NCBI GenBank assembly: GCA_902762305.1 | Contig: CACWNW010000025.1 | Coordinates: 1 to 64,000, forward strand | Source of the DNA: Fibrobacter succinogenes | GTDB taxonomy: Bacteria > Fibrobacterota > Fibrobacteria > Fibrobacterales > Fibrobacteraceae | Length of the DNA stretch: 64,000 nucleotides | Direction of reading: 5' to 3' | In this document: positions 1 through 64,000 of the stretch, piece by piece | Position numbering within the stretch: the first letter of the stretch is position 1 | Layout of the letters: every line of letters starts with the position of its first letter | Notes under the pieces: generated by a model | What the model was told of the DNA's origin: nothing | What the model saw: only the letters and a program-made list of their open reading frames with translations | Database searches by the model: none | Program-made: the position numbers and the translations under genes

Positions 1-935
1 TCAAAGAAATCAATGAACGCAGAACCGATAGTCACCGCAATCCAGAACACCAGATACATGATGACAAGGAAAATCGGGAGTGCAGCCCAGCGGTTCAAAA
101 GAACTGCGTCAAGCTTGTCGGAGAATGTCTTCTTGGAACGCTTCTCCACAATAGCCTTCCCCGCCACTCCGTGCGCAATCGAATAGCGGTTTTCGGCCAT
201 CGCGAATTCCGGTTCTTCACCTAGAATCTTCACAACCTCGGCCTTGTCGAGCGTCACGCCCGCTTCGGCAAACTTGTCCGCATAGCTCTTTTCATTGCCC
301 AAGTACATGAGCGAAACCCAACGGGCATCCGTCGCCAAGAGTTCTGCGACCGGAGCCACCTTCGGTTCCAAAACCTTCACGGCTTCTTCGACCTTGTCGG
401 CATAGGCAATCTGCTTCGGGAGCGGCATCGGAGATGCAAGCACATGGCCCATCTGGCTGATAAAGTTGGTGACGCTCTTCTCGCTCACGGCAGAAAGCGG
501 AATGCACGGAACGCCGTAGAAATCAGAAAGTTCATCGAGGTCCAGCTGGATTCCGCGATTTTCGGCAATGTCCATCATGTTGACGGCAATCACCATCGGA
601 ATCTTCATGTCGGCAAGCTGGCTCGTAAGGAACAGGTTACGTTCAAGGTTCGTCGCATCGACGATGTTGATGATCAGGCTTGCTTCGCGGCTGAGCAAGT
701 AGTCGACAGCGGCGCGTTCATCTTCAGCATTTGCAAACAGGGCATAGGTACCCGGCAGGTCCACCAGGCGGATCTGGCGGTCGCCCAGTTCAAAGTAGCC
801 TTCCTTCTTTTCGACAGTCACGCCGGGCCAGTTACCCACATGCTGGCGGGCACCCGTAAGCGCGTTAAAGAGAGCCGTCTTACCGCAGTTCGGGTTACCG
901 GCAATCGCAATCGTCAAAAGTTTTCTTGCGGCCAT
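1..935 (-). CDS. feoB: Ferrous iron transport protein B, N-terminal part (cut by window edge)
   Basis: Inner-membrane Fe(II) transporter with a cytoplasmic G-protein domain. The first 311 codons are present; the remaining membrane part lies outside the window. The G domain is intact: G1 motif GNPNCGKT at residues 13-20, G3 DLPG at 59-62, G4 NMMD, and the start of a hydrophobic segment near the window edge. The ATG overlaps the feoA stop codon (TAATG), and the AGGAGG ribosome-binding site lies inside the end of feoA, so the two genes are probably translationally coupled. It is the last visible gene of the regulator-feoA-feoB operon. Confidence 0.96.
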   Translation of the reverse strand, partial: MAARKLLTIAIAGNPNCGKTALFNALTGARQHVGNWPGVTVEKKEGYFELGDRQIRLVDLPGTYALFANAEDERAAVDYLLSREASLIINIVDATNLERNLFLTSQLADMKIPMVIAVNMMDIAENRGIQLDLDELSDFYGVPCIPLSAVSEKSVTNFISQMGHVLASPMPLPKQIAYADKVEEAVKVLEPKVAPVAELLATDARWVSLMYLGNEKSYADKFAEAGVTLDKAEVVKILGEEPEFAMAENRYSIAHGVAGKAIVEKRSKKTFSDKLDAVLLNRWAALPIFLVIMYLVFWIAVTIGSAFIDFF

Positions 936-1170
936 TATACCCTCCTCAGCTTAAGAACGTTTGCTTCTTCCTTGCGCAGCGAAAGCCTGTACGAAAGTAC
1001 AGCCACCTCGATCGGGTCGCCGAGAGGGGCCGCCTGCAAGACTTCAATCTGGACGCCACGCACAAGCCCCATCGAAAGGAGCTTGGACTTGTAAGCGGAA
1101 TCGCCTTCGTTATAGCCGACGATTTCCACCTTGTCGCCGACTTGCCGCCGCAACCACAATTACAGCTCAT
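935..1170 (-). CDS. feoA: Ferrous iron transport protein A, with apparent frameshift near its start
   Basis: Small SH3-like FeoA domain that supports FeoB. The domain (GDKVEIVGYNEGDSAYKSKL onward, ending LKLRRV) reads cleanly to a stop that overlaps the feoB ATG. The best start, an ATG preceded by GAGG and opening MSCNCGCGG, is in a different frame from the domain: one base is missing, or two are extra, around 1140-1150. In the domain frame the only nearby start is a TTG at 1159 with no visible ribosome-binding site. Either the gene starts at that TTG, or the sequence carries an indel. Cys-rich N-termini of this kind occur in FeoA-like proteins, so I favour the indel. Confidence 0.8.
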
Positions 1171-1215
1171 ATTATCCTCATATAACAAGACAGCGCCTGA
1201 GCAGCGCTTTCTAGT

Positions 1216-1653
1216 TTATTTTGTGTTTTTGACAACCTTTGCTTTTTTTACCGACGGATTTTTCACGGAAGAAATCGCATCCGACGGCTTCATAAAATCT
1301 TCAATCTTTCCTAGGGTTTCTGCCGAAAGGATATGCTCCATGCAGCAGGCGTCCTTGTCGGCAATCGCCTCGGAAACTCCAAGCTTAATCAGGAACCCCT
1401 TCAAGAGAATGTGACGGTTCAAGATCATGGCGGCAACGCGCTGGCCCTCTTCGGTGAGTTCCACACCGCTATAGGGTTCCTGCCTCACAAGGCCCATTTT
1501 CTTGAGTTCAACCATCGCCTTGGCCACCGACGGCATCTTAACCGAAAGGGCCGCGGCAATGTCCTTAACGCGGGCTAGCCCGTTCGCGAGGCGCAGCATG
1601 TGCACCATTTCCAAATAGTCTTCAAGACTCTGAGTAAGTTTTGTATGGTCCAT
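1216..1653 (-). CDS. DtxR/MntR-family metal-dependent transcriptional regulator
   Basis: 145-residue iron- or manganese-responsive repressor. The N-terminal winged helix-turn-helix (about residues 8-65, with SLEDYLEMVHML and VKMPSVAKAMVELKKMGLV) is followed by the metal-binding and dimerisation domain, including the RHILLKGFLIKLG and DACCMEHILS segments that carry typical ligand positions (Glu, Cys, His). There is no C-terminal SH3/FeoA domain, so it resembles MntR-length family members. It is the first gene of the feo operon, and a palindromic TTAG-N6-CTAA site sits about 15 bp upstream of its ATG, which implies autoregulation. Whether the metal is Fe or Mn cannot be read from sequence; linkage to feoAB favours Fe. 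Confidence 0.92.
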   Translation of the reverse strand: MDHTKLTQSLEDYLEMVHMLRLANGLARVKDIAAALSVKMPSVAKAMVELKKMGLVRQEPYSGVELTEEGQRVAAMILNRHILLKGFLIKLGVSEAIADKDACCMEHILSAETLGKIEDFMKPSDAISSVKNPSVKKAKVVKNTK

Positions 1654-1668
1654 CTTAATTAGCCCTCA

Positions 1669-1753
1669 TTAGACGCGGCTAATATAGTTTAATAAATCTA
1701 ATTAGGCAAGGCTAAAAATATTACAACAGACATACTTTTTTAGACAAGCCTAA
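1669..1753. promoter_or_regulatory. Three DtxR-type operator palindromes and promoter of the feo operon
   Basis: Three 14-bp sites share TTAG-N6-CTAA: TTAGACGCGGCTAA (1669-1682), TTAGGCAAGGCTAA (1702-1715) and TTAGACAAGCCTAA (1740-1753). On the minus strand a TATATT -10-like box (1681-1686) abuts the first site, so a bound repressor would cover the transcription start of the regulator-feoA-feoB operon. The half-site TTAGnC/GnCTAA matches the general DtxR/IdeR-type half-site. Seen directly; the link to the adjacent regulator is inference. Confidence 0.75.
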
Positions 1754-1806
1754 TTTTGAAACAAAAAATTTACATAATTTTAATGTTTTCGCCCTTGTCT
1801 TTCTAG

Positions 1807-1841
1807 TTAGTTTTATCTAACTTTTAGTTAGACAAGTCTAA
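1807..1841. promoter_or_regulatory. Two further DtxR-type operator palindromes facing the proS side
   Basis: TTAGTTTTATCTAA (1807-1820) and TTAGACAAGTCTAA (1828-1841) repeat the same TTAG-N6-CTAA pattern, 66 bp or more from the feo-proximal sites. The second overlaps a plus-strand TAATTCTG box (1839-1846) that could serve as a -10 element. This suggests a second, rightward metal-regulated transcript that ends at the terminator near 1965. Confidence 0.65.
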
Positions 1842-1852
1842 TTCTGATTGTG

Positions 1853-1969
1853 GCCATAGCTTTCGGACCTCGGCTTGTCTGGTTGAAGCAAAAATCCAAT
1901 TCCCTCCTTGTGTCTCTTTGGGAACGATTGCGCCCCCGCTCAAGTAGCTCTGAGCAGGGGCGTTTTTTT
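1853..1969 (+). ncRNA. Putative metal-regulated small RNA ending in an intrinsic terminator
   Basis: No open reading frame explains this stretch. It ends in a strong rho-independent terminator: a 12-bp GC-rich stem with one mismatch (1931-1942 with 1951-1962), an 8-nt loop and seven T. The body contains an apparently unpaired CCCTCCTT segment (about 1903-1910), complementary to Shine-Dalgarno sequences, as seen in iron-responsive base-pairing RNAs such as FsrA. Two DtxR-type palindromes lie immediately upstream. The start is a guess from a -10-like box. The alternative is a leader or attenuator of proS, whose ATG lies 70 nt downstream of the terminator. Confidence 0.35.
1931..1969 (+). terminator. 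Intrinsic terminator upstream of proS
   Basis: The stem begins CGCCCC and closes GGGGCG, about 12 bp with one mismatch, followed by TTTTTTT. It lies between genes and before the start of proS, so it terminates something other than proS, or attenuates proS. Confidence 0.85.
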
Positions 1970-2039
1970 AGCAAAACATGGAATAAGAAACACTCTTTTT
2001 TCTATTTTTACCCCCGTAAAATTTTAAAAGGCAAAAAAA

Positions 2040-3734
2040 ATGAAACTCTCCAAGTATTTTTACGTCACGCTCCGCGAAACGCCGAGCGACGCCACCATGC
2101 CGAGCCACATCTTCTTGATGCGCGGCGGCTACATCAAGCCCGTTTCTACCGGTATCTACTCCATGATGCCGATGGGTTTCCGCGTGATCCAGAAGATTGT
2201 AAACATCATCCGCGAAGAAATGAACAAGATTGGCGGTATCGAAGTGGACCTGCCGGTGGTGCAGACCGCTGAACTCTGGAGCGAATCGGGCCGTTACCAG
2301 GCCATCGGCGAAGAACTCCTGCGCTTCAAGGACCGCAACAACCACAACATGGTGCTCGCCATGACGCACGAAGAAGCCATGACCGACCTGGTGCGCTACG
2401 TGCTCAACAGCTACAAGCAACTGCCGGTGATGCTCTACCAGTTCAAGACCAAGTACCGTGACGAAGCCCGTGCCCGCGGCGGCCTTATCCGCGTCCGCGA
2501 ATTCCTGATGAAGGATGCCTACAGCTTCCACACCAGCCAGGAAGACCTCGACCGTCACTACCAGGAAGAATACGATGCCTACCTCCGCATCTACCGTCGC
2601 GTGGGCATTGAACCGGTGGTGGTGCAGAGCGATACCGGCATCATGGGCGGTAAGGTCGCTCACGAATTCATGCTCGATACTCCGAACGGCGAAGACTACT
2701 TGATTCTCTGTAAGAAGTGCGGCTACCAGGCCAACCGCGAAATCGCGAAGTTCCAGCGCGTGCCGTTCAAGGGCGACGAAAATGCGGCCCTCGAAAAGGT
2801 CGCCACGCCGAACAGCGAAAGCATCGACGAACTCACCAAGTTCCTGAACGTTCCGGCTGAATCGACCGCCAAGTGCGTGTTCTTCGACTTCGAAGGCAAG
2901 CTCATCACGGTCGTTGTTCCGGGCAACCTCGACGTTTCCGAAATCAAGCTTCACAACTTGCTGAAGGCGAAGGAACTTTACCCTGCCGAAGACAGCCTCA
3001 TCAAGGCCTGCGGCATGGTTCCGGGCTTTGCGTCCCCGATTAATTCTCACGATACGCGCGTCATCGTGGATGAAGCAATCGCTGATTCCTTCGATCTCGT
3101 GACGGGTGCCAACGAAGAAGGCTTCCACTTCAAGCATTGCAACCCGAAGCGCGACTTCCCGAAATTCGAAGTGGCCGACATCGCCGAAGCATCCGAAGTC
3201 TGCAAGTGCCCCTGCTGCGGCGAGCTCCTCACCGAGACCCGCGGCATCGAAATGGGCAACATCTTCAAGCTGGGCACCAAGTTCTCTGAATCTATGGGCG
3301 CCAAGTTCCTCACCGCCGAAAAGACGACCGCTCCGGCCATCATGGGCTGCTACGGCATCGGCGTGGGCCGCCTGATGGCCTCTGTCGTCGAAAACAGCCA
3401 CGATGACTTCGGACCGATTTGGCCCAAGTCCATCGCGCCCTTCCAAGTGGAAATCGTCCCAATCGGTAAGGAACCGGAACTTGCTGAACTCGCTGAAAAG
3501 TTCGAAAAGGAACTCGAAGCCGCCGGCATCGACGTGCTCGTGGACGACCGCGACGAACGCCCGGGCGTGAAGTTCAAGGACGCCGACCTCTGGGGTTCTC
3601 CGGTGCGCATCGCCATCGGCAAGAAGGGCCTCGCAAACGGTGAAGTCGAATGGAAGTTCCGCAACGAGAAGGAATTCTCCATGGTCAAGGTCGAAGACGT
3701 TGTCGCCAAGGCCAAAGCCTACTTCGCTGAATAA
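2040..3734 (+). CDS. proS: Prolyl-tRNA synthetase
   Basis: Charges tRNA-Pro in the cytoplasm. At 564 residues it is the long bacterial type: class II catalytic core with motif 2 (YRDEARARGGLIRVREF, about 137-155), an inserted YbaK-like editing domain (about 257-385), motif 3 (GCYGIGVGRLMASVV, about 436) and a C-terminal anticodon-binding domain. The start follows AAAGG 8 nt upstream, and a TATTTTTA box lies about 30 nt before the ATG. It is followed by its own terminator and so is probably monocistronic. Confidence 0.97.
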   Translation: MKLSKYFYVTLRETPSDATMPSHIFLMRGGYIKPVSTGIYSMMPMGFRVIQKIVNIIREEMNKIGGIEVDLPVVQTAELWSESGRYQAIGEELLRFKDRNNHNMVLAMTHEEAMTDLVRYVLNSYKQLPVMLYQFKTKYRDEARARGGLIRVREFLMKDAYSFHTSQEDLDRHYQEEYDAYLRIYRRVGIEPVVVQSDTGIMGGKVAHEFMLDTPNGEDYLILCKKCGYQANREIAKFQRVPFKGDENAALEKVATPNSESIDELTKFLNVPAESTAKCVFFDFEGKLITVVVPGNLDVSEIKLHNLLKAKELYPAEDSLIKACGMVPGFASPINSHDTRVIVDEAIADSFDLVTGANEEGFHFKHCNPKRDFPKFEVADIAEASEVCKCPCCGELLTETRGIEMGNIFKLGTKFSESMGAKFLTAEKTTAPAIMGCYGIGVGRLMASVVENSHDDFGPIWPKSIAPFQVEIVPIGKEPELAELAEKFEKELEAAGIDVLVDDRDERPGVKFKDADLWGSPVRIAIGKKGLANGEVEWKFRNEKEFSMVKVEDVVAKAKAYFAE

Positions 3735-3757
3735 CTCCGCGAACGTCAGTTATTAAG

Positions 3758-3783
3758 ACAGCCCCCAATCGGGGGCTGTTTTG
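3758..3783 (+). terminator. proS terminator
   Basis: Hairpin ACAGCCCCC/GGGGGCTGT with a 3-nt loop, followed by a short T run, 24 bp after the proS stop. Confidence 0.85.
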
Positions 3784-3813
3784 CTATAGAACGCAAATTG
3801 AATTAGGAGCAGT

Positions 3814-5154
3814 TTACTTCGCGAGGCCGAAGCGCACAGGACGTTCACCGCGTACGTTGAGTATGTACACTCCGGCATTCAGGCCCGAAAGGTCGACCAT
3901 TTCGCCGGCATGAACCGTTCCCAGCAACACCTTGCGACCGCGCATGTCTATAACCGCGTATTGCGCATCCTTACCCGAGCCGAGCGTGAAGTTCATGTTC
4001 CCTTCGCCCATGCGGATTCTCGATGCCTTCGCAAGGACAACCGCCCTGATTGAAGCCACCGCAGGTTTCTGCGTCAAACCGTATAAAAAACCGAACACCT
4101 TTTCCTTCACCTTCACGTCATAACCGTCTTCGTCGTAGAATTCGTGGGGCATGCCTTCGACAAAGTAAGTCTCGTGCTCTATGCCCTTCGCCTTCAATAC
4201 GGAATCGATTACGAAACTGCCGTAGAGCGTAGGCGTCTTCACGTCAATCGTAAGCGAGCCGGCAGCGGCAAGCATCGGCGGCATGAGGTTTTCGAGCGTC
4301 GTCGAGATATTCCCGAGCGGACGCCCGGTCTTGAAAAGGACCGTACTGTCGGCCATGCCGTGCACAAGCAAGACGGGAGTCGCCTTGTCCTCGATGATGG
4401 ACACATCGTGAATGCCGCCCCACAAGGCAACGACAGCATTCGCATCGGAGTAAGAGCCTTTCTCCCCGTATTCATCAAGTCCACCGAGTTGCGGTTCTTC
4501 CTTTGCGACCGCAGGAATTTCGGAATCCTTGTCGATATAGATGTTTTCTAGCGAAAGTACGGCACCGGCACTGTTTCCCAGCAAATAGATGCGGTCCGGG
4601 TCGACGCCCAGGTCGTTCGAATGCGCCCGCACGTAGCGGACAGCGGCACGCACATCCTGGATTCCGCGATAAACCGTTCTGGAAAAATTGGCGCTGTCAA
4701 TAGAAACGAGCATGTTCTCAGTTCTTGCCGTAATTCCCAACCGGTATTCAACCGCGGCAGTGACAAAACCGCGAGCAGCAAGCGAATCACAGTAGGTGAT
4801 TGACTGCTGGTCGGTATCATCCTTCGAGCCAGCCGCAAAAGCACCCCCGTGCATCACGAGTACCGCAGGGCGCTTCTTTTCCGAATCGCCCTTCGGGGTG
4901 TAGATATCCATGTGGAGGTCTATGGGCTGCATATCCTCTTCGTTGTCGTAAAGGTAGACCATCGTGCCGCCATTCGCAGCGGCAAGTGCCGAAAGGGTCG
5001 TCGAGAGCTTGCTCAGCGTCGCCAAATGATTCACGCCCGATGCATAGACAATGTCCTTCTTGACGTCCACATCGAACATCTTGTCCTTGTACCTTTCAGC
5101 AGCAAATCCTTGCGCGAAAGAGACGGCGAGAACGGCTAGCAAAATCTTTTTCAT
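3814..5154 (-). CDS. Secreted alpha/beta-hydrolase esterase with T9SS-type C-terminal domain
   Basis: 446-residue exported carbohydrate-esterase or lipase-like enzyme. Signal peptide MKKILLAVLAVSFAQGFA; oxyanion motif HGGAF at 102-106; nucleophile elbow GNSAG (Ser195); likely Asp269 (HGMADS) and His337 (GMPHEF). The last 70 residues (IDMRGRKVLLG, then GLNAGVYILNV) match the beta-sandwich sorting domain of type IX secretion cargo. An in-frame ATG six codons upstream exists, but GGAGG sits just before MKKILL, so that ATG is used. Substrate is unknown; acetylated or feruloylated plant polysaccharide would fit a Fibrobacter, but that is inference. It runs convergent to proS. Confidence 0.85.
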   Translation of the reverse strand: MKKILLAVLAVSFAQGFAAERYKDKMFDVDVKKDIVYASGVNHLATLSKLSTTLSALAAANGGTMVYLYDNEEDMQPIDLHMDIYTPKGDSEKKRPAVLVMHGGAFAAGSKDDTDQQSITYCDSLAARGFVTAAVEYRLGITARTENMLVSIDSANFSRTVYRGIQDVRAAVRYVRAHSNDLGVDPDRIYLLGNSAGAVLSLENIYIDKDSEIPAVAKEEPQLGGLDEYGEKGSYSDANAVVALWGGIHDVSIIEDKATPVLLVHGMADSTVLFKTGRPLGNISTTLENLMPPMLAAAGSLTIDVKTPTLYGSFVIDSVLKAKGIEHETYFVEGMPHEFYDEDGYDVKVKEKVFGFLYGLTQKPAVASIRAVVLAKASRIRMGEGNMNFTLGSGKDAQYAVIDMRGRKVLLGTVHAGEMVDLSGLNAGVYILNVRGERPVRFGLAK

Positions 5155-5204
5155 ACAGCCTCCTTTCCGCAAAAGTTAAGAAATTTTTTGCTATTTTTCA
5201 TATC

Positions 5205-6074
5205 ATGAGCACGAATAAAATCAAGATTGCGACTTTGCAAGGCAAGTGGACGGGCGATTTCGATAGCAACAACGCCTGGTACGTGGAACAGGCCCGCGCC
5301 CTCAAGGGCAAGGGCTACGACCTGGTCGTGTTGCCGGAACTCTTCCACACTCCGTATTTCCCGTTCGAGGAAAACGCGGACTTCTTTGACCTCGCCATCG
5401 AAAAGGACCACCCGCTGGTAAGCCAGTGGCAGTCCATCGCGAAGGAACTGAACGCCGTCGTGGTGTACCCCTTCTTCGAGAAGCGCGCCCGCGGCATCTA
5501 CCACAATTCCGCCTTCGTGTTCGAGCGCGACGGCAGCATCGCGGGGCTCTACCGCAAGAGCCACATTCCCGACGATCCTGCCTTCTACGAAAAATACTAC
5601 TTCATCCCGGGAGACACGGGGTTCGAACCCATCAAGACTAGCGCGGGCACCCTCGGCGTGCTCATCTGCTGGGACCAGTGGTTCCCCGAAGCCGCCCGCA
5701 TCATGAGCCTCAAGGGCGCAGACGTGCTCATCTACCCCACCGCTATCGGCTGGATGGACAGTGAACCCAAGAAAATCTACCCGCGCCAGCAGGACAGCTG
5801 GATGACCGTCATGCGCGGGCACGCCATTGCGAACCGCACCTTCGTGATTGCGGCAAACCGTGGTGGCACCGAAGGCCACCTCACGTTCTGGGGCACGAGC
5901 TTCGCCGCCGCACCCGACGGCTACATTCTAGAAAAGTGCTCCCCCGAATTCCTCGGGGTCTCCACCGTCGAAATCGACCTCGCCGAAACCGAGGAAAACC
6001 GCCGCTGGTGGCCGCATTTCCGCGACCGCCGCATCGACCTGTACAGCGACATCCTGAAAATCTGGTGCAAATAA
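5205..6074 (+). CDS. aguB: N-carbamoylputrescine amidase
   Basis: Nitrilase-superfamily amidase that converts N-carbamoylputrescine to putrescine, CO2 and ammonia. The catalytic triad is visible: Glu45 (LPELFHTPYF), Lys118 (YRKSHIP) and Cys155 (ICWDQWFPEAAR). The length (289) is normal. The next gene starts one base after its stop and encodes the preceding step of the pathway. No ribosome-binding site is seen; a TATTTTTC box ends 5 nt before the ATG, so the mRNA may be nearly leaderless. Confidence 0.95.
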   Translation: MSTNKIKIATLQGKWTGDFDSNNAWYVEQARALKGKGYDLVVLPELFHTPYFPFEENADFFDLAIEKDHPLVSQWQSIAKELNAVVVYPFFEKRARGIYHNSAFVFERDGSIAGLYRKSHIPDDPAFYEKYYFIPGDTGFEPIKTSAGTLGVLICWDQWFPEAARIMSLKGADVLIYPTAIGWMDSEPKKIYPRQQDSWMTVMRGHAIANRTFVIAANRGGTEGHLTFWGTSFAAAPDGYILEKCSPEFLGVSTVEIDLAETEENRRWWPHFRDRRIDLYSDILKIWCK

Positions 6075-6075
6075 T

Positions 6076-7101
6076 ATGGCATTAGCAACAATACGTTACC
6101 CCGCCGAATGGGAAGAGCAGAAGGCCACATGGCTCGCCTTCCCCCACAACCCGGAAAACTGGCACGGTGAACGCGGAGTGAAGATCCGCAAGTTCTACAT
6201 CGACCTCATCAACGCCATAAGCGACTTCCAGCCGGTAAACGTGCTCCTCCCGAAAAAGGACTTCCTGACCAAGAAAGAGAAGGAAGCCCTCGAATGCACA
6301 TCCTTCCCAGTAAACTTCGCCGTCATCAAGACCGACGACATCTGGATTCGCGACTACGGTCCCTTCTTCGTGAAAAAAGGGCGCAAGACCATCGTTTCCG
6401 AGGCCGTATTCAATGCCTGGGGCGCAAAATTCCCTCCCTGGAAGAACGACAACCAGATTCCTTCCCGAATCGCCAAGGCCTTCGGCTATCCCGAAGGGAA
6501 AAAGATTCCGTTCATTTTCGAGGGCGGCGCCATCGAAGTGAACGATGACGGGCTCGGCATCACCACGCTGGACTGCCTCGTCGGCAAGAACCGCAACAAG
6601 ACCGAAGACCTTTCCAAGGTCATCAAGTCGATTTGCGAGACGCTCGGCCTCAAGAGCCTGCTTGTCCTCCCCCACGGGCTGAACGGCGACCACACGGACG
6701 GCCACATAGACAACGTCGCACGATTCGTCGGCACCAAGAGGGTCGTCATGGCCTGGGATGCCAACATGAAATCGAAGAACGCGAAGGTCCTGGCCGAAGC
6801 GAAATTCCTCATCGAGACCTGGCTCAAGGCATTCTACGGCAAGGATTTTGCAGTGGACACGCTGGCACTCCCCCCGCAGAGGAAACTGAGTGACGGGCAG
6901 ATCCTCCCCGCAAGCTACATGAACTTCATTTTCGTGAACGGCGGCTTAATTTACCCGAAATACAAGTGCAAGAACGATGCTCACGCCCAGAAATACTTCG
7001 AAAGCGTATTCCCCGACAGGTTCGTCATCGGCCTTGATAGCCGTACAGTCATCGAGGAAGGCGGCAGCCTCCACTGCATGAGCAAGCACGAAAGCAAATA
7101 A
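6076..7101 (+). CDS. aguA: Agmatine deiminase
   Basis: Hydrolyses agmatine to N-carbamoylputrescine and ammonia (PF04371, guanidino-group-modifying fold). Seen: WIRDYGPFF, FEGGAIEVN, GDHTDGHIDN (about 205-214) and the nucleophile in GGSLHCMS (Cys334). 341 residues, slightly short for the family but complete. It forms a tight operon with aguB, giving a two-step route to putrescine. The arginine decarboxylase that would supply agmatine is not in this window. A terminator follows directly. Confidence 0.95.
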   Translation: MALATIRYPAEWEEQKATWLAFPHNPENWHGERGVKIRKFYIDLINAISDFQPVNVLLPKKDFLTKKEKEALECTSFPVNFAVIKTDDIWIRDYGPFFVKKGRKTIVSEAVFNAWGAKFPPWKNDNQIPSRIAKAFGYPEGKKIPFIFEGGAIEVNDDGLGITTLDCLVGKNRNKTEDLSKVIKSICETLGLKSLLVLPHGLNGDHTDGHIDNVARFVGTKRVVMAWDANMKSKNAKVLAEAKFLIETWLKAFYGKDFAVDTLALPPQRKLSDGQILPASYMNFIFVNGGLIYPKYKCKNDAHAQKYFESVFPDRFVIGLDSRTVIEEGGSLHCMSKHESK

Positions 7102-7104
7102 AGG

Positions 7105-7139
7105 AAAAATCCGGTCCCGAGAATTCGGAACCGGATTTT
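7105..7139. terminator. Bidirectional terminator between aguA and tRNA-Lys
   Basis: Inverted repeat AAAATCCGG / CCGGATTTT around an EcoRI-like GAATTC centre. It ends the aguBA transcript on the plus strand and the tRNA-Lys transcript on the minus strand. Confidence 0.8.
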
Positions 7140-7142
7140 CAC

Positions 7143-7215
7143 TGAGCTATGAAGGGCTCGAACCTTCGACCCACGCCTTAAAAGGGCGTTGCTCTACCAA
7201 CTGAGCTAATAGCCC
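7143..7215 (-). tRNA. tRNA-Lys (anticodon TTT)
   Basis: Full cloverleaf: acceptor GGGCTAT/ATAGCTC, anticodon stem ACGCC/GGCGT with loop CTTTTAA, T arm GAAGG-TTCGAGC-CCTTC. The discriminator is A, and CCA is not encoded. Confidence 0.97.
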
Positions 7216-7295
7216 GAGCGCTCCAAATATATTAAAAAATGCGTTTTTTGTAAAGGTTTGCGGTCTTTTTTTTCGTTTTTTTGTAAATTTACCGC

Positions 7296-8309
7296 ATGAT
7301 GTCTAAAAGAAAAGTTTTGCTGCTCGCTTTGTGGGGCATGCTGTTCCCCGCGGGTGCCAACGCGTACTTTTCGCAGGGCGACCAAGGTGAAGAAATATTC
7401 TCTTTTTTAAGCACGTTCGACAGCCCGCGCAACGCGGCTATTGAAAAATCCGGTGCAGCCTTCCCTTCGACAGACCCGACCATCGTACAACTCAACCCTG
7501 CCGCACTCCGAATACCGGACGGGACAAAAAGAATCGCAGAAATTCACTGGCAAACTGGGGACATGGCCGAAAACCAGGGCTCCATTTCGTACACATCGAG
7601 CTACAAGAAGTTCCTGTACCAGATTTCGTACAACTGGCTAGATTACGGGACCATTAAAGGTTACGACGAACTCGGCAACGAATCGGGCAAGGAATACAAC
7701 CCGTTGAGCCAGCTTGCAACAGCAACCGTCGCCTTCGCGATGACCCACATCAACGTAGGCGCGACAATCAAATTCGCAAGCGAGAAACTCGCCGAAGAAT
7801 CTGGGGACCGGACAGCCCTGGGCGCAGCATTCGACTGGGGTGTCTCGTGGCAATCCACTAGCAAGATTTTCGGCCTCGCCCTCACGGGCAGGGATTTCGG
7901 AGCACTCATCCGCGACTACGTGGACGACGGCTACAACGACAATTTTCCGATGTCGCAGACATTCGCACTTTCGTTCTATTACAGGCCGGTCATCTTGCCG
8001 CGCCTCACAGTGATGGGCGAAAGCAGTTTCCCGCGTTTCGCAGAACCCAAATTCGCCCTTGGCGGCGAATACGCGCTCGGTCAGAGCTTCTTCATCCGTG
8101 CAGGCTTCACGCGCGCATGGCTTGACCTCACCCGCGACATAAAGCAGCTCATCTCGGCAAGCAGCCGCCCCGACGAAGCGCAATCGGCACGCATGCTCAG
8201 CGCGGGCCTCGGGTACAACCTGAAGATGTTCTCCATCGACTATACGTTCTCCTACCTCGCACAGGGTCTCGGAACCGAGCACCGGTTCGGACTCCGCATA
8301 GGCCTGTAA
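7296..8309 (+). CDS. PorQ/PorV-like outer-membrane protein of the type IX secretion system
   Basis: 337 residues with signal peptide (cleavage near GANA-YF) and a beta-barrel pattern of alternating strands. The mature start FSFLSTFDSPRNAAI, then STDPTIVQLNPAAL, and the later YNWLDYGTIKGYDELGNESG, follow the layout of PorQ (FLxLxxSAR, DxxxxxxNPAxL, INYGxxxxxDExGN). In Porphyromonas, PorQ shuttles or anchors T9SS cargo with PorU/V/Z. Its stop overlaps the ATG of the next gene, so it shares a transcript with a glycosyltransferase-like gene. Two tandem ATGs follow a TAAATTT box by 5 nt. It could instead be another PorV-family member. Confidence 0.68.
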   Translation: MMSKRKVLLLALWGMLFPAGANAYFSQGDQGEEIFSFLSTFDSPRNAAIEKSGAAFPSTDPTIVQLNPAALRIPDGTKRIAEIHWQTGDMAENQGSISYTSSYKKFLYQISYNWLDYGTIKGYDELGNESGKEYNPLSQLATATVAFAMTHINVGATIKFASEKLAEESGDRTALGAAFDWGVSWQSTSKIFGLALTGRDFGALIRDYVDDGYNDNFPMSQTFALSFYYRPVILPRLTVMGESSFPRFAEPKFALGGEYALGQSFFIRAGFTRAWLDLTRDIKQLISASSRPDEAQSARMLSAGLGYNLKMFSIDYTFSYLAQGLGTEHRFGLRIGL

Positions 8310-9049
8310 TGCGCCAATTCGACGTCCTGGTTTGGGGTTTCGAAGAAGAGCCTGGCAAAAACGCACAGCCTTCCACCCCGCCCTTCACCGACGACGCCCT
8401 GGGATGGTTCTTCGGGAACGACCTCAACGCAAGCCTTTTGAAAAGCGAAGCCGAATGGATTGTCTTCGCCCATAAATCCATATCTATCGACAGGCAGTTC
8501 CTGAACGACCTCGCCGAATGCATTTCCAGTTTCCCGATGGTCGATGCATTCGCCCCGCGTATACTCAGCGCAAAAAAACACTCATTCCATTCGGGATACA
8601 GGCTCGATGCCGCAAACGGCCTCAGCATGCTCGACGAGAATGCTGAAATGCGATTTGTCGCGGCGCCGCACCCGCTAATAGCCGCCTTCTCGCGCAGGAT
8701 TATACAGCGTACCGGCAGGCTCGACGATTCGCTCGCCTTGTGCGTGCAGATTGCCGACTATTCGTTGCGCATGCTCCATGCAGGCGGGAAAATGTTCTCC
8801 GTCCCCTATCTCGTCGCAAATACGCACGGAAACGTAGACGACACGCTTTACGGTAACCGCGAAAATATCGACGATTTCACCTTCGCGATGTTCAAGTCGC
8901 TCGGGCTATCCAAGAACCTGCGGTTCCTGCTACGGCACCCAGGCTCATTGCAGAGACTCTGGAAACGGAGAAAAGATCTCGAGGACAAGCGCAACAAGGC
9001 GATTCTCCTGAGCAAACTCGACAAGAAATTCCTGGCAGACCTAGGCTAA
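8309..9049 (+). CDS. Glycosyltransferase-like protein
   Basis: 246 residues, no signal peptide. It resembles a degenerate or short GT2 fold: an early segment AEWIVFAHKSISIDRQFLNDL occupies the place of the donor-binding region, and ADYSLRMLHAGGKMFSVPYL resembles the D-x-E/D-region of GT2 enzymes that ends with a strand to the acceptor side. The C-terminus is basic and helical (RRKDLEDKRNKAI). ATG overlaps the stop of the PorQ-like gene (TAATG) and the downstream GT gene is convergent, overlapping by 4 bp. Function as an active transferase is uncertain. Confidence 0.5.
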   Translation: MRQFDVLVWGFEEEPGKNAQPSTPPFTDDALGWFFGNDLNASLLKSEAEWIVFAHKSISIDRQFLNDLAECISSFPMVDAFAPRILSAKKHSFHSGYRLDAANGLSMLDENAEMRFVAAPHPLIAAFSRRIIQRTGRLDDSLALCVQIADYSLRMLHAGGKMFSVPYLVANTHGNVDDTLYGNRENIDDFTFAMFKSLGLSKNLRFLLRHPGSLQRLWKRRKDLEDKRNKAILLSKLDKKFLADLG

Positions 9050-10215
9050 CGGGATTTTTCCTGGACGATCTTGTCCAAGAATCCGGTAACGCGCGAGGCG
9101 AAGCTTTCCATGGAGCAGCGGGAAAGCAGTTCCTGCGCGGCACTTTCGTCGATGACGTTTTCACCGGCAAGCACCCGGTCCAGAACAGCCGCATATGCAG
9201 GCGCATCGTCGGGTTTTTCTACAAGCGGGCAAACACCCTCCAGGTTCTCCCGGACGGCGGAAGCCTTCGCGCACACTGCGGGCGTGCCACAGGCAATCGA
9301 TTCAATCGGCGGGAGCCCGAAACCTTCCAAAAAGCTCGGGTACACCATAAGGTCGGCATGGCGGTAGAATTCCACAAGCTCGCGGGCATCGAATTCCCTG
9401 AAATGGAACACGTTGTAAAGTTTCTTCTCGTTCACGATGGCCTTCAGGCGGTCGGAAAACTTCCCTACACGCACAAAGGCCACATCAGGGCGCAGCCTCG
9501 CCATTTCGAAATAGGTATCGATATTCTTGCGCGGTTCGTCGAGGCTCACGTTCAGGCACATCCCGTAATAATTGCGCATGCCACGCTTGCGGCGGAACTG
9601 CGCCTTAGCCTCCGCAGTCACGGGAGATTCGGGCCTTTTGAACAGCCCGGAATCGATCGGGCATCCGATAACCGCACCAGGCTTCTGCGACATCTGCGGG
9701 CCAAAGAATTTCGCGGCCTCACCGCGGGTCCAGTTCGAGTTGTAGACAAAGGAATCCGCCTTGACCGTCGGGCGAATGTAGAACAAATTAAGCAACTTAA
9801 ACTTGACGCTATGCGGGTAGAGCGTCTCGGCGAAGGTATCGTGCACGAACATCACCGTCTTTGCCGAAGGGCAGGCCTTCGCCGCCACGGGCACGAGGAA
9901 TCCCAACTCAGGACGGATAAAGAAAATCATGTCCGGCGCCATGCGGTGCAGCAATTTCTTGAAAGGGGCGCGAAACGAGAAAAAACCCGAATAAAGGGAC
10001 TTCGCCCAAATTTCGTGCGAGGTGAATCCACGGGAATCCGCGGCATTTTCTTCGGCGCTTTTCTCGTCAGAAAAAAACTTGGGAGTCTTCAACCAAAGTA
10101 CATGCGCATCAAACTTGTTGCACACAGCCGTGAGCAAATTCACAGTCAATCGACCGAAGCTCGTTCGTTCGTTTTTGTCGCAAACAAAAAGTATATTTTT
10201 TTGATTCACCATCAT
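9046..10215 (-). CDS. Family 4 glycosyltransferase (GT-B fold)
   Basis: 389-residue cytoplasmic transferase. The C-terminal donor-binding half carries the EX7E-type motif in SFLEGFGLPPIESIACGTP (about 294-312), and the N-terminal Rossmann half opens with KNILFVCDKNERTSFGRL. It probably adds a sugar during surface polysaccharide or LPS synthesis, given the neighbouring genes. Two ATGs stand in tandem; a TATATT box ends 4 nt before the first, with no ribosome-binding site, so the message is probably leaderless. It is divergent from the next GT gene. Confidence 0.87.
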   Translation of the reverse strand: MMVNQKNILFVCDKNERTSFGRLTVNLLTAVCNKFDAHVLWLKTPKFFSDEKSAEENAADSRGFTSHEIWAKSLYSGFFSFRAPFKKLLHRMAPDMIFFIRPELGFLVPVAAKACPSAKTVMFVHDTFAETLYPHSVKFKLLNLFYIRPTVKADSFVYNSNWTRGEAAKFFGPQMSQKPGAVIGCPIDSGLFKRPESPVTAEAKAQFRRKRGMRNYYGMCLNVSLDEPRKNIDTYFEMARLRPDVAFVRVGKFSDRLKAIVNEKKLYNVFHFREFDARELVEFYRHADLMVYPSFLEGFGLPPIESIACGTPAVCAKASAVRENLEGVCPLVEKPDDAPAYAAVLDRVLAGENVIDESAAQELLSRCSMESFASRVTGFLDKIVQEKSR

Positions 10216-10247
10216 CTAGAATATAGCAACTTTCTATATTGTTATTA
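10216..10247. promoter_or_regulatory. Compact divergent promoter pair
   Basis: Only 32 bp separate two divergent glycosyltransferase genes. TATATT boxes lie on both strands (plus 10235-10240, minus 10220-10225), 9 bp apart and pointing away from each other. Each ends 4-7 nt before its start codon, leaving no room for a Shine-Dalgarno leader. Confidence 0.6.
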
Positions 10248-11375
10248 ATGTATCCAATCTGCAAGAAATCCATTAGTTTCTACAGCGACGCTCCTGAATG
10301 GGGAGGGCAAGAAATCCTTTCTGCAAGGATAGCCGCCATCGTCGCCGAAACTAGCGATGTCACGTTCTTCTATTCGTGCGACAAGTTTGCAGATTTCCTG
10401 CCCGCAAGCGTGAAACGGGTCAAGCTCCCCTACCACGCCGAAACCCCGTTCCCCATTATCCGCGACCGGTTCAAGGGCAAAGCGAAAAAAGCAAAAGAAC
10501 TTTTCAAGAAAGAGAATATCCAGAACCTGGTCCTGTGCCCGGGCAATATCGAAAGATGCCTCCCGGGACTTTGGGCGGCAAACCAGCTGGGACTTCCGAC
10601 GGTATCGTACATACCGCTCGCCTTTTCCCAAAGCGAAACGCACGCCAACCTCGGGAAAATACGCGATATTCTCGCCAAGCGCATCTACAGCAAGGTAGAC
10701 CACTGGATAGTGAACTCGCCTTACCAGAAGCGCCTCATGGCACGCTTCGTGGAAAAGGATATAGAGACGCTCCTGAACCCGCTCGTCTGGGACATTTCGG
10801 CTCCGGCCAAGAAACCGCAATCGCGCCTGAACATCGCCATTCTCGGGCGCATCTTCTTCGAGCAGAAAGGGCACGACATCCTGCCAGACATAGCGTTCCA
10901 ACTCAAGAAAAACCATGCCGACGTCCACTTCACGGTTATCGGCGAAGGCCCGCACGAGACAATCCTCCGGCAAAGAATCAAGCAGAAAGGCGTCGAGGAC
11001 CTCATCGAATTCACGGGCTGGATTCCCCCGGAAAAAATACAGGACAAGTTGCTCAACGAAATCGACCTGCTCCTGATTCCATCGCATTTCGAAAGCGGGC
11101 CAATCGTACTTTTCGAAGCGCTCCAATGCGGCTGCCCCGTACTGGTCGCTGATGCCGACTACACCGACGACTACGTCCTGCCCCCATGGATGCTCTTCAA
11201 GGAAGGTTCCGCCACCGACGCCGCCGAAAAGATTTTGCATTATGCCGAGAACTGGAACGAGCCTCAGTTCCTGGACCTGAGGGAAAGACTTTTCCTCGAC
11301 CGTACCGACGAAGACTTCAAGAGAAACGTCTCACGCATTTTCGACAAGCTTTTTGACGGGGGAACCCAGAAATGA
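10248..11375 (+). CDS. Family 4 glycosyltransferase (GT-B fold)
   Basis: 375 residues from the ATG; upstream in-frame TTG codons lie in the promoter and were rejected. N-terminal acceptor domain starts with FYSDAPEWGGQEILSARI; the donor domain has IAILGRIFFEQKGHDILP, GEGPHE and HFESGPIVLFEALQCGCPV, the typical E-x7-E region of GT4. Likely role: sugar transfer in cell-surface polysaccharide synthesis. The next gene starts within its stop codon (ATGA), so the four genes to 14.7 kb form one operon. Confidence 0.9.
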   Translation: MYPICKKSISFYSDAPEWGGQEILSARIAAIVAETSDVTFFYSCDKFADFLPASVKRVKLPYHAETPFPIIRDRFKGKAKKAKELFKKENIQNLVLCPGNIERCLPGLWAANQLGLPTVSYIPLAFSQSETHANLGKIRDILAKRIYSKVDHWIVNSPYQKRLMARFVEKDIETLLNPLVWDISAPAKKPQSRLNIAILGRIFFEQKGHDILPDIAFQLKKNHADVHFTVIGEGPHETILRQRIKQKGVEDLIEFTGWIPPEKIQDKLLNEIDLLLIPSHFESGPIVLFEALQCGCPVLVADADYTDDYVLPPWMLFKEGSATDAAEKILHYAENWNEPQFLDLRERLFLDRTDEDFKRNVSRIFDKLFDGGTQK

Positions 11376-12313
11376 GCCGCATATGCATCGTCCTTGCGAC
11401 CTACAACGGTGAGCGGTTTCAGGAAGAGATGCTTCAATCTCTCGTAAACCAGACCCGTCCCGCCGACAAAGTCATCGCCATCGACGACGCCTCGCAGGAT
11501 TCCAGCGTCAGCATTCTCGAATCCTTCCAAGGAAAACTCCCGCTCGAAATATTCAGACAGGCGCAGAACGGCGGGCACTGCAAGGCATTCGCAACCGGGC
11601 TCGAACACGCCAAGCAATACGCAGGGCCAGGCGACCTGATTGCCCTTGCCGACCAGGACGACATCTGGAAGGCGGACAAGCTCGAAAAACTCGAAAAAGA
11701 AATCGGCAACCGCGCACTCGTTTTCGGGGACGCAGAAGTCATCGACAAAGATGGAAACGTCATCCGCGATTCATGGCGCAAAGAAGCGCTCATCCAGAAA
11801 GCCATCCCCATCAAGGCGCAAATTGCGGGCATCAACAACGTAACTGGATGCCTATCGCTTTTCAAGGCGGAGCTTCTCGACATGATCCTCCCCATTCCGG
11901 AAGGCGTCACGGTACATGACCGCTGGGTCGCGATGATTGCCGAAAGGAACGGCGGAATCAAGGCCATCGACGATGCCGTCGTGCAATACCGCCTGCACGA
12001 TTCAAACGCGGTCGGCGGAAAGCCCGCACCGGCCATGAGCAAGACGCTCGAAATTCAGCAGCGCTGGCTAAGGATGATTCTTGAAAACTGCGAGCGGCTC
12101 TCGCTCACGGCCGACGAAATCCTCTTCACGAAGCACTTGCTGAACCTTTCGCAAAAGCGCATGAACCGTTACTTCATGCCCTTCGAAATACCGTGGGTTT
12201 TCGCGAACAGGAAGGTCCTCTTCGAAAAAGTTCCGGCACTCGCCTTGACCAAGAAAATTCTGTTTACCGTCATCGGGCTTCCGCTCGCAAAAAGAATCTG
12301 GAAAAAATCATGA
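11372..12313 (+). CDS. Family 2 glycosyltransferase
   Basis: 313 residues with the GT-A fold: ICIVLATYNGERFQEEMLQSL, IDDASQDSS, and the metal/nucleotide motif ADQDDIW (about 90-96), typical of rhamnosyl- and galactosyl-type transferases in O-antigen and rhamnan loci. A C-terminal hydrophobic stretch (LALTKKILFTVIGLPLA) may be membrane-associated. It overlaps its neighbours at both ends by ATGA junctions. Confidence 0.92.
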   Translation: MSRICIVLATYNGERFQEEMLQSLVNQTRPADKVIAIDDASQDSSVSILESFQGKLPLEIFRQAQNGGHCKAFATGLEHAKQYAGPGDLIALADQDDIWKADKLEKLEKEIGNRALVFGDAEVIDKDGNVIRDSWRKEALIQKAIPIKAQIAGINNVTGCLSLFKAELLDMILPIPEGVTVHDRWVAMIAERNGGIKAIDDAVVQYRLHDSNAVGGKPAPAMSKTLEIQQRWLRMILENCERLSLTADEILFTKHLLNLSQKRMNRYFMPFEIPWVFANRKVLFEKVPALALTKKILFTVIGLPLAKRIWKKS

Positions 12314-13299
12314 GCGGAAGGACTGCCATAATTCTCGTGACCTTCAACGGTTGGGAAATGACCCGGAACTGCCTAAACGACCTGGCAGCGCAGCTAGGCG
12401 ATTCCGCGCATTTCGTCGTCGCGGTCGCCGACAACGCGAGTACCGATAAAACCGTCGAGAACATCCGCAAAGACTTCCCCGCCGTACACCTGTACGCAAG
12501 TCCAACGAACGTCGGGTTCGGCGCGGCGAACAACCTCGCCATAGAAGGGCTCCTCCGCGACGGGGAATCGTTCGATGCCGTATGCCTGCTCAACAACGAC
12601 ACAAGGCTAAAACCGGAAACCCTTCCGCAACTGCGGCTCGCCTGGGAACAGGCGCAAAAAATGGCCGAAGACGAAGGCGGCAAATACGCCCTCGTGGCTC
12701 CAACCGTAAAGAATCCGAACGGAAGCAAGCAGCCGAACTATTTCGCGGGACTCGGGCCCGAAGGAATCGGGAGCCTGAAGTTTTTCACGAACGCCTTCCG
12801 AAACGAGAACGGCGCCGCCAAAATTTTGCAGGGCGTCCCGCAGGCGACTTCGCAGGCATCCCTCGCCGAAGTCCACTGGACCTCGGCTGTATGCTGGATG
12901 TTCGGGAAAGACCTCTTCGACGCAATCTGCAAGAATAATGCCGAAGGCAAATTCTTCGACGAGAAAATCTTCATGTACTACGAAGATGCAGACGCAGCCC
13001 TCCGCGCGCGCCGTCTCGGCACAAGATTTTTCATCGCGGGCAACATTCCCCTCACGCACCTGGGGGGCGGTTCCGCCCAGAACAATACGAGACGCGCACT
13101 GCAGCACGACCGCGCGCAGCAGTACGTATTCAAGAAACATTTCGGCTTCCGCGGATTCCTGCTTTCCAAATCGTTCCGCTTCTGCCGCAGCCTCGTACGC
13201 ATCGTTGCAAGCCTTCCCCGCTGCATCGGCTCCAAAAACGGGGAAACACGTGCATACATCAAGCATCATTTCACCCTGATGAAGACAGCCCTATGGTAA
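12310..13299 (+). CDS. Family 2 glycosyltransferase, rhamnosyltransferase-like
   Basis: 329 residues. AIILVTFNGWEMTRNCL, ADNASTDKT, NVGFGAANN and LLNNDTRLKP are the usual N-terminal GT2 signatures; MYYEDADAALRARRLG is the acceptor/base region of WbbL-like rhamnosyltransferases. A longer reading from upstream was rejected because the ATG within the preceding stop (ATGA) gives the family N-terminus exactly. The end overlaps the next gene by 7 bp. Confidence 0.92.
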   Translation: MSGRTAIILVTFNGWEMTRNCLNDLAAQLGDSAHFVVAVADNASTDKTVENIRKDFPAVHLYASPTNVGFGAANNLAIEGLLRDGESFDAVCLLNNDTRLKPETLPQLRLAWEQAQKMAEDEGGKYALVAPTVKNPNGSKQPNYFAGLGPEGIGSLKFFTNAFRNENGAAKILQGVPQATSQASLAEVHWTSAVCWMFGKDLFDAICKNNAEGKFFDEKIFMYYEDADAALRARRLGTRFFIAGNIPLTHLGGGSAQNNTRRALQHDRAQQYVFKKHFGFRGFLLSKSFRFCRSLVRIVASLPRCIGSKNGETRAYIKHHFTLMKTALW

Positions 13300-14756
13300 C
13301 GCTCATGAATATTCTCGCAAAACAAACAGCCCACATGGCGATGCTTCTCTCCATTTTTGTCGGCCTCCTCGCCACGGAAGGTCTCGCCGCCAAAAAGGGA
13401 GAACCCGCGGTAACGCACATCTCCTTCGCGGATTCCGCCAAGAACCATCTCGTCAACATCCGCGCGCAGATTTCGGATTCCGTGCTCGTCACCAACCTCG
13501 CGAACGCCCCGACGCACTACGACAACGCCATGTTCGTCCGTCTGTTCCTCGACGGCCACTTCACCCAGGCTTTCCATTTCGACGCCCGCGTCATGGTGAG
13601 CAACGACTACACGAACCGCTACATCAACGACAACTTCTACCATCCGAGCGAAGGCCTTCCCTACAACAAGCAGAGCGAAACCAGGCGCACCTGGGACCAG
13701 TTCGCCGCCAAAATCGATTACAAGCTCAAGCCGCTCACGCTGCTCGCCGGATTCGACTACCTGGAATTTGGACCTGCACGCTACAACCACGTCATATTGC
13801 GCGGAGACAGGTCGTTTGACCGCCCGTGGCAAGACACGACAAGCCGCATCTGGAGGCCGGCACCCACGCCCTATTTCGGCTACCGTTTCGAAATCGGGCC
13901 TATCGAATACACGCAATACGCAGCAAAACTTTTCGAAAAAAAGAACAAGGGCAAGTACATGCATGCACACAGGCTCGACTTGCACCTGCCCATGAACATC
14001 ACGCTCGGCCTTTCCGAGACGGCGCTGTACGGCTCCACCACGGAACCCGCGAACAGCAACCCCAACGCCGATGCCGACAGCACCGACCGCGACTTCGAAT
14101 GGAATTACGTCATCCCGTTCATCCTCTACAACTTCCAGGAGCACATCCAGGGCGACCAGGACAACATCTCCCTAGCGTTCGACCTGAGCGTCCGCACGCT
14201 CCCGCACTGGGAATTTTACGGGGAACTCCTCTGGGACGACATGAAAACCCCGACAAGCATGTTCGACGACAGTTGGTGGGGCAACAAGTGGGCGGCAACA
14301 GTGGGCATCGCCCGCGACAGCCTCTACGTCGGGCCGGTAAGGCTAGACATGTTCACGGAATACACGCGAATCGAGCCGTGGGTCTACACGCACCATAAGG
14401 GCGGCGGCTACACCTACGCAAGCTACTCGCAGAACCTCGGCAGCGACCTCGGCCCCAACAGCCAGGAAATCCACGCCGAACTGAGCGCCACCTACAAGTT
14501 CATAAACGCCACGCTGTTCGCGGGCAACGTCGCGAAGGATACGGCTTTCGGCGGGAACATCACCGACATCCACGGCCCGATGGATGCGACGAACAAGGTA
14601 TTCCTCAACAGCGAAACCACACTCCGGTACACCGAACTCGGCGCAAGGCTCGAACTGACGCCCTGGCACTGGATGAGTTTCCGCGCCGGCTATACCCGCT
14701 ACTTCGGGGACTACGAAGGATACAGGGCATCGGCGACCGGTTCCCTGCAGTGGTAA
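13293..14756 (+). CDS. Wzi-like capsule/exopolysaccharide assembly outer-membrane protein
   Basis: About 487 residues with a signal peptide (cleavage near GLAA-KK) and a long run of amphipathic strands ending in SLQW, as expected of a beta-barrel. Family cues for PF14052: LAGFDYLEFGPARYNHVILRG, then RFEIGPIEYTQYAAKLF, and late TRIEPWVYTHH with NLGSDLGPNSQEI. Wzi binds capsule polysaccharide at the surface in E. coli. Placed last in the glycosyltransferase operon. The second ATG four codons in (13305) is an equally possible start. Confidence 0.7.
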   Translation: MVTLMNILAKQTAHMAMLLSIFVGLLATEGLAAKKGEPAVTHISFADSAKNHLVNIRAQISDSVLVTNLANAPTHYDNAMFVRLFLDGHFTQAFHFDARVMVSNDYTNRYINDNFYHPSEGLPYNKQSETRRTWDQFAAKIDYKLKPLTLLAGFDYLEFGPARYNHVILRGDRSFDRPWQDTTSRIWRPAPTPYFGYRFEIGPIEYTQYAAKLFEKKNKGKYMHAHRLDLHLPMNITLGLSETALYGSTTEPANSNPNADADSTDRDFEWNYVIPFILYNFQEHIQGDQDNISLAFDLSVRTLPHWEFYGELLWDDMKTPTSMFDDSWWGNKWAATVGIARDSLYVGPVRLDMFTEYTRIEPWVYTHHKGGGYTYASYSQNLGSDLGPNSQEIHAELSATYKFINATLFAGNVAKDTAFGGNITDIHGPMDATNKVFLNSETTLRYTELGARLELTPWHWMSFRAGYTRYFGDYEGYRASATGSLQW

Positions 14757-14768
14757 AAAAACAGTTAG

Positions 14769-15191
14769 CTAAAAAAGCAATTTGACGGCCTCGTCGCTAT
14801 CGGCGGCGAGGGCTTTCTTTTTCCATTCGGGGTCGAGCAGCAGTTTCGCCATGCCCGCAATGACCTGCGTATGCGCAGTCGCGGATTCCGCCGGAGAAAG
14901 CAGCACGCAAAGGAACTGCGCCACCTCATTGTTGCGGACCGCAATCCCGCTAAAACCAGCAGGGCACACGGCAAAGGCCATCAGAGGAGTCTTCAACCCC
15001 GCAATGCGCGTATGGGGCAGCAGGAGCCCCTCGCCCATGTAGATACCCTGCGAAATGCGCTCCGTGAGGGCTTTCCAGGCGGCATTCGCATCGAAGGCGA
15101 CACCTGCATGGACAAGCGCATCGTAGGCATAGCCCAGAGCGCGATTGAATGTTTCAGATGATGAATAATGCTTAAAGTAAACAGGAACCAT
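14769..15191 (-). CDS. PTS EIIA type-2 (PtsN-like) domain protein
   Basis: About 140 residues from the ATG. The segment AWKALTERISQGIYMGEGLLLPHTRIAGL carries the phosphorylatable His of the fructose/mannitol-type EIIA fold (PHTRI), and QFLCVLLSPAESATAHTQVIAGMAKLL completes the domain. There are no EIIB or EIIC genes nearby, so a regulatory Ntr-type role is more likely than transport. The reading frame stays open upstream into the previous gene, so the start is uncertain. It follows the sugar-kinase gene by about 40 bp in the same direction. Confidence 0.72.
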   Translation of the reverse strand: MVPVYFKHYSSSETFNRALGYAYDALVHAGVAFDANAAWKALTERISQGIYMGEGLLLPHTRIAGLKTPLMAFAVCPAGFSGIAVRNNEVAQFLCVLLSPAESATAHTQVIAGMAKLLLDPEWKKKALAADSDEAVKLLF

Positions 15192-15232
15192 GCGAGGGGC
15201 AAACCAACCTTCGGAGCAATCTAGCGCCAGCT

Positions 15233-16255
15233 CTAAGCCAGCGCCTTCTCCATAAACTCCAGCGCATCCGGTTCGGTCGCCTTCACAATCAACTTGAACT
15301 CCGCAAGCAAGGCCTTCAACTGGCGTTTGCCCGGTTCGATGTACTGTTCGAACTTCTGAATCCCCTTCACCTTGCTGAGGAAGCAGTAGGCGCCCAGAGC
15401 CTGCATCACGCGCTGAAGGCTCGCATGGATAAAGCTTTCCCACGCATCGTCCTTCGTGTAGGCCTGCACGCGCTTGTTCTGCATGCGCCAGTACTCGAAG
15501 AAGTCCTTGATCATCGGGAGCGGCAGGCTCACGTACGGGTCCCAAAGAAGGCTCGCGATATCGTAGAACGCCGACCCGCGGCGCGCCCCCTGGAAATCCA
15601 CGAAGGCGATTTCAGAATTCGGGCGGACCATGATGTTCTGGCTCTGGAAGTCACGGTGCATGAGCACCTTGGGCTGGGCATCCACAGAGACCGCGAGAAG
15701 CGAGAAGAAATTCTTGACACTCTGCGGAATCTCCTTCAAGCCGCAATGGCCCTTCAGGTAATTTTCAGTAAAGTAATCCGTCTCCCACTTGAGGGCGGCA
15801 AAATCGAAACGACGAATCCAGAGTTCCGTATGCGAACTGAAAATCGGCTGGCTCGCATCCTGCCACTTGACAAGCGCATCGATAACCGTCGGATAGAGAA
15901 TCCTCTCGTTGCCGGAACGGACACCCTCGTTCACGGGCGACACTTCGTCCAGCAGGTTGCGCTTGCCCAAATCTTCCTGCAGCACCTGGCAGGCGGTCTC
16001 GTCGACGGCAAAGACCTGCGGCACCGGCAAACCGTAGCTGCGGAAGGTCTTGGAGAAATCAACAAAATGCCTGAAGTCTTCATTGACTTCGGCGCAGACC
16101 TGCAACACGCAGGACTTGCCACCTTCGGAAATACGGAAATACTGGCGGCCCGAGCCCGCACCCGCAATCGGGGAAACGGTGAAATTCTCGGTATAGCCGC
16201 GGGAAAGCAGGTAGCCTTTGATAACAGGAGAAATTTGCAAGGATTCGTTACTCAT
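15233..16255 (-). CDS. Aminoglycoside-phosphotransferase-fold kinase, AmgK-like
   Basis: 340-residue cytoplasmic kinase. It has the APH-type catalytic loop HRDFQSQN and metal motif DFQG, with an N-terminal lobe beginning GAGSGRQYFRI. The closest well-known relatives are AmgK anomeric kinases, which phosphorylate MurNAc/GlcNAc in cell-wall recycling; members of this family also occur next to nucleotidyltransferases, none of which is present here. An upstream start was rejected because a TATATT box sits 7 nt before this ATG. Substrate is not proven. Confidence 0.72.
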   Translation of the reverse strand: MSNESLQISPVIKGYLLSRGYTENFTVSPIAGAGSGRQYFRISEGGKSCVLQVCAEVNEDFRHFVDFSKTFRSYGLPVPQVFAVDETACQVLQEDLGKRNLLDEVSPVNEGVRSGNERILYPTVIDALVKWQDASQPIFSSHTELWIRRFDFAALKWETDYFTENYLKGHCGLKEIPQSVKNFFSLLAVSVDAQPKVLMHRDFQSQNIMVRPNSEIAFVDFQGARRGSAFYDIASLLWDPYVSLPLPMIKDFFEYWRMQNKRVQAYTKDDAWESFIHASLQRVMQALGAYCFLSKVKGIQKFEQYIEPGKRQLKALLAEFKLIVKATEPDALEFMEKALA

Positions 16256-16284
16256 GTTTTTTAATATAGCAAATAAAAAATTCT

Positions 16285-16388
16285 GGTTATCGGTCATTAG
16301 TTATTGGTCATTAGTCATTAGCCTTAATAAGGCGGCACAGCCGCGATTATTCAACCAATAACTAGCAACTAACGACTAATGACTACTA
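16285..16388. repeat. Inverted-repeat element E1 (GTCATTAG/CTAATGAC units)
   Basis: The left arm is built of GTCATTAG and GTTATTGG-like units, the right arm of their complements (CCAATAAC, CTAACGAC, CTAATGAC); the centre holds small hairpins CCTTAATAAGG and GCGGcacagCCGC. It lies between the kinase and the YejB gene. Related elements are found at 17.4, 23.9 and 43.6 kb. Confidence 0.8.
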
Positions 16389-17402
16389 AGAGAACTTTAT
16401 ACGCGGGTCCACGAGCGTATACAGGATATCGCTGAAAAGGCGGCCCACCATCGCCATGAGGCTGCTCAGGAAGATGATGCCCATGACCACATTGTAATCG
16501 CGGTTCACCATGGAATTGTAATACAGGAGTCCCATGCCGTCTATATCGAAGACCTTCTCGATGAGGAGCGCACCCGCAAACATGAGCGTGCAAATTTCGG
16601 AGAGGCGCGTGGCAATCGGGATGAGCGCGTTGCGGAGCGCGTGGCGCACCAGCGCCTGGTTGAAATTCAGGCCCTTCGCAAGAGCCGTACGCATATAATC
16701 CTTCCCCAGTTCCTCGAGCGCGGAATTCTTCATAAGAAAGGTCAGGAACGCGAATTCCCCAATCATGTAGCAGAAGATAGGCAGCACCAGATGGTGCCCC
16801 AAATCAAGGATTTTCCCGAAGAACGAGAAATCTTCGAAGTCATCGCTAGTGAGGCCACCCAGCGGGAATATATCCAAATACGAACCGCCCGCAAGGAAGA
16901 TAATCAGGAGAATACCGAGTGCATATCCCGGCATCACATATCCCGAAAAAATCACGCCCGAGCTGAGGGAATCAAGCTTGCTCCCGTGATGCACCGCCTT
17001 CCAGAGGCCGAGGGGAATACAAACAAGATAACTCAGGAAGAACGAAGTGATACCGAAGAACAGCGAAATCGGGAACCGGCTCACGATGACATCCCAGACC
17101 GGGAGACCGTAGGTGTAGCTCGAACCCAAATCGAGGTGCAGTACGTTCCAGAGCCAGGTCAGGTAGCGCTTCCAGGCGGGCTGGTCAAAGCCGAAGTACG
17201 CCTGGATTTGGGCTATCTGGTCGGGCGAGAGCGCCTTGGAGGCATCGACCCCACCCTTCATGGCCGCGGCCTGCTGCGCGCGCGAAATCATTTCCTCCAC
17301 GGGGCCGCCCGGCAACATCTGGATGAGAATAAAGCATACCAGAGAAATCCCGATGAGCGTCGGGATCATGAGCAGCAGGCGGCGGAGGATATAGGATCTC
17401 AT
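16386..17402 (-). CDS. yejB: ABC transporter permease, YejB/DppB family
   Basis: 338-residue inner-membrane permease of oligopeptide/microcin C type importers, about six membrane segments. Start MRSYILRRLLLMIPTLIGISLVCFIL and GGPVEEMIS are typical of YejB; the BPD_transp_1 domain ends with ALRNALIPIATRLSEIC, LLIEKVFDIDGMGLLYYNSMVNRDYNVVMG. Normally encoded with a solute-binding protein, a second permease (YejE) and an ATPase (YejF); none is adjacent. The gene is flanked at both ends by inverted-repeat elements and stands alone. Confidence 0.88.
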   Translation of the reverse strand: MRSYILRRLLLMIPTLIGISLVCFILIQMLPGGPVEEMISRAQQAAAMKGGVDASKALSPDQIAQIQAYFGFDQPAWKRYLTWLWNVLHLDLGSSYTYGLPVWDVIVSRFPISLFFGITSFFLSYLVCIPLGLWKAVHHGSKLDSLSSGVIFSGYVMPGYALGILLIIFLAGGSYLDIFPLGGLTSDDFEDFSFFGKILDLGHHLVLPIFCYMIGEFAFLTFLMKNSALEELGKDYMRTALAKGLNFNQALVRHALRNALIPIATRLSEICTLMFAGALLIEKVFDIDGMGLLYYNSMVNRDYNVVMGIIFLSSLMAMVGRLFSDILYTLVDPRIKFS

Positions 17403-17422
17403 AGTTTGCCTTCGGCAAGCTC

Positions 17423-17505
17423 ACAGTTCTTAGTTACTAGTTACTAGACTTCTTAATTTATAAATCTCTAGTAACTCAGAACTAGGAACTAGTAACTCAC
17501 ACTAA
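17423..17505. repeat. Inverted-repeat element E2 (AGTTACTAG units)
   Basis: Left arm AGTTCTTAGTTACTAG and right arm CTAGTAACTCAGAACTAGG form a long imperfect hairpin with an AT-rich centre. Together with E1 it brackets the yejB gene. Confidence 0.75.
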
Positions 17506-18332
17506 CGCATCTTTCCGGAGCGAAGCACGTCCATCATGTTGAAGGGCTTGGCGGTACCGGCGGCAATCTGCTCGGCGAGGAAGTTCACGGCGTCCACGGT
17601 GCCTTCGGCATAAATCTTGCGACCACACACGTTATGCTGGAACTCGAAATGCACGGTTCCGTCGGCGCTATCGAGGCTGTAGGTGTGGAAGGCGTGACCG
17701 CCGAGGTATTCCTCGGGCACGTGCATGCGTTCCATCTGTTCCTTTTCGTCGCGGACCTTCTCGATATCGTCCGGCGTGTAGGCAAAGCCCATCTTCTGGA
17801 AGGTGCCCACGACAGCACGGGCCGTACCGCTCGTGTCGGCCTTGGTCTTCTGGTGGCTCTCGACCACGGAAAGCTTGTAGCCGTCGAATGCAGACGGGAA
17901 CTCGTTCGCGAGGAACTCGATCATGCTCTGGAAGGCGACAATCTGCTTCGCCATGTTCGGGGCAATCACGCTCGGGTGGTTCGCTTCGGCAACAAGGCGG
18001 GCAAGCGCATCGCGGTCACCGCCGGTAGTGCCCATCACGAAGGGAATCTTGTGCTTCACGTAAAAGGCGGCATTGTCGTTCACGGCCGTCGGGTGCGTAT
18101 AGTCGATGCAGATGACGTTCGGGTACTTCGCAAGCACTTCACCGATGCGTTCTTCACGGTTGCTCGGCTTCAAAAGCTGGATGGTCTTCCCCGCCACTTC
18201 GGATTCGTTTTCCACAATAATCTCGCCCGTCAAAGAATACGGGACCAGTTCCAAACCGCGGGCGACGCAAGTTTCGGCCACAATGCGGCCCATGTTGCCC
18301 GGAATGCCATTAACCATTACTTGTACAGACAT
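17502..18332 (-). CDS. dapB: 4-hydroxy-tetrahydrodipicolinate reductase
   Basis: 276 residues. NAD(P)H-dependent step of lysine and diaminopimelate synthesis. N-terminal Rossmann motif VNGIPGNMGR; substrate/catalytic motif ESHQKTKADTSGTA, the variant found in plant-type DapB rather than the ESHHxxKxDxPSGT form; MGTTGGDR is the nucleotide region. An earlier in-frame ATG was rejected because AGGAG lies 6 nt before MSVQVMV. A TATTTTTG box precedes the leader. Confidence 0.92.
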   Translation of the reverse strand: MSVQVMVNGIPGNMGRIVAETCVARGLELVPYSLTGEIIVENESEVAGKTIQLLKPSNREERIGEVLAKYPNVICIDYTHPTAVNDNAAFYVKHKIPFVMGTTGGDRDALARLVAEANHPSVIAPNMAKQIVAFQSMIEFLANEFPSAFDGYKLSVVESHQKTKADTSGTARAVVGTFQKMGFAYTPDDIEKVRDEKEQMERMHVPEEYLGGHAFHTYSLDSADGTVHFEFQHNVCGRKIYAEGTVDAVNFLAEQIAAGTAKPFNMMDVLRSGKMR

Positions 18333-18521
18333 AAAAGCTCCTGTTTTTAACCGCAAAAATAATTAAAAAACGCCACCTTTAATAACCGAACCAAGAAAAA
18401 AACAACTTAAACGATTTGATACCCACCCCGCTATCCGTAACCATAATTTTACAAGGTTAAAAGAAAATGGACAACATATGGTATCACAAATTATGAATGC
18501 AATTCCCTAAAATTATCACGC

Positions 18522-18854
18522 ATGAAACGGAAATCTGATGAAGAAAGGGCTTTCGACGAGACCCTCGCGCAAATAATTCTAGCGCGACGCTCGCAATTGA
18601 ACCTTTCGCAGTTATTCATCAGCATCCAATCCGGCGTTTCAAGAACCACAATTGGAAAATGGGAAAGAGGGGTAAAAACACCGATAACGTTCGACCTCTA
18701 TAATGTCCTAAAAATTCTTTACGACAATCCCTCGGATTTCTGGGACGATTTTCACAAGTCTTTCGAAAAGAACGTCTCGTCCATACGCGAAGCCGCCGAC
18801 AAGAAGAAATATATCGATTACTTTGAGCAGACCAGCAAAAAACGTCACTTATAA
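18522..18854 (+). CDS. XRE-family helix-turn-helix protein
   Basis: 110 residues with a single HTH_3 domain (ILARRSQLNLSQLFISIQSGVSRTTIGKWERG, about 18-50) followed by a charged, Lys-rich tail (EAADKKKYIDYFEQ). The gene and its 160-bp upstream region are AT-rich compared with its neighbours. No partner toxin gene is visible; the next gene is convergent ruvX with 4 bp between stops. Confidence 0.8.
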   Translation: MKRKSDEERAFDETLAQIILARRSQLNLSQLFISIQSGVSRTTIGKWERGVKTPITFDLYNVLKILYDNPSDFWDDFHKSFEKNVSSIREAADKKKYIDYFEQTSKKRHL

Positions 18855-18858
18855 GACA

Positions 18859-19272
18859 TCAGGCATTCTCGTCTAGCCAGCGCTGCAAAATAATGGCGGC
18901 AGCCAGCTGGTCGATTACAGCCTTGTTCTTCTGCTTTTTCTTCTTGCTGAAATACGAGGTTTTTTCCTGGGCCTGTACGCTAGAATACGATTCATCCTGC
19001 GTGTATACGGGCAAGCCCGGGAACCGCAGTTTCAAGTCTTCGACAAACTTCTCGACCACGACATTCTTCCCATCCGTTCTTCCGTCCGGGTGGTACGGCA
19101 TCCCGACAACGAACGCATCAATCTTGTTTATCTTCACAAGTTCATCGAGCCTTACAAACAAATTCGTTATCTTCTGGTCGATAGTCTCGCGGGAAAAAGC
19201 CATGCGCAGTTCGGAATCGGCAAAAGCGACTCCGACGCGATGTTCTCCGTAATCAAGCGCAAGGTAGTTCAT
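18859..19272 (-). CDS. ruvX: Putative pre-16S rRNA nuclease / Holliday junction resolvase-like protein
   Basis: 137-residue YqgF/RuvX RNase H-fold protein: LALDYGEHRVGVAFAD, VVGMPYHPDGRTDGK, QDESYSSVQA and KAVIDQLAAAIILQRWLD, each carrying a conserved acidic catalytic residue. The known role in E. coli is 16S rRNA 5-prime maturation. A TATATTTC box lies upstream on the minus strand. Confidence 0.93.
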   Translation of the reverse strand: MNYLALDYGEHRVGVAFADSELRMAFSRETIDQKITNLFVRLDELVKINKIDAFVVGMPYHPDGRTDGKNVVVEKFVEDLKLRFPGLPVYTQDESYSSVQAQEKTSYFSKKKKQKNKAVIDQLAAAIILQRWLDENA

Positions 19273-19422
19273 TGTTTAGACAAAAGACAAATGATTATGC
19301 ACGAAATATAGCAAAATGGGCTGATTCCGGCTTCCTCTGTTTTCAAGACCCATTTTATCGCTTTTTTCATCATTCTCAGCAGATTTCCACCATCTTTCGT
19401 CGTCCGCCTTTCGTCTATTTTC

Positions 19423-19438
19423 TAAATTTGAGCCCACT
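19423..19438 (+). promoter_or_regulatory. Near-leaderless promoter box of the activase gene
   Basis: TAAATTTG followed by exactly 8 nt (AGCCCACT) and ATGAGC. The purC start has the same architecture: TATATTTG, 8 nt (GGCTCACT), ATGAGC. Confidence 0.5.
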
Positions 19439-22400
19439 ATGAGCAATTTGAAGAACGATTTGTGGGTCGGCGTGGACGTAGGTTCCACCACCGTGAAGAT
19501 TGCGGTCGTCGATCCCGAGACCAACAAGCTTTTGCACTACACGTACCAGCGCCACAACGCCATGCAGGCGAAAAAGGTCCACGAGGTCCTTAGGGAGGCG
19601 CACGGTCTTTTCCCCGACAAAAACTTTAGGGTCGCCTTCTGCGGTAGCGGAGGCCAGCCCTTCGCCGAGGCCACACACGCATTCTTCGTGCAAGAAGTGG
19701 TGGCAAACGCACTCGCCGTACGCGCCACCTACCCCGAATCGAGGGTCGCCATCGAACTTGGCGGTCAGGACGCGAAAGTCGTATTTTTCGAAAAAGACAA
19801 GACCACCGGCAAGCTCATCGCCTCCGACATGCGCATGAACGGCGTTTGCGCGGGCGGAACGGGCGCATTCATCGACCAGGTGGCCGAGCTCCTCCGCATC
19901 AAGACGGAGGCCTTCGAAGGCTTCGCCAAGCGCGGCCAGAAGGTCTACGAGATTTCGGGCCGTTGCGGCGTGTTCGCCAAGACGGACATCCAGCCGATGC
20001 TCAATAACGGTGTCGCCAAGGAAGATATCGCCCTTTCGAGCTTCCACGCCATCGCGAAGCAGACCATCGGCGGTCTCGCCCAAGGAATGGAAATCAAGCC
20101 GCCCGTGATTTTCGAGGGTGGCCCGCTCACGTTCAACCCGACGCTCGTCCGCGCATTCAAGGAACGCCTGGGCATCTCCGACGAACAGGCCATCGTGCCG
20201 GAACACTCCGAAGTGCTCGTGGCCATGGGTGCAGCCCTTTCCCTCGGCTCCATGTTCGCGGGCCAGGAATGCCAGTACCGCATGGAAGGCTCGCTCGATG
20301 CGCTCGTGCACTTCAACGAGACCCGCCAGGCCGAAAACAAGGCCAAGGCGGCCGCCGACCTCTTCTTCAAGAACGACGCCGAATACAAGATGTTCCTCGA
20401 AGAACACAAGATGGCCGACAACCACTACCCGCAGCCCGCCTCGGGTTCGACCATCAACGCGTACCTGGGTATCGACGCCGGTTCCACCACCACGAAGTTC
20501 GTGCTCCTCGACGAGCAGGACAAGGTGATCGACGGGTTCTACGCAAGCAACGACGGCGAACCGCTCGCCGTGCTCAAGCGCGCCATGAACGAACTTGCCG
20601 ACCGCTACGAAGAATACGGCTGCAAGCTCAACATCCTGGGCGTAGGCACCACCGGCTACGGTGAACAGCTCTTCGCCAAGGCCGTCCATGCCGACTACCA
20701 TACCGTGGAAACAGTCGCGCACGCGAACGCCGCCCAGCGCCTCTGCCCCGACGTAAGCTTCATCCTCGACATCGGCGGCCAGGACATGAAGGCCATCTCC
20801 GTACAGGACGGCGTGGTCACCGGCATCATCCTGAACGAGGCCTGTTCCTCGGGTTGCGGTTCGTTCATCGAGACGTACGCCCGCAGCCTCGGCATCCCGA
20901 TGGAAAAGATTGCAGAACTCGCATTCAACGCGAAGAGCCCCTCGCAGCTCGGATCCCGCTGCACGGTGTTCATGAACAGTTCCATCATCACGGAACAGCG
21001 CGACGGCAAGCAGCCCGAAGACATCATCGCGGGTATCTGCCGTTCCATCATCAACAACGTCTTTACGAAGGTCATCCGCATCCGTAACCTGAACACCCTC
21101 GGCAAGAAGGTCGTGGTCCAGGGCGGTACCTTCAAGAACAACGCGGTCCTCCGCGCCTTCGAGCAGTACACCGGCTTAAAGCCCATCCGTCCCGAACGTC
21201 CGGGCGAAATGGGCGCCATCGGTATCGCGCTCCTCACCCGCAAGTACATGGAAGAGAAGCGCAAGGAAAACCCGGACCTCAAGTCGAGCTTCATCGGCCT
21301 CGAGGCCATGAAGACCTTCAGCTGGCACAACCAGCCGGGCCAGCTCTGCCAGTACTGCACCAACCACTGCTCCCGCACCATCGTCACGTTCAGCGACGGC
21401 CAGAGCTTCGTTACCGGCAACCGCTGCGAACGCGGCGAAGTCACCGCCGACCCGAACGACCCGAAGACGAAGGCGCTCATCGCCGAAATCAACAAGAAGA
21501 TGCTCTCCGTGCCCGACATGATTAAGCGCACGAACCAGCTTCTGGTGAAGGACTACGCCCCGGCAAAGCTCGTCGAGAACAACGGGAAGACCATCGGTAT
21601 CCCGCGCGCGCTCGAATTCTGGGCATCCCTCCCCTTCTGGAAGGCGTTCTTCACGAGCCTCGGCTACACCGTCGTGGTGAGCCGCCAGAGCGACTACAAG
21701 ATGTTCGAAGCCGGCCTCCACAGCGTGCCCTCCGACACCGTGTGCTTCCCGGCGAAGCTCGTGCACGGCCATGTGCTCTCCCTTATCGAGAAGAAGGTCG
21801 ACCGCATTTTCTTCCCGATGATGATTGCCATCCCGAGCGACCACACCAAGTTTACCGCCACCTCCGTTTGCCCGGTGGTGCAGGCCTACCCGAACGTGTG
21901 CAAGAACACCGACGAGCCCGAAAAGAACTACGGCGTGCCGATGGACCAGCCTATTTTCCACTGGTTCAATACGAAGCTCCGCCGCAGCCAGACCGTCGAC
22001 TGGTTCCACGAGCACTGGAAACTCGACAGGAAGCTTTTGAACAAGGCCGTCGACGAAGGCGAAAAGGCCCTCAACTGCTACCGCACCACGCTCCTCGAGG
22101 AAGGCCAGAAGATTCTCGACGACGTACGCGCCAAGAACAGCTTTGCCGTCGTCATCGCGGGCCGTCCGTACCATGCGGATACGCTCATCAACCACAACAT
22201 TGCAAGCCACTTCACCGCGATGGGCATTCCGGTACTCACTACCGAATCGCTCCCGGGCGTGTACGACCAAGATGTGCCGAACCACACCCGTATCGAAATC
22301 AAGAACACGTTCCACCTGCGCATGATTGGCGCCACCATGATTGCGGCCAAGGACCCGAACATCGAGCTTGCCCAGATCGTGAGCTTCGGATGCGGGCACG

Positions 22401-23872
22401 ACTCCATCCTGACCGACGAGATGATGCGCATGCTGCACCTTGATTCCAACAAGGAAATGCTCATGCTCAAGCTCGACGAGGGCGACGCCCGCGGCCCGGT
22501 GGGCATCCGCATCAAGAGCTTCATCGAGACGGTGAAGGCCCGCCGTGCGGCAAACCTCCCCGACAAGCCCGAAAGCAAGGAACCGCTGTACCATACGCCG
22601 TTCCTCCCCGAGGACAAGGCCCGCCGTCGCATCTTGACGCCGAACCTCTCTCCCGCCTTTACCGTGCTTGCAAGCGAATACATGAAGCGCGAAGGCTACA
22701 TTGCCGAATACCTGCCCGTCGCCGACAAGAAGGCCATCGAGCTCGGCAAGAAGTTCGTGCACAACGACATCTGCTTCCCCTGCCAGGTGAACATCGGCGA
22801 AGCCCTGAAGTGGCTCGTGGATCACCCCGACGTTCCGCAGAAATCCGTTTCGATGTGCCTCGCGAAGAACTGCGAGAACTGCCGCGCCGTTCAGTACGCC
22901 GTGCTCGCCCGCAAGGCGCTCGACGAAGCTGGATTCAAGGATGTCACCATCATTACGACCGGTGTCGACTACAAGGGAATGCACCCCGGCTTCCAGCTGG
23001 GCCTGGACTTCCGCCTCCACATGCTGTGGGGCCTCGTCACCATGGATGCCATCGAGACGATGTACCGCGCGGTGCGCCCCTACGAAGTCAACAAGGGCGA
23101 TACCCAGAAGGTTTACGATGAATGGATGCCGAAGGTGATCGCCGTTGCAGGCCACCTCACCACCTCTCAGCTGGTGCGCCCCTCCAAGCTCATCGAAGTC
23201 TTCGAACAGTGCATCGACGCCTTCAACGCCATCGAGATTACTCCCGAACGCAAGAGAGGCATCCGCAAGCCGCGCGTCGCCGTGCTCGGTGAAATCCTCA
23301 TGAACTACCACCCGAGCGCAAACGGATTCGTGGAAGAATACCTCATGAACAACGGGATGGAAGTCTACCTCCCCGGCATGACGGACTTCTTCCGCGTCGA
23401 CGAAGTCGTGCGCAGCGAAAAGCTCAAGCGCGGATTCTCGGCGAACCCGCTCATGGACCGCGTGGAAGGCGGCGTTACGGCCAGGGTCTACACCCACGCC
23501 GTGGAAACCGCCCGCAAGTCCATGCACAAGTTCAAGCTCTATGAGCACCACGCCGACTGCTACGAACTGGTGAACTACGTCTCCGACATCATCGACCCGA
23601 CGTACAACACCGGTGAAGGCTGGCTCATCCCGGGCGAAATCCTGTACAATGCGCAGCATGGCGTGAACAGCTACATCATCTTGCAGCCGTTCGCCTGCCT
23701 TGCCAACCACATCAGTGGCCGCGGCCTCACCAAGGCCGTGAAGGAACGCTGCCCGCACATACAGATTTTGAGCCTCGACTACGATCCGGATACGAGTTTC
23801 GCGAACATCGAAAACCGTCTCCAGATGCTCATCATCAATGCGCGCGAACTGGAAAAAGCGAACCAAGCTTAA
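19439..23872 (+). CDS. 2-hydroxyacyl-CoA dehydratase activase-related fusion protein
   Basis: 1477-residue cytoplasmic protein. Two tandem BadF/BadG/BcrA/BcrD ATPase domains (DVGSTTVKIAVVD near residue 10; DAGSTTTKFVLLD near 345), each with a Cys that could ligate a shared 4Fe-4S cluster (CAGGTGAFIDQ with CGVFAKTDIQ; CSSGCGSFIE with CTVFMNSS). Then a CxxCxxxC-like segment (CQYCTNHCSRT), a DUF2229 region (IPRALEFWASLPFWKAFF), and a C-terminal segment like the dehydratase D component (CLAKNCENCRA). Large fusions of this layout are known, but no physiological substrate is established. No true dehydratase genes lie nearby. Confidence 0.87.
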   Translation: MSNLKNDLWVGVDVGSTTVKIAVVDPETNKLLHYTYQRHNAMQAKKVHEVLREAHGLFPDKNFRVAFCGSGGQPFAEATHAFFVQEVVANALAVRATYPESRVAIELGGQDAKVVFFEKDKTTGKLIASDMRMNGVCAGGTGAFIDQVAELLRIKTEAFEGFAKRGQKVYEISGRCGVFAKTDIQPMLNNGVAKEDIALSSFHAIAKQTIGGLAQGMEIKPPVIFEGGPLTFNPTLVRAFKERLGISDEQAIVPEHSEVLVAMGAALSLGSMFAGQECQYRMEGSLDALVHFNETRQAENKAKAAADLFFKNDAEYKMFLEEHKMADNHYPQPASGSTINAYLGIDAGSTTTKFVLLDEQDKVIDGFYASNDGEPLAVLKRAMNELADRYEEYGCKLNILGVGTTGYGEQLFAKAVHADYHTVETVAHANAAQRLCPDVSFILDIGGQDMKAISVQDGVVTGIILNEACSSGCGSFIETYARSLGIPMEKIAELAFNAKSPSQLGSRCTVFMNSSIITEQRDGKQPEDIIAGICRSIINNVFTKVIRIRNLNTLGKKVVVQGGTFKNNAVLRAFEQYTGLKPIRPERPGEMGAIGIALLTRKYMEEKRKENPDLKSSFIGLEAMKTFSWHNQPGQLCQYCTNHCSRTIVTFSDGQSFVTGNRCERGEVTADPNDPKTKALIAEINKKMLSVPDMIKRTNQLLVKDYAPAKLVENNGKTIGIPRALEFWASLPFWKAFFTSLGYTVVVSRQSDYKMFEAGLHSVPSDTVCFPAKLVHGHVLSLIEKKVDRIFFPMMIAIPSDHTKFTATSVCPVVQAYPNVCKNTDEPEKNYGVPMDQPIFHWFNTKLRRSQTVDWFHEHWKLDRKLLNKAVDEGEKALNCYRTTLLEEGQKILDDVRAKNSFAVVIAGRPYHADTLINHNIASHFTAMGIPVLTTESLPGVYDQDVPNHTRIEIKNTFHLRMIGATMIAAKDPNIELAQIVSFGCGHDSILTDEMMRMLHLDSNKEMLMLKLDEGDARGPVGIRIKSFIETVKARRAANLPDKPESKEPLYHTPFLPEDKARRRILTPNLSPAFTVLASEYMKREGYIAEYLPVADKKAIELGKKFVHNDICFPCQVNIGEALKWLVDHPDVPQKSVSMCLAKNCENCRAVQYAVLARKALDEAGFKDVTIITTGVDYKGMHPGFQLGLDFRLHMLWGLVTMDAIETMYRAVRPYEVNKGDTQKVYDEWMPKVIAVAGHLTTSQLVRPSKLIEVFEQCIDAFNAIEITPERKRGIRKPRVAVLGEILMNYHPSANGFVEEYLMNNGMEVYLPGMTDFFRVDEVVRSEKLKRGFSANPLMDRVEGGVTARVYTHAVETARKSMHKFKLYEHHADCYELVNYVSDIIDPTYNTGEGWLIPGEILYNAQHGVNSYIILQPFACLANHISGRGLTKAVKERCPHIQILSLDYDPDTSFANIENRLQMLIINARELEKANQA

Positions 23873-23886
23873 ATGAAAGAACAAAA

Positions 23887-23982
23887 GTTATTGGTCATTA
23901 GTCACTAGTTCTTAGTTAGATAAAAGCGCCTTTGGCGCCTAGCTAAGTTCTATTGACCATTGACTAGTGACTAACAACTAAA
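23887..23982. repeat. Inverted-repeat element E3
   Basis: Arms TTATTGGTCATTAGTCACTAG and CTAGTGACTAACAACTAA, inner arms CTTAGTTAG / CTAGCTAAG, and a central hairpin GCGCC-ttt-GGCGC. It fills most of the gap between the activase and ABC-F genes. Confidence 0.8.
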
Positions 23983-23992
23983 GAAATAACAC

Positions 23993-25588
23993 ATGTTAAA
24001 CGTCTCTAATGTCAGTCTTCAATACGGTAGCCGCGTCCTTTTCAAGGAAGTGAACCTCTCGTTCAAGCGCGGCAACTGCTACGGAGTCATCGGCGCGAAC
24101 GGCGCCGGAAAGTCCACGTTCCTCAAGATCCTTTCGGGCGAACTCGAACCCAACACCGGCGAGGTCACCAAGGACCCGGGCGAACGCATCGCCGTCCTGA
24201 AGCAGGACCACTTCGCCTACGAACAGAACACCGTTCTCGAAACCGTCATGATGGGCTTCCCCGAGCTCTACGAGCTCGGCAAAAAACGCGACGAACTCTA
24301 CGCGCTGCCCGAAATGACCGAAGAACAGGGCATGCAGGCCATGGAAATCGAGACCCGCTTCGGCGAAATCGGCGGTTACGAAGCCGACTCCAGCGCCGCG
24401 GTGCTCCTGAAGGGCCTCGGCATCCCCGAAGAATTCCACTACAGCCTCATGGCCGACCTCGACGGCGGCCAGAAAATCCGCGTTCTCCTTGCCCAGGCGC
24501 TGTTCGGCAACCCGGACATCCTGTTGCTTGACGAACCGACGAACCACCTTGACCTGGAAACCGTCGGCTGGCTCGAAGACTACCTCGAACGCTTCGAGAA
24601 CATCGTCATCGTGGTGAGCCACGACCGTCACTTCCTCAACGCGGTCTGCACGCACACCTGCGACATCGACTACGGCAAGATCAACATCTACGGCGGTAAC
24701 TACGAATTCTGGTACGCAGCCAGCCAGCTCGCCCAGAAGCAGAGAAAGGACCAGAACCGCCGCGCCGAAGAAAAGATTGAAGAATTGAAGGCGTTCATCC
24801 GCCGCTTCGCCAGTAACGCCGCCAAGGCCAAGCAGGCCACCTCCCGCAAGAAGCTTTTGGACAAGATGACCGTCGAAGAAATGCCGGCATCGAGCCGCAA
24901 GTTCCCGTGGGTCAACTTCAAGATGGACCGCGAACCGGGCAAGATCGTGCTCGAAGTCAAGAACGCCGACATCGACGGCGGTGACGGAATTGTCTGCAAG
25001 GGCCTGAACTTCAGCCTGAACAGCGGAGACAAGGTCGCGCTCGTCGGTGAATACGACACGCTCAAGACGGCATTCTTCCAGCTGATTGCCCAGGAGACTA
25101 AGGCTCCCGAAGGCGTGCTCAAGTGGGGCAACACCATCAGCTACAGCTACTTCCCGAAGAACAACGACGCCTACTTCGGCACCGACCTCTCCCTCGTGGA
25201 TTGGCTGCGCCAGTACAGCAAGGAACAGGACGAAACGTTCATCCGCGGGTTCCTCGGCCGCATGCTCTTCACCGGCGAAGAAGCGCTCAAGAGCGCAAAC
25301 GTGCTCTCCGGTGGCGAGAAGGTGCGCTGCATGCTCAGCCGCATGATGCTCAGCAACGCGAACTGCCTCTTGCTCGACGAACCGACTGCCCACCTGGACC
25401 TCGAAGCGATTACCGCCCTCAACAACGGCCTCACCGCTTTCCAGGGCCCCATCATCTTCTGCTCGCAGGACCACGAATTTGTTCAGACTGTCGCAAACCG
25501 CGTCCTGGAACTCACGCCGAACGGAGTGCTCGACCGCTCCATCACCTTCGACGAATGGCTCGAGAGCAAAAAAACGAGGAAAAAGTAA
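23993..25588 (+). CDS. ABC-F family ATPase
   Basis: 531 residues, two nucleotide-binding domains without membrane parts, so probably a ribosome-associated translation factor (YbiT/Uup/EttA relatives). First domain: Walker A GANGAGKST (34-42), signature LDGGQ instead of LSGGQ, Walker B LLLDEPTNHLD. A charged linker follows (RRAEEKIEELKAFIRRF). Second domain: Walker A is degenerate (GEYDTLKT where GxxxxGKT is expected), signature LSGGEK, Walker B LLLDEPTAHLD. The position next to E3 leaves little room for a promoter. Confidence 0.9.
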   Translation: MLNVSNVSLQYGSRVLFKEVNLSFKRGNCYGVIGANGAGKSTFLKILSGELEPNTGEVTKDPGERIAVLKQDHFAYEQNTVLETVMMGFPELYELGKKRDELYALPEMTEEQGMQAMEIETRFGEIGGYEADSSAAVLLKGLGIPEEFHYSLMADLDGGQKIRVLLAQALFGNPDILLLDEPTNHLDLETVGWLEDYLERFENIVIVVSHDRHFLNAVCTHTCDIDYGKINIYGGNYEFWYAASQLAQKQRKDQNRRAEEKIEELKAFIRRFASNAAKAKQATSRKKLLDKMTVEEMPASSRKFPWVNFKMDREPGKIVLEVKNADIDGGDGIVCKGLNFSLNSGDKVALVGEYDTLKTAFFQLIAQETKAPEGVLKWGNTISYSYFPKNNDAYFGTDLSLVDWLRQYSKEQDETFIRGFLGRMLFTGEEALKSANVLSGGEKVRCMLSRMMLSNANCLLLDEPTAHLDLEAITALNNGLTAFQGPIIFCSQDHEFVQTVANRVLELTPNGVLDRSITFDEWLESKKTRKK

Positions 25589-25642
25589 AAGTCCGTCCAA
25601 AGGGAACTGCATTTCATCGTTCAATTTCGCACATAAATCAGC

Positions 25643-25677
25643 AAAAAGGCCATTCATCCAGAATGGCCTTTTCTTTT
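25643..25677 (+). terminator. Terminator of the ABC-F gene
   Basis: AAAAGGCCATTC / GAATGGCCTTTT hairpin with a 5-nt loop and a trailing T-rich run. Confidence 0.85.
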
Positions 25678-25726
25678 ACTCCGGAATAATATATTTTGTG
25701 CACAAAACAGTAAAAAGGAGAAGAAT

Positions 25727-26821
25727 ATGAAAGAGTTTATCCGAAATTTATTCGTTTTTGCCGCCATATTTACAGTAAGCGCTTTCGCAGTAGACAAAGT
25801 CTACATGCCTCCCGTCGGCACCACCAACATCCACAGCGACTACGGCATCGCAGCGCAGAAGCTGGTAAAAATCTACATCGAAGATGACGGCCGATTCGTG
25901 CTTGTAGAAGGTTCCGCAGCCGACAGCGTCGACATCAGCAACTTCGGATCGGTACAGAACAAGGCAAAAGAAAAAGGTTGTACCAAGATCCTTATCGCCG
26001 AATTCACCCGTCTGGGCGATAACGTCATCCTCTCGTTCAAGCTCTACAACACAGACAGCGAAGCCCCCATCTGGCAAGACCGCATGAAGGCAGCCAACCC
26101 CGACGATTTCGACCCCATCATCCAGCGCATGGCCCGCACCATCGGCACAAAAGAAAAGGCGACCACCGACCAGGACATCTACAATGTCACCTCACAAGAG
26201 AGCAAGCGCCGCAAGCGCCTGAAGGCATACTCCTACTTCGGTATCGGCATCGGCGGTTTGCTCCCGCTCTCCCCCTCCGTAGAAATGACTCCGAACCTAA
26301 ACGTATTCGGCATGTATGACACGCAGAGTTTCCTCATCGGTCTCGATTTAAACTACAGTGGCATGAATGGTGATTCCCGCTATACTTATGGTGATTTCTC
26401 CATATCCGCATACTACGCTTTTGGCCGTAAGTTCATCGCCCCTTACATCGGCGGCGGCATGAGCTACTCCTCAGTCGATTACACAAGCGATGTATCGTAC
26501 GTAACTGCAACACGTGAATACGATTCCTTCATTGGAGACTACACAACGTCCTCCCGAAAAGAAACCGCAACCTACACAGATTCGAAATCCGGCGTAGGCG
26601 CATTCGTCGGCGGCGGCCTGATGTTCAACCGAGCAAGCAACATCGTCCTCTTTGCCGAAACAAAATATTTCATAGACTTCTACAAGCTGACCCAGCCCAA
26701 GAACGAAGTCACTCAGAAACAGTGGTACGACTACAACAACAACGACACCAGCCTGCCGAGCAAGTCGAACAAGCTCTTCCAGGGCTTCATGTTCAACCTC
26801 AAAATCGGTTTCGGATTCTAG
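25727..26821 (+). CDS. Outer-membrane beta-barrel protein with an N-terminal periplasmic domain
   Basis: 364 residues, not recognised as a named family. Signal peptide ends at SAFA-VD. Residues about 20-135 form a small alpha/beta domain (LVKIYIEDDGRFVLVEG, KAKEKGCTKILIAEFTRLG) like the CsgG/TolB-type N-terminal fold. From about 150, YFGIGIGGLLPL through FMFNLKIGFGF is a run of amphipathic strands ending in Phe, as in outer-membrane barrels. The AAGGAG site precedes the ATG. It is followed by a lipoprotein gene 9 bp downstream, so the two may form an envelope pair. Confidence 0.7.
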   Translation: MKEFIRNLFVFAAIFTVSAFAVDKVYMPPVGTTNIHSDYGIAAQKLVKIYIEDDGRFVLVEGSAADSVDISNFGSVQNKAKEKGCTKILIAEFTRLGDNVILSFKLYNTDSEAPIWQDRMKAANPDDFDPIIQRMARTIGTKEKATTDQDIYNVTSQESKRRKRLKAYSYFGIGIGGLLPLSPSVEMTPNLNVFGMYDTQSFLIGLDLNYSGMNGDSRYTYGDFSISAYYAFGRKFIAPYIGGGMSYSSVDYTSDVSYVTATREYDSFIGDYTTSSRKETATYTDSKSGVGAFVGGGLMFNRASNIVLFAETKYFIDFYKLTQPKNEVTQKQWYDYNNNDTSLPSKSNKLFQGFMFNLKIGFGF

Positions 26822-26830
26822 GATTAGACC

Positions 26831-27343
26831 GTGCGTATCGTAACCTTACTTGCCATTTCCGCCTTCGCGCTCTCGCTTAGCGGGTGCTACCTGAGCCGCA
26901 CGCACCTGCACACGACCGACGGCAGAAGCTACGAGATATATGGTGACGGAGTCCTACTCTGCGAAGACAGCCAGGACTGCTCCATTCCTCAATGCGGGAC
27001 TCCGCACCGTATGGAACTCGAGGCCGTAAAGAACGGGACCGTCGTAGGCAGAACGACCATCAGACGCCGGATCACCTCAGAAACAATCCTATGGGGATTC
27101 GCGACGTATTTCACCTCGCTCTACCTGTACCAGGCCTATCCAAAAAACGTAAACATCCCTATCGATTACAATAGCGATGCTGCAAACAATGGCTTAAACA
27201 GCGCCAATACGTTCGACTGGAACAAGTCCCCGTTCGAACAAGACAACACCTGGGACAACAGCAATCCGCAGCAGCCAGATGTTCCGAAACAGGCGCCAGC
27301 CACCCCCGAACAGGTCGCACCACCGGTCATGCAGGAATACTAA
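26831..27343 (+). CDS. Lipoprotein of unknown function
   Basis: 170 residues starting at GTG. Lipobox LSGC at residues 16-19. The mature part has several Cys (CEDSQDCSIPQCG), a short hydrophobic stretch (ILWGFATYFTSLYLYQ) and a Pro/Gln-rich tail. No family recognised. It probably shares a transcript with the preceding outer-membrane protein. Confidence 0.72.
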   Translation: MRIVTLLAISAFALSLSGCYLSRTHLHTTDGRSYEIYGDGVLLCEDSQDCSIPQCGTPHRMELEAVKNGTVVGRTTIRRRITSETILWGFATYFTSLYLYQAYPKNVNIPIDYNSDAANNGLNSANTFDWNKSPFEQDNTWDNSNPQQPDVPKQAPATPEQVAPPVMQEY

Positions 27344-27348
27344 TCATC

Positions 27349-27373
27349 CGCGGGCAGTTTTTTTGCCCGCGAT
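27349..27373 (+). terminator. Hairpin after the lipoprotein gene
   Basis: GCGGGCA-TTTTTT-TGCCCGC stem with the T run in the loop rather than after the stem; a weak terminator or RNA-end structure. Confidence 0.4.
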
Positions 27374-27385
27374 AGCCATTTCTAG

Positions 27386-27415
27386 TTGACAACAAGTGAA
27401 ATATTTTTATATTTG
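27386..27415 (+). promoter_or_regulatory. Promoter of the small membrane protein-tRNA transcript
   Basis: TTGACA (27386-27391), 16-bp spacer, TATATT within TATATTTG (27408-27415). One of the two clearest sigma-70-type promoters in the window. Confidence 0.75.
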
Positions 27416-27440
27416 GCACGTAACCAAAAGGACGTAGTAG

Positions 27441-27638
27441 ATGTTGAATCGAAAGAATATCATTCTTATTGCCATCGGCGTTTTACTGCTCGTCATCGGG
27501 TTCCTCTGCCTCGCCACCGGCCCCGCAGACAATCCGGTCAGTCTCACGGTTGCACCGCTTATCCTGGTGGTTGCCTATATGGTCGTGATTCCCATCGGAA
27601 TCCTCTTTACAGGCAAGAAGCAGGACAAGCAGGATTAA
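27441..27638 (+). CDS. Small two-helix membrane protein (DUF3098-like)
   Basis: 65 residues with two transmembrane helices (IILIAIGVLLLVIGFLCL and LTVAPLILVVAYMVVIPIGIL) joined by a short loop and a Lys-rich cytoplasmic tail. The layout resembles DUF3098 proteins of Bacteroidota. It has its own strong promoter and an AAAGGACG site. The tRNA-Val gene begins 6 nt after its stop, with no terminator in between. Confidence 0.75.
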   Translation: MLNRKNIILIAIGVLLLVIGFLCLATGPADNPVSLTVAPLILVVAYMVVIPIGILFTGKKQDKQD

Positions 27639-27644
27639 CATCCC

Positions 27645-27719
27645 GGGCGATTAGCTCAGTTGGTTCAGAGCGTCTGCCTTACAAGCAGAATGTCAGCGGT
27701 TCGAATCCGTTATCGCCCA
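27645..27719 (+). tRNA. tRNA-Val (anticodon TAC)
   Basis: Acceptor GGGCGAT/ATCGCCC, anticodon loop CTTACAA on a CTGC/GCAG stem, T loop TTCGAAT. CCA is not encoded. It starts 6 nt after a coding gene and is followed 4 nt later by tRNA-Asp. Confidence 0.97.
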
Positions 27720-27723
27720 CTCT

Positions 27724-27799
27724 GGGGTGGTAGCTCAATTTTGGTTAGAGCACCGGCCTGTCACGCCGGAGGTTGCGAGTTCAAGCCTCGTCTATCCCG
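27724..27799 (+). tRNA. tRNA-Asp (anticodon GTC)
   Basis: Acceptor GGGGTGG/CTATCCC with G-T pairs, anticodon loop CTGTCAC on a CCGG/CCGG-type stem, T loop TTCAAGC, discriminator G. CCA is not encoded. Ends just before a strong terminator. Confidence 0.96.
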
Positions 27800-27803
27800 C
27801 GAT

Positions 27804-27830
27804 AAAACCCTCTCTTTCGAGAGGGTTTTT
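27804..27830. terminator. Bidirectional terminator after the tRNA genes
   Basis: AAAACCCTCTC-ttt-GAGAGGGTTTTT. It ends the tRNA transcript on the plus strand and can end the convergent four-gene surface operon on the minus strand. Confidence 0.9.
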
Positions 27831-27858
27831 CGTTTTTTTTAAACCGTCTATACAGCAA

Positions 27859-29130
27859 TTACCAAAGGAACAAGCCCAGGCTAATGCCGAACTGGTGGGA
27901 TACAAAACCGGATTCAAGATTCTTGTAATTAACTCTATAGGAGTCATCTGAATACGTACCGAACATCGCCATGTATTTTAGACGGGCAAAGGCGACAAAC
28001 GAGATTCCTCCGTAGCGTTTCGGCGGTGTCGCAAAAAGTCGGACATCCGTATTGAGGCCGAGCAGGAACGTTGTTGAACTGTTCCCATCTGAATGCGTAT
28101 TCGAGAACTCATGACTTCCGATACCGATAAAAGGCTCAGCCCTCAAGAAGCGGGAGTCAAAAGCGGCAAACCCGAGCGAAAGGCCATAGGTTTGTTCTTC
28201 ACTTTCCTCCCAATTGTAGTCATAATCCTTAGGTGTATTTATAAACCCATAACTATAGAAACCGTTGAACGAAAAACGCTTGACCTGGATGGTCGCTTCA
28301 AGCATAAAACTCGACCCCATCTTTGTCTCGAGGTGGTCCGTTGCATCCCCAGAGAAGAACCCCGTCCAGACACCGGCAAAGACGCCTAGACCGCCCGTGT
28401 AATACTTGTGTTTGAGCGGATTTTCGCGGAACTCGCGTACTCGCGCAAGGATTGTTTCGATCATGGGAATGATCTGGTTCTTGATGTAATCCGTATGCTC
28501 CGTATAGGGATTTTCATTGACAAACTTATGCGCCCTCTCAAGGAACTGGTCGACACGGACTGTATCACGCAAGCCGCGATACAGGTACGGCATATTGCGG
28601 ATCGAAAAGACCTCGATACCGACAGTCAGTTCTCCATAAATCATCGTCGCATAGAGGTCCTTGAGCCCCGTGCTTACGTCGGAAGCATCCACGATATTCA
28701 CCATCGAATCCGCCGTATGCTCGGTAAAGTTTTCAAACTTGCCATAAAGATAGTTGTGCAGGGCATCGTTCTCAGAGAAGCGGTTGTCCTTCTCTATGAC
28801 ATAGGTCGAATCCAGCAATTTACGACGCTGGCTGGCATACTTGCGCACACCATCTTCGAAATGCCCCATTTCCATATCGATAAGGTATTCCTCAAACAAA
28901 GTCAAGGGAGCCCCTTCCGCCAAATTGGCCTGAAGGTAGGCATAGGCCTCGGCCGCATGCTCAAAATCCTTGTTCTCGAGGGATTTCTTGAGCACATCGC
29001 GCGCACGGCTGAACAACTCCTTCTTGGAAGGCGTTGTGTAGATTACATTCTGAAGATTTGACTGCTGCTGCGACCAACAGATTGTCGCTGCAACAACGAT
29101 GAGGAGAGAAAGGATTTTTTTCATATTCAC
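27859..29130 (-). CDS. Exported outer-membrane-type protein, paralogue of the upstream gene
   Basis: About 423 residues, family unknown. Signal peptide MKKILSLLIVVAATICWS; a helical middle part (residues about 35-245, KKELFSRARDVLKKSLENKDFEHAAEAYAYL, TPR-like); then about 170 residues of amphipathic strands from YYTGGLGVFAGVWTGFF to ISLGLFLW, with the terminal aromatic expected of a beta-barrel. The upstream gene has the same layout and the same ending (GLGVYFW). Its start overlaps the upstream stop by one base. Last gene of a four-gene operon. Confidence 0.7.
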   Translation of the reverse strand: MNMKKILSLLIVVAATICWSQQQSNLQNVIYTTPSKKELFSRARDVLKKSLENKDFEHAAEAYAYLQANLAEGAPLTLFEEYLIDMEMGHFEDGVRKYASQRRKLLDSTYVIEKDNRFSENDALHNYLYGKFENFTEHTADSMVNIVDASDVSTGLKDLYATMIYGELTVGIEVFSIRNMPYLYRGLRDTVRVDQFLERAHKFVNENPYTEHTDYIKNQIIPMIETILARVREFRENPLKHKYYTGGLGVFAGVWTGFFSGDATDHLETKMGSSFMLEATIQVKRFSFNGFYSYGFINTPKDYDYNWEESEEQTYGLSLGFAAFDSRFLRAEPFIGIGSHEFSNTHSDGNSSTTFLLGLNTDVRLFATPPKRYGGISFVAFARLKYMAMFGTYSDDSYRVNYKNLESGFVSHQFGISLGLFLW

Positions 29131-30497
29131 TACCAGAAATACACTCCCAGGCCAAGGCTAAAGAATGGTGAAACATTCGCGCCATCCACATAGGGGGCAT
29201 CATCAAAACTAATATACGATACGCCGAATTTGCCGACAAGCGACATCCCGAAGAAATGGTTCACAGCCCGGAACAGGTACGCAGTAAGGAACCGGAAATC
29301 CACATTCACAGCAAATGTTAAGCCAAGATCTCCCATAAATTGGCCATTATCCCCATCTTCCATATAGCCGTGCTCGGAATACAGTCTCTCGGGAACAAGC
29401 ACATTCTTCTTCGCTTCAATTATCATAGTAGGGAAACAATATGCGACATACGGGCGAACCTTGAGGTAACGGCTATCGAAAACAACATAGCCCAAGCCAA
29501 GACTATAAGAAGCGACACCTGTCATTCCAGAAGAGAGCAATTCCGCAGCAAACGCAAACCTTTTTAGCTGCAAGTAGAATTCCAGAGCAACAACAAGTTC
29601 TTCAACTTCAAACAAATCAGAACGATAAAGATCATCTCCGAAAGCAAGCCCGCCCGATAAAAGAAACACATTGGTACCCACACCGCCCGTATAGAGATTT
29701 TTCGCTATATTCTCTTCCTTATGCTCCGCACGAGTATCAAAACGATTGACTTTGTTTTCCCTATACAGATTCCTGAAATTCGTACGTTCCGCAGGGGCAA
29801 GAACACTCTTTTTTATCCATTCCGCATCCGGGTGCTTCGGGTACTTGTTGCAAAAATCACGCCCCATTTCGGCTAGCAATTTGTAATCTTCAAACCTGGT
29901 ATAGGCGCTCCTGAGAAGAAGCATTATCACAAGTTCCATTTTATCCGCCTGATCCATGCGAGCATGCTCGATATAGTACGAAATATTCCTATACATAGTT
30001 AGGTTCGTATCGAACTTGCCGACTATCTTCTTCACGTAGAACATCAGTTCGTCGTTTTCCGGATACTGCACATATTCCGTTTCAAGCGAATCATAAAAGT
30101 TCTTATAATACGAGACCTCCAATTCGAGCATCTGGCGCCACATTTGGTTGTCTATATAGATGCATTCCTTTTCAATGTTCACAAGTGGAGCCACATTACC
30201 GGACTTCATGTTATCGAGTTCGGCAATCCTCTGCGAGATTGCTGCTGTATCCCTACTCTTTATCGCCTGCATGAGGGCCTCGCGCCCGCGATAGGCCAAC
30301 GACATCTCCGAGGATTCCTCTTGCAGCAAGGACTGTTCGAACGCATTGTACGTAGCGGAAGATCCCGTATCTGGCTTTCCAGAAGTTACGGTAGTATCCG
30401 GCTGCATAAGAGACCTTTCAAAATCCTCAAATTCCGCTGCGCAAACCGATACCGCCAGGAAAAGAACTAAAAAAAGATATACTTTACGACAAACCAT
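29130..30497 (-). CDS. Exported outer-membrane-type protein, paralogue of the downstream gene
   Basis: About 455 residues. Signal peptide ends at VCAA-EF; then a repeated short motif FEDFERSLMQ / YNAFEQSLLQ, a helical region with KRDTAAIS-like segments (about 75-265), and a C-terminal half of strands starting TGGVGTNVFLLSGG and ending FFSLGLGVYFW. Helical domain plus barrel matches the downstream gene, so the two probably arose by duplication. No named family recognised. Confidence 0.7.
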   Translation of the reverse strand: MVCRKVYLFLVLFLAVSVCAAEFEDFERSLMQPDTTVTSGKPDTGSSATYNAFEQSLLQEESSEMSLAYRGREALMQAIKSRDTAAISQRIAELDNMKSGNVAPLVNIEKECIYIDNQMWRQMLELEVSYYKNFYDSLETEYVQYPENDELMFYVKKIVGKFDTNLTMYRNISYYIEHARMDQADKMELVIMLLLRSAYTRFEDYKLLAEMGRDFCNKYPKHPDAEWIKKSVLAPAERTNFRNLYRENKVNRFDTRAEHKEENIAKNLYTGGVGTNVFLLSGGLAFGDDLYRSDLFEVEELVVALEFYLQLKRFAFAAELLSSGMTGVASYSLGLGYVVFDSRYLKVRPYVAYCFPTMIIEAKKNVLVPERLYSEHGYMEDGDNGQFMGDLGLTFAVNVDFRFLTAYLFRAVNHFFGMSLVGKFGVSYISFDDAPYVDGANVSPFFSLGLGVYFW

Positions 30498-30503
30498 TAC
30501 GCC

Positions 30504-30950
30504 CTACTCCCCTGCCTTTCTGGAACTTTCCATTTTTTTCACTTCCTCTTCCCATTTAGAAATCAAGGGAGCTTCGGCATACACAAAATCGGCAATCAAA
30601 GTAAGGCATCGCGAAGTCATGGAACCGTATTGCGTATAGAAGAAAGCCAGCTCTATATCGGTCTTTTTGACATAGACGATATTCGCGCCAACCTTGCGTG
30701 CCAAGGTACGCAAATAGGCAATAGTACCGTCACTGGAACAGCCGGAAGCGGCAGCAGTCTTGATCGTCCCCAAATAGTTGTATTCCTGCGGCAAAAGCGG
30801 CACTTTGGCCGCATTGACGACAAGAACCGGAATAGAATCAGGCAATGGTTGCGGATCCTTGGGGCCGCCAATATAAACATTCGGTACGCGAGAACATGAA
30901 GCACAAAGCAGCAGAACCACTACGATAGAAAAAAGAGCAACGAACCTCAT
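30504..30950 (-). CDS. Small lipoprotein of unknown function
   Basis: 148 residues. Lipobox CASC (about 16-19) after a hydrophobic signal. The core YNYLGTIKTAAASGCSSDGTIAYLRTLARKVGANIVYVKK resembles small envelope-stress lipoproteins of the RcsF/DUF4156 kind, in which a Cys pair and a GA(N/T) turn are typical. The resemblance is loose. Spacing to its neighbours is 4-6 bp, so it is inside the operon. Confidence 0.7.
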   Translation of the reverse strand: MRFVALFSIVVVLLLCASCSRVPNVYIGGPKDPQPLPDSIPVLVVNAAKVPLLPQEYNYLGTIKTAAASGCSSDGTIAYLRTLARKVGANIVYVKKTDIELAFFYTQYGSMTSRCLTLIADFVYAEAPLISKWEEEVKKMESSRKAGE

Positions 30951-30954
30951 AAAA

Positions 30955-31842
30955 CTAGTCCTTTAAGCAACGAATACTGTAATAATCATATTGGTCTCTA
31001 ATAACCCAGCCGATATATTCATAGGAATACGTCAGCGACATAGCATAAGCACTTTGATAGCTTTCGCTTACTGTTCCGGACCAATAATTAGCCGAAAAAC
31101 CAAAGCCCTGGACCGCATTACGATAATCGTCCCTAAAACCTGCTGGCAAAGCGTTGAAGCCGATTTCGTCTGTACCTTGACGGCTATCCTCATCGTCCCA
31201 ATAATCCGTAGACTTGAGAATATAAGCGTACCCGGCGACAAAGTCCGACAAAAAAGAAACGTCGTCCTCCGTGGGCAAACGGAAACCATCCGGGCACAAA
31301 TCCGAGTAATTTTCGCCTCCATTGACGGCATCACGCCAATTGTAAAGGAGGCCGCAATTCAAGCCCCGCTCGATGCAGGCGGTATTTTCCTTACTGTTTT
31401 CCGTCTCAAAATCCAAGTTCTCGGCCATCCAGGTCACGCCTTCAAATTCAATAACCTTATACTTCCTTCCATCGCGGGAATCGGTTATCGTCGACTTGCG
31501 CACACTTAAGAAGTCCTGCCGCTTCTTCTTCATTTCAGGAGACGCTTCCTCGAGGTCAGCTAGTTTGTCGGACGATCTCGTATCTTCCGTGGTTCCCAAG
31601 AAAACCCAGAAACCGCCATTGCAGACATAATCCTTATGCAAATTCCAATATTCCATTACACGAACTGCGACATTTTCGAAATCACCCTCGCAAGCAGGCA
31701 AATCAGTCATTTTTTCAACTTTATAACTCGGTGAAACATTCAAGTGTTTCTCGTTAGGAGCGTAACCGACATCGGCAGTGCACGCAAGGAAAGAAAGGAT
31801 AGGCACAAAGAAAAGCGGATATAGATTTTTCTTCTTCATCAT
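30955..31842 (-). CDS. Lipoprotein with Fibrobacter succinogenes major paralogous domain
   Basis: About 295 residues. Lipobox LACT near residue 20. Residues about 150-295 are the TIGR02145 domain: DGRKYKVIEFEGVTWMAENLDF, ACIERGLNCGLLYNW, LCPDGFRLPTEDDVSFL, FNALPAGFRD, NYWSGTVSES and SIRCLKD. This domain is expanded in Fibrobacter and related gut bacteria; its role is unknown, though a surface binding role is often assumed. An earlier start was rejected: a TATATTTA box ends 3 nt before tandem ATGs, so the mRNA is probably leaderless. First gene of the four-gene operon. Confidence 0.87.
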   Translation of the reverse strand: MMKKKNLYPLFFVPILSFLACTADVGYAPNEKHLNVSPSYKVEKMTDLPACEGDFENVAVRVMEYWNLHKDYVCNGGFWVFLGTTEDTRSSDKLADLEEASPEMKKKRQDFLSVRKSTITDSRDGRKYKVIEFEGVTWMAENLDFETENSKENTACIERGLNCGLLYNWRDAVNGGENYSDLCPDGFRLPTEDDVSFLSDFVAGYAYILKSTDYWDDEDSRQGTDEIGFNALPAGFRDDYRNAVQGFGFSANYWSGTVSESYQSAYAMSLTYSYEYIGWVIRDQYDYYSIRCLKD

Positions 31843-31902
31843 CGATAAATATACCTTATGCAAATTTATACGCAAGAGCAATTCATACTTTTTTACAAAA
31901 AA

Positions 31903-31935
31903 ACAAAAAAGAACCCGAAATTTGGGTTCCTTTTT
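31903..31935 (-). terminator. Terminator reading from glyS
   Basis: GAACCC-aaattt-GGGTTC hairpin with a T run on the minus strand, downstream of glyS after repeats R1 and E4. It is symmetrical enough to act in both directions. Confidence 0.7.
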
Positions 31936-31938
31936 GTC

Positions 31939-31973
31939 TGGATCCTTCGCACCTATTCGGTGCTCAGGATGAC
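31939..31973 (+). repeat. Stem-loop repeat R1 (TGGATCC...CAGGATGAC)
   Basis: TGGATCC-TTCG, stem GCACC/GGTGC, then TCAGGATGAC. Copy of the family also at 41.4, 57.5 and 59.0 kb. Confidence 0.8.
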
Positions 31974-32004
31974 GTTTTGTTATGAGGAACCATGGGGTTC
32001 CCTT

Positions 32005-32086
32005 TTAATGTGTAATGTGTAGTGTGTGGTGTGTAATTGGTCATTACACACTTCACATTTCTCATTACACATCGCGGCGTAGCCGC
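32005..32086. repeat. Inverted-repeat element E4 (TGTGTAATG units)
   Basis: AATGTGTAATGTGTAG and its relatives on the left face TCATTACACA and CATTACACAT on the right; a GCGGC-gta-GCCGC hairpin adjoins the glyS stop codon. Same construction as E1-E3 but with a different unit sequence. Confidence 0.7.
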
Positions 32087-33428
32087 TTAGCAGCCGAGCT
32101 TAGCGGAGAGGTAAGCTTCGAGTTCGTCGATCTTCACCAGTTCCTGCTTCATGGAGTCGCGTTCGCGAACAGTCACAAAGCCGAGCTTTGCCGGATCGGA
32201 TTCACCCTCGCCCACCGTGTCGAAGTCGACGGTCACGCAGAACGGCGTGCCGAGTTCATCCTGACGGCGGTAGCGCTTACCGATGGACTGCGTTTCGTCG
32301 TATTCCACGTTCCAGCGGTTGAGGAGCTTCTGGTAGAGTTCTTCGGCCTTGGCCTTCACCTGGCCCTTCTTCTTCGAGCTTTTCGACTTCGTAAGCGTCG
32401 CAGAGGAGCACGAGGAGCAGGCGTTCCACACCGAGGGACGGTTCCACGACGTACGGGATGTAGCGCTTGTTCTGCACCGGGTCAATGTATTCCTGCTTGA
32501 CCTTGGATTCGTTCTGGTGCTGCGTCAAGTCGTAGTTCGTGCGGCTTGCGATACCCCAGAGTTCGCCCCACCCGAACGGGAATTCGTATTCCACGTCGGT
32601 GGTGCCGTTACTGTAGTGAGAAAGTTCTTCCTTGGCATGTTCGCGGAGGCGGAGCTTTTCCTTGTTCACGCCGAGATCGTTCACGAGCCAGTCGAAGCAG
32701 TACTTGCGCCAGAAGTTGTACCAGTCAAGTTCGGTGCCCGGTTCGCAGAAGAATTCGAGTTCCATCTGTTCGAATTCGCGGGTACGGAAGATGAAGTTAC
32801 CCGGAGTGATTTCGTTACGGAAGGACTTACCGATCTGGCCGACACCGAACGGGATGCGCGGGCGGACGTTGTCGACAATGTTCTTGAAGTCAACGAAGAT
32901 ACCCTGGGCCGTTTCCGGACGGAGGTACACCTTGTTGCCTTCGCCTTCGATCACGCCGATTTCGGTCTGGAACATCAGGTTGAAAGCGCGGGGCTTGGTC
33001 CAGTCGGTCTTGCCGCAGGTCGGGCATTCGATCTTGTTGTCCATCATCATCTGGTGGACTTCGTCAAAGTTCTTGCCGGCGCAGCAGCCTTCGCCGAGTT
33101 TGTCTTCCAAAAGTTGGTCGGCACGGAAACGTTCGTGGCAAGCGAGGCAGTCGACCAGCGGGTCGGAGAAGTTGCCCACGTGGCCAGAGGCCTTCCAGAC
33201 GCGGGGATTCAAGAGAATAGAGCTATCGAGACCGAGCACATCCTGGCGGCTGGTCACGAACTTCTTCCACCAGAGGTTCTTGATGTTGCGCTTCAGTTCC
33301 ACGCCATACGGACCGTAGTCCCAAGTGTTGGCGAGGCCGTCGTAAATTTCGGAGCCGGGGAAAATGAAACCGCGGCGCTTGCAGAGGGAGATGATGTCCT
33401 TGAGGGCATCCTGAACTTTCTTTGCCAT
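32087..33428 (-). CDS. glyS: Glycyl-tRNA synthetase, interrupted by an internal frameshifting deletion
   Basis: Single-chain (alpha2) GlyRS. The catalytic core is intact: [60 protein letters not shown]. After AYEVEKLEE the frame breaks within a GAAGAAGAAG run (about 32366-32378); the anticodon-binding domain continues in another frame ([20 protein letters not shown] ... [23 protein letters not shown]) to the stop. Compared with the family, roughly 15-25 residues at the start of the anticodon domain are missing, so bases were lost rather than a single indel. An intact copy is essential, so an assembly error is likely. Confidence 0.85.
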
Positions 33429-33532
33429 TTTATAATCCTTTATCGGCAGGCGCTTTGGCGTGCCGGACTAGGAACCTACCTGGATGATAGGCCCTGACGG
33501 GGGCAAATTTAGCAATTTTAATTGATTTTTGC

Positions 33533-33548
33533 TATATTTGGGCTCACT
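33533..33548 (+). promoter_or_regulatory. Near-leaderless promoter box of purC
   Basis: TATATTTG, 8 nt (GGCTCACT), then ATGAGC. No Shine-Dalgarno sequence fits between box and start. Confidence 0.55.
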
Positions 33549-34433
33549 ATGAGCTTAAAATTTGATACTCCCATTACCGAAGTTCCGCTGTTCCACCAGG
33601 GTAAAGTACGCGACATGTACGACCTGGGCGACAGCTTCCTGATGGTCGCCAGCGACCGTCTTTCCGCTTTTGACGTGGTGCTCCCCACCCCGATTCCTGG
33701 TAAGGGCAAAATCCTCAACCAGCTTTCGCTGTTCTGGTTCCAGCACCTCGGCATGAAGAACCACCTCATCACCGCCGACGTGAACGAATACCCGGCCGTG
33801 CTCAAGAAGCACGCCGACTACCTCCGCGGCCGTTCCATGATCGTGAAGAAGGCCCACCGCCATTCCGTGGAATGCATCGTGCGCGGCTACATCGTGGGTT
33901 CCGGCTGGAAGGACTACCAGAAGACCGGCAAGATTTGCGGTCATGTCCTCCCCGAAGGTCTGCAACTCTGCCAGAAGCTCGAAAAGCCGCTCTACACGCC
34001 GAGCACCAAGCCCGACGTTGGCCACGACGAGAACATCAGCTTCGAACAGACTTTCGACATCGTTGGCGAAAAGGTCGCAACGACGCTCCGTGACATGTCC
34101 CTCGACATCTACACGAAGGCCCGCGACTACGCTGCTAGCAAGGGCATCATCCTCGCCGACACCAAGTTCGAATTCGGTGAAATCGATGGCGAAACCATCC
34201 TCATCGACGAAGTGCTCACGCCGGACTCCAGCCGCTACTGGCCGGCCGACAAGTACCAGGTGGGCAAGAACCAGGAAAGCTTCGACAAGCAGTACGTCCG
34301 TGACTGGCTCGAAACGCTTGACTGGGGCAAGACCTACCCGGGTCCGGAAATTCCGCCCGAAGTCGTGAAGAACACGCTCGCCAAGTACGAAGAAATCTTC
34401 GTGCGCCTCACCGGCAAGCAGCCGGAATTGTAA
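33549..34433 (+). CDS. purC: Phosphoribosylaminoimidazole-succinocarboxamide synthase
   Basis: 294-residue SAICAR synthetase of purine synthesis. HQGKVRDMYDLGD, VASDRLSAFDVVLPTPIPGKG, ECIVRGYIVGSGWKDY, KPLYTPSTK and LIDEVLTPDSSRYW are diagnostic. Longer than E. coli PurC (237) but typical of the type found in Bacteroidota and yeast. The ATG was chosen over an upstream ATA/ATT-initiated reading because of the conserved N-terminus and the TATATTTG box 8 nt before it. Confidence 0.96.
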   Translation: MSLKFDTPITEVPLFHQGKVRDMYDLGDSFLMVASDRLSAFDVVLPTPIPGKGKILNQLSLFWFQHLGMKNHLITADVNEYPAVLKKHADYLRGRSMIVKKAHRHSVECIVRGYIVGSGWKDYQKTGKICGHVLPEGLQLCQKLEKPLYTPSTKPDVGHDENISFEQTFDIVGEKVATTLRDMSLDIYTKARDYAASKGIILADTKFEFGEIDGETILIDEVLTPDSSRYWPADKYQVGKNQESFDKQYVRDWLETLDWGKTYPGPEIPPEVVKNTLAKYEEIFVRLTGKQPEL

Positions 34434-34455
34434 GCGTTTCACACGAACGCTCTCT

Positions 34456-34503
34456 GTGAGCGACAAGCGCCTGGTATTAACTAGGCGCGGTCGCGAGAGC
34501 GAG
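34456..34503 (+). repeat. Stem-loop repeat P1 (GTGAGCRACAA ... GGTYGCGAGAG)
   Basis: GTGAGCGACAA, stem GCGCCTGGT / ACTAGGCGC around TATTA, then GGTCGCGAGAGCGAG. Same flanks as the copies at 41.3 and 52.0-52.2 kb, but with a different stem sequence. Confidence 0.8.
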
Positions 34504-34565
34504 GGCCAGCCCTAAACTTGTTGTTTAGCTTCTAGCCCGAGCGGTCGCTATTTGGTCGTCGGCTC

Positions 34566-34585
34566 CAGGGCCTGCGGCCTTTTTA
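34566..34585 (+). terminator. Terminator between purC and the CobW gene
   Basis: Short GGCC-tgc-GGCC stem followed by five T. Weak, but well placed. Confidence 0.5.
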
Positions 34586-34617
34586 AACAAAAGAACTTTC
34601 ATCCGAAGGATAAGAAA

Positions 34618-35931
34618 ATGAAATCTGTACCTATCACGCTGCTCACCGGTTACCTCGGAGCCGGAAAGACGACCCTCCTGAACTTTGTGCTCAACAACCA
34701 GCAGGGTTACCACGTCGCCGTCATCGTGAACGACATCGGCGAAGTGAACATCGACCAGACGCTCATCGAGAAGGGCGGGAACATCACGAAGGAAGATTCC
34801 GGCAAGGTAGTGCCACTTTCGAATGGCTGCATCTGCTGCTCCCTCAAGACCGACCTCCTGGAACAGATTGCCGAACTCCTCGAGATGAACAAGTTCGACT
34901 ACATCCTCATCGAGGCTAGCGGTATCTGCGAACCCGTACCTATCGCACAGACCATCTGCGTTGCAGGGCAGCAACTGCGCAGCCGCGACGGACGTTCCCT
35001 CGCCTGCCACCTCGACAACATCGTCTCCGTGGTGGACGTGGCCCGCCTCGCCGACGAATTCGCGGGCGGCCAGAAGCTCCTTTCGAACGACCTCGAAGAA
35101 GAGGACATCGCGAACCTCCTTATCCAGCAAATCGAGTTCTGCAACACCATAATCATGAACAAGGTCGATTCCATCAGCAAGAACGACCTCGAGCACGTGA
35201 AGGCGGTGGTACGCGCGCTGCAGCCCGAAGCCAAGATGATCGAGACGAACTACGGCAAGGTCGAGATGAAGGATATCCTCGACACCAAGCAGTTCGATTT
35301 CGAAAAGGTCGGCAGTTCCGCCGCCTGGGCCAAGGAACTCATGAAGGAGACGAAGCCCGAAGACGAAGATGATGACGACGATCATGACGAACACGAGCAT
35401 CACCATCATCACGACGACGATGACCATGACGAGCATGAACATCACCACCATCATGACGATGACGATGATGATGACCACGATCATGAAGACCATAGCCACT
35501 GCGACCATGAGCACGGCGTGTGCCACTGCGGCCACCACCACGACAAGGACCATCCGCATGGCGACGAGTACGGCATAAGCACCTTCGTGTACGAACGCCG
35601 CCGCCCGCTCATCCGCGACCGCTTCGAAACATTCCTCGACAACTACCCCACAAGCATCATCCGTACCAAGGGCCTCGTGTGGTTCGAGGACGAACGCAAG
35701 AACAGCTACCTGTTCGAGCAGGCCGGCAAGCAGGCTTCCGCCCAGAATTTCGGGCCCTGGTTCGCCTCCGAGAGCGAAGAGGAACAGAAGAGGATCCTGA
35801 GCGAGAATCCAGACCTGCTGAAGGTGTGGGACGAAAAATACGGTGACCGCATCATCCGTCTCGTATTCATCGGCCAGCACATGGACAAGAAGAAGATCAT
35901 CGCCGCGATGGACAACTGCCTGGGCGAATAG
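34618..35931 (+). CDS. CobW/ZNG-family metallochaperone GTPase with His/Asp-rich segment
   Basis: 437 residues. G3E GTPase: Walker A GYLGAGKT (11-18), metal motif CICC (Cys71, 73, 74), SGICEPVPI, and NKVD as G4. Residues about 255-315 are a His/Asp/Glu-rich metal-binding stretch made of a repeated DHDEHEHHHHHDDDD unit followed by CDHEHGVCHCGHHHDKDHPH. A CobW_C domain follows (FVYERRRPLIRDRFETFL ... FIGQHMDKKKI). Relatives deliver zinc to apo-enzymes under zinc shortage. I see no Zur-like site upstream. AAGGA precedes the ATG. Confidence 0.9.
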   Translation: MKSVPITLLTGYLGAGKTTLLNFVLNNQQGYHVAVIVNDIGEVNIDQTLIEKGGNITKEDSGKVVPLSNGCICCSLKTDLLEQIAELLEMNKFDYILIEASGICEPVPIAQTICVAGQQLRSRDGRSLACHLDNIVSVVDVARLADEFAGGQKLLSNDLEEEDIANLLIQQIEFCNTIIMNKVDSISKNDLEHVKAVVRALQPEAKMIETNYGKVEMKDILDTKQFDFEKVGSSAAWAKELMKETKPEDEDDDDDHDEHEHHHHHDDDDHDEHEHHHHHDDDDDDDHDHEDHSHCDHEHGVCHCGHHHDKDHPHGDEYGISTFVYERRRPLIRDRFETFLDNYPTSIIRTKGLVWFEDERKNSYLFEQAGKQASAQNFGPWFASESEEEQKRILSENPDLLKVWDEKYGDRIIRLVFIGQHMDKKKIIAAMDNCLGE

Positions 35932-35951
35932 CCAGGAAAGGACTGAACGAC

Positions 35952-36644
35952 ATGCGCAACCTCCGAAAGACTTTCAGCAAGAAAAAAACATGGGCATGGC
36001 TCGCCGTAGTAGCAATTCTCGGCATTGTCCTTGCCATCGGGGGCTGCGCCATGGCGCGCAAGCTTTCTGCAGCCGACATCCTCTCCAAGACCAAGGTGGA
36101 ATTCAGCGAACTGACACTCGATTCCGTCTCGGTCAATCCCGATATCATGCAACAGCTGGGCGGGGCGATTGTCGGAGGGCTCCTGCCGAACCCGAACGTC
36201 GTCGCGTTCGTGCAGAACATCGCCAAGGGTATCATCCAGATAGACGTCGGCAATGCGCACCTTGGAATCGTTTTGAATGTCACTAACGCCGACCAGGACA
36301 CGCTCTGGCTTCGCGATTTCACGGCAAGCGTAAACCTGGACTCGCTCATGGACTTACCGCTACAGCTCAAGGATTCCACATGCCTTGCGCCCGGCACGAA
36401 CAAGGTACGGCTAACCACCAGCTTCCCGATCGACAACAGGATTTTCAAGCTCAGGGATATTACGGGTCTGAACGCCAAGGGGAGGCTCGTCGTAGCACTC
36501 GAGCAAGAAGGTGAATCGGTCCCGTTCGATTTCAATGTCCGGCACGACATTCCGCACGAGGAACTTGTCGCGCTCGAAGACAGCCTGCGCCAATCCGTGC
36601 TGAACAGCATCTTGAGCGATTGGGTCGGAGCTATACAATTCTAG
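35952..36644 (+). CDS. Membrane-anchored LEA2-like lipoprotein
   Basis: 230 residues. A basic N-terminus, a hydrophobic helix (WAWLAVVAILGIVLAIGGC) and a lipobox-like GGC near 33. The remainder (VEFSELTLDSVSVNP ... HLGIVLNVTNADQDTLWLRDF ... LVVALEQEGESVPFDF) alternates strands as in LEA14/WHy-type domains. It sits 20 bp after cobW and 10 bp before the peptidase gene, in a likely three-gene transcript. Confidence 0.65.
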   Translation: MRNLRKTFSKKKTWAWLAVVAILGIVLAIGGCAMARKLSAADILSKTKVEFSELTLDSVSVNPDIMQQLGGAIVGGLLPNPNVVAFVQNIAKGIIQIDVGNAHLGIVLNVTNADQDTLWLRDFTASVNLDSLMDLPLQLKDSTCLAPGTNKVRLTTSFPIDNRIFKLRDITGLNAKGRLVVALEQEGESVPFDFNVRHDIPHEELVALEDSLRQSVLNSILSDWVGAIQF

Positions 36645-36654
36645 AGGAGAAAAC

Positions 36655-38340
36655 ATGAACCGCAATTTTGTTCCTAACGACCTGAATCCCGACGACAGCC
36701 GCGCTGTCGCCAACATCTACCAGACCCTTTTGCAGCGCGAAATCCCGGTCGATTCCGAGAAACTCCGCCAGTGGATACTGGACTGGAGCGAACTTGAATC
36801 CGTCCTGGGCGAAGTCAGCTGCCGCCGCTACGTCGCGATGACATGCAATACCGCCGATGCAAATGCGGCTAAGGCCTACGAGGATTTTGTCGAGAACATC
36901 CAGCCCATCATGAACGAGTACGACGACAAGCTCAACAAGAAGCTCGTCGCCCACCCGGCAAAAGACGCCCTCAAGGGCGAATTCGGCGAATGGTTCAAGA
37001 GCGTGCAGGTCTCGCTGGACCTGTTCTCCCCCGAAAACATCCCGCTCGAGACCGAAGAGAACAAGGAAATCCAGGCATACCAGAAGATTACCGGCGGCAT
37101 GAGCGTCGAATTCGAAGGCGAAACGAAGACGATGCAGCAAATGTCCACCTACATGGAACGCACGGACCGCGAACTCCGCGAACGCGCATGGCGCACGATG
37201 TGGGAGCGCCGCCTCCAGGACAAGGAAGCGCTCGACAAGTCCTTCGACAACCTGTTCTCCCTCCGCAAGAAGATTGCGAAGAACGCGCACTGCAAGGATT
37301 TTATCGACTACATATTCCTCGCGAAGCACCGCTTCGACTACACGCCCGCAGACTGCGAGGCCTTCCACGAGAGCATCGAGAAACTCGTGCTCCCGATGCA
37401 GAAGGAAATGTACAAGCGCCGCGCCCAGAAGATGGGCCTCGAGCGCCTCCGCCCGTGGGACCTGAGCGTAGACCCGATGAACCGCGCTCCGCTCAAGCCT
37501 TACAGCACCGGCGACGAACTTATCGAGAAGGTGGACCAGATATTCGAGAGCATCCACCCGCAGGCAGGCAAGTGGGCCCGCGAAATGCAGGCGAAGAAGC
37601 TTATCGACCCGGACAGCCGCCTCGGCAAGGCCCCCGGCGGATACCAGATTGGTTTCGACGAGAGCCGTATCCCCTTCATTTTCATGAACTCGGCCTGCAC
37701 GGACCGCGACATCTACACGCTCCTGCACGAATCGGGACACTCGTTCCACCAGTTCGCGCTCGCGGGCCAGCCGATTTTCCCGTACCGCGACGTCTGCGCC
37801 GAATTCGCCGAAGTGGCGAGCATGAGCATGGAACTCATCGGCATGTCGAACCTGAAGCCCTTCTACGGCGACAACAAGGAAGCGATTGAACGCAGCACCC
37901 TCGGCGAACTCGAGGATGTCGTCTGGCTGTTCCCATGGGTCGCAAGCGTAGACAGTTTCCAGCACAGGCTCTACAACTTCCCCACCCATACGGCGGAAGA
38001 CCGCAGCGACATCTGGGACGAAATCATGGACCGCTACGACGCCGGCGTGGACTACAGCGGGCTCGAGGCCGTGCGCCGCAACCTCTGGCAGAAGCAGCTC
38101 CACATTTTCGAGTGCCCGTTCTACTACATCGAGTACGGAATCGCCCAGATCGGGGCCCTGCAGGTGTGGGCGAACTTCAAGAAAGACCCGAAAAAGGCCA
38201 TCGACGACCTGTTCAAGGCCGAAAGCCTCGGGAGCAGCCGCCCCGTCAGGGAGCTTTTCGCAGCCGCCAACATCAAGTTCGACTTCAAGCCGCAGACGCT
38301 CGAACCGCTCATGCAGGCCGTTTGGGACGAACTTTCTTAG
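36655..38340 (+). CDS. M3-family oligoendopeptidase (PepF-like)
   Basis: 561-residue cytoplasmic zinc peptidase, no signal peptide. HESGH at 358-362 with the downstream Glu in AEFAEVASMSMELIG; the substrate-binding end FECPFYYIEYGIAQIGALQVW is typical of M3B oligoendopeptidases. It trims short peptides. A strong GAGGAG site precedes the ATG. Confidence 0.94.
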   Translation: MNRNFVPNDLNPDDSRAVANIYQTLLQREIPVDSEKLRQWILDWSELESVLGEVSCRRYVAMTCNTADANAAKAYEDFVENIQPIMNEYDDKLNKKLVAHPAKDALKGEFGEWFKSVQVSLDLFSPENIPLETEENKEIQAYQKITGGMSVEFEGETKTMQQMSTYMERTDRELRERAWRTMWERRLQDKEALDKSFDNLFSLRKKIAKNAHCKDFIDYIFLAKHRFDYTPADCEAFHESIEKLVLPMQKEMYKRRAQKMGLERLRPWDLSVDPMNRAPLKPYSTGDELIEKVDQIFESIHPQAGKWAREMQAKKLIDPDSRLGKAPGGYQIGFDESRIPFIFMNSACTDRDIYTLLHESGHSFHQFALAGQPIFPYRDVCAEFAEVASMSMELIGMSNLKPFYGDNKEAIERSTLGELEDVVWLFPWVASVDSFQHRLYNFPTHTAEDRSDIWDEIMDRYDAGVDYSGLEAVRRNLWQKQLHIFECPFYYIEYGIAQIGALQVWANFKKDPKKAIDDLFKAESLGSSRPVRELFAAANIKFDFKPQTLEPLMQAVWDELS

Positions 38341-38378
38341 ACTTTTTGCACTTTTTTGCAAAAACAGGCCAAAATCGG

Positions 38379-38409
38379 TTGACAAGAGCAAAAAATCAAT
38401 CTATATTTG
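38379..38409 (+). promoter_or_regulatory. Promoter of tRNA-Ser and rpoZ
   Basis: TTGACA (38379-38384), 17-bp spacer, TATATTTG (38402-38409), 12 nt before the tRNA. Confidence 0.8.
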
Positions 38410-38421
38410 GCCTCACATCCT

Positions 38422-38506
38422 GGAGGGATGGCCGAGTGGTTGAAGGCGCACGCTTGGAAAGCGTGTTTACCTTACGGTAACGAGGGTTCGAATCCCTCTC
38501 CCTCTT
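38422..38506 (+). tRNA. tRNA-Ser (anticodon GGA)
   Basis: Class II tRNA: acceptor GGAGGGA/TCCCTCT (1-72 is G-T), anticodon loop TTGGAAA on a CACGC/GCGTG stem, long variable arm TTTACCTTACGGTAACG, T arm GAGGG-TTCGAAT-CCCTC. CCA is not encoded. Confidence 0.96.
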
Positions 38507-38530
38507 CTAAAATTTTTCGGAGGTACCCCG

Positions 38531-38848
38531 ATGTCCGACCAGAGAGTCTATCTTGACGATATCTATGCTAGCAAGGAATGTCAAGGCTCTGTCTTCCGTG
38601 CCGTTGTCATGATGGCACACGAAGCCCGCTTCCTCAACAACCAGGCCGGTCAGGGTTACATCCAGCTCAACAAGAAGCCCACCACCATTGCCATGTACAA
38701 GTTCAAGGAAGGCAAGCTTTCCATGAGCGAAAAGGCGAACAACGACGTGACCGACGAGGCCATTGCAGCATCGGATGTCGCAGATGTCGCTTCTGCCGAG
38801 AGCGTGGCTGAAAACGCAGCCGCTGCAGATGCCGCCTTCGGCCTGTAA
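38531..38848 (+). CDS. rpoZ: RNA polymerase omega subunit-like protein
   Basis: 105 residues. The segment GSVFRAVVMMAHEARFLNN followed by KKPTTIAMYKFKEGKL follows the omega pattern (helix with R and LN, then KPTxIAxxExxxGKL) seen in Bacteroidota-type RpoZ. The acidic, Ala-rich tail (about 70-105) is extra. GGAGGT lies 7 nt before the ATG. It starts 24 bp after tRNA-Ser with no terminator in between, so both likely come from one promoter. Confidence 0.72.
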   Translation: MSDQRVYLDDIYASKECQGSVFRAVVMMAHEARFLNNQAGQGYIQLNKKPTTIAMYKFKEGKLSMSEKANNDVTDEAIAASDVADVASAESVAENAAAADAAFGL

Positions 38849-38872
38849 TCGCTAACGCAAGCAAAGAATTTC

Positions 38873-38896
38873 GCCCGGCTATAAAGCCGGGCTTTT
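38873..38896 (+). terminator. rpoZ terminator
   Basis: GCCCGGCT / AGCCGGGC hairpin followed by TTTT. A second hairpin GGCCCC/GGGGCC with TTTT follows about 25 bp later. Confidence 0.85.
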
Positions 38897-38941
38897 GCAT
38901 TGTCAGGGTAGCGGCGTGGCCCCAACCTCGGGGGCCGTCTT

Positions 38942-40150
38942 TTACTTGCGGAAAAGTACCTTGTGCGTATTGCGGGTGCGGCCGAGGGGCTGCCTGTGGA
39001 CGCTCCTGCCCTTCAGGTCAAAAACGCGTTTCGGGGCCACCACTCTCATCATAAGGTCCTGCGCATCGCGAACCCGCTTGATAGCAACCACGCCCGTATC
39101 GGTCGCATTCGTATCAGAGGTATCCTTCGGGGCAACCGTCGTGTCCTGCTTCGAGGTATCGGGCGCCAAGACGGCCTCCTCGATTTTCCACATGAAGGAC
39201 TCGTCGCGATCCACCTTGCGGTTCTGCTGCACCTGCTTGCCCACCGCCTGCAGGTAGAGCCCGCTCTTGGCATTCTTGAACAGGAACGTGTTCGGCATGT
39301 TCGCCGGCGCCTCGAAGGAGTATTTCTGGTGCGCGCCGCCGTTATAGCCGTAAGTCGATGCGACAATACCCGCCGCCGTTGATTCGTTCGGGATATCCAC
39401 TACGCGACTCCCCAGCTGGAACCGGTAAGTGACATTATTGTCGCCCATCGAGAAAATCTTCACGAAGGTCGCGGTGTCGCCGCAATCCATGAGTTCAAGC
39501 GCGTTCGACGAAGTAATGCCCATGCACTTGCCTTCGGAAACGGATTTGACCCTCCCCTGCTTGTAGAACGCTTCCTTAAACAGCTGCTGGTAGATAAATT
39601 CGACCAGTTGCACATGGATAATCAAATCCTTCTCGGATTTCACTTCACTGGCTTGGTTCAGGCCATAAGGCCAGATATGCTGGTTGTCGCAATGAAGTTC
39701 GTCGCTCTGCTTGCCGCTCAGTTCGCGAAGCTTGGCCTGGACCTTGTCGTTCTGGAAAACCTTGATATCCGTAGGGCATGCGGCCCAATATTCCGAAGTC
39801 GTGCCGATACCAAGCGTATGAGCCATCTCGTGCATGGCAGTCGGAACCACCATGTAGGATCGTTTTTCACCAAACCGGAGGTCGCCGTTGCTGCTTGCCT
39901 CCGCCGTCGGCACGCCCGGTGCATAATAGACGTTAATGAACTTGGAAAGGTTCGAGTAGGTGTTGTAGAGCTTGACCGCCGAATCCATGACCGTCGTGAT
40001 GCGCTTGTAGGCATCCTGTTCGTCGGCAGTCGGGTTTGCGGACTTGTGCAGCGTGTAGGTAATCGTCCCCTCGGCAAAGGCTGTCGCCGAAAGGGCGACG
40101 ACCAGAATCGACGTCAAAAACAAGCCATGCATCAATTTATGTAAAACCAT
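38942..40150 (-). CDS. Secreted metallopeptidase-like protein with ricin-type domain and short T9SS-like tail
   Basis: 402 residues. Signal peptide ends at AFA-EG. A zincin motif HEMAHTLGIG (about 106-115) lies in the N-terminal half, though the third His of classical metzincins (HExxHxxGxxH) is absent. Residues about 200-310 (CMGITSSNALELMDCGDTATFVK, then SGLYLQAVGKQVQQ) look like a ricin/CBM13-type beta-trefoil. A Thr/Asp-rich linker (PDTSKQDTTVAPKDTSDT) leads to a basic tail with VFDLKGRSV, like the start of T9SS sorting domains. Probably exported and carbohydrate-bound; target unknown. Confidence 0.68.
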   Translation of the reverse strand: MVLHKLMHGLFLTSILVVALSATAFAEGTITYTLHKSANPTADEQDAYKRITTVMDSAVKLYNTYSNLSKFINVYYAPGVPTAEASSNGDLRFGEKRSYMVVPTAMHEMAHTLGIGTTSEYWAACPTDIKVFQNDKVQAKLRELSGKQSDELHCDNQHIWPYGLNQASEVKSEKDLIIHVQLVEFIYQQLFKEAFYKQGRVKSVSEGKCMGITSSNALELMDCGDTATFVKIFSMGDNNVTYRFQLGSRVVDIPNESTAAGIVASTYGYNGGAHQKYSFEAPANMPNTFLFKNAKSGLYLQAVGKQVQQNRKVDRDESFMWKIEEAVLAPDTSKQDTTVAPKDTSDTNATDTGVVAIKRVRDAQDLMMRVVAPKRVFDLKGRSVHRQPLGRTRNTHKVLFRK

Positions 40151-40281
40151 GAAACCCCCGTTAGCCCATCACCTCTCTAAAAATATCCTCCTACGCTCCG
40201 AAGTGCAAGTAAAATCTGAAAAAACGGACAGGACGCCAAAAGCATAGGCCAAATGGAGTGGACAAAAGGGCCTAAATTTTC

Positions 40282-40289
40282 TAAATTTA
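40282..40289 (+). promoter_or_regulatory. Promoter box of fba
   Basis: TAAATTTA 56 nt before the ATG. The leader contains a GGCGA-tgcaag-TCGCC hairpin and an AGAGGT ribosome-binding site. Confidence 0.45.
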
Positions 40290-40345
40290 GGCCCGTAACT
40301 TTTAACCGGCGATGCAAGTCGCCAAAAAATCAAGAGGTAAAACAA

Positions 40346-41291
40346 ATGGCAGTTTCTTACAAGGAACTCGGCCTGGTGAACACCAGGGAAATGTTTGCAA
40401 AGGCTATTAAGGGTGGCTACGCTATCCCGGCTTTCAACTTCAACACCATGGAACAGATGCAGGCTATCGTGCAGGCTGCTGTGAAGCAGAAGTCTCCGGT
40501 GATCATGCAGGTCTCTAAGGGTGCCCGTAACTACGCTAACGGCACCATCCTCCGCTACATGGCCCAGGGTGCTGTTGAATACGCCAAGGAACTCGGCTGC
40601 GCCAATCCGCAGATCGTGCTCCACCTCGACCACGGTGACTCTTTCGAACTCTGCAAGGACTGCATCGACAACGGTTTCTCTTCCGTGATGATCGACGGCC
40701 AAGAAGGTTGTTGAATACGCTCACCAGCACGACGTGACCGTCGAAGCTGAACTCGGCGTGCTCGCCGGTGTGGAAGACGAAGTCCAGGCTGAAGAATCTC
40801 ACTACACCAAGCCGGAAGAAGTGATCGACTTCGCTACCCGTACGGGCTGCGACTCCCTCGCTATCTCCATCGGTACCAGCCACGGTGCTTACAAGTTCAA
40901 GCCGGAACAGTGCACTCGCGACCCGAAGACTGGCAAGCTCATTCCGCCTCCGCTGGCTTTCGACGTGCTCCACGCCATCGAAGAAAAGCTCCCGGGCTTC
41001 CCGATCGTTCTCCACGGTTCTTCTTCTGTCCCGCAGGACGAAGTCGACACGATCAACGCCCACGGTGGCAAGCTCCCGGATGCCGTCGGTATTCCGGAGG
41101 AACAGCTCCGCGAAGCTTCCAAGTCCGCTGTCTGCAAGATCAACATCGACTCTGACAGCCGTCTCGCCATGACTGCCGCTATCCGTAAGTATTTCGACGA
41201 ACATCCGGAACACTTCGACCCGCGCCAGTACCTCAAGCCGGCTCGCGAAAACATGCAGAAGATGTACGCTGTAAGAGACCGCTCGCGCTAG
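40346..41291 (+). CDS. fba: Class II fructose-bisphosphate aldolase, interrupted by an internal frameshifting deletion
   Basis: Glycolytic aldolase. The N-terminal half is intact (MAVSYKELGLVNTREMF, IPAFNFNTMEQMQAI, LHLDHGDSFELCKDCI, FSSVMIDG). At about 40700 the frame breaks: after MIDG the sequence jumps to KKVVEYAHQHDVTVEAELGVLAG in another frame. The family has about 12 residues here (SHxxYEENVALT) that include conserved metal-shell residues, so about 35 nt are missing. The C-terminal half (ISIGTSHGAYKF, VLHGSSSVPQ, KINIDSDSR) is normal. An intact aldolase is expected in the cell, so this may be an assembly error. Confidence 0.9.
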
Positions 41292-41318
41292 ACTCGGGGA
41301 CGCGTCTCCGGTCGGCGC

Positions 41319-41409
41319 TCACTCTCGCAACCACGCCTCGTTAATACGAGGCGTTTGTTGCTCACGGGAGACCGCCCTCGGCTAACACCCGAGGGCTTTG
41401 TTGCTCACG
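41319..41409 (-). repeat. Stem-loop repeat P2, two units
   Basis: On the minus strand GTGAGCAACAAA, stem CGCCTCGT/ACGAGGCG, GGTTGCGAGAGTGAG (41319-41366) and a second unit with stem GCCCTCGG/CCGAGGGC, lacking the final flank (41369-41409). On the plus strand each reads as a hairpin followed by TTTGTTGC and may terminate fba. Confidence 0.8.
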
Positions 41410-41414
41410 GATCT

Positions 41415-41451
41415 GTCATCCTGGAGGTCGCGCAGCGACCGATAGGATCCA
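41415..41451 (-). repeat. Stem-loop repeat R2 (TGGATCC...CAGGATGAC)
   Basis: Reverse orientation: TGGATCC-TATC, stem GGTCGC/GCGACC, then TCCAGGATGAC. Confidence 0.8.
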
Positions 41452-41469
41452 AGCCAAAAGCTTTAAAAG

Positions 41470-41500
41470 CACCTCGGATTTTTTCCGGGGTGTTTTTTTT
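41470..41500 (+). terminator. Terminator downstream of fba
   Basis: CACCTCGG-attttttt-CCGGGGTG stem followed by eight T. Its T run touches the end of the convergent lipoprotein gene. Confidence 0.8.
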
Positions 41501-41765
41501 AATCTTCTTCTGCGGCTTTAAAAGCAAATGCCACTGTTAATGAACTGAATAAAGCAGCAGAAACAAAAATTGTGAGCGCTAAAGTCACGTCTTTTACCAT
41601 ATTGTACTCTTCTTTTTTAGAAGAACCATCATCAGCCACACCACTAACAGATGTAGAATCCGCTTGATTTTCAGTAGAAGCTGTCGACGAGCCCGTCGCA
41701 GCACAACCCACAGAACAAACACAGAGGGCTATCGATAAAAGAATTGATATAAACGTCTTGAGCAT
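41499..41765 (-). CDS. Small lipoprotein with C-terminal membrane helix
   Basis: 88 residues. Signal plus lipobox SVGC (about 18-21), a Ser/Thr-rich spacer, then KDVTLALTIFVSAALFSSLTVAFAF, a transmembrane helix near the C-terminus. No family recognised. AT-rich codon use compared with fba. Confidence 0.65.
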   Translation of the reverse strand: MLKTFISILLSIALCVCSVGCAATGSSTASTENQADSTSVSGVADDGSSKKEEYNMVKDVTLALTIFVSAALFSSLTVAFAFKAAEED

Positions 41766-41843
41766 TTTAAAACAACCTGTTCCTCAAAATATATAAAACC
41801 ATGCGGTTTTTGTTATATTTAAGGCAAATTAAGGAGAATTTTC

Positions 41844-42635
41844 ATGATTCGCAAATCATTGTTCCTGATTTCTTTTGCCATGTTAGCTCTTAATACGGCT
41901 ACATTTGCAAACAAATGCACAGATGTTGCATTCAGCATGAATGCAAACCCAAACATTAGCATAGACCCGAATTTCCATATAGATTCAATATACACTAAAT
42001 CGTCCACACAAAAATTCATTTACGCCAACGGCAAGGTTGCCGAAGTTCATGAGAAAGGCGAAAAAGAACAAATTCTATACATTTATCACGATGTAGATAA
42101 AACATCTTTGAAAAATACAGGATTAGAATACATTTTGACCAAATGTGAAGCCCAAGACACCTTGTGTTACGTACAAACTATTTACCAAGACGGGGTACTA
42201 TTTGATGGGACACTCACTATTAAAGCCACACCCGAGTATATAAGTCAAGAAATAGAACAACCCGATTATCACCAACTTACTGAATTTATCATAAAGCCGG
42301 ATACACTCCTATACAAGAATGAAAGCTATGAGAGATACATGGGTTATAAAGTTTCCATGAAATCAAGCTCAATGCTACATGTGGCAGACCCAAACGACGA
42401 TACAAAATGCGATGTCTATATTGATGACAAAAAATACGCAACATTGTCATACAATCCCAACGAAAAAGGCTTTTCCATAAGCATGACCGTAGGAGACTTG
42501 GACCATCCTAGCGCCGAATACTTTTTTATTGAAGAAAACAAAACATCCCCCATCCGCAAGACTGTTAAGCCCGTCAAAATCGCGCCCAAGGCCCGCTACT
42601 TCGACCTTCTAGGCAGATTCAAGTTCACAAAATAA
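41844..42635 (+). CDS. Secreted protein of unknown function, member of a local paralogue pair
   Basis: 263 residues. Signal peptide ends near TFA-NK; early CTDVAF motif. The body is rich in beta strands (FIYANGKVAEVHEKGEKEQILYIYHD). The C-terminus IRKTVKPVKIAPKARYFDLLGRFKFTK is nearly the same as in the next gene and resembles the first strand of T9SS sorting domains (DLLGR). AAGGAG lies 7 nt before the ATG, with TATATTTA upstream (41814-41821). No named family. Confidence 0.72.
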   Translation: MIRKSLFLISFAMLALNTATFANKCTDVAFSMNANPNISIDPNFHIDSIYTKSSTQKFIYANGKVAEVHEKGEKEQILYIYHDVDKTSLKNTGLEYILTKCEAQDTLCYVQTIYQDGVLFDGTLTIKATPEYISQEIEQPDYHQLTEFIIKPDTLLYKNESYERYMGYKVSMKSSSMLHVADPNDDTKCDVYIDDKKYATLSYNPNEKGFSISMTVGDLDHPSAEYFFIEENKTSPIRKTVKPVKIAPKARYFDLLGRFKFTK

Positions 42636-42700
42636 CGGAATCAACATGTTCCGCAAACCAGCCCAGTGACCTACTTTATCAAGCTGGTCGAACCGACAAA

Positions 42701-42727
42701 ACGCTAGGCAATCGCCTGGCGGTTTTT
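42701..42727 (+). terminator. Terminator between the paralogue genes
   Basis: CGCTAGGC-aatc-GCCTGGCG followed by TTTTT. Confidence 0.8.
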
Positions 42728-42838
42728 GTAATATTGGAAAAAGGAACTTCGCCGTCACATTATTTTGCGATAAAAGCCACGGGCTCTATAAAACAACCTA
42801 AAGTTTTTATATTAATGCAAAAATAAAAGGAGGGTCGA

Positions 42839-43633
42839 ATGAATCCATTCAACAAGAGCAATCTTTCCGCATTTCTTACTTTGTTTGCTTCCGTTGCCAG
42901 CACATCCGCTTTTGCCAACACTTGCACAGACGCTGTTTTCAAAGAGATTGCTGGTTACTACATGATTGAAGATAGCGGACTCCAATTAGATTCCGCCATC
43001 TCGCCAAATTTTTACAATCAAACATACACATACTCCAATGGCAAAGTGAGCAGAAGCCAATTTTTCGAAAAAGAAAGCGGCTCGACCTCCACCATGAATT
43101 ACTATTGGAACAAAGATGAAAGCGCCTTGACAAAACAGGGTATCGAATATTTCATGAAGGATTCCACCTCAGGAGATACCACATTTATTTTCGAGAATTA
43201 TTATGTCCTAGGAGTCATGGGACATCAAAAGACCATAAAGGTAACGAGTCAATCCGCAAGCATCCTGACAAAAGATCTGGATTTCGGTCAAGAAAATTTC
43301 GAGGAAATCATCAACAAGGGCGATACCGTCATCATCAACAGATACTCCGGGAAAGACAACTCGACAGCGCTCTCCAATACAGAATTCTATGTAAGCGATA
43401 CGGAAAATACCAAATGTCTTGAACTGAACAAAAATGGAACAATCGCCAATACAATCACTTACGAACCCATGAACGACGGCTATTCGTTGTCATTTTATTC
43501 CGATGGATTCATAACGATACATTATTATTCAAAACCCGAAGGAACAACTTCTATCCGCAAAACGGTAAAGCGCATCAAAATCGCACCCAAAGCCCACTAC
43601 TTCGACCTGCTAGGCAGGCACATTAGTCATTAG
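42839..43633 (+). CDS. Secreted protein of unknown function, paralogue with repeat-derived C-terminus
   Basis: 264 residues. Signal peptide ends near AFA-NT; CTDAVF after it, as in its upstream paralogue. The body matches the paralogue in layout (TYSNGKVSRSQFFEKESG, YYWNKDESALTKQGIEYFMKD). The end IRKTVKRIKIAPKAHYFDLLGR is shared, but the last residues and the stop codon are supplied by a CATTAGT tandem repeat, which may have replaced an original tail. AAAGGAGGG precedes the ATG. Confidence 0.72.
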   Translation: MNPFNKSNLSAFLTLFASVASTSAFANTCTDAVFKEIAGYYMIEDSGLQLDSAISPNFYNQTYTYSNGKVSRSQFFEKESGSTSTMNYYWNKDESALTKQGIEYFMKDSTSGDTTFIFENYYVLGVMGHQKTIKVTSQSASILTKDLDFGQENFEEIINKGDTVIINRYSGKDNSTALSNTEFYVSDTENTKCLELNKNGTIANTITYEPMNDGYSLSFYSDGFITIHYYSKPEGTTSIRKTVKRIKIAPKAHYFDLLGRHISH

Positions 43634-43684
43634 TCATTAGTCATTAGTCATTGGTCAAAGGTTGTTCGTCAATAGTTATTGGTG
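43621..43684. repeat. Tandem repeat element E5 (CATTAGT heptamers)
   Basis: Four and a half ATTAGTC units in direct order, then ATTGGTC and a looser AATAGTTATTGG half. It starts inside the end of the preceding gene and matches the arm units of E1 and E3. Confidence 0.8.
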
Positions 43685-43733
43685 AATATAATTTTACGGA
43701 TGTAGCACGTTAACTTTTTCTAGATTCATTCAC

Positions 43734-44591
43734 ATGAGCAAGCTTCAAAAATACAACCGAATCATCTTTGCGGTTATTTCCATCCCCACTCTCATCGCAA
43801 TGGCGGGAATCGCATTCCTCATCATTTGCGAAGTTCTCCCTAAAAGTCACCCAGAATTCGACCAGAACAAGGGCGTCATTTCAAAAACCGAAGCCGAAAA
43901 GAACGCAAGCAAAGAAGAGTACAACCAGTACATCTCTTACGATCACATGTTCGTCCTGAACTCCGAGCAGCAGGAATTTGTCATCCCCGTGACGGCAAGA
44001 ACAATGGAAAAGAAGGAGCGCTGGACGGAACGTTATAGAATGAATGAAGGAAGTGTCGCTGAAGTCGTTTTCGACAACAGCGACAACAACAGCTTTTCAA
44101 CAAGCGGAGAAAAGCAACCCGAAAAAAAGCCGGACACAACATACCTCGCGGCATTTTATAACAACTATTTTGTCAATCTCGTGTACGAAAATGCAGCCAG
44201 GAAAATTCACAGGACATTGATAAAGGAACGTTTCACCGGCTGGGAACTGAACTACATCCGCATCGGCTCAAAGCGTTACCTAGCTTTCATCGGGACCTCG
44301 ACCGATTCTAACGACGACGGCTACTTGAACGACCTAGACAATGGACGTTTTTATCTATATGACATAGATGCGGACGACATGAAAGAGGTTATAATTCCGA
44401 ACATGGAGATTTTGCACTACCACCTGATGAAAAATACATCGTACTTGATTTTTGATGTAAAAGACACAAAACGCCCAGAATCGCACAAGAACGAGCAGTT
44501 CATGTACCGCTACGACATCAACACGGGAAAGTACGAAGACGTCATCCCCGAAGAAGAAAAGAATCTACATTTGAAACTGATAATGAAATAA
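43734..44591 (+). CDS. Single-pass membrane-anchored protein of unknown function
   Basis: 285 residues. One N-terminal helix (IIFAVISIPTLIAMAGIAFLIICEVL) and a large extracytoplasmic part. GSKRYLAFIGTSTDSNDDGYLNDLDNGRFYLYDID looks like a calcium-loop or propeller blade segment (DxNxDGxxxxxD). No family recognised. Followed by a zinc-ribbon membrane protein 25 bp downstream. Confidence 0.65.
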   Translation: MSKLQKYNRIIFAVISIPTLIAMAGIAFLIICEVLPKSHPEFDQNKGVISKTEAEKNASKEEYNQYISYDHMFVLNSEQQEFVIPVTARTMEKKERWTERYRMNEGSVAEVVFDNSDNNSFSTSGEKQPEKKPDTTYLAAFYNNYFVNLVYENAARKIHRTLIKERFTGWELNYIRIGSKRYLAFIGTSTDSNDDGYLNDLDNGRFYLYDIDADDMKEVIIPNMEILHYHLMKNTSYLIFDVKDTKRPESHKNEQFMYRYDINTGKYEDVIPEEEKNLHLKLIMK

Positions 44592-44616
44592 CCACCCACA
44601 CTCCCTATTGTCCACT

Positions 44617-44883
44617 ATGATCTGTCCTCATTGCGGCGCCGAACTGAAAAATGGCGCGACCTTCTGCCCGCATTGCGGGAGCGACGCCGATACCGGCTGG
44701 AAGGACGGCGGGGAGTTTTCCGACCTCGAAACTCCCGACTACGACGAAATTCTCGAGAATGAATTCGGGGACGACCCGGACAGCCCTTACGCCAAGAAGA
44801 AAGACAAACGCTTCGGCGGAATTGTCGGCACAATCGCGGCCGTGGTTGTAGCACTCGCTTTTATCGCCGCGATGGTGTTATAG
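44617..44883 (+). CDS. Zinc-ribbon membrane protein
   Basis: 88 residues. N-terminal zinc ribbon MICPHCGAELKNGATFCPHCG (two CPHCG knuckles), an acidic linker, and a C-terminal transmembrane helix (GGIVGTIAAVVVALAFIAAMVL). A TTG three codons upstream is possible, but the ATG is preferred. This layout is common in small tail-anchored bacterial proteins with unknown roles. Confidence 0.75.
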   Translation: MICPHCGAELKNGATFCPHCGSDADTGWKDGGEFSDLETPDYDEILENEFGDDPDSPYAKKKDKRFGGIVGTIAAVVVALAFIAAMVL

Positions 44884-44899
44884 GCCAAAATTTTTCTAA

Positions 44900-46639
<1,740 letters not shown>

Positions 46640-46660
46640 TCACCCACGCTAATTAAAAAT

Positions 46661-46692
46661 TTAATGCGACCAATCAACTTTGGCCGCATTTT
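46661..46692. terminator. Terminator between thiC and the diguanylate cyclase gene
   Basis: ATGCGaCCAA / TTGGcCGCAT stem with TTTTT on the plus strand; convergent genes share it. Confidence 0.75.
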
Positions 46693-46693
46693 T

Positions 46694-47821
46694 CTATCTA
46701 TTCAACTTTTCCTTGTAAAGCGCCTCGTCAGCACGCGAGAACAAGTCGATTACCGTCTCGGAACGGCCTCGGCTCGCAGCATACCCGATGCTCACGCTAA
46801 GCGAATACGGGAGCGAAGCGGATGTCCGCGCCAGGTCGTCCTTCACGGTCTTGCGCAACGCATCGGCCTCGGCATCGTTCGCGAGGAAGGCGACCAGATT
46901 GAATTCGTCGCCACCAAAACGCGAGATAAAGCAGCCCAGCGGTCCGCAGACACGCTTGAGCACATCAGCCACCATGTTGAGCGCGCTATCGCCCTCGGCA
47001 TGCCCGTAGGTATCGTTGATTCCCTTGAACTTGTCCAGGTCGAGCACAAAGAGATAGACCTTCTTGTTCTCGGTATACTGCCCAATTTTCGAATCGAGGA
47101 AGGTATTGAGCTGGTTCCTGTTGTTGAGTTTGGTAAGCGGGTCCGTCGATATCATGCGGGACTGCATTTCGAGGAAAACGAACAAAGCCGAAATAACCAT
47201 CGCGTACACGGAATAAGGAGCAGATTCTGGAGTACATTCCATACCCAGACCTAACAACGGGAGAAGCCCGAACATGGCAAGCGAGAAATAAAGCACGCGA
47301 TCCGAGAAATACCGCTTGAGCGGGATGCGGTACCCGGCTAGGATACACGCAAAGACCATATAAATACCGCAACACGCGACATAAACGAGGTAGTACGGGC
47401 CCCGCGACAGGACATTGTTTTCATCGACACTCCACACCCACCCGAACTTGATGCTTCCGGCCACAAGCGCAATCGCAAAAATGCCCGGCAAAGCAATCAG
47501 GGACATCATGCGACGGTCCCTCCAGAAGCGGAGCTGCATGTTGTAACCCACGAACCGCAGCCACTGGAAATACAGCATCACATTGACAACATGGAAAACA
47601 GAAACCATGATACAGGTCGTCACCTCAGAACCGGCGAATACCACGCCATTCTGCGCGATCTTGGCTATATCCATGACAAGCATAAGAATTATCATCACGA
47701 AAACATGCGTCAAGATGGTCTGGTTCGTAAGGCGGCTCAGACTCGTTCGGAGCGCAACGAGCATCACCACGAGGACCGCGATGCAGAACAAATTAGTTTC
47801 TATGTAACCGAACATCTCCAT
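46694..47821 (-). CDS. Membrane diguanylate cyclase (GGDEF)
   Basis: 375 residues. Six or seven N-terminal transmembrane helices (about 1-205), then a GGDEF domain: DPLTKLNNRNQLNTFL, LDLDKFKGINDTYGH, SRFGGDEFNLVAFL. The catalytic motif is intact, so c-di-GMP synthesis is likely. The inhibitory RxxD site five residues before GGDEF is absent (PLGC). It lies 5 bp after a paralogous gene of the same design. Confidence 0.92.
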   Translation of the reverse strand: MEMFGYIETNLFCIAVLVVMLVALRTSLSRLTNQTILTHVFVMIILMLVMDIAKIAQNGVVFAGSEVTTCIMVSVFHVVNVMLYFQWLRFVGYNMQLRFWRDRRMMSLIALPGIFAIALVAGSIKFGWVWSVDENNVLSRGPYYLVYVACCGIYMVFACILAGYRIPLKRYFSDRVLYFSLAMFGLLPLLGLGMECTPESAPYSVYAMVISALFVFLEMQSRMISTDPLTKLNNRNQLNTFLDSKIGQYTENKKVYLFVLDLDKFKGINDTYGHAEGDSALNMVADVLKRVCGPLGCFISRFGGDEFNLVAFLANDAEADALRKTVKDDLARTSASLPYSLSVSIGYAASRGRSETVIDLFSRADEALYKEKLNR

Positions 47822-47826
47822 TTCCG

Positions 47827-48957
47827 CTACCGTTCCGCATGTTTCCGTTTCTTGATTTTGTAAAGCGAGGCATCGGCCCTGTTCAACAGGCTTTCTTCTG
47901 TTTCCCCTTCCCTGAGCGCAGCATACCCGACGCTCATCGAAAGCGTGTACAGGAGCGGCTTCGAACTTTCAACCAGCCTCTTTTCGAGTTGATCGCAAAG
48001 TTCATCGGCGGCAGCGTTGTCCGGAAGGTTCGCGAAGACGACGAACTCGTCACCGCCATAGCGCGAGATGAAATGCCCACGCGGGCCACAGACGCTTTTC
48101 AGCACCGAAGCCACGACGATAAGCGCATTGTCCCCCTCCATGTGGCCATAGGTATCATTTATGCTCTTGAACTTGTCCAGGTCGACAATAAACTGATAGA
48201 GCCTCTTGCCCGGGATTTCCTGCTTGAAGTGAGAACTCAGGTAGATACTGGCCTGGTTCCTGTTGTTGAGGCGCGTCAGAGGGTCGACAGAAATCATTTC
48301 GCGCTGGATTTCGAGGAACACGATAATGAGTCCGAGAGTCGCCCCCGTACAGAAAACCGAAATTCCCGTAAACTGCGCCTGCAGGCACTGCGATATGAAG
48401 GGCAGGAACCCGAGTGCAGAAATCGCGTAGAGCTTGTTCCTGTTCAAGAGGTCACGCTGCCGCTTGATGGTGAACACCGCTACAAGCAGGGAATAGACCA
48501 AGTAGATGAACATGACGGTCACCTGGATGAACAGCAGGCTCCCGCGATGGTAATGGTTATCGGCGTCGATGGTGAAATACCAGCCCGTCTTGATGGAAAC
48601 AATCGAAAGCACGACTTCCACGACCATGGGCAGCGCAAACAGGACCTTGAAGACTTTTCCTGAAAAACGCTGGCTCCCGGAAAGAATCAGGGAATAGCGG
48701 CTCCAATAATAGCAAAGGATTCCACACTGCGCGAAGTAGGCCGCATTGATAAGGTAGTTCAGCAGGCGGGCACCGGTATACGTGGCACCATCCAGAAGCA
48801 CCCAAAGAACATCGAGCGAAAACAGGAGCTGCGTATGGAAGCAGAGCCTGTAGAATGTCTTGCGGTCAGTCTCATGCATCACGCCACGGCAAACCATGAA
48901 CATCAGCATGATGATCATTATTGCGCATAACAGATTTATGGTAACGTACAAAGACAT
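47827..48957 (-). CDS. Membrane diguanylate cyclase (GGDEF)
   Basis: 376 residues from the ATG preceded by GGGGATGGG; an upstream in-frame ATG was rejected. Same design as the downstream gene: N-terminal multi-helix membrane sensor, then DPLTRLNNRNQASIYL, VDLDKFKSINDTYGHMEGDNA and SRYGGDEFVVFANL. No RxxD inhibitory site (PRGH). The tandem pair probably arose by duplication and differs mostly in the sensor half. Confidence 0.92.
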   Translation of the reverse strand: MSLYVTINLLCAIMIIMLMFMVCRGVMHETDRKTFYRLCFHTQLLFSLDVLWVLLDGATYTGARLLNYLINAAYFAQCGILCYYWSRYSLILSGSQRFSGKVFKVLFALPMVVEVVLSIVSIKTGWYFTIDADNHYHRGSLLFIQVTVMFIYLVYSLLVAVFTIKRQRDLLNRNKLYAISALGFLPFISQCLQAQFTGISVFCTGATLGLIIVFLEIQREMISVDPLTRLNNRNQASIYLSSHFKQEIPGKRLYQFIVDLDKFKSINDTYGHMEGDNALIVVASVLKSVCGPRGHFISRYGGDEFVVFANLPDNAAADELCDQLEKRLVESSKPLLYTLSMSVGYAALREGETEESLLNRADASLYKIKKRKHAER

Positions 48958-49142
48958 CCGGTCCCATCCCCGCTTAACATTAAAATAATAATTAAATATA
49001 TTTCTTGTCAGTCGATATCGCACATTTTTACCCTACAAACTGGCAAACTCGGGGGCGGGTGTTAGCGAAATCACATCTTGTGAGGAATGGTCTAAAAAAA
49101 TTTTTTCTTTTTTTATTTATCTTTTCGAAAAAAGGAGTAAAA

Positions 49143-50684
49143 ATGGTCATTACCGTATTTATCCTGTACCTGCTGATGATGCTCGGTATCGGATTCTACT
49201 TTTCCAAGAAGGCGAACAGCCTGAACGCCTACTACCTGGGCAACCGCGGCATGAACAAGTGGGTGGTCGCGATGTCCGCCCAGGCCTCCGACATGAGCGG
49301 CTGGCTTTTGATGGGCCTCCCGGGCGCTATCTTCGTGAGCGGTTTCTCCGAAGCGTGGATTGGCATCGGCCTCGTCATCGGCACATACCTCAACTGGAAA
49401 ATCGTGGGCCGCAGGCTCCGCAAGTACAGCCACTTCTGCGGCGACTCCATCACGCTCCCCGACTTCTTTGCGAACCGCTTCCGCGACAACAAGGGAATCA
49501 TCCGCGTCATCGCCTCGATTTTCATTCTCGCGTTCTTCCTGTTCTACACGGTTTCGGGCTTTGTAGCTAGCGCTAAACTCTTCGGCACCATCTTCGGCAT
49601 GAACTACACCACGGGCCTTATCATCGGTGCGGTCGTCGTGGTGAGCTACACCTTCATGGGCGGTTTCTTCGCCGTGTGCTGGACGGACTTTATCCAGGCG
49701 ACCATGATGCTCATTGCCGTCATCGCCATTCCCTCGATTATCATGGCCGGTTCGGGCGGTTTTGCGGCCACCATGGACGCCGTGAACGCACAGAATCCCT
49801 ACCTGATGAGCCTGTTCACGAACGCCACCACAGGCAAGTCCATCGGCCTGATTGCGTTGATTTCTAGCCTCGCGTGGGGCCTCGGCTACTTCGGCATGCC
49901 GCACATCCTGGTGCGCTTCATGAGCATCAAGAACGCCGAAGACATCAAGTTCTCCCGCCGCGTCGCCATGACCTGGGTCACCATCTGCCTCGGTGCCGCC
50001 ATCATGATCGCCATCCTCGGACGCTACTACGTAGAAGCGAACGGCATTACCGTCGCCGACCCGGAACGCATCTTCATGATTCTTTGCCAGACTCTCTGCC
50101 ACCCGGCTGTCGCCGCCATTCTCATGGCTGCCATCCTTGCCGCCATCATGAGTACCGCCGACTCGCAGCTGCTGGTTTCGGCTTCTGCATTCAGTAACGA
50201 CCTCTACAAGCACCTGTTCCGCAAGAATGCGAGCAACAAGGAAGTCATGTGGGTGAGCCGCGGCGTGGTCGTGCTCATCACGATTGTCGCAGTCATCGTC
50301 GCCATGCAGGGCGCCCCGAGCGCTGACGGCGTCAAGCAGGGCAAGAGCTTCCTCGACGTGGTGATGAGCCTTGTGAGCTTCGCCTGGGGCGGCTTCGGTG
50401 CGACCTTCGGCCCGATTATGCTCCTTGCCCTGTTCTGGAAGCGTACCACGCTTCCGGGCGCCATCGCGGGCATGCTCGTCGGCGGCATCACAACGTTCGT
50501 TTGGAAGTTCTACCTCTCCGGATTCTCCGCTGAAATCTTCCAGATCTACGAACTCGTGCCCGGCTTCGTGCTCAGTTTCGCGACCATCGTAATCGTAAGC
50601 CTCTGCACCAAGGCCCCGAGCAAAGAAATCCAAGACGAGTTCGATGCTGTTGAACACACTCGCCTGAGCGATATGAAGCTGTAA
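49143..50684 (+). CDS. putP: Sodium/proline symporter
   Basis: 513-residue sodium:solute symporter (SSF), about 13 helices. NRGMNKWVVAMSAQASDMSGWLLMGLPGA contains the PutP sodium-site Ser/Asp positions; GYFGMPHILVRFMSI and AAIMSTADSQLL are typical for PutP. Proline is the usual substrate; other amino acids cannot be excluded. AAAGGAG lies 6 nt before the ATG; a longer reading was rejected. Confidence 0.92.
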   Translation: MVITVFILYLLMMLGIGFYFSKKANSLNAYYLGNRGMNKWVVAMSAQASDMSGWLLMGLPGAIFVSGFSEAWIGIGLVIGTYLNWKIVGRRLRKYSHFCGDSITLPDFFANRFRDNKGIIRVIASIFILAFFLFYTVSGFVASAKLFGTIFGMNYTTGLIIGAVVVVSYTFMGGFFAVCWTDFIQATMMLIAVIAIPSIIMAGSGGFAATMDAVNAQNPYLMSLFTNATTGKSIGLIALISSLAWGLGYFGMPHILVRFMSIKNAEDIKFSRRVAMTWVTICLGAAIMIAILGRYYVEANGITVADPERIFMILCQTLCHPAVAAILMAAILAAIMSTADSQLLVSASAFSNDLYKHLFRKNASNKEVMWVSRGVVVLITIVAVIVAMQGAPSADGVKQGKSFLDVVMSLVSFAWGGFGATFGPIMLLALFWKRTTLPGAIAGMLVGGITTFVWKFYLSGFSAEIFQIYELVPGFVLSFATIVIVSLCTKAPSKEIQDEFDAVEHTRLSDMKL

Positions 50685-50715
50685 TTCAATTGGCGCTTGA
50701 GCGCTGCGAAAGTAC

Positions 50716-50745
50716 AAAAAAGGCCTGCTCACAAGCAGGTCTTTT
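50716..50745. terminator. putP terminator
   Basis: AAAAAAGGCCTGCT-caca-AGCAGGTCTTTT hairpin; symmetrical A and T tracts allow use in both directions. Confidence 0.85.
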
Positions 50746-50791
50746 CATTTTCCAGGGATCATCCCGTATGGGGATTGCGTTTCTGCCAAGC

Positions 50792-51697
50792 TTACTCGAC
50801 ATCCTTAATCGTGCAGTCCATGGACACGCCCGCCTGTGAGGTAATCGTGCTGTCGGTACCCACAGAATAGATGAACATCGAAAGCGATGCATCCTCTTCG
50901 CGTAACGGGAGCATCAGCAACGTGGAGCGCTGGATATCGTAATGACCTTCATGCTTGTTCACCACATTGTCGCCGACCGAAGTTTCATAGGCGTACGAAC
51001 TATCGAGGAATTTAAAAATCTTCGTAGAATCGCCGTCGGTGCATTCATAAATCTTGTTCTGAATCACTTCGGCCTTGGAGACTTTGCCCTTCTGGACAGC
51101 GACGCTAGCCTTGATGGCTTCGCTATAATCGCCACCGTCTACAGAGTACAGAATTATGTCGTCTTCATCGGCATTGTCGGCGTCTTTGACGACGAACGAC
51201 ATTTTGAAGCCTTCGTTCACTTTTTCCACAATCTTTTTGGCGGCATCGGTTTCGCTATACTGCACGCCGCTATTGCCCTTTTCAATACTCACCACGCCAC
51301 CTGCAAAATCCGTATAGGTGACCACCCACAATTCGTCCGGAATGCGGAAAGCCATAAGTCCCTGCTTGCGGCCAGTAGAAAGGTAAACGGTCTGGTCAAA
51401 CAGCTTGAGTTCCATATTCTTCAGCAGGTCTTCCAGTTTCGCGATGCGGGCACCTTCCGGAACCACAACAACAAACGAAGACGAGGATTCCGGCGCTTCG
51501 CTAGACGAGGATTTTTCATCGCTCACGCTCGATGACGACTTTTCTTCCTTCTTGGACGACGAAGACTTGTCGGAGGATTTTTCAGAAGAAGAAGATTCTT
51601 CGGAAGATGGGTCAACAGAAGTGGAAGAACTGTCGTCGCCGCAAGCAGCAAACATAAACGCCGACGAAATCAAGAGAGCAAGAAATCTATACTTCAT
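50792..51697 (-). CDS. Ser-rich-linker lipoprotein of unknown function
   Basis: 301 residues. Lipobox FAAC (about 16-19), then some 55 residues of Ser/Glu/Lys linker with SSSS blocks, a pattern frequent in Fibrobacter surface lipoproteins. The globular part (about 80-301) has strands such as VYLSTGRKQGLMAFRIPDELWVVTYTD and two Cys (YECTDG; MDCTIKD). No family recognised. A TATATTTA box ends 5 nt before the ATG. Confidence 0.72.
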   Translation of the reverse strand: MKYRFLALLISSAFMFAACGDDSSSTSVDPSSEESSSSEKSSDKSSSSKKEEKSSSSVSDEKSSSSEAPESSSSFVVVVPEGARIAKLEDLLKNMELKLFDQTVYLSTGRKQGLMAFRIPDELWVVTYTDFAGGVVSIEKGNSGVQYSETDAAKKIVEKVNEGFKMSFVVKDADNADEDDIILYSVDGGDYSEAIKASVAVQKGKVSKAEVIQNKIYECTDGDSTKIFKFLDSSYAYETSVGDNVVNKHEGHYDIQRSTLLMLPLREEDASLSMFIYSVGTDSTITSQAGVSMDCTIKDVE

Positions 51698-52020
51698 GTT
51701 CTTAAATATAGATTATCGAGAAAACGCTTTCAATAAAAAAAAAAGTCTTTCGGAAATCAATTTGCAAATGATTCGCATTTTTACAGACCAAACAACCATC
51801 TTAGCGGCATTTGGTCTGCCGACTTTTAGTTTGTTCATGCTATTTCAGGCATTTTTCAGGACTTTTGCCCCCGAAAGCATCCTCAGAAACTCGTTTTCTG
51901 GAGCAAAAAGCATATTTTTCGCCTAAAATCGTTTAATTTGAACAAAATCATACAGACCAAACCGCGACAAAAGCCCCATTTAGTCTGCTATTTCGCCCAA
52001 AAGCAACGTTTGCTCCGCCT
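51698..52020. other. Gene-free AT-rich stretch with two 35-bp hairpin motifs
   Basis: No supported gene. It contains two copies of a 35-bp imperfect palindrome CAGACCAAAC ... GCnnCATTTrGTCTG (51784-51818 and 51953-51987), 169 bp apart. Otherwise nothing recognised. Confidence 0.6.
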
Positions 52021-52290
52021 GACGAACGAGCGGTCGATTCGTGAACAACAAAGCCCTCGGGCGTTAACCCAGGGCGGTTGCGAGAGCACTTTGACCACTT
52101 AGCGCTTTAGCGCTTACGTGGGCATGGTCCCCCTTGCGGGGAGAGTGAGAAACCGGAGGTCTCGACACCCTAAACGACGAACGAGCGGTCGATTCGTGAG
52201 CAACAAAGCCCTCGGGCGTTAACCGAGGGCGGTTGCGAGAGCGAGTGAGAAACCGGAGGTCTCGACACCCTAAACGACGAACGAGCGGTC
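52021..52290. repeat. Tandem intergenic repeat containing stem-loops P3 and P4
   Basis: A 100-bp unit (52176-52275) begins GACGAACGAGCGGTCGATTC and holds GTGAGCAACAAA, stem GCCCTCGG/CCGAGGGC and GGTTGCGAGAGCGAG. The preceding copy (52021-52175) is the same unit with about 55 extra bases that carry two small hairpins. A third, partial copy (52276-52290) follows. P3 and P4 share flanks with P1 and P2. Confidence 0.85.
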
Positions 52291-52299
52291 TTAAAAAGA

Positions 52300-52328
52300 G
52301 AACCCGCCGCACATAGCGACGGGTTTCT
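52300..52328 (-). terminator. gap terminator
   Basis: On the minus strand AACCCGTCGC-tatgt-GCGGCGGGTT followed by CTCTTTTT. Confidence 0.8.
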
Positions 52329-52410
52329 GTAAAAGTTTCAAGCGGAAGCGCGGAAATCAAGTTGCCCGAAGGCTGTTACGTCCGCGCCACTAGCGCTTTA
52401 CCGAAATCAA

Positions 52411-53431
<1,021 letters not shown>

Positions 53432-53464
53432 CTAGCCACCTTCAGGGTGGTGCTTTGCTGGCGA

Positions 53465-53472
53465 CAAAGATA
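53465..53472 (-). promoter_or_regulatory. Promoter box of gap
   Basis: TATCTTTG on the minus strand, a match to TAnnTTTG, with about 63 nt of leader and a GGATCC-containing ribosome-binding region before the ATG. Confidence 0.45.
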
Positions 53473-53691
53473 CAAAAAACAGGGGTCTTTGTGTAGTCGG
53501 AAGATGAAAAAACGGTTTTTTAGCCCCCGTGCCCCCCCGAAAACCGCCCTCGACCGGCAGGGGCGGTTCGCCACCCGCGAAGTCCCCGAAACCCGCCCCG
53601 CGCAAAAATAATTTTACCATCAAAACAGCATATTCCACCAGGGAATAAAAAATACAGGGCGGAAGCAAATCGTTTTTGTATTTTTGCTCCC

Positions 53692-56600
53692 ATGAACATT
53701 TCTGCGTTTAAAAACTTTATTTGTACCCCCGTTTCTTGCGGCCGACTCGCACAGCTGAGTGCGGGCATGTTTATGCTGTTCTTTATTGCGTCTTGCGCCG
53801 GAAACGGCGAACCGTTGACCAACCCGGAACCCAAGAGCGACTCCCCCGCCACCGCGGCCCAGAACTATTATGATTACGACGAGCCCGCGGTATCGACAGC
53901 TAGCGCCCGCACGGAACGCCTGCCCGAAGGCACCATCGGCAACGCTGGCTTCAGCTTCAAGTTCCCCGGCGGCGACTGGACCATGATCGGCGGCGAAGAC
54001 GGCGCCCCCTACGAGTTCTACAACGCGACTACGGGCCGCAGGGCGGTGCTCCGCGAAGTGGCTCTCGACGACGGCGAACCGATGAACCTGATGGACCGCG
54101 CCCAGATGGAAATGCAGAGTCTGGAAGCGAGCGGCAAGAAGGCTAGCCTCAGCGAGCTCAATCCCGAAGAAGCGTTCGGAACCACCGGCGCGTTCTTCGA
54201 CATCGCAGGCAAGCGCTACGACACGCCCTACGAGGCATGCGGTATCGTCACCGGCAACGGCAGCAGCGTCTACACCCTCACGCTCGCGGCGACCGACAAC
54301 GTTCCCGAGAAGGGCGCCCTGAAGGAAGAATGGAAGGAATTCTTCAAGGGCTTCAAGCTGAACGAGATTGCCGTGGAGCAGGGTCCGGAACTTTCGCCCG
54401 AACGCATCCAGAGCCACTCCTCCGCAGCCCTCGGCTACACCTGGAGCACGAAGGACACCCTGTGGCACTTCTGGAACGGCATCGCTAAACAGAACAACGA
54501 TCCGGACCTGGTGCTCACCAACAAGGACGAAGACGTCTCGCTCTTCGTGTACGGTGCGATTCTCCCGGCCGACGTGATCAGCCGCGACGACATGTTCAAG
54601 GTGCTCCTCACCCGCCTCGGGGTCGACCCGAACAACAAGACCCTCGACGCAAGGCGCGTGAAGGTCGGCAACACCTACGCCCAGGAATTCACCCTCACGC
54701 ACATGGTCGGCAACTTCGACTTCGCCTACAAGGGACGCTTCTTCTACGAGAACGGCCGCGGCATCCTCATCGCCGCCTGGACGCAGGGCGCCACCCAGAA
54801 GAAATACGCGAAGGTCATCGACAACGCGGTCGAAGGGCTCAAGACCGGAGCCGTGCCCGAAATCAAGAACGACAAGAAGCAGAACAAGTTCAACGCCGCC
54901 GTGACGAGCCAGGTGGGTATCCTGCGCCTGCTCGAGGACCAGCCGCTCGTAGCCCTCAGCTACTTCGAACGTGCGAACAAGATGGACCCGGATGAGCCGC
55001 TGTACCTCATCAACTGCGGATTCGTGTACCAGATGAAGGAACTCTACGGCCCGGGTATCGCCTACTTCACGAGCCAGATGCCGTTGGTGCGCAAGAACGG
55101 GAAGCTCCTCTCGATCCTCGGTGAAATGTACGAAGTGCTATTCGACTACAGCCACGCCCGCGAATGTGCGGAAGCGGCCCTCCAGTTCACGCCGAACAAC
55201 CCCGAATACGTCATCAACCTGAGCGACGCCCTCTGGGGCCTCGGACAGCGCCACCAGTCGCTCGTGGTAGTGCAGCGCCTCTACGACACGCAGCCGAGCA
55301 GCCGCCTGGGCGTGTACCTCGCGAAAACCTACATGGGCCTCGACCAGTACGCCGAAGCCGTCGAAATCCTCTACGGCATCCGCGGCAGATTCGGCATGAG
55401 CAAGGACCTGGGCGAAACCCTCATGGACGCGCTCGTGTTCCTGGGCCGCTACGAAGAAGCCCGCGCCATCAGCGAAGAGACGCTCCTGAAAGACAAGAAC
55501 GATTACAAACTGTGGACCATGCACGGCAAGATCCTCTTCTACAGCCACAACTACCGCGAGGCAGAAAAGGCTCTCACCAAGGCGCTCTCGCTCAAGCCCG
55601 ACAACGAAGACGCGAAGAGCTACCTGAGCGCCACCAAGGCATTCCTCGGGAAGGCCGACAACCGCACATTGCAGAAACCCATCACTCCCGTGGAAGAACG
55701 CACCGCGAACCTCAAGAGCCTATTGCGCCCGAAGGCAAAGCAGGAAGCCGTCGAAGGCGACTTCCCCGCCGTGATGCATTACCGGAAAGAAGCCCTCAAG
55801 GCCGAGAAGAACCAGCCCTGGGTCAAGAGCGAAGAAATGCTTTTGGAAATCCTCGATACCCGAGGAGCGGCCATCTACCGCGAATTCACATTCGACTTCT
55901 TGCCCGGCTACGACAGAATCTACCTGAACGCGCTCGAAGTCTACGACAGCAACTGGAACCTGAAACAGAAGGCCAGCCTCAACGGGGCCTACATCACCTA
56001 CGCGACCGAAATCGGCGGAAAGAACGAAAGCCAGATGGCGCACTTCCCGCTCTCGGAACTTGCGCCGGGCGACTTCGTGTACCTGCAGTTCAGCCGCACC
56101 AACCTCGAAGCGAAGGGCATGATTCCCTATACCGACTTCATGACCGGAAAGGACATCCCCGTCGGCGAGACTTCGTTCCGCGTGTACGCCGACACGAACG
56201 CCTACACCACCGAGGAATACGGACCGCTGGAACGCGAGAACATCAAGGGCGGCCGTGAATGGAAAATGGAATTGCCCGTCGTCATCCGCAAGGAACTCTA
56301 CATGCCCGTGTACCGCGACTTCGGCGCCGGCCTGATGCTCACCGGCAAGCAGCAGTGGAAGGAAGTGGGCGAAGACTACGAGAGCCTCATCAAGCACCAG
56401 TTCAAGCAGGCGGTAAGCGTGCGCGAAAAGGCGTTCGAGGTGAAGGGCAACAAGATCGGCAACGAAGCGGTAAAGGCAATCGTGAACTTCGTGCGTCACG
56501 ACATCCGCTACCGCGACATACGCTTCGGCGGGCACAGCCTCATCCCGCAGACGGCGGAAGTGACCCTCAAGGAACGCCGCGGCGACTGCAAGGACATGGC

Positions 56601-57507
56601 GCTCCTCCTCAAGGAAATGCTCGCGACCATCGGCATCAAGAGCTACCTCACGGCCATCCACCTGACCGAAGAGGGTTTCTCGGGCCTGCCCACCATCCAG
56701 CAGTTCAACCACATGATCCTCTTTATCCCGAAGCAGGGCAAGGTGAACGAGATGTGGGTCGACGCGACCGACAAGACGGGCAACGACCGCCCCGTACCGC
56801 TTGACATGGAAGGCAAGGTCGCCCTCATCATCGACGGCGAGAACAGCCGCGTGACGCAGACCCCCATCCTCGAAGACGACCAGGAACACAAGATTGCGAT
56901 CGACCACAAGCTGTTCATCGGGAACGACGGCACCTGCGAGTTCCGCGATTCCGTGGCACTTTCAGGCAAGTTCGCGAGCGCCATCCGCAACAAGTTCTAC
57001 GGCCGCGAAGTCAAGGAACAGGAAAAGCTGATGGAAGACTTCATGGCGCAGGGCGTGCCCGACGTGAACATTTCGAAGGTCGAAATCAAGAACCTCGCCG
57101 ACTTCAACAAGCCGCTCGTGCTCATCACCACATACGGTTCCAAGGGCTACTTCGGCAAGGGCGACGAGATGAAGGGACGGTTCCCGAACGTATGGGAACG
57201 CAGCCTGTTCAAGCTCCCGAAGGTGAACAAGCGCCACCACCCCATCCGCATGCCGCACGAAACGCAGTTCAGCTTCAGCCTCACGGTGAAAGCCGCCGAC
57301 GGGCGCGAGGTTAGCGTCTCGGGCGCAAAGCCGCTCCCGCGCGACCCCGACTACGTGAGCTTCGAGAAGAACGTGAACGCAAACGCGCAGTCCTCCATCA
57401 AGTGGACGACATTCGCGCTGTACGCCGACGCGAACGAATACGAGAAGATTCGCGAGGAATGGAACTACCTGCTGAGCGAAACGAGCCCGATGGTGATTGT
57501 GAAATAG
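53692..57507 (+). CDS. Large TPR lipoprotein with DUF3857 and transglutaminase-like domain
   Basis: 1271 residues. Signal with lipobox IASC (about 33-36). Residues about 80-390 hold two ligand-type alpha/beta domains, about 405-680 TPR repeats (PLVALSYFERANKMDPDEPLYLINCG onward), about 710-890 the DUF3857 beta domain, and about 915-1050 a transglutaminase-like domain with the full triad Cys966 (GDCKDMALLL), His1007 (FNHMILF) and Asp1024 (WVDATDKT). Similar DUF3857-transglutaminase proteins are common in Bacteroidota envelopes; substrates are unknown. TATTTTTG ends 5 nt before the ATG. Confidence 0.85.
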   Translation: MNISAFKNFICTPVSCGRLAQLSAGMFMLFFIASCAGNGEPLTNPEPKSDSPATAAQNYYDYDEPAVSTASARTERLPEGTIGNAGFSFKFPGGDWTMIGGEDGAPYEFYNATTGRRAVLREVALDDGEPMNLMDRAQMEMQSLEASGKKASLSELNPEEAFGTTGAFFDIAGKRYDTPYEACGIVTGNGSSVYTLTLAATDNVPEKGALKEEWKEFFKGFKLNEIAVEQGPELSPERIQSHSSAALGYTWSTKDTLWHFWNGIAKQNNDPDLVLTNKDEDVSLFVYGAILPADVISRDDMFKVLLTRLGVDPNNKTLDARRVKVGNTYAQEFTLTHMVGNFDFAYKGRFFYENGRGILIAAWTQGATQKKYAKVIDNAVEGLKTGAVPEIKNDKKQNKFNAAVTSQVGILRLLEDQPLVALSYFERANKMDPDEPLYLINCGFVYQMKELYGPGIAYFTSQMPLVRKNGKLLSILGEMYEVLFDYSHARECAEAALQFTPNNPEYVINLSDALWGLGQRHQSLVVVQRLYDTQPSSRLGVYLAKTYMGLDQYAEAVEILYGIRGRFGMSKDLGETLMDALVFLGRYEEARAISEETLLKDKNDYKLWTMHGKILFYSHNYREAEKALTKALSLKPDNEDAKSYLSATKAFLGKADNRTLQKPITPVEERTANLKSLLRPKAKQEAVEGDFPAVMHYRKEALKAEKNQPWVKSEEMLLEILDTRGAAIYREFTFDFLPGYDRIYLNALEVYDSNWNLKQKASLNGAYITYATEIGGKNESQMAHFPLSELAPGDFVYLQFSRTNLEAKGMIPYTDFMTGKDIPVGETSFRVYADTNAYTTEEYGPLERENIKGGREWKMELPVVIRKELYMPVYRDFGAGLMLTGKQQWKEVGEDYESLIKHQFKQAVSVREKAFEVKGNKIGNEAVKAIVNFVRHDIRYRDIRFGGHSLIPQTAEVTLKERRGDCKDMALLLKEMLATIGIKSYLTAIHLTEEGFSGLPTIQQFNHMILFIPKQGKVNEMWVDATDKTGNDRPVPLDMEGKVALIIDGENSRVTQTPILEDDQEHKIAIDHKLFIGNDGTCEFRDSVALSGKFASAIRNKFYGREVKEQEKLMEDFMAQGVPDVNISKVEIKNLADFNKPLVLITTYGSKGYFGKGDEMKGRFPNVWERSLFKLPKVNKRHHPIRMPHETQFSFSLTVKAADGREVSVSGAKPLPRDPDYVSFEKNVNANAQSSIKWTTFALYADANEYEKIREEWNYLLSETSPMVIVK

Positions 57508-57524
57508 TTATTAGATAACCCCGA

Positions 57525-57559
57525 TGGATCCTATCGCCACTGCGTGGCTTCAGGATGAC
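57525..57559 (+). repeat. Stem-loop repeat R3 (TGGATCC...CAGGATGAC)
   Basis: TGGATCC-TATC, stem GCCAC/GTGGC, then TTCAGGATGAC. Confidence 0.8.
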
Positions 57560-57565
57560 AGTCAA

Positions 57566-58942
57566 TTAGGAGGGGTAATAGACGGTCAGCACGTCGGGGC
57601 CGAGCATGGCAGCTCCGGACGCAACGACATTCCGCGGGAGTTCCGGATACGGGATTCCCGCCTTTTCGTCGCTGCAGGTTTCGCGCTCCAGGCAGGCTTC
57701 GACAGCTCCGTCCGTAGAACGCCATAAGTCGAGGCGGTTCCAGAGGGGGCGGCATTCGGGCGCATCGCTACCCTCAAACAAAAGACGCGCAAGGGTCGCG
57801 CCGGGTTCGACCATCAGGCGGTGCATTCCCCGCCGGGAAAGATCATCAAGCATTTCGCTCCAGCAGCAGGCGAACGTTCCGGCAGAAAGCAGGACAACCT
57901 CGACATGCGGGAGCGATGCGAGTGCAGGCTGCTCCACCAGGGAAAACACGAGCGTTTTTTTCGCGGTGCAGTCCATCGCATTTTTACCGCCCGCACTGTC
58001 CGCGGCACTTCCGCCGGCATTTTCGCGAGCGCCTTCTTGCGGCTTGAATAACTTCAATTCGCCCGCTTCCTTCTCGGAAAAAGCGCGATGTCCGGCCCAG
58101 AGGACCTTCACAGGGCTGTTCCCGCAGGCATACCGCACATCGAGCGAAGGATTGTCCGCAAGGAGCGTCCCCGCCCCCACGAGTATGGCATCGCTCATCG
58201 CCCGCAGTTCGTGGTTCCAGCAGTTCGCGCCCTGCCCGGTAATGCGGAACGGGGCGTGCAAGCCATCGGCCAACGAAAGCCCCATGTATCCCGATTCCGT
58301 CACGGCGGACTTGATTTCTACAAACGTACGCTTGTTACGCACAAAATAATCGTAGGCCTCGAAATAGCGCTCGATTTCGGCAAATACGCTCCGGCCCTCG
58401 ATTTCGAGCTCCGACTGCGGGCGCATCCCGGAACCCGCGCAAAAATTCATCCCGGCACCCGAGCGAGGCACAGAATTCCCGGCTGTACGTCCGGAAGCAT
58501 CGTACCCAAAGACGCGGCAACCGCTACCGCAATCGCCATCGTCCATATCCTCGAAAGAGGCCGCGATACAGGCCTCTACGCCTTCGAGGACACGGATACC
58601 CGCCTCCTCGAGAATCTTGCGGCTGTTGCCGCGCACCACGGGGTTCGGGTCCGCGTGCGCGAAATAAACTTCCTTGATTCCCGCATCGATGATGGCCTTG
58701 GTGCAGGGGGGCGTGCGGCCATAGTGGCAGCAGGGCTCGAGCGTCACGTAGATGGCCGCGCCGCGGGCGAGGCCGCCCGCGTCACGCAGCGCCATCACTT
58801 CGGCATGGGCACTCCCGGGGCGCTGCGTACGCCCCTTCCCCACGACAATCCCGTCTTTGACGACAACGGCACCGACCGCAGGGTTCGGCCGGCTAATCCC
58901 TATCGAAAGGAACGATTCTTCTAATGCGAGCTGTAAGTAGTT
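57566..58942 (-). CDS. ribD: Bifunctional riboflavin biosynthesis deaminase/reductase
   Basis: 458 residues from a GTG. The N-terminal zinc deaminase domain is clear (RPNPAVGAVVV, HAEV, PCCHYGRTPPC, HADPNPVVRG); the C-terminal reductase has SLADG and GAGTLLADNPSL. Family members are usually 360-370 residues; the excess is a 55-residue Gly/Ser-rich insert between the domains and a second insert (ARENAGGSAADSAGGKN). An ATG further upstream was rejected because its codons come from repeat R4. No other rib genes are adjacent, and there is no room for an FMN riboswitch. Confidence 0.9.
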   Translation of the reverse strand, partial: NYLQLALEESFLSIGISRPNPAVGAVVVKDGIVVGKGRTQRPGSAHAEVMALRDAGGLARGAAIYVTLEPCCHYGRTPPCTKAIIDAGIKEVYFAHADPNPVVRGNSRKILEEAGIRVLEGVEACIAASFEDMDDGDCGSGCRVFGYDASGRTAGNSVPRSGAGMNFCAGSGMRPQSELEIEGRSVFAEIERYFEAYDYFVRNKRTFVEIKSAVTESGYMGLSLADGLHAPFRITGQGANCWNHELRAMSDAILVGAGTLLADNPSLDVRYACGNSPVKVLWAGHRAFSEKEAGELKLFKPQEGARENAGGSAADSAGGKNAMDCTAKKTLVFSLVEQPALASLPHVEVVLLSAGTFACCWSEMLDDLSRRGMHRLMVEPGATLARLLFEGSDAPECRPLWNRLDLWRSTDGAVEACLERETCSDEKAGIPYPELPRNVVASGAAMLGPDVLTVYYPS

Positions 58943-58958
58943 CACTGTATTGCGGGAC

Positions 58959-59000
58959 TGGATCCCTCGTCTCCGCGCTACGCGCGTCACTCAGGATGAC
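58959..59000 (+). repeat. Stem-loop repeat R4 (TGGATCC...CAGGATGAC)
   Basis: TGGATCC-CTCG, stem CGCGC/GCGCG, then CTCAGGATGAC. It fills the gap between ribD and the rhodanese gene. Confidence 0.8.
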
Positions 59001-59006
59001 AACGGA

Positions 59007-59453
59007 CTAGTTCTTCGGGAAGGCCATGAAGCCGCCGACCACGTTGAACACGCGCTCGTACCCGTTCTGGATAAGGATGTTCGAAACAGCCATGCTGCGC
59101 TTTCCGCTACGGCAGAAAATAAGCAGGTCCTTGTCCTTCGGGAATTCAGCGAGACGCTGTTCGGCTTCCTGGAGCGGGATGTTGATGGAGCCCGGAGCCG
59201 TGCCATCGGCAACTTCGCCCGGAGTGCGCACGTCAATCAGCACACCACCGGCCTTCTGCATCTCGAGAGCCTTCGCCCAATCGATGTTCGTAATCTGTGC
59301 CTTCGGGGCTTCCGGAGCGGCCTGCTGAGCAGCGGGCTGTTCGACGGCAGGCTTTGCGCTTTCCACCGGAGCGGCCTTCTTTTCGGCATTCGCTTCGTTG
59401 CAAGCTGCAAACAGGAACGCGGAGCAAATCAACATACCAATAGTCTTCTTCAT
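59007..59453 (-). CDS. Rhodanese-domain lipoprotein
   Basis: 148 residues. Lipobox FAAC (about 14-17), an Ala/Pro/Glu linker, then a rhodanese domain (GGVLIDVRTPGEVADGTAPGSINIPL) with active-site Cys in IFCRSGKRS. Probably a periplasmic or outer-surface sulfurtransferase or persulfide carrier. The ATG is preceded by GAGG; an upstream ATG was rejected. It follows the PAS gene by 28 bp. Confidence 0.88.
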   Translation of the reverse strand: MKKTIGMLICSAFLFAACNEANAEKKAAPVESAKPAVEQPAAQQAAPEAPKAQITNIDWAKALEMQKAGGVLIDVRTPGEVADGTAPGSINIPLQEAEQRLAEFPKDKDLLIFCRSGKRSMAVSNILIQNGYERVFNVVGGFMAFPKN

Positions 59454-59481
59454 ATCTATTCCTCTTTTTTTTGTTAAACCG

Positions 59482-60765
59482 CTAGGACTCGGGAGCCTCA
59501 TTCGGGAAATCGTTCTTGTCCAGAACCATGTACACGCCGAGCGTAGTATGGGTAATATTATCCTTAGACCGAATCGGGACGGCGTTGAGCATCAGCAGCC
59601 GTTCCGACAAACTGCCCTTCCAGGCGGCACTCCTGCCGGTATCGAACACTTCCGAAAGGATCTTGGACATGTAGGGCAAAATCTTGCTGCTCACGACGGA
59701 ATCGAGACTCTTGCCGTAAATTTCCCTCGGGTTCATGATCTGGTAATCCGCAGCAAAGGACTGGTTGCACCCCTGGATATTGAAATCGCGGTCCACCCAG
59801 AAGATACGCACATCCGGGAACGAGAGCGCAGCCGAGAGGATGGCGTCCTTGTCGTCGCCGAACACGAGGTTGTCGAGCACCATGTCCATGCGGCGGGCGG
59901 AGCCCTGCAGTACGAGGCGGTTATCCTCGTCGGTCACGAGGCGCCCGCGGAAGCAGTACCAAACGAGCGTCTTGTCCGTACCATAAAGGCGGACCTTGAT
60001 AGTCTCGAACGGATCGCCCCTGGACCCGAACGTGTGGTAATCCTTCACACGCGCATTCAAGATGGAATTCAGCAATTCGAGATCGGATTCCGGCATCATC
60101 TTGCGGATTTCCACATAGCCGGTCGACTGCGGGACCACCCTGTGCTCTTCGTCCATGAGCGGAGTGAGCAGCTTGAACCTGCGGTCCTCGACCTCGTAGT
60201 TCCACAGGAAGTCGCCCGTATTCTGCAACAGGTTGTCCAGACGCATCTGGATCCTTTCGCGTTCCTTGCGGTTCTCGTTCTCCCTGGAAATATTCTTGAT
60301 GAAACAGACGTAGCGGAATTCCTGCACCGAGACATATTCGAGCACGGTCTTCATCTCGTACCACTGCGTACGTCCCTTGTCCCCGTTCGAAGAGGCATCC
60401 TCCAGGTCATGCGAAAAAACGAACGACATGTTCTGGTGCTTCTCGACCTCGTCAAAATAGAGCTTCATCCTAGCCCAGTCCTTCGAGTCCAGCAAATCCT
60501 GGAAGGTACTTCCGGAGCTGAGCCAGCGGAACAGCGGGTCGGACATGTACATCGGGAGCCCGTAGAGGAACTCCAGCCTCCTCGAGAAGACGACGATGAA
60601 TTCGTTCACGCTCCCACTGAAGTTTTCATAAAGCTGCTGCTTCTTGATTCCTTCGCGAAGGAGGAATACCACGATAAAGAACGCCACTAAGAAAATGACG
60701 CACAGGAATGCGAGCACGATGACCCAGTCCATCCCCAAATCGGCAACGGGAAGCGTTTTGTCCAT
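59482..60765 (-). CDS. Membrane protein with two PAS-like domains and no output domain
   Basis: 427 residues. N-terminal transmembrane helix (WVIVLAFLCVIFLVAFFIVVFLL), then PAS-like regions at about 45-170 and 185-310 and a third, FDVRIFWVDRDFNIQGCNQSFAADYQIMNP (about 315-430), with the classic PAS start. No kinase, GGDEF, EAL or HTH domain follows. GGGGG lies just before the chosen ATG. It may sense and signal through a partner; function unknown. Confidence 0.7.
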   Translation of the reverse strand: MDKTLPVADLGMDWVIVLAFLCVIFLVAFFIVVFLLREGIKKQQLYENFSGSVNEFIVVFSRRLEFLYGLPMYMSDPLFRWLSSGSTFQDLLDSKDWARMKLYFDEVEKHQNMSFVFSHDLEDASSNGDKGRTQWYEMKTVLEYVSVQEFRYVCFIKNISRENENRKERERIQMRLDNLLQNTGDFLWNYEVEDRRFKLLTPLMDEEHRVVPQSTGYVEIRKMMPESDLELLNSILNARVKDYHTFGSRGDPFETIKVRLYGTDKTLVWYCFRGRLVTDEDNRLVLQGSARRMDMVLDNLVFGDDKDAILSAALSFPDVRIFWVDRDFNIQGCNQSFAADYQIMNPREIYGKSLDSVVSSKILPYMSKILSEVFDTGRSAAWKGSLSERLLMLNAVPIRSKDNITHTTLGVYMVLDKNDFPNEAPES

Positions 60766-60820
60766 ACCCCCAAGATAAACAAAAAAAGACGAATGTGACA
60801 GCAAAAAAAACGCATGCGGG

Positions 60821-61573
60821 TCACTTTTTCAGTTTTTTTGAAACCCAGACCCCGTTCCAATCCGGCATCGAACCCGGAGAACCGTGTTTTGCACCTATCC
60901 CGAACCCCGCAATTTCGACAGAAATCCCAAACGAGAAGGCGAATCCGGGGAAAACGTACGAAGTTTCGACACTCCCCCATGCAAAACGGAGGAGCGTACC
61001 GACAGCGACAGATTCCCAGTCCGTCTGCGCGAAAGCCGAAAAAGTCGCAGAAGGCGTCCAGTGGATTGCCGCCCGAGGATAATCCGGAAATTCGTCCGTA
61101 AACCCGAACCAGGCCATAGACAAAGTAAGTCTAGAGACGAGAGCGGACAGCCCCGCCTTGAACCTGTAGCGCACCCACGCGGCATCGCCCGGCAGCCAGT
61201 CGGCATAGGCGCCCGCACCCACACCCGCCACCAGGAACCGGCGGGAAACCGACAGTTCGAGCATGGCACCGGACTCCCTGTACAGGGAGTCGAGCGCGTA
61301 GAAACTGTAGAGGAAGGCGCCCCTGAAGCACCGCATCTGCCATTCCCCCGCCGCAGAGAGCGCCCATTCCCCGACATCGCCCGAACGCATATATCCGGAA
61401 ACACCGACCGACGTGGCGGGGAGCCTCGCCGGAGTCGAGTTCCAGCCGGGAAGCCCGTCCGGAGCACCCCAGACGCCCGAACCGAACGGCACGGGGGAAT
61501 CGAAGCATAGGCCATGCGACCAGAATGCGGCAACAGCGAGCAAGGCAAACGAGAAATCACGGACGCAGAACAA
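60821..61573 (-). CDS. Outer-membrane beta-barrel-type protein
   Basis: 250 residues. Signal peptide ends near GLCF; then amphipathic strands throughout (EWALSAAGEWQMRCFRGAFLYSFYAL, MLELSVSRRFLVAGVGAGAY). It overlaps the end of the upstream gene by 17 bp and is therefore co-translated with it. No family recognised. Confidence 0.62.
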   Translation of the reverse strand: MFCVRDFSFALLAVAAFWSHGLCFDSPVPFGSGVWGAPDGLPGWNSTPARLPATSVGVSGYMRSGDVGEWALSAAGEWQMRCFRGAFLYSFYALDSLYRESGAMLELSVSRRFLVAGVGAGAYADWLPGDAAWVRYRFKAGLSALVSRLTLSMAWFGFTDEFPDYPRAAIHWTPSATFSAFAQTDWESVAVGTLLRFAWGSVETSYVFPGFAFSFGISVEIAGFGIGAKHGSPGSMPDWNGVWVSKKLKK

Positions 61574-62969
61574 TTCCCACCACCTTTTCGAAATCGCCCA
61601 GCCGGGCAGACACGTAATTCACCCCCCTGCGCCCGCGGTCCTTCACGGGAACATCGTGCCACACGGAGGAATTCGCCGGCGCAACCGCCTTCCACACGTC
61701 CCGGCCAGCGGAATCCAGCAGGCGCAGCACCACATCGTCACGCGCATCCACGCGGACCCGCAGGGGCGGTCCCTTCGCCCGGACCACGCGCGAGGAAAGT
61801 ACCAGCGAGAAGGGTTCCTCGGCCCTGGTCCCCGTCTTCGAGACGAATCCCGGGGTATTTTCCGGAACGCTGGCAAGCGGGCTGAACCCGTCGGGGCATG
61901 TCGCGGTAGACTTGTCCCAGGAGACGCTGTCGATAACCAGCGAGTCGAAGCAGAGGGAAAGCGAGCCGCCCGAGTTGTTGAGATACCCCATCGCAACCTG
62001 CACGATATCCACGTCGCCGAACCCGAGATGCGCGCGCAGTTCCGCCGAATCGCGGGTCAAGAGAACCGCCTGCCGGGGCGATATGGAATCCGGCGCGGCA
62101 CCCAAGACGCCACCCCTGCCGCAGAAGCGCAAACGCGAAAGCGGGAGCACCGAGCGCGAAGCATTGTAGACCTCCACCCACTCGGGAACGGGCTCCTGCG
62201 GGCAGTGGTGCACCTCCGAAATCACGACAGGCGAGCGCCCCTCCGCAAGCAGCAGCGTGTCCACCACGTTGTTCCGCGGGAACTCGTCCTCGGGCAGGCC
62301 GAGGTTAAGCCACAGGCTCCCGCGGGCCCGGAACTCGAGACGGAAGTTCCCTGCAACCCTCCGCATGTCCTCGCGCCACACGCCGGTAGACAGGTCCTGC
62401 GACCTCACCCGCAGGTCGGCCCCCGCACACCCCGTGAGCCAGCCCTCCACATGGAACACGCGCCCGGCCGCCGTATCGCCCCCCTCCACGCGGGCGCTCA
62501 CGGAAGCGAGCCCGCAATCCCGTATGCCGTTCTCGTAATCCGCATTCGCATATCCCGGAGTCGCGGGCGCAAACACCCAGTCGTCGGTCTCCCCGCGCCT
62601 CTGGAAAGCCTTCCCCGCCTTCGGGGTGGGCAAAAGCGCCGAATCCGCGCACGTACCCGCCTCCAGTTTCCAGGAACTTTCACGCGAATTCGGGAGCGAA
62701 ACCGCAGTCACCGCGCAGGCAACACCGCCCCCCGTTGGGCAAAAGACGCTGTCGTGAACCAGGACAAGCCTCTCCCCCTCCGGGTACGGAACAGCGAAAG
62801 CCGCCTTCCCGTCAACGGAGAAGGCGAGCGAATCTGCGGTAAAGGCAGGATCCAGGCGGATTTCGACAAACTCCCCCTCCTTGTCGGGCACGTCCACCGG
62901 GTCCGGAAGGAACTCGACAAAGTAGGGACACGCGGACACAGAAGCCGCGAGCCAAGGCAATAATTTCAT
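61557..62969 (-). CDS. Exported protein with lamin-tail-like domains
   Basis: 470 residues. Signal peptide MKLLPWLAASVSA, then CPYFVEFLPDPVDVPDKEGEFVEIRL, which is the start of a lamin-tail (LTD) fold (P-x-D-x-x-G-E-(F/Y)-(V/I)-E). A second copy begins VVISEVHHCPQEPVPEWVEVYNAS (about 240). GWLTGCAGADLRV and the last 75 residues are extra beta domains. LTD domains in secreted bacterial proteins bind surfaces or DNA; the role here is unknown. Confidence 0.72.
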   Translation of the reverse strand: MKLLPWLAASVSACPYFVEFLPDPVDVPDKEGEFVEIRLDPAFTADSLAFSVDGKAAFAVPYPEGERLVLVHDSVFCPTGGGVACAVTAVSLPNSRESSWKLEAGTCADSALLPTPKAGKAFQRRGETDDWVFAPATPGYANADYENGIRDCGLASVSARVEGGDTAAGRVFHVEGWLTGCAGADLRVRSQDLSTGVWREDMRRVAGNFRLEFRARGSLWLNLGLPEDEFPRNNVVDTLLLAEGRSPVVISEVHHCPQEPVPEWVEVYNASRSVLPLSRLRFCGRGGVLGAAPDSISPRQAVLLTRDSAELRAHLGFGDVDIVQVAMGYLNNSGGSLSLCFDSLVIDSVSWDKSTATCPDGFSPLASVPENTPGFVSKTGTRAEEPFSLVLSSRVVRAKGPPLRVRVDARDDVVLRLLDSAGRDVWKAVAPANSSVWHDVPVKDRGRRGVNYVSARLGDFEKVVGIVLRP

Positions 62970-63041
62970 GTAATCCCCCGAAGGGGCTTATCCCGCACGC
63001 CGTCCCGGAGGAACGCCGCCTAACTGGAGCGAAACGGGATA

Positions 63042-63959
63042 TCAGTCGACCGAGTAGTCGCCTGGGAGTATATAGGCAACGGGATTCACGGGATGGTCGC
63101 CGACCCAGACCTCATAGTGGAGGTGGGTACCGGTAGACATACCTGTAGAACCCATGTAACCGATGATCTGGTAGCGATGGACCAGCTGGCCCGGCTTGAC
63201 AAGAAGCATCTGCATGTGTCCGTAACGCGTCTTCAGGTTGTTCCCGTGGCTGATGGCCACATAGTTACCGAAAGAGGGGCTAAACTTCGCCTGCTCGACA
63301 ACGCCGTCGGCAGAAGCAAAAATCGGGGTCCAGCGGTCGTTGGAGATATCGACACCCTGGTGCATGCGGACTACGCCGGTCACAGGATGGACTCGCGTTC
63401 CGAACGGGGAACCGAAGCGGCCGCTCGTCGGGGCGATGGACGGAATATAGCGCCAGCGGGACTGCTGCTGGCCCACGTATTCAGAAAGCGTGGAGAACGC
63501 GGCGCTGTTCATCTCGAGCTTGTTCTGGATGCGCCCCGCATTTTCGCGCAGACGCGTCATGCGTTCATAAACCGGGGATGTTCCGCGAATAAGCAGTGAA
63601 TCGGGGCCGATAAAACCGCCCGTGCCCAGTTCGCGCGCCGCCTCGTCGGGAGGGGTCAGGGCGAACTTCGAATGCACTCGCTGTTCGTCCTTGAAGAATA
63701 CCGAAGAAGTACCATCCAGATAGTCGAGCGTCCCCTCAATCTGGGCCATTTGCCTATCGAGGTCGATACGCGCATGCAGCACATGGCCGAGCACGCCATC
63801 GTACACGCGGGTCGCCGCTAGCTGCACCACCAGGAGCAAAAGCCCCACAATCACGAACGCACGGATAACCTTGTGGCCGCGGAACAGGAATTCCGGCAGA
63901 CTCAGGGTCACCGACTTCGTAGAGTTCTGGTAGTGTATGTTCGCCTTGATGAACTTCAC
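63042..63959 (-). CDS. M23-family membrane-anchored peptidase
   Basis: 305 residues from a GTG. One N-terminal helix (AFVIVGLLLLVVQLAA), a coiled periplasmic region, and a C-terminal M23 domain with HQGVDIS (H-x3-D), and HLHYEVW (HxH), plus GSPFGTRVHPVTG. All zinc ligands are present, so it can cut peptidoglycan cross-bridges. A TATTTTCA box ends 5 nt before the GTG; no ribosome-binding site is visible. Confidence 0.9.
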   Translation of the reverse strand: MKFIKANIHYQNSTKSVTLSLPEFLFRGHKVIRAFVIVGLLLLVVQLAATRVYDGVLGHVLHARIDLDRQMAQIEGTLDYLDGTSSVFFKDEQRVHSKFALTPPDEAARELGTGGFIGPDSLLIRGTSPVYERMTRLRENAGRIQNKLEMNSAAFSTLSEYVGQQQSRWRYIPSIAPTSGRFGSPFGTRVHPVTGVVRMHQGVDISNDRWTPIFASADGVVEQAKFSPSFGNYVAISHGNNLKTRYGHMQMLLVKPGQLVHRYQIIGYMGSTGMSTGTHLHYEVWVGDHPVNPVAYILPGDYSVD

Positions 63960-64000
63960 GGGGGTGAAAATAGTAAAACCTTTCCGAAATAAACAACCCC

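Follow-up and report, generated by a model that had tools for sequence, protein, structure and literature searches.

The window, a 64,000-nucleotide stretch of a Fibrobacter succinogenes contig (CACWNW010000025.1), appears to encode a trans-acting iron-sparing small RNA (sRNA) resembling RyhB, FsrA and MrsI, which would be controlled by a DtxR-family repressor and would pair with the frdC messenger; we place the probability of this reading at roughly two in three. Conserved operators, a conserved non-coding block with its terminator and a conserved complementarity to frdC can be read directly in the DNA; we infer transcription, metal control and repression of frdCAB. In the proposed mechanism, the adjacent DtxR/MntR-type repressor would occupy TTAG-N6-CTAA operators when metal (most likely Fe2+) is replete, silencing both its own gene and the RNA. 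Under metal shortage, the RNA would be transcribed from a promoter at 1795-1823 to a terminator near 1968, and its loop UUGUGUCUCUUUGGGA would pair through 15-16 bases with the frdC ribosome-binding site, blocking translation of the fumarate reductase/succinate dehydrogenase operon, whose product is rich in haem and iron-sulphur clusters. The initial annotation of this region had postulated a discrete, Shine-Dalgarno-pairing RNA controlled by a metalloregulator of the DtxR type, and the comparative evidence supports such an arrangement.

Genomic context

The genome that contains the window (G000) comprises 3.6 Mb in 57 contigs and is 95% complete; the relatives with which it was compared are mostly Fibrobacter, F. 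succinogenes metagenome-assembled genomes (MAGs) among them. The RNA and the operators occupy a 386-bp gap between the repressor gene and proS (Table 1), and on the far side of the repressor gene, to the left of feoA, we recognized by reading a coding sequence resembling feoB.

Table 1. Features of the RNA locus and its neighbourhood, with positions numbered along the window.
Feature	Position	Strand	Evidence
feoA-like protein, in the adjacent feo genes	935..1159	-	Pfam FeoA, E=2.9e-17
Metal-dependent repressor of the DtxR/MntR family (145 aa), oriented divergently to the RNA gene	1219..1653	-	Pfam Fe_dep_repress and Fe_dep_repr_C; nearest solved structures MntR
Operator 1, TTAGACGCGGCTAA, dtxR side	1669..1682	.	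half-sites kept in 32/32 loci
Operator 2, TTAGGCAAGGCTAA, overlapping the likely dtxR -35	1702..1715	.	kept in 32/32 loci
Operator 3, TTAGACAAGCCTAA, dtxR side	1740..1753	.	kept in 31/32 loci
Likely -35 of the RNA promoter, TTGTCT	1795..1800	+	TTG invariant, TTGTTT nearly so; outside operators
Operator 4, TTAGTTTTATCTAA, within the RNA promoter spacer and -10	1807..1820	.	kept in 31/32 loci
Likely -10, TAACTT, 17 nt after the -35	1818..1823	+	5/6 positions invariant, first in 31/32
Operator 5, TTAGACAAGTCTAA, covering the predicted RNA start	1828..1841	.	half-sites kept in 27/32 loci
Small RNA gene (putative start ~1831, end at terminator)	1831..1968	+	conserved block, 32/80 genus genomes, covariance model
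Invariant GCCATAG	1853..1859	+	100% conserved
Hairpin TTCCC-loop-GGGAA with core TTGTGTCTCTTTGGGAA, predicted pairing to the frdC ribosome-binding site	1900..1924	+	core 99% conserved
Intrinsic terminator	1929..1968	+	stem in consensus fold; different terminator stem in G017
proS, downstream neighbour, outside the proposed system	2040..3734	+	Pfam; sequence there differs in relatives

Conservation and predicted structure of the RNA

The conserved block measures about 120-140 nt, and its alignment runs from the operators to the T-run of the terminator, where it stops sharply; the terminator that the initial annotation had seen before proS is real, and the conserved block ends there. A covariance search in related genomes, which the same annotation had put forward as a check, recovered the RNA from 32 of 80 Fibrobacter genomes, nearly always with E values below 1e-20 (3e-8 for the most divergent copy); in the rest of a set of 168 genomes from the phylum, no match exceeded chance. 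Weak matches of the model in G135 and G115 were judged to be chance or terminator-only, and low-scoring matches on the opposite strand coincide with the RNA loci themselves, so that the terminator hairpin is their likely cause. When divergent homologues were sought in RNA-lacking genomes with the core 17-mer (up to two mismatches), the inspected matches had neither operators nor terminator.

Conservation is concentrated in a few segments, reaching 100% in GCCATAG and GGTTGAA, 99% in TTGTGTCTCTTTGGGAA and 95% in the terminator, with lower values in the 5' segment (77%) and at 1860-1880 (73%). The constrained core TTGTGTCTCTTTGGGAA corresponds to positions 1908-1924, and the 17-nt core UUGUGUCUCUUUGGGAA in the hairpin loop is almost invariant even in the divergent copy of G017, in which GCCAT, GGTTGA and the core are retained along with two operators and the terminator has a different sequence (GCGCCTCGCATC...GATGCGGGGCG with a T-rich tail). 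The predicted fold consists of a variable 5' hairpin, the TTCCC/GGGAA hairpin with a 15-nt loop, and the terminator, a 12-13-pair stem followed by a T-run at about 1929-1967. Folding energy alone is unremarkable (z of about -1), and sequences this similar show little covariation. One RNA copy (L042/L010, G064) carries a 20-nt tandem duplication in the variable 5' hairpin, and another (L017, G078:C186) diverges from the other copies immediately ahead of the terminator, being either a truncated gene or an assembly chimaera. GCCATAG could base-pair with start codons that have GC after them (CUAUGGC), which makes it a possible, so far unsupported, candidate for a second pairing site; a bipartite anti-Shine-Dalgarno/anti-AUG model (GGAG-N-CTATGGC) gave fewer matches than its control pattern.

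Operators and promoter

Five copies of TTAG-N6-CTAA lie within 173 bp (1669-1841), in the stretch that separates the RNA from the divergent dtxR/mntR-like gene. The whole 3.6-Mb genome holds 11 copies, compared with 89 for the control pattern read backwards, and the clustering of five of the 11 in 173 bp corresponds to a Poisson probability of about 3e-19. The initial annotation had reported two of these palindromes, at 1807 and 1828; both are present, and three more, at 1669, 1702 and 1740, complete the set. Across 32 distinct aligned loci the half-sites are nearly invariant and the six central bases vary, the pattern expected of operators. Such conserved inverted half-sites at the promoters of the regulator's own gene and of metal genes are consistent with a DtxR-family operator set; in place of the Fur boxes of a Fur-controlled sRNA, the locus has palindromes common to the RNA and a DtxR-family gene.

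The elements TTGTYT (1795-1800) and TAACTT (1818-1823) are nearly invariant among the aligned loci, lie partly outside the operators and are separated by 17 nt, the same spacer as in the likely dtxR promoter, TTGCCT-N17-TATATT. The -10-like TAATTCTG named in the initial annotation does occur, at 1839-1846, but it is only partly conserved and varies between genomes. The promoter thus probably lies farther upstream, at 1795-1823, and transcription would be expected to start at about 1830-1832, under operator 5, giving an expected RNA of about 137 nt from position ~1831, as against about 115 nt (start ~1852) with the previously proposed -10. Under either placement, the operators cover the promoter. 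Among the horse-faeces Fibrobacter loci (L057-L060, L085-L088, L097), most retain operators upstream of the regulator but have no such RNA at that place.

The regulator and its metal

Within the DtxR family, the regulator is one of the short, MntR-like proteins, and it aligns best with MntR. Inspection of that alignment by eye shows primary-site ligands that combine an MntR-like Asp with a DtxR-like Cys-x-x-Glu-His, so the metal site, judged by these residues, is an Fe/Mn hybrid. Since the ligand set is mixed, iron specificity has to be deduced from feo and the predicted frdCAB target; feoA and that target make iron the most likely metal, with manganese possible. PgMntR of Porphyromonas gingivalis has the same Asp/Cys/Glu/His combination and, as here, a feo gene beside the regulator (PMC4805248). 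It differs in carrying twin C-terminal FeoA domains, and the available text on PgMntR describes no sRNA with it (PMC4805248). With the regulator as query, no relatives were found in viral contigs.

Predicted pairing with frdC

In 1.64 Mb (~46% of the genome), 1159 translation start regions were predicted and then ranked by their longest ungapped pairing with the RNA, allowing at most two G-U pairs. The frdC match was first spotted while reading the neighbourhood of frdB, and the ranking over all 1159 regions was run afterwards. This target prediction against ribosome-binding sites, also advised in the initial annotation, placed frdC first, with 16 pairs between RNA positions 1908-1923 (UUGUGUCUCUUUGGGA) and mRNA positions -20 to -5 (UCUCAAGGAGACACAA), covering the Shine-Dalgarno sequence, versus 12 pairs for the runner-up. 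The gene encodes the cytochrome b subunit (TIGR02046) and heads an operon in which the flavoprotein FrdA and the Fe-S subunit FrdB follow. Messengers of the sdh/frd type are targets of RyhB, PrrF and FsrA. The annotation's expectation of Shine-Dalgarno pairing is thus supported in kind, with a shift in place: its segment CCCTCCTT is present at 1902-1909, adjoining the constrained core, but is less conserved (CCCTCTTTT or CCCTCTT in relatives), and pairing would run mainly through the loop UUGUGUCUCUUUGGGA, not CCCUCCUU.

frdC could be read in 28 of the RNA-bearing genomes, 27 of which keep the pairing. For 26 copies, complementarity between the RNA and the frdC of one and the same genome extends over 15-16 bases; G064, whose RNA bears the duplication, was compared by reading and has an identical loop and frdC site. 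Two copies deviate, a second one in G014 and the single frdC read in G071; their start region equals that of another lineage, and they may represent foreign sequence in the MAGs.

Other routes to targets gave little. Whole-RNA duplex energies against the start regions showed no excess over shuffles; no second iron-protein target stood out among the 1159 start regions; genes with Fe-S/radical-SAM cysteine motifs, in a sample of only 9, paired no better than others; and a genome-wide search for the 17-mer complement of loop and Shine-Dalgarno sequence, with up to three mismatches, returned no start-region match. The start region of a small ferredoxin (L176:15921) resembles the loop complement, yet only 9 bases pair. 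A potential pairing of 9-10 bases with the RNA loop (CAAAGAGGC) also occurs in the start region of a gene for a Fur-like protein (G000:C1, L163:7447-7848).

Alternative explanations

Conserved promoter elements and terminator, together with variable downstream sequence, would fit an independent non-coding transcript. The block could instead belong to the gene that follows, here proS, as its attenuated leader or 5' untranslated region, a concern that the initial annotation had itself raised, and its same-strand position upstream of proS with a terminator between is what such a leader would show. The regulator side, however, is common to the aligned loci, whereas conservation ends with the terminator and the sequence downstream of the RNA varies from genome to genome, which argues against a proS leader; no Rfam leader matches either, and we regard this reading as very improbable. 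A small protein gene under the repressor seems hardly credible. In the window's own genome an open frame does run from GTG 1850 through the region, but copies differ in length by 1, 2, 3 and 20 nt, and the 1-3 nt differences and the 20-nt tandem duplication speak against a conserved peptide; there is no ATG, and the constraint follows the loop and the stems. The earlier remark that some 115 nt lack a gene agrees with the comparison, in which no reading frame is conserved.

Two further alternatives accept the RNA and change its metal or its target. The regulator might sense Mn2+, making this a manganese-controlled sRNA like RsaC of Staphylococcus aureus, and the Feo transporter might then carry manganese (compare PgMntR and FeoB2 of P. 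gingivalis). The regulator's closeness to MntR, its PgMntR-type site and the MntR control of RsaC (PMC9294342) would fit; the best predicted target, however, is an Fe-S/haem enzyme, and the genes served by the operators lie beside feoA and a second feoB, so we consider manganese control rather unlikely. It is also improbable, in our estimation, that a genuine metal-repressed sRNA acts mainly on other messengers and matches the purine-rich frdC ribosome-binding site by coincidence. Dinucleotide-shuffled RNAs reach 16 pairs with some start region in 5 of 200 cases (2.5%), the scan covered less than half of the genome, and among the RNA-lacking genomes read, 18 of 40 likewise have AAGGAGACACAA before frdC; the RNA is thus not required to explain the site, which, by this distribution, is older than the RNA or independent of it in part of the genus. 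Complete genomes are among those that lack the RNA and keep the site, which suggests loss, late gain or replacement of the RNA as possibilities. Against coincidence, the match uses exactly the 16 most conserved nucleotides of the RNA, its target class is the classical one for iron-sparing RNAs, and only 1 in 50,000 shuffles reaches 16 pairs with frdC itself.

Relation to known regulatory RNAs

In iron-sparing sRNAs, an RNA gene under a metal repressor carries a segment that pairs with ribosome-binding sites (PMC9294342). The Fibrobacter RNA would share with RyhB, PrrF and FsrA a metal-repressed gene, an intrinsic terminator, ribosome-binding-site pairing and an sdh/frd-type target; their repressor is Fur, whereas the one here belongs to the DtxR/MntR family. 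A search of the region against Rfam 15 gave no match at gathering score (best E 0.18), and by descent, as far as sequence comparison tells, the RNA is none of the Rfam families, RyhB, PrrF and FsrA included. The Pfam Hfq domain, which the genome of an Hfq-dependent sRNA would encode, is absent from the 95%-complete genome, while five control genomes match. Closer in regulation is MrsI of Mycobacterium tuberculosis, an iron-sparing sRNA of about 100 nt with an IdeR box, a DtxR-family site, in its promoter (PMC8628891). It differs in phylum, seed and targets (bfrA, hypF), and its regulator gene is not adjacent, as far as PMC8628891 states. For MntR, a 2022 review names RsaC, and it has no sRNA entry for DtxR itself (PMC9294342); RsaC likewise stands under an MntR-type regulator but is a different RNA responding to manganese, while the Fibrobacter RNA has a feo context and a predicted iron-enzyme target.

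The RyhB/FsrA/MrsI-like anatomy, combined with the lack of an Rfam family by descent, points to an RNA family that is new but functionally of a known kind, and no published description of such an RNA in Fibrobacter was found in the open-access literature. If the proposal is correct, this would be, as far as we found, the first iron-sparing RNA in Fibrobacterota and among the few under a DtxR-family regulator, for which MrsI under IdeR is the precedent (PMC8628891); RyhB-type logic would then have evolved anew, using an unrelated RNA and a different repressor family and lacking a recognizable Hfq. We tentatively extend this to an undescribed Fibrobacter RNA family that, through a DtxR/MntR-type sensor and without Hfq, lowers fumarate reductase, the succinate step, so that in a major fibre degrader of the rumen the fermentation products would be steered by metal supply. 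For rumen bacteria, the proposal would offer a testable connection of succinate production to the supply of iron.

Further operator sites in the genome

Additional sites at a regulator paralog, gpmA and a second feoB suggest that TTAG-N6-CTAA probably marks the regulon of the adjacent repressor, which would bind it. The paralog (G000:C31:25961-26368, L102) is 78% identical to the regulator and has an operator about 40 bp upstream; two regulator copies also occur in several relatives. By eye, an operator-like site (G000:C31:1989-2002, L101) lies between the end of the second feoB-like gene and a porin-like gene, which is followed by ECF-transport-like genes, and a similar site in a relative (G066:C7:12129-12165, L136) is likewise near a gene for a porin-like protein. 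A perfect operator, TTAGACTTGTCTAA (G000:C46:1611-1624, L100), is located about 60 bp upstream of gpmA, which encodes the cofactor-dependent phosphoglycerate mutase, and suggests metal-dependent switching between phosphoglycerate mutase types.
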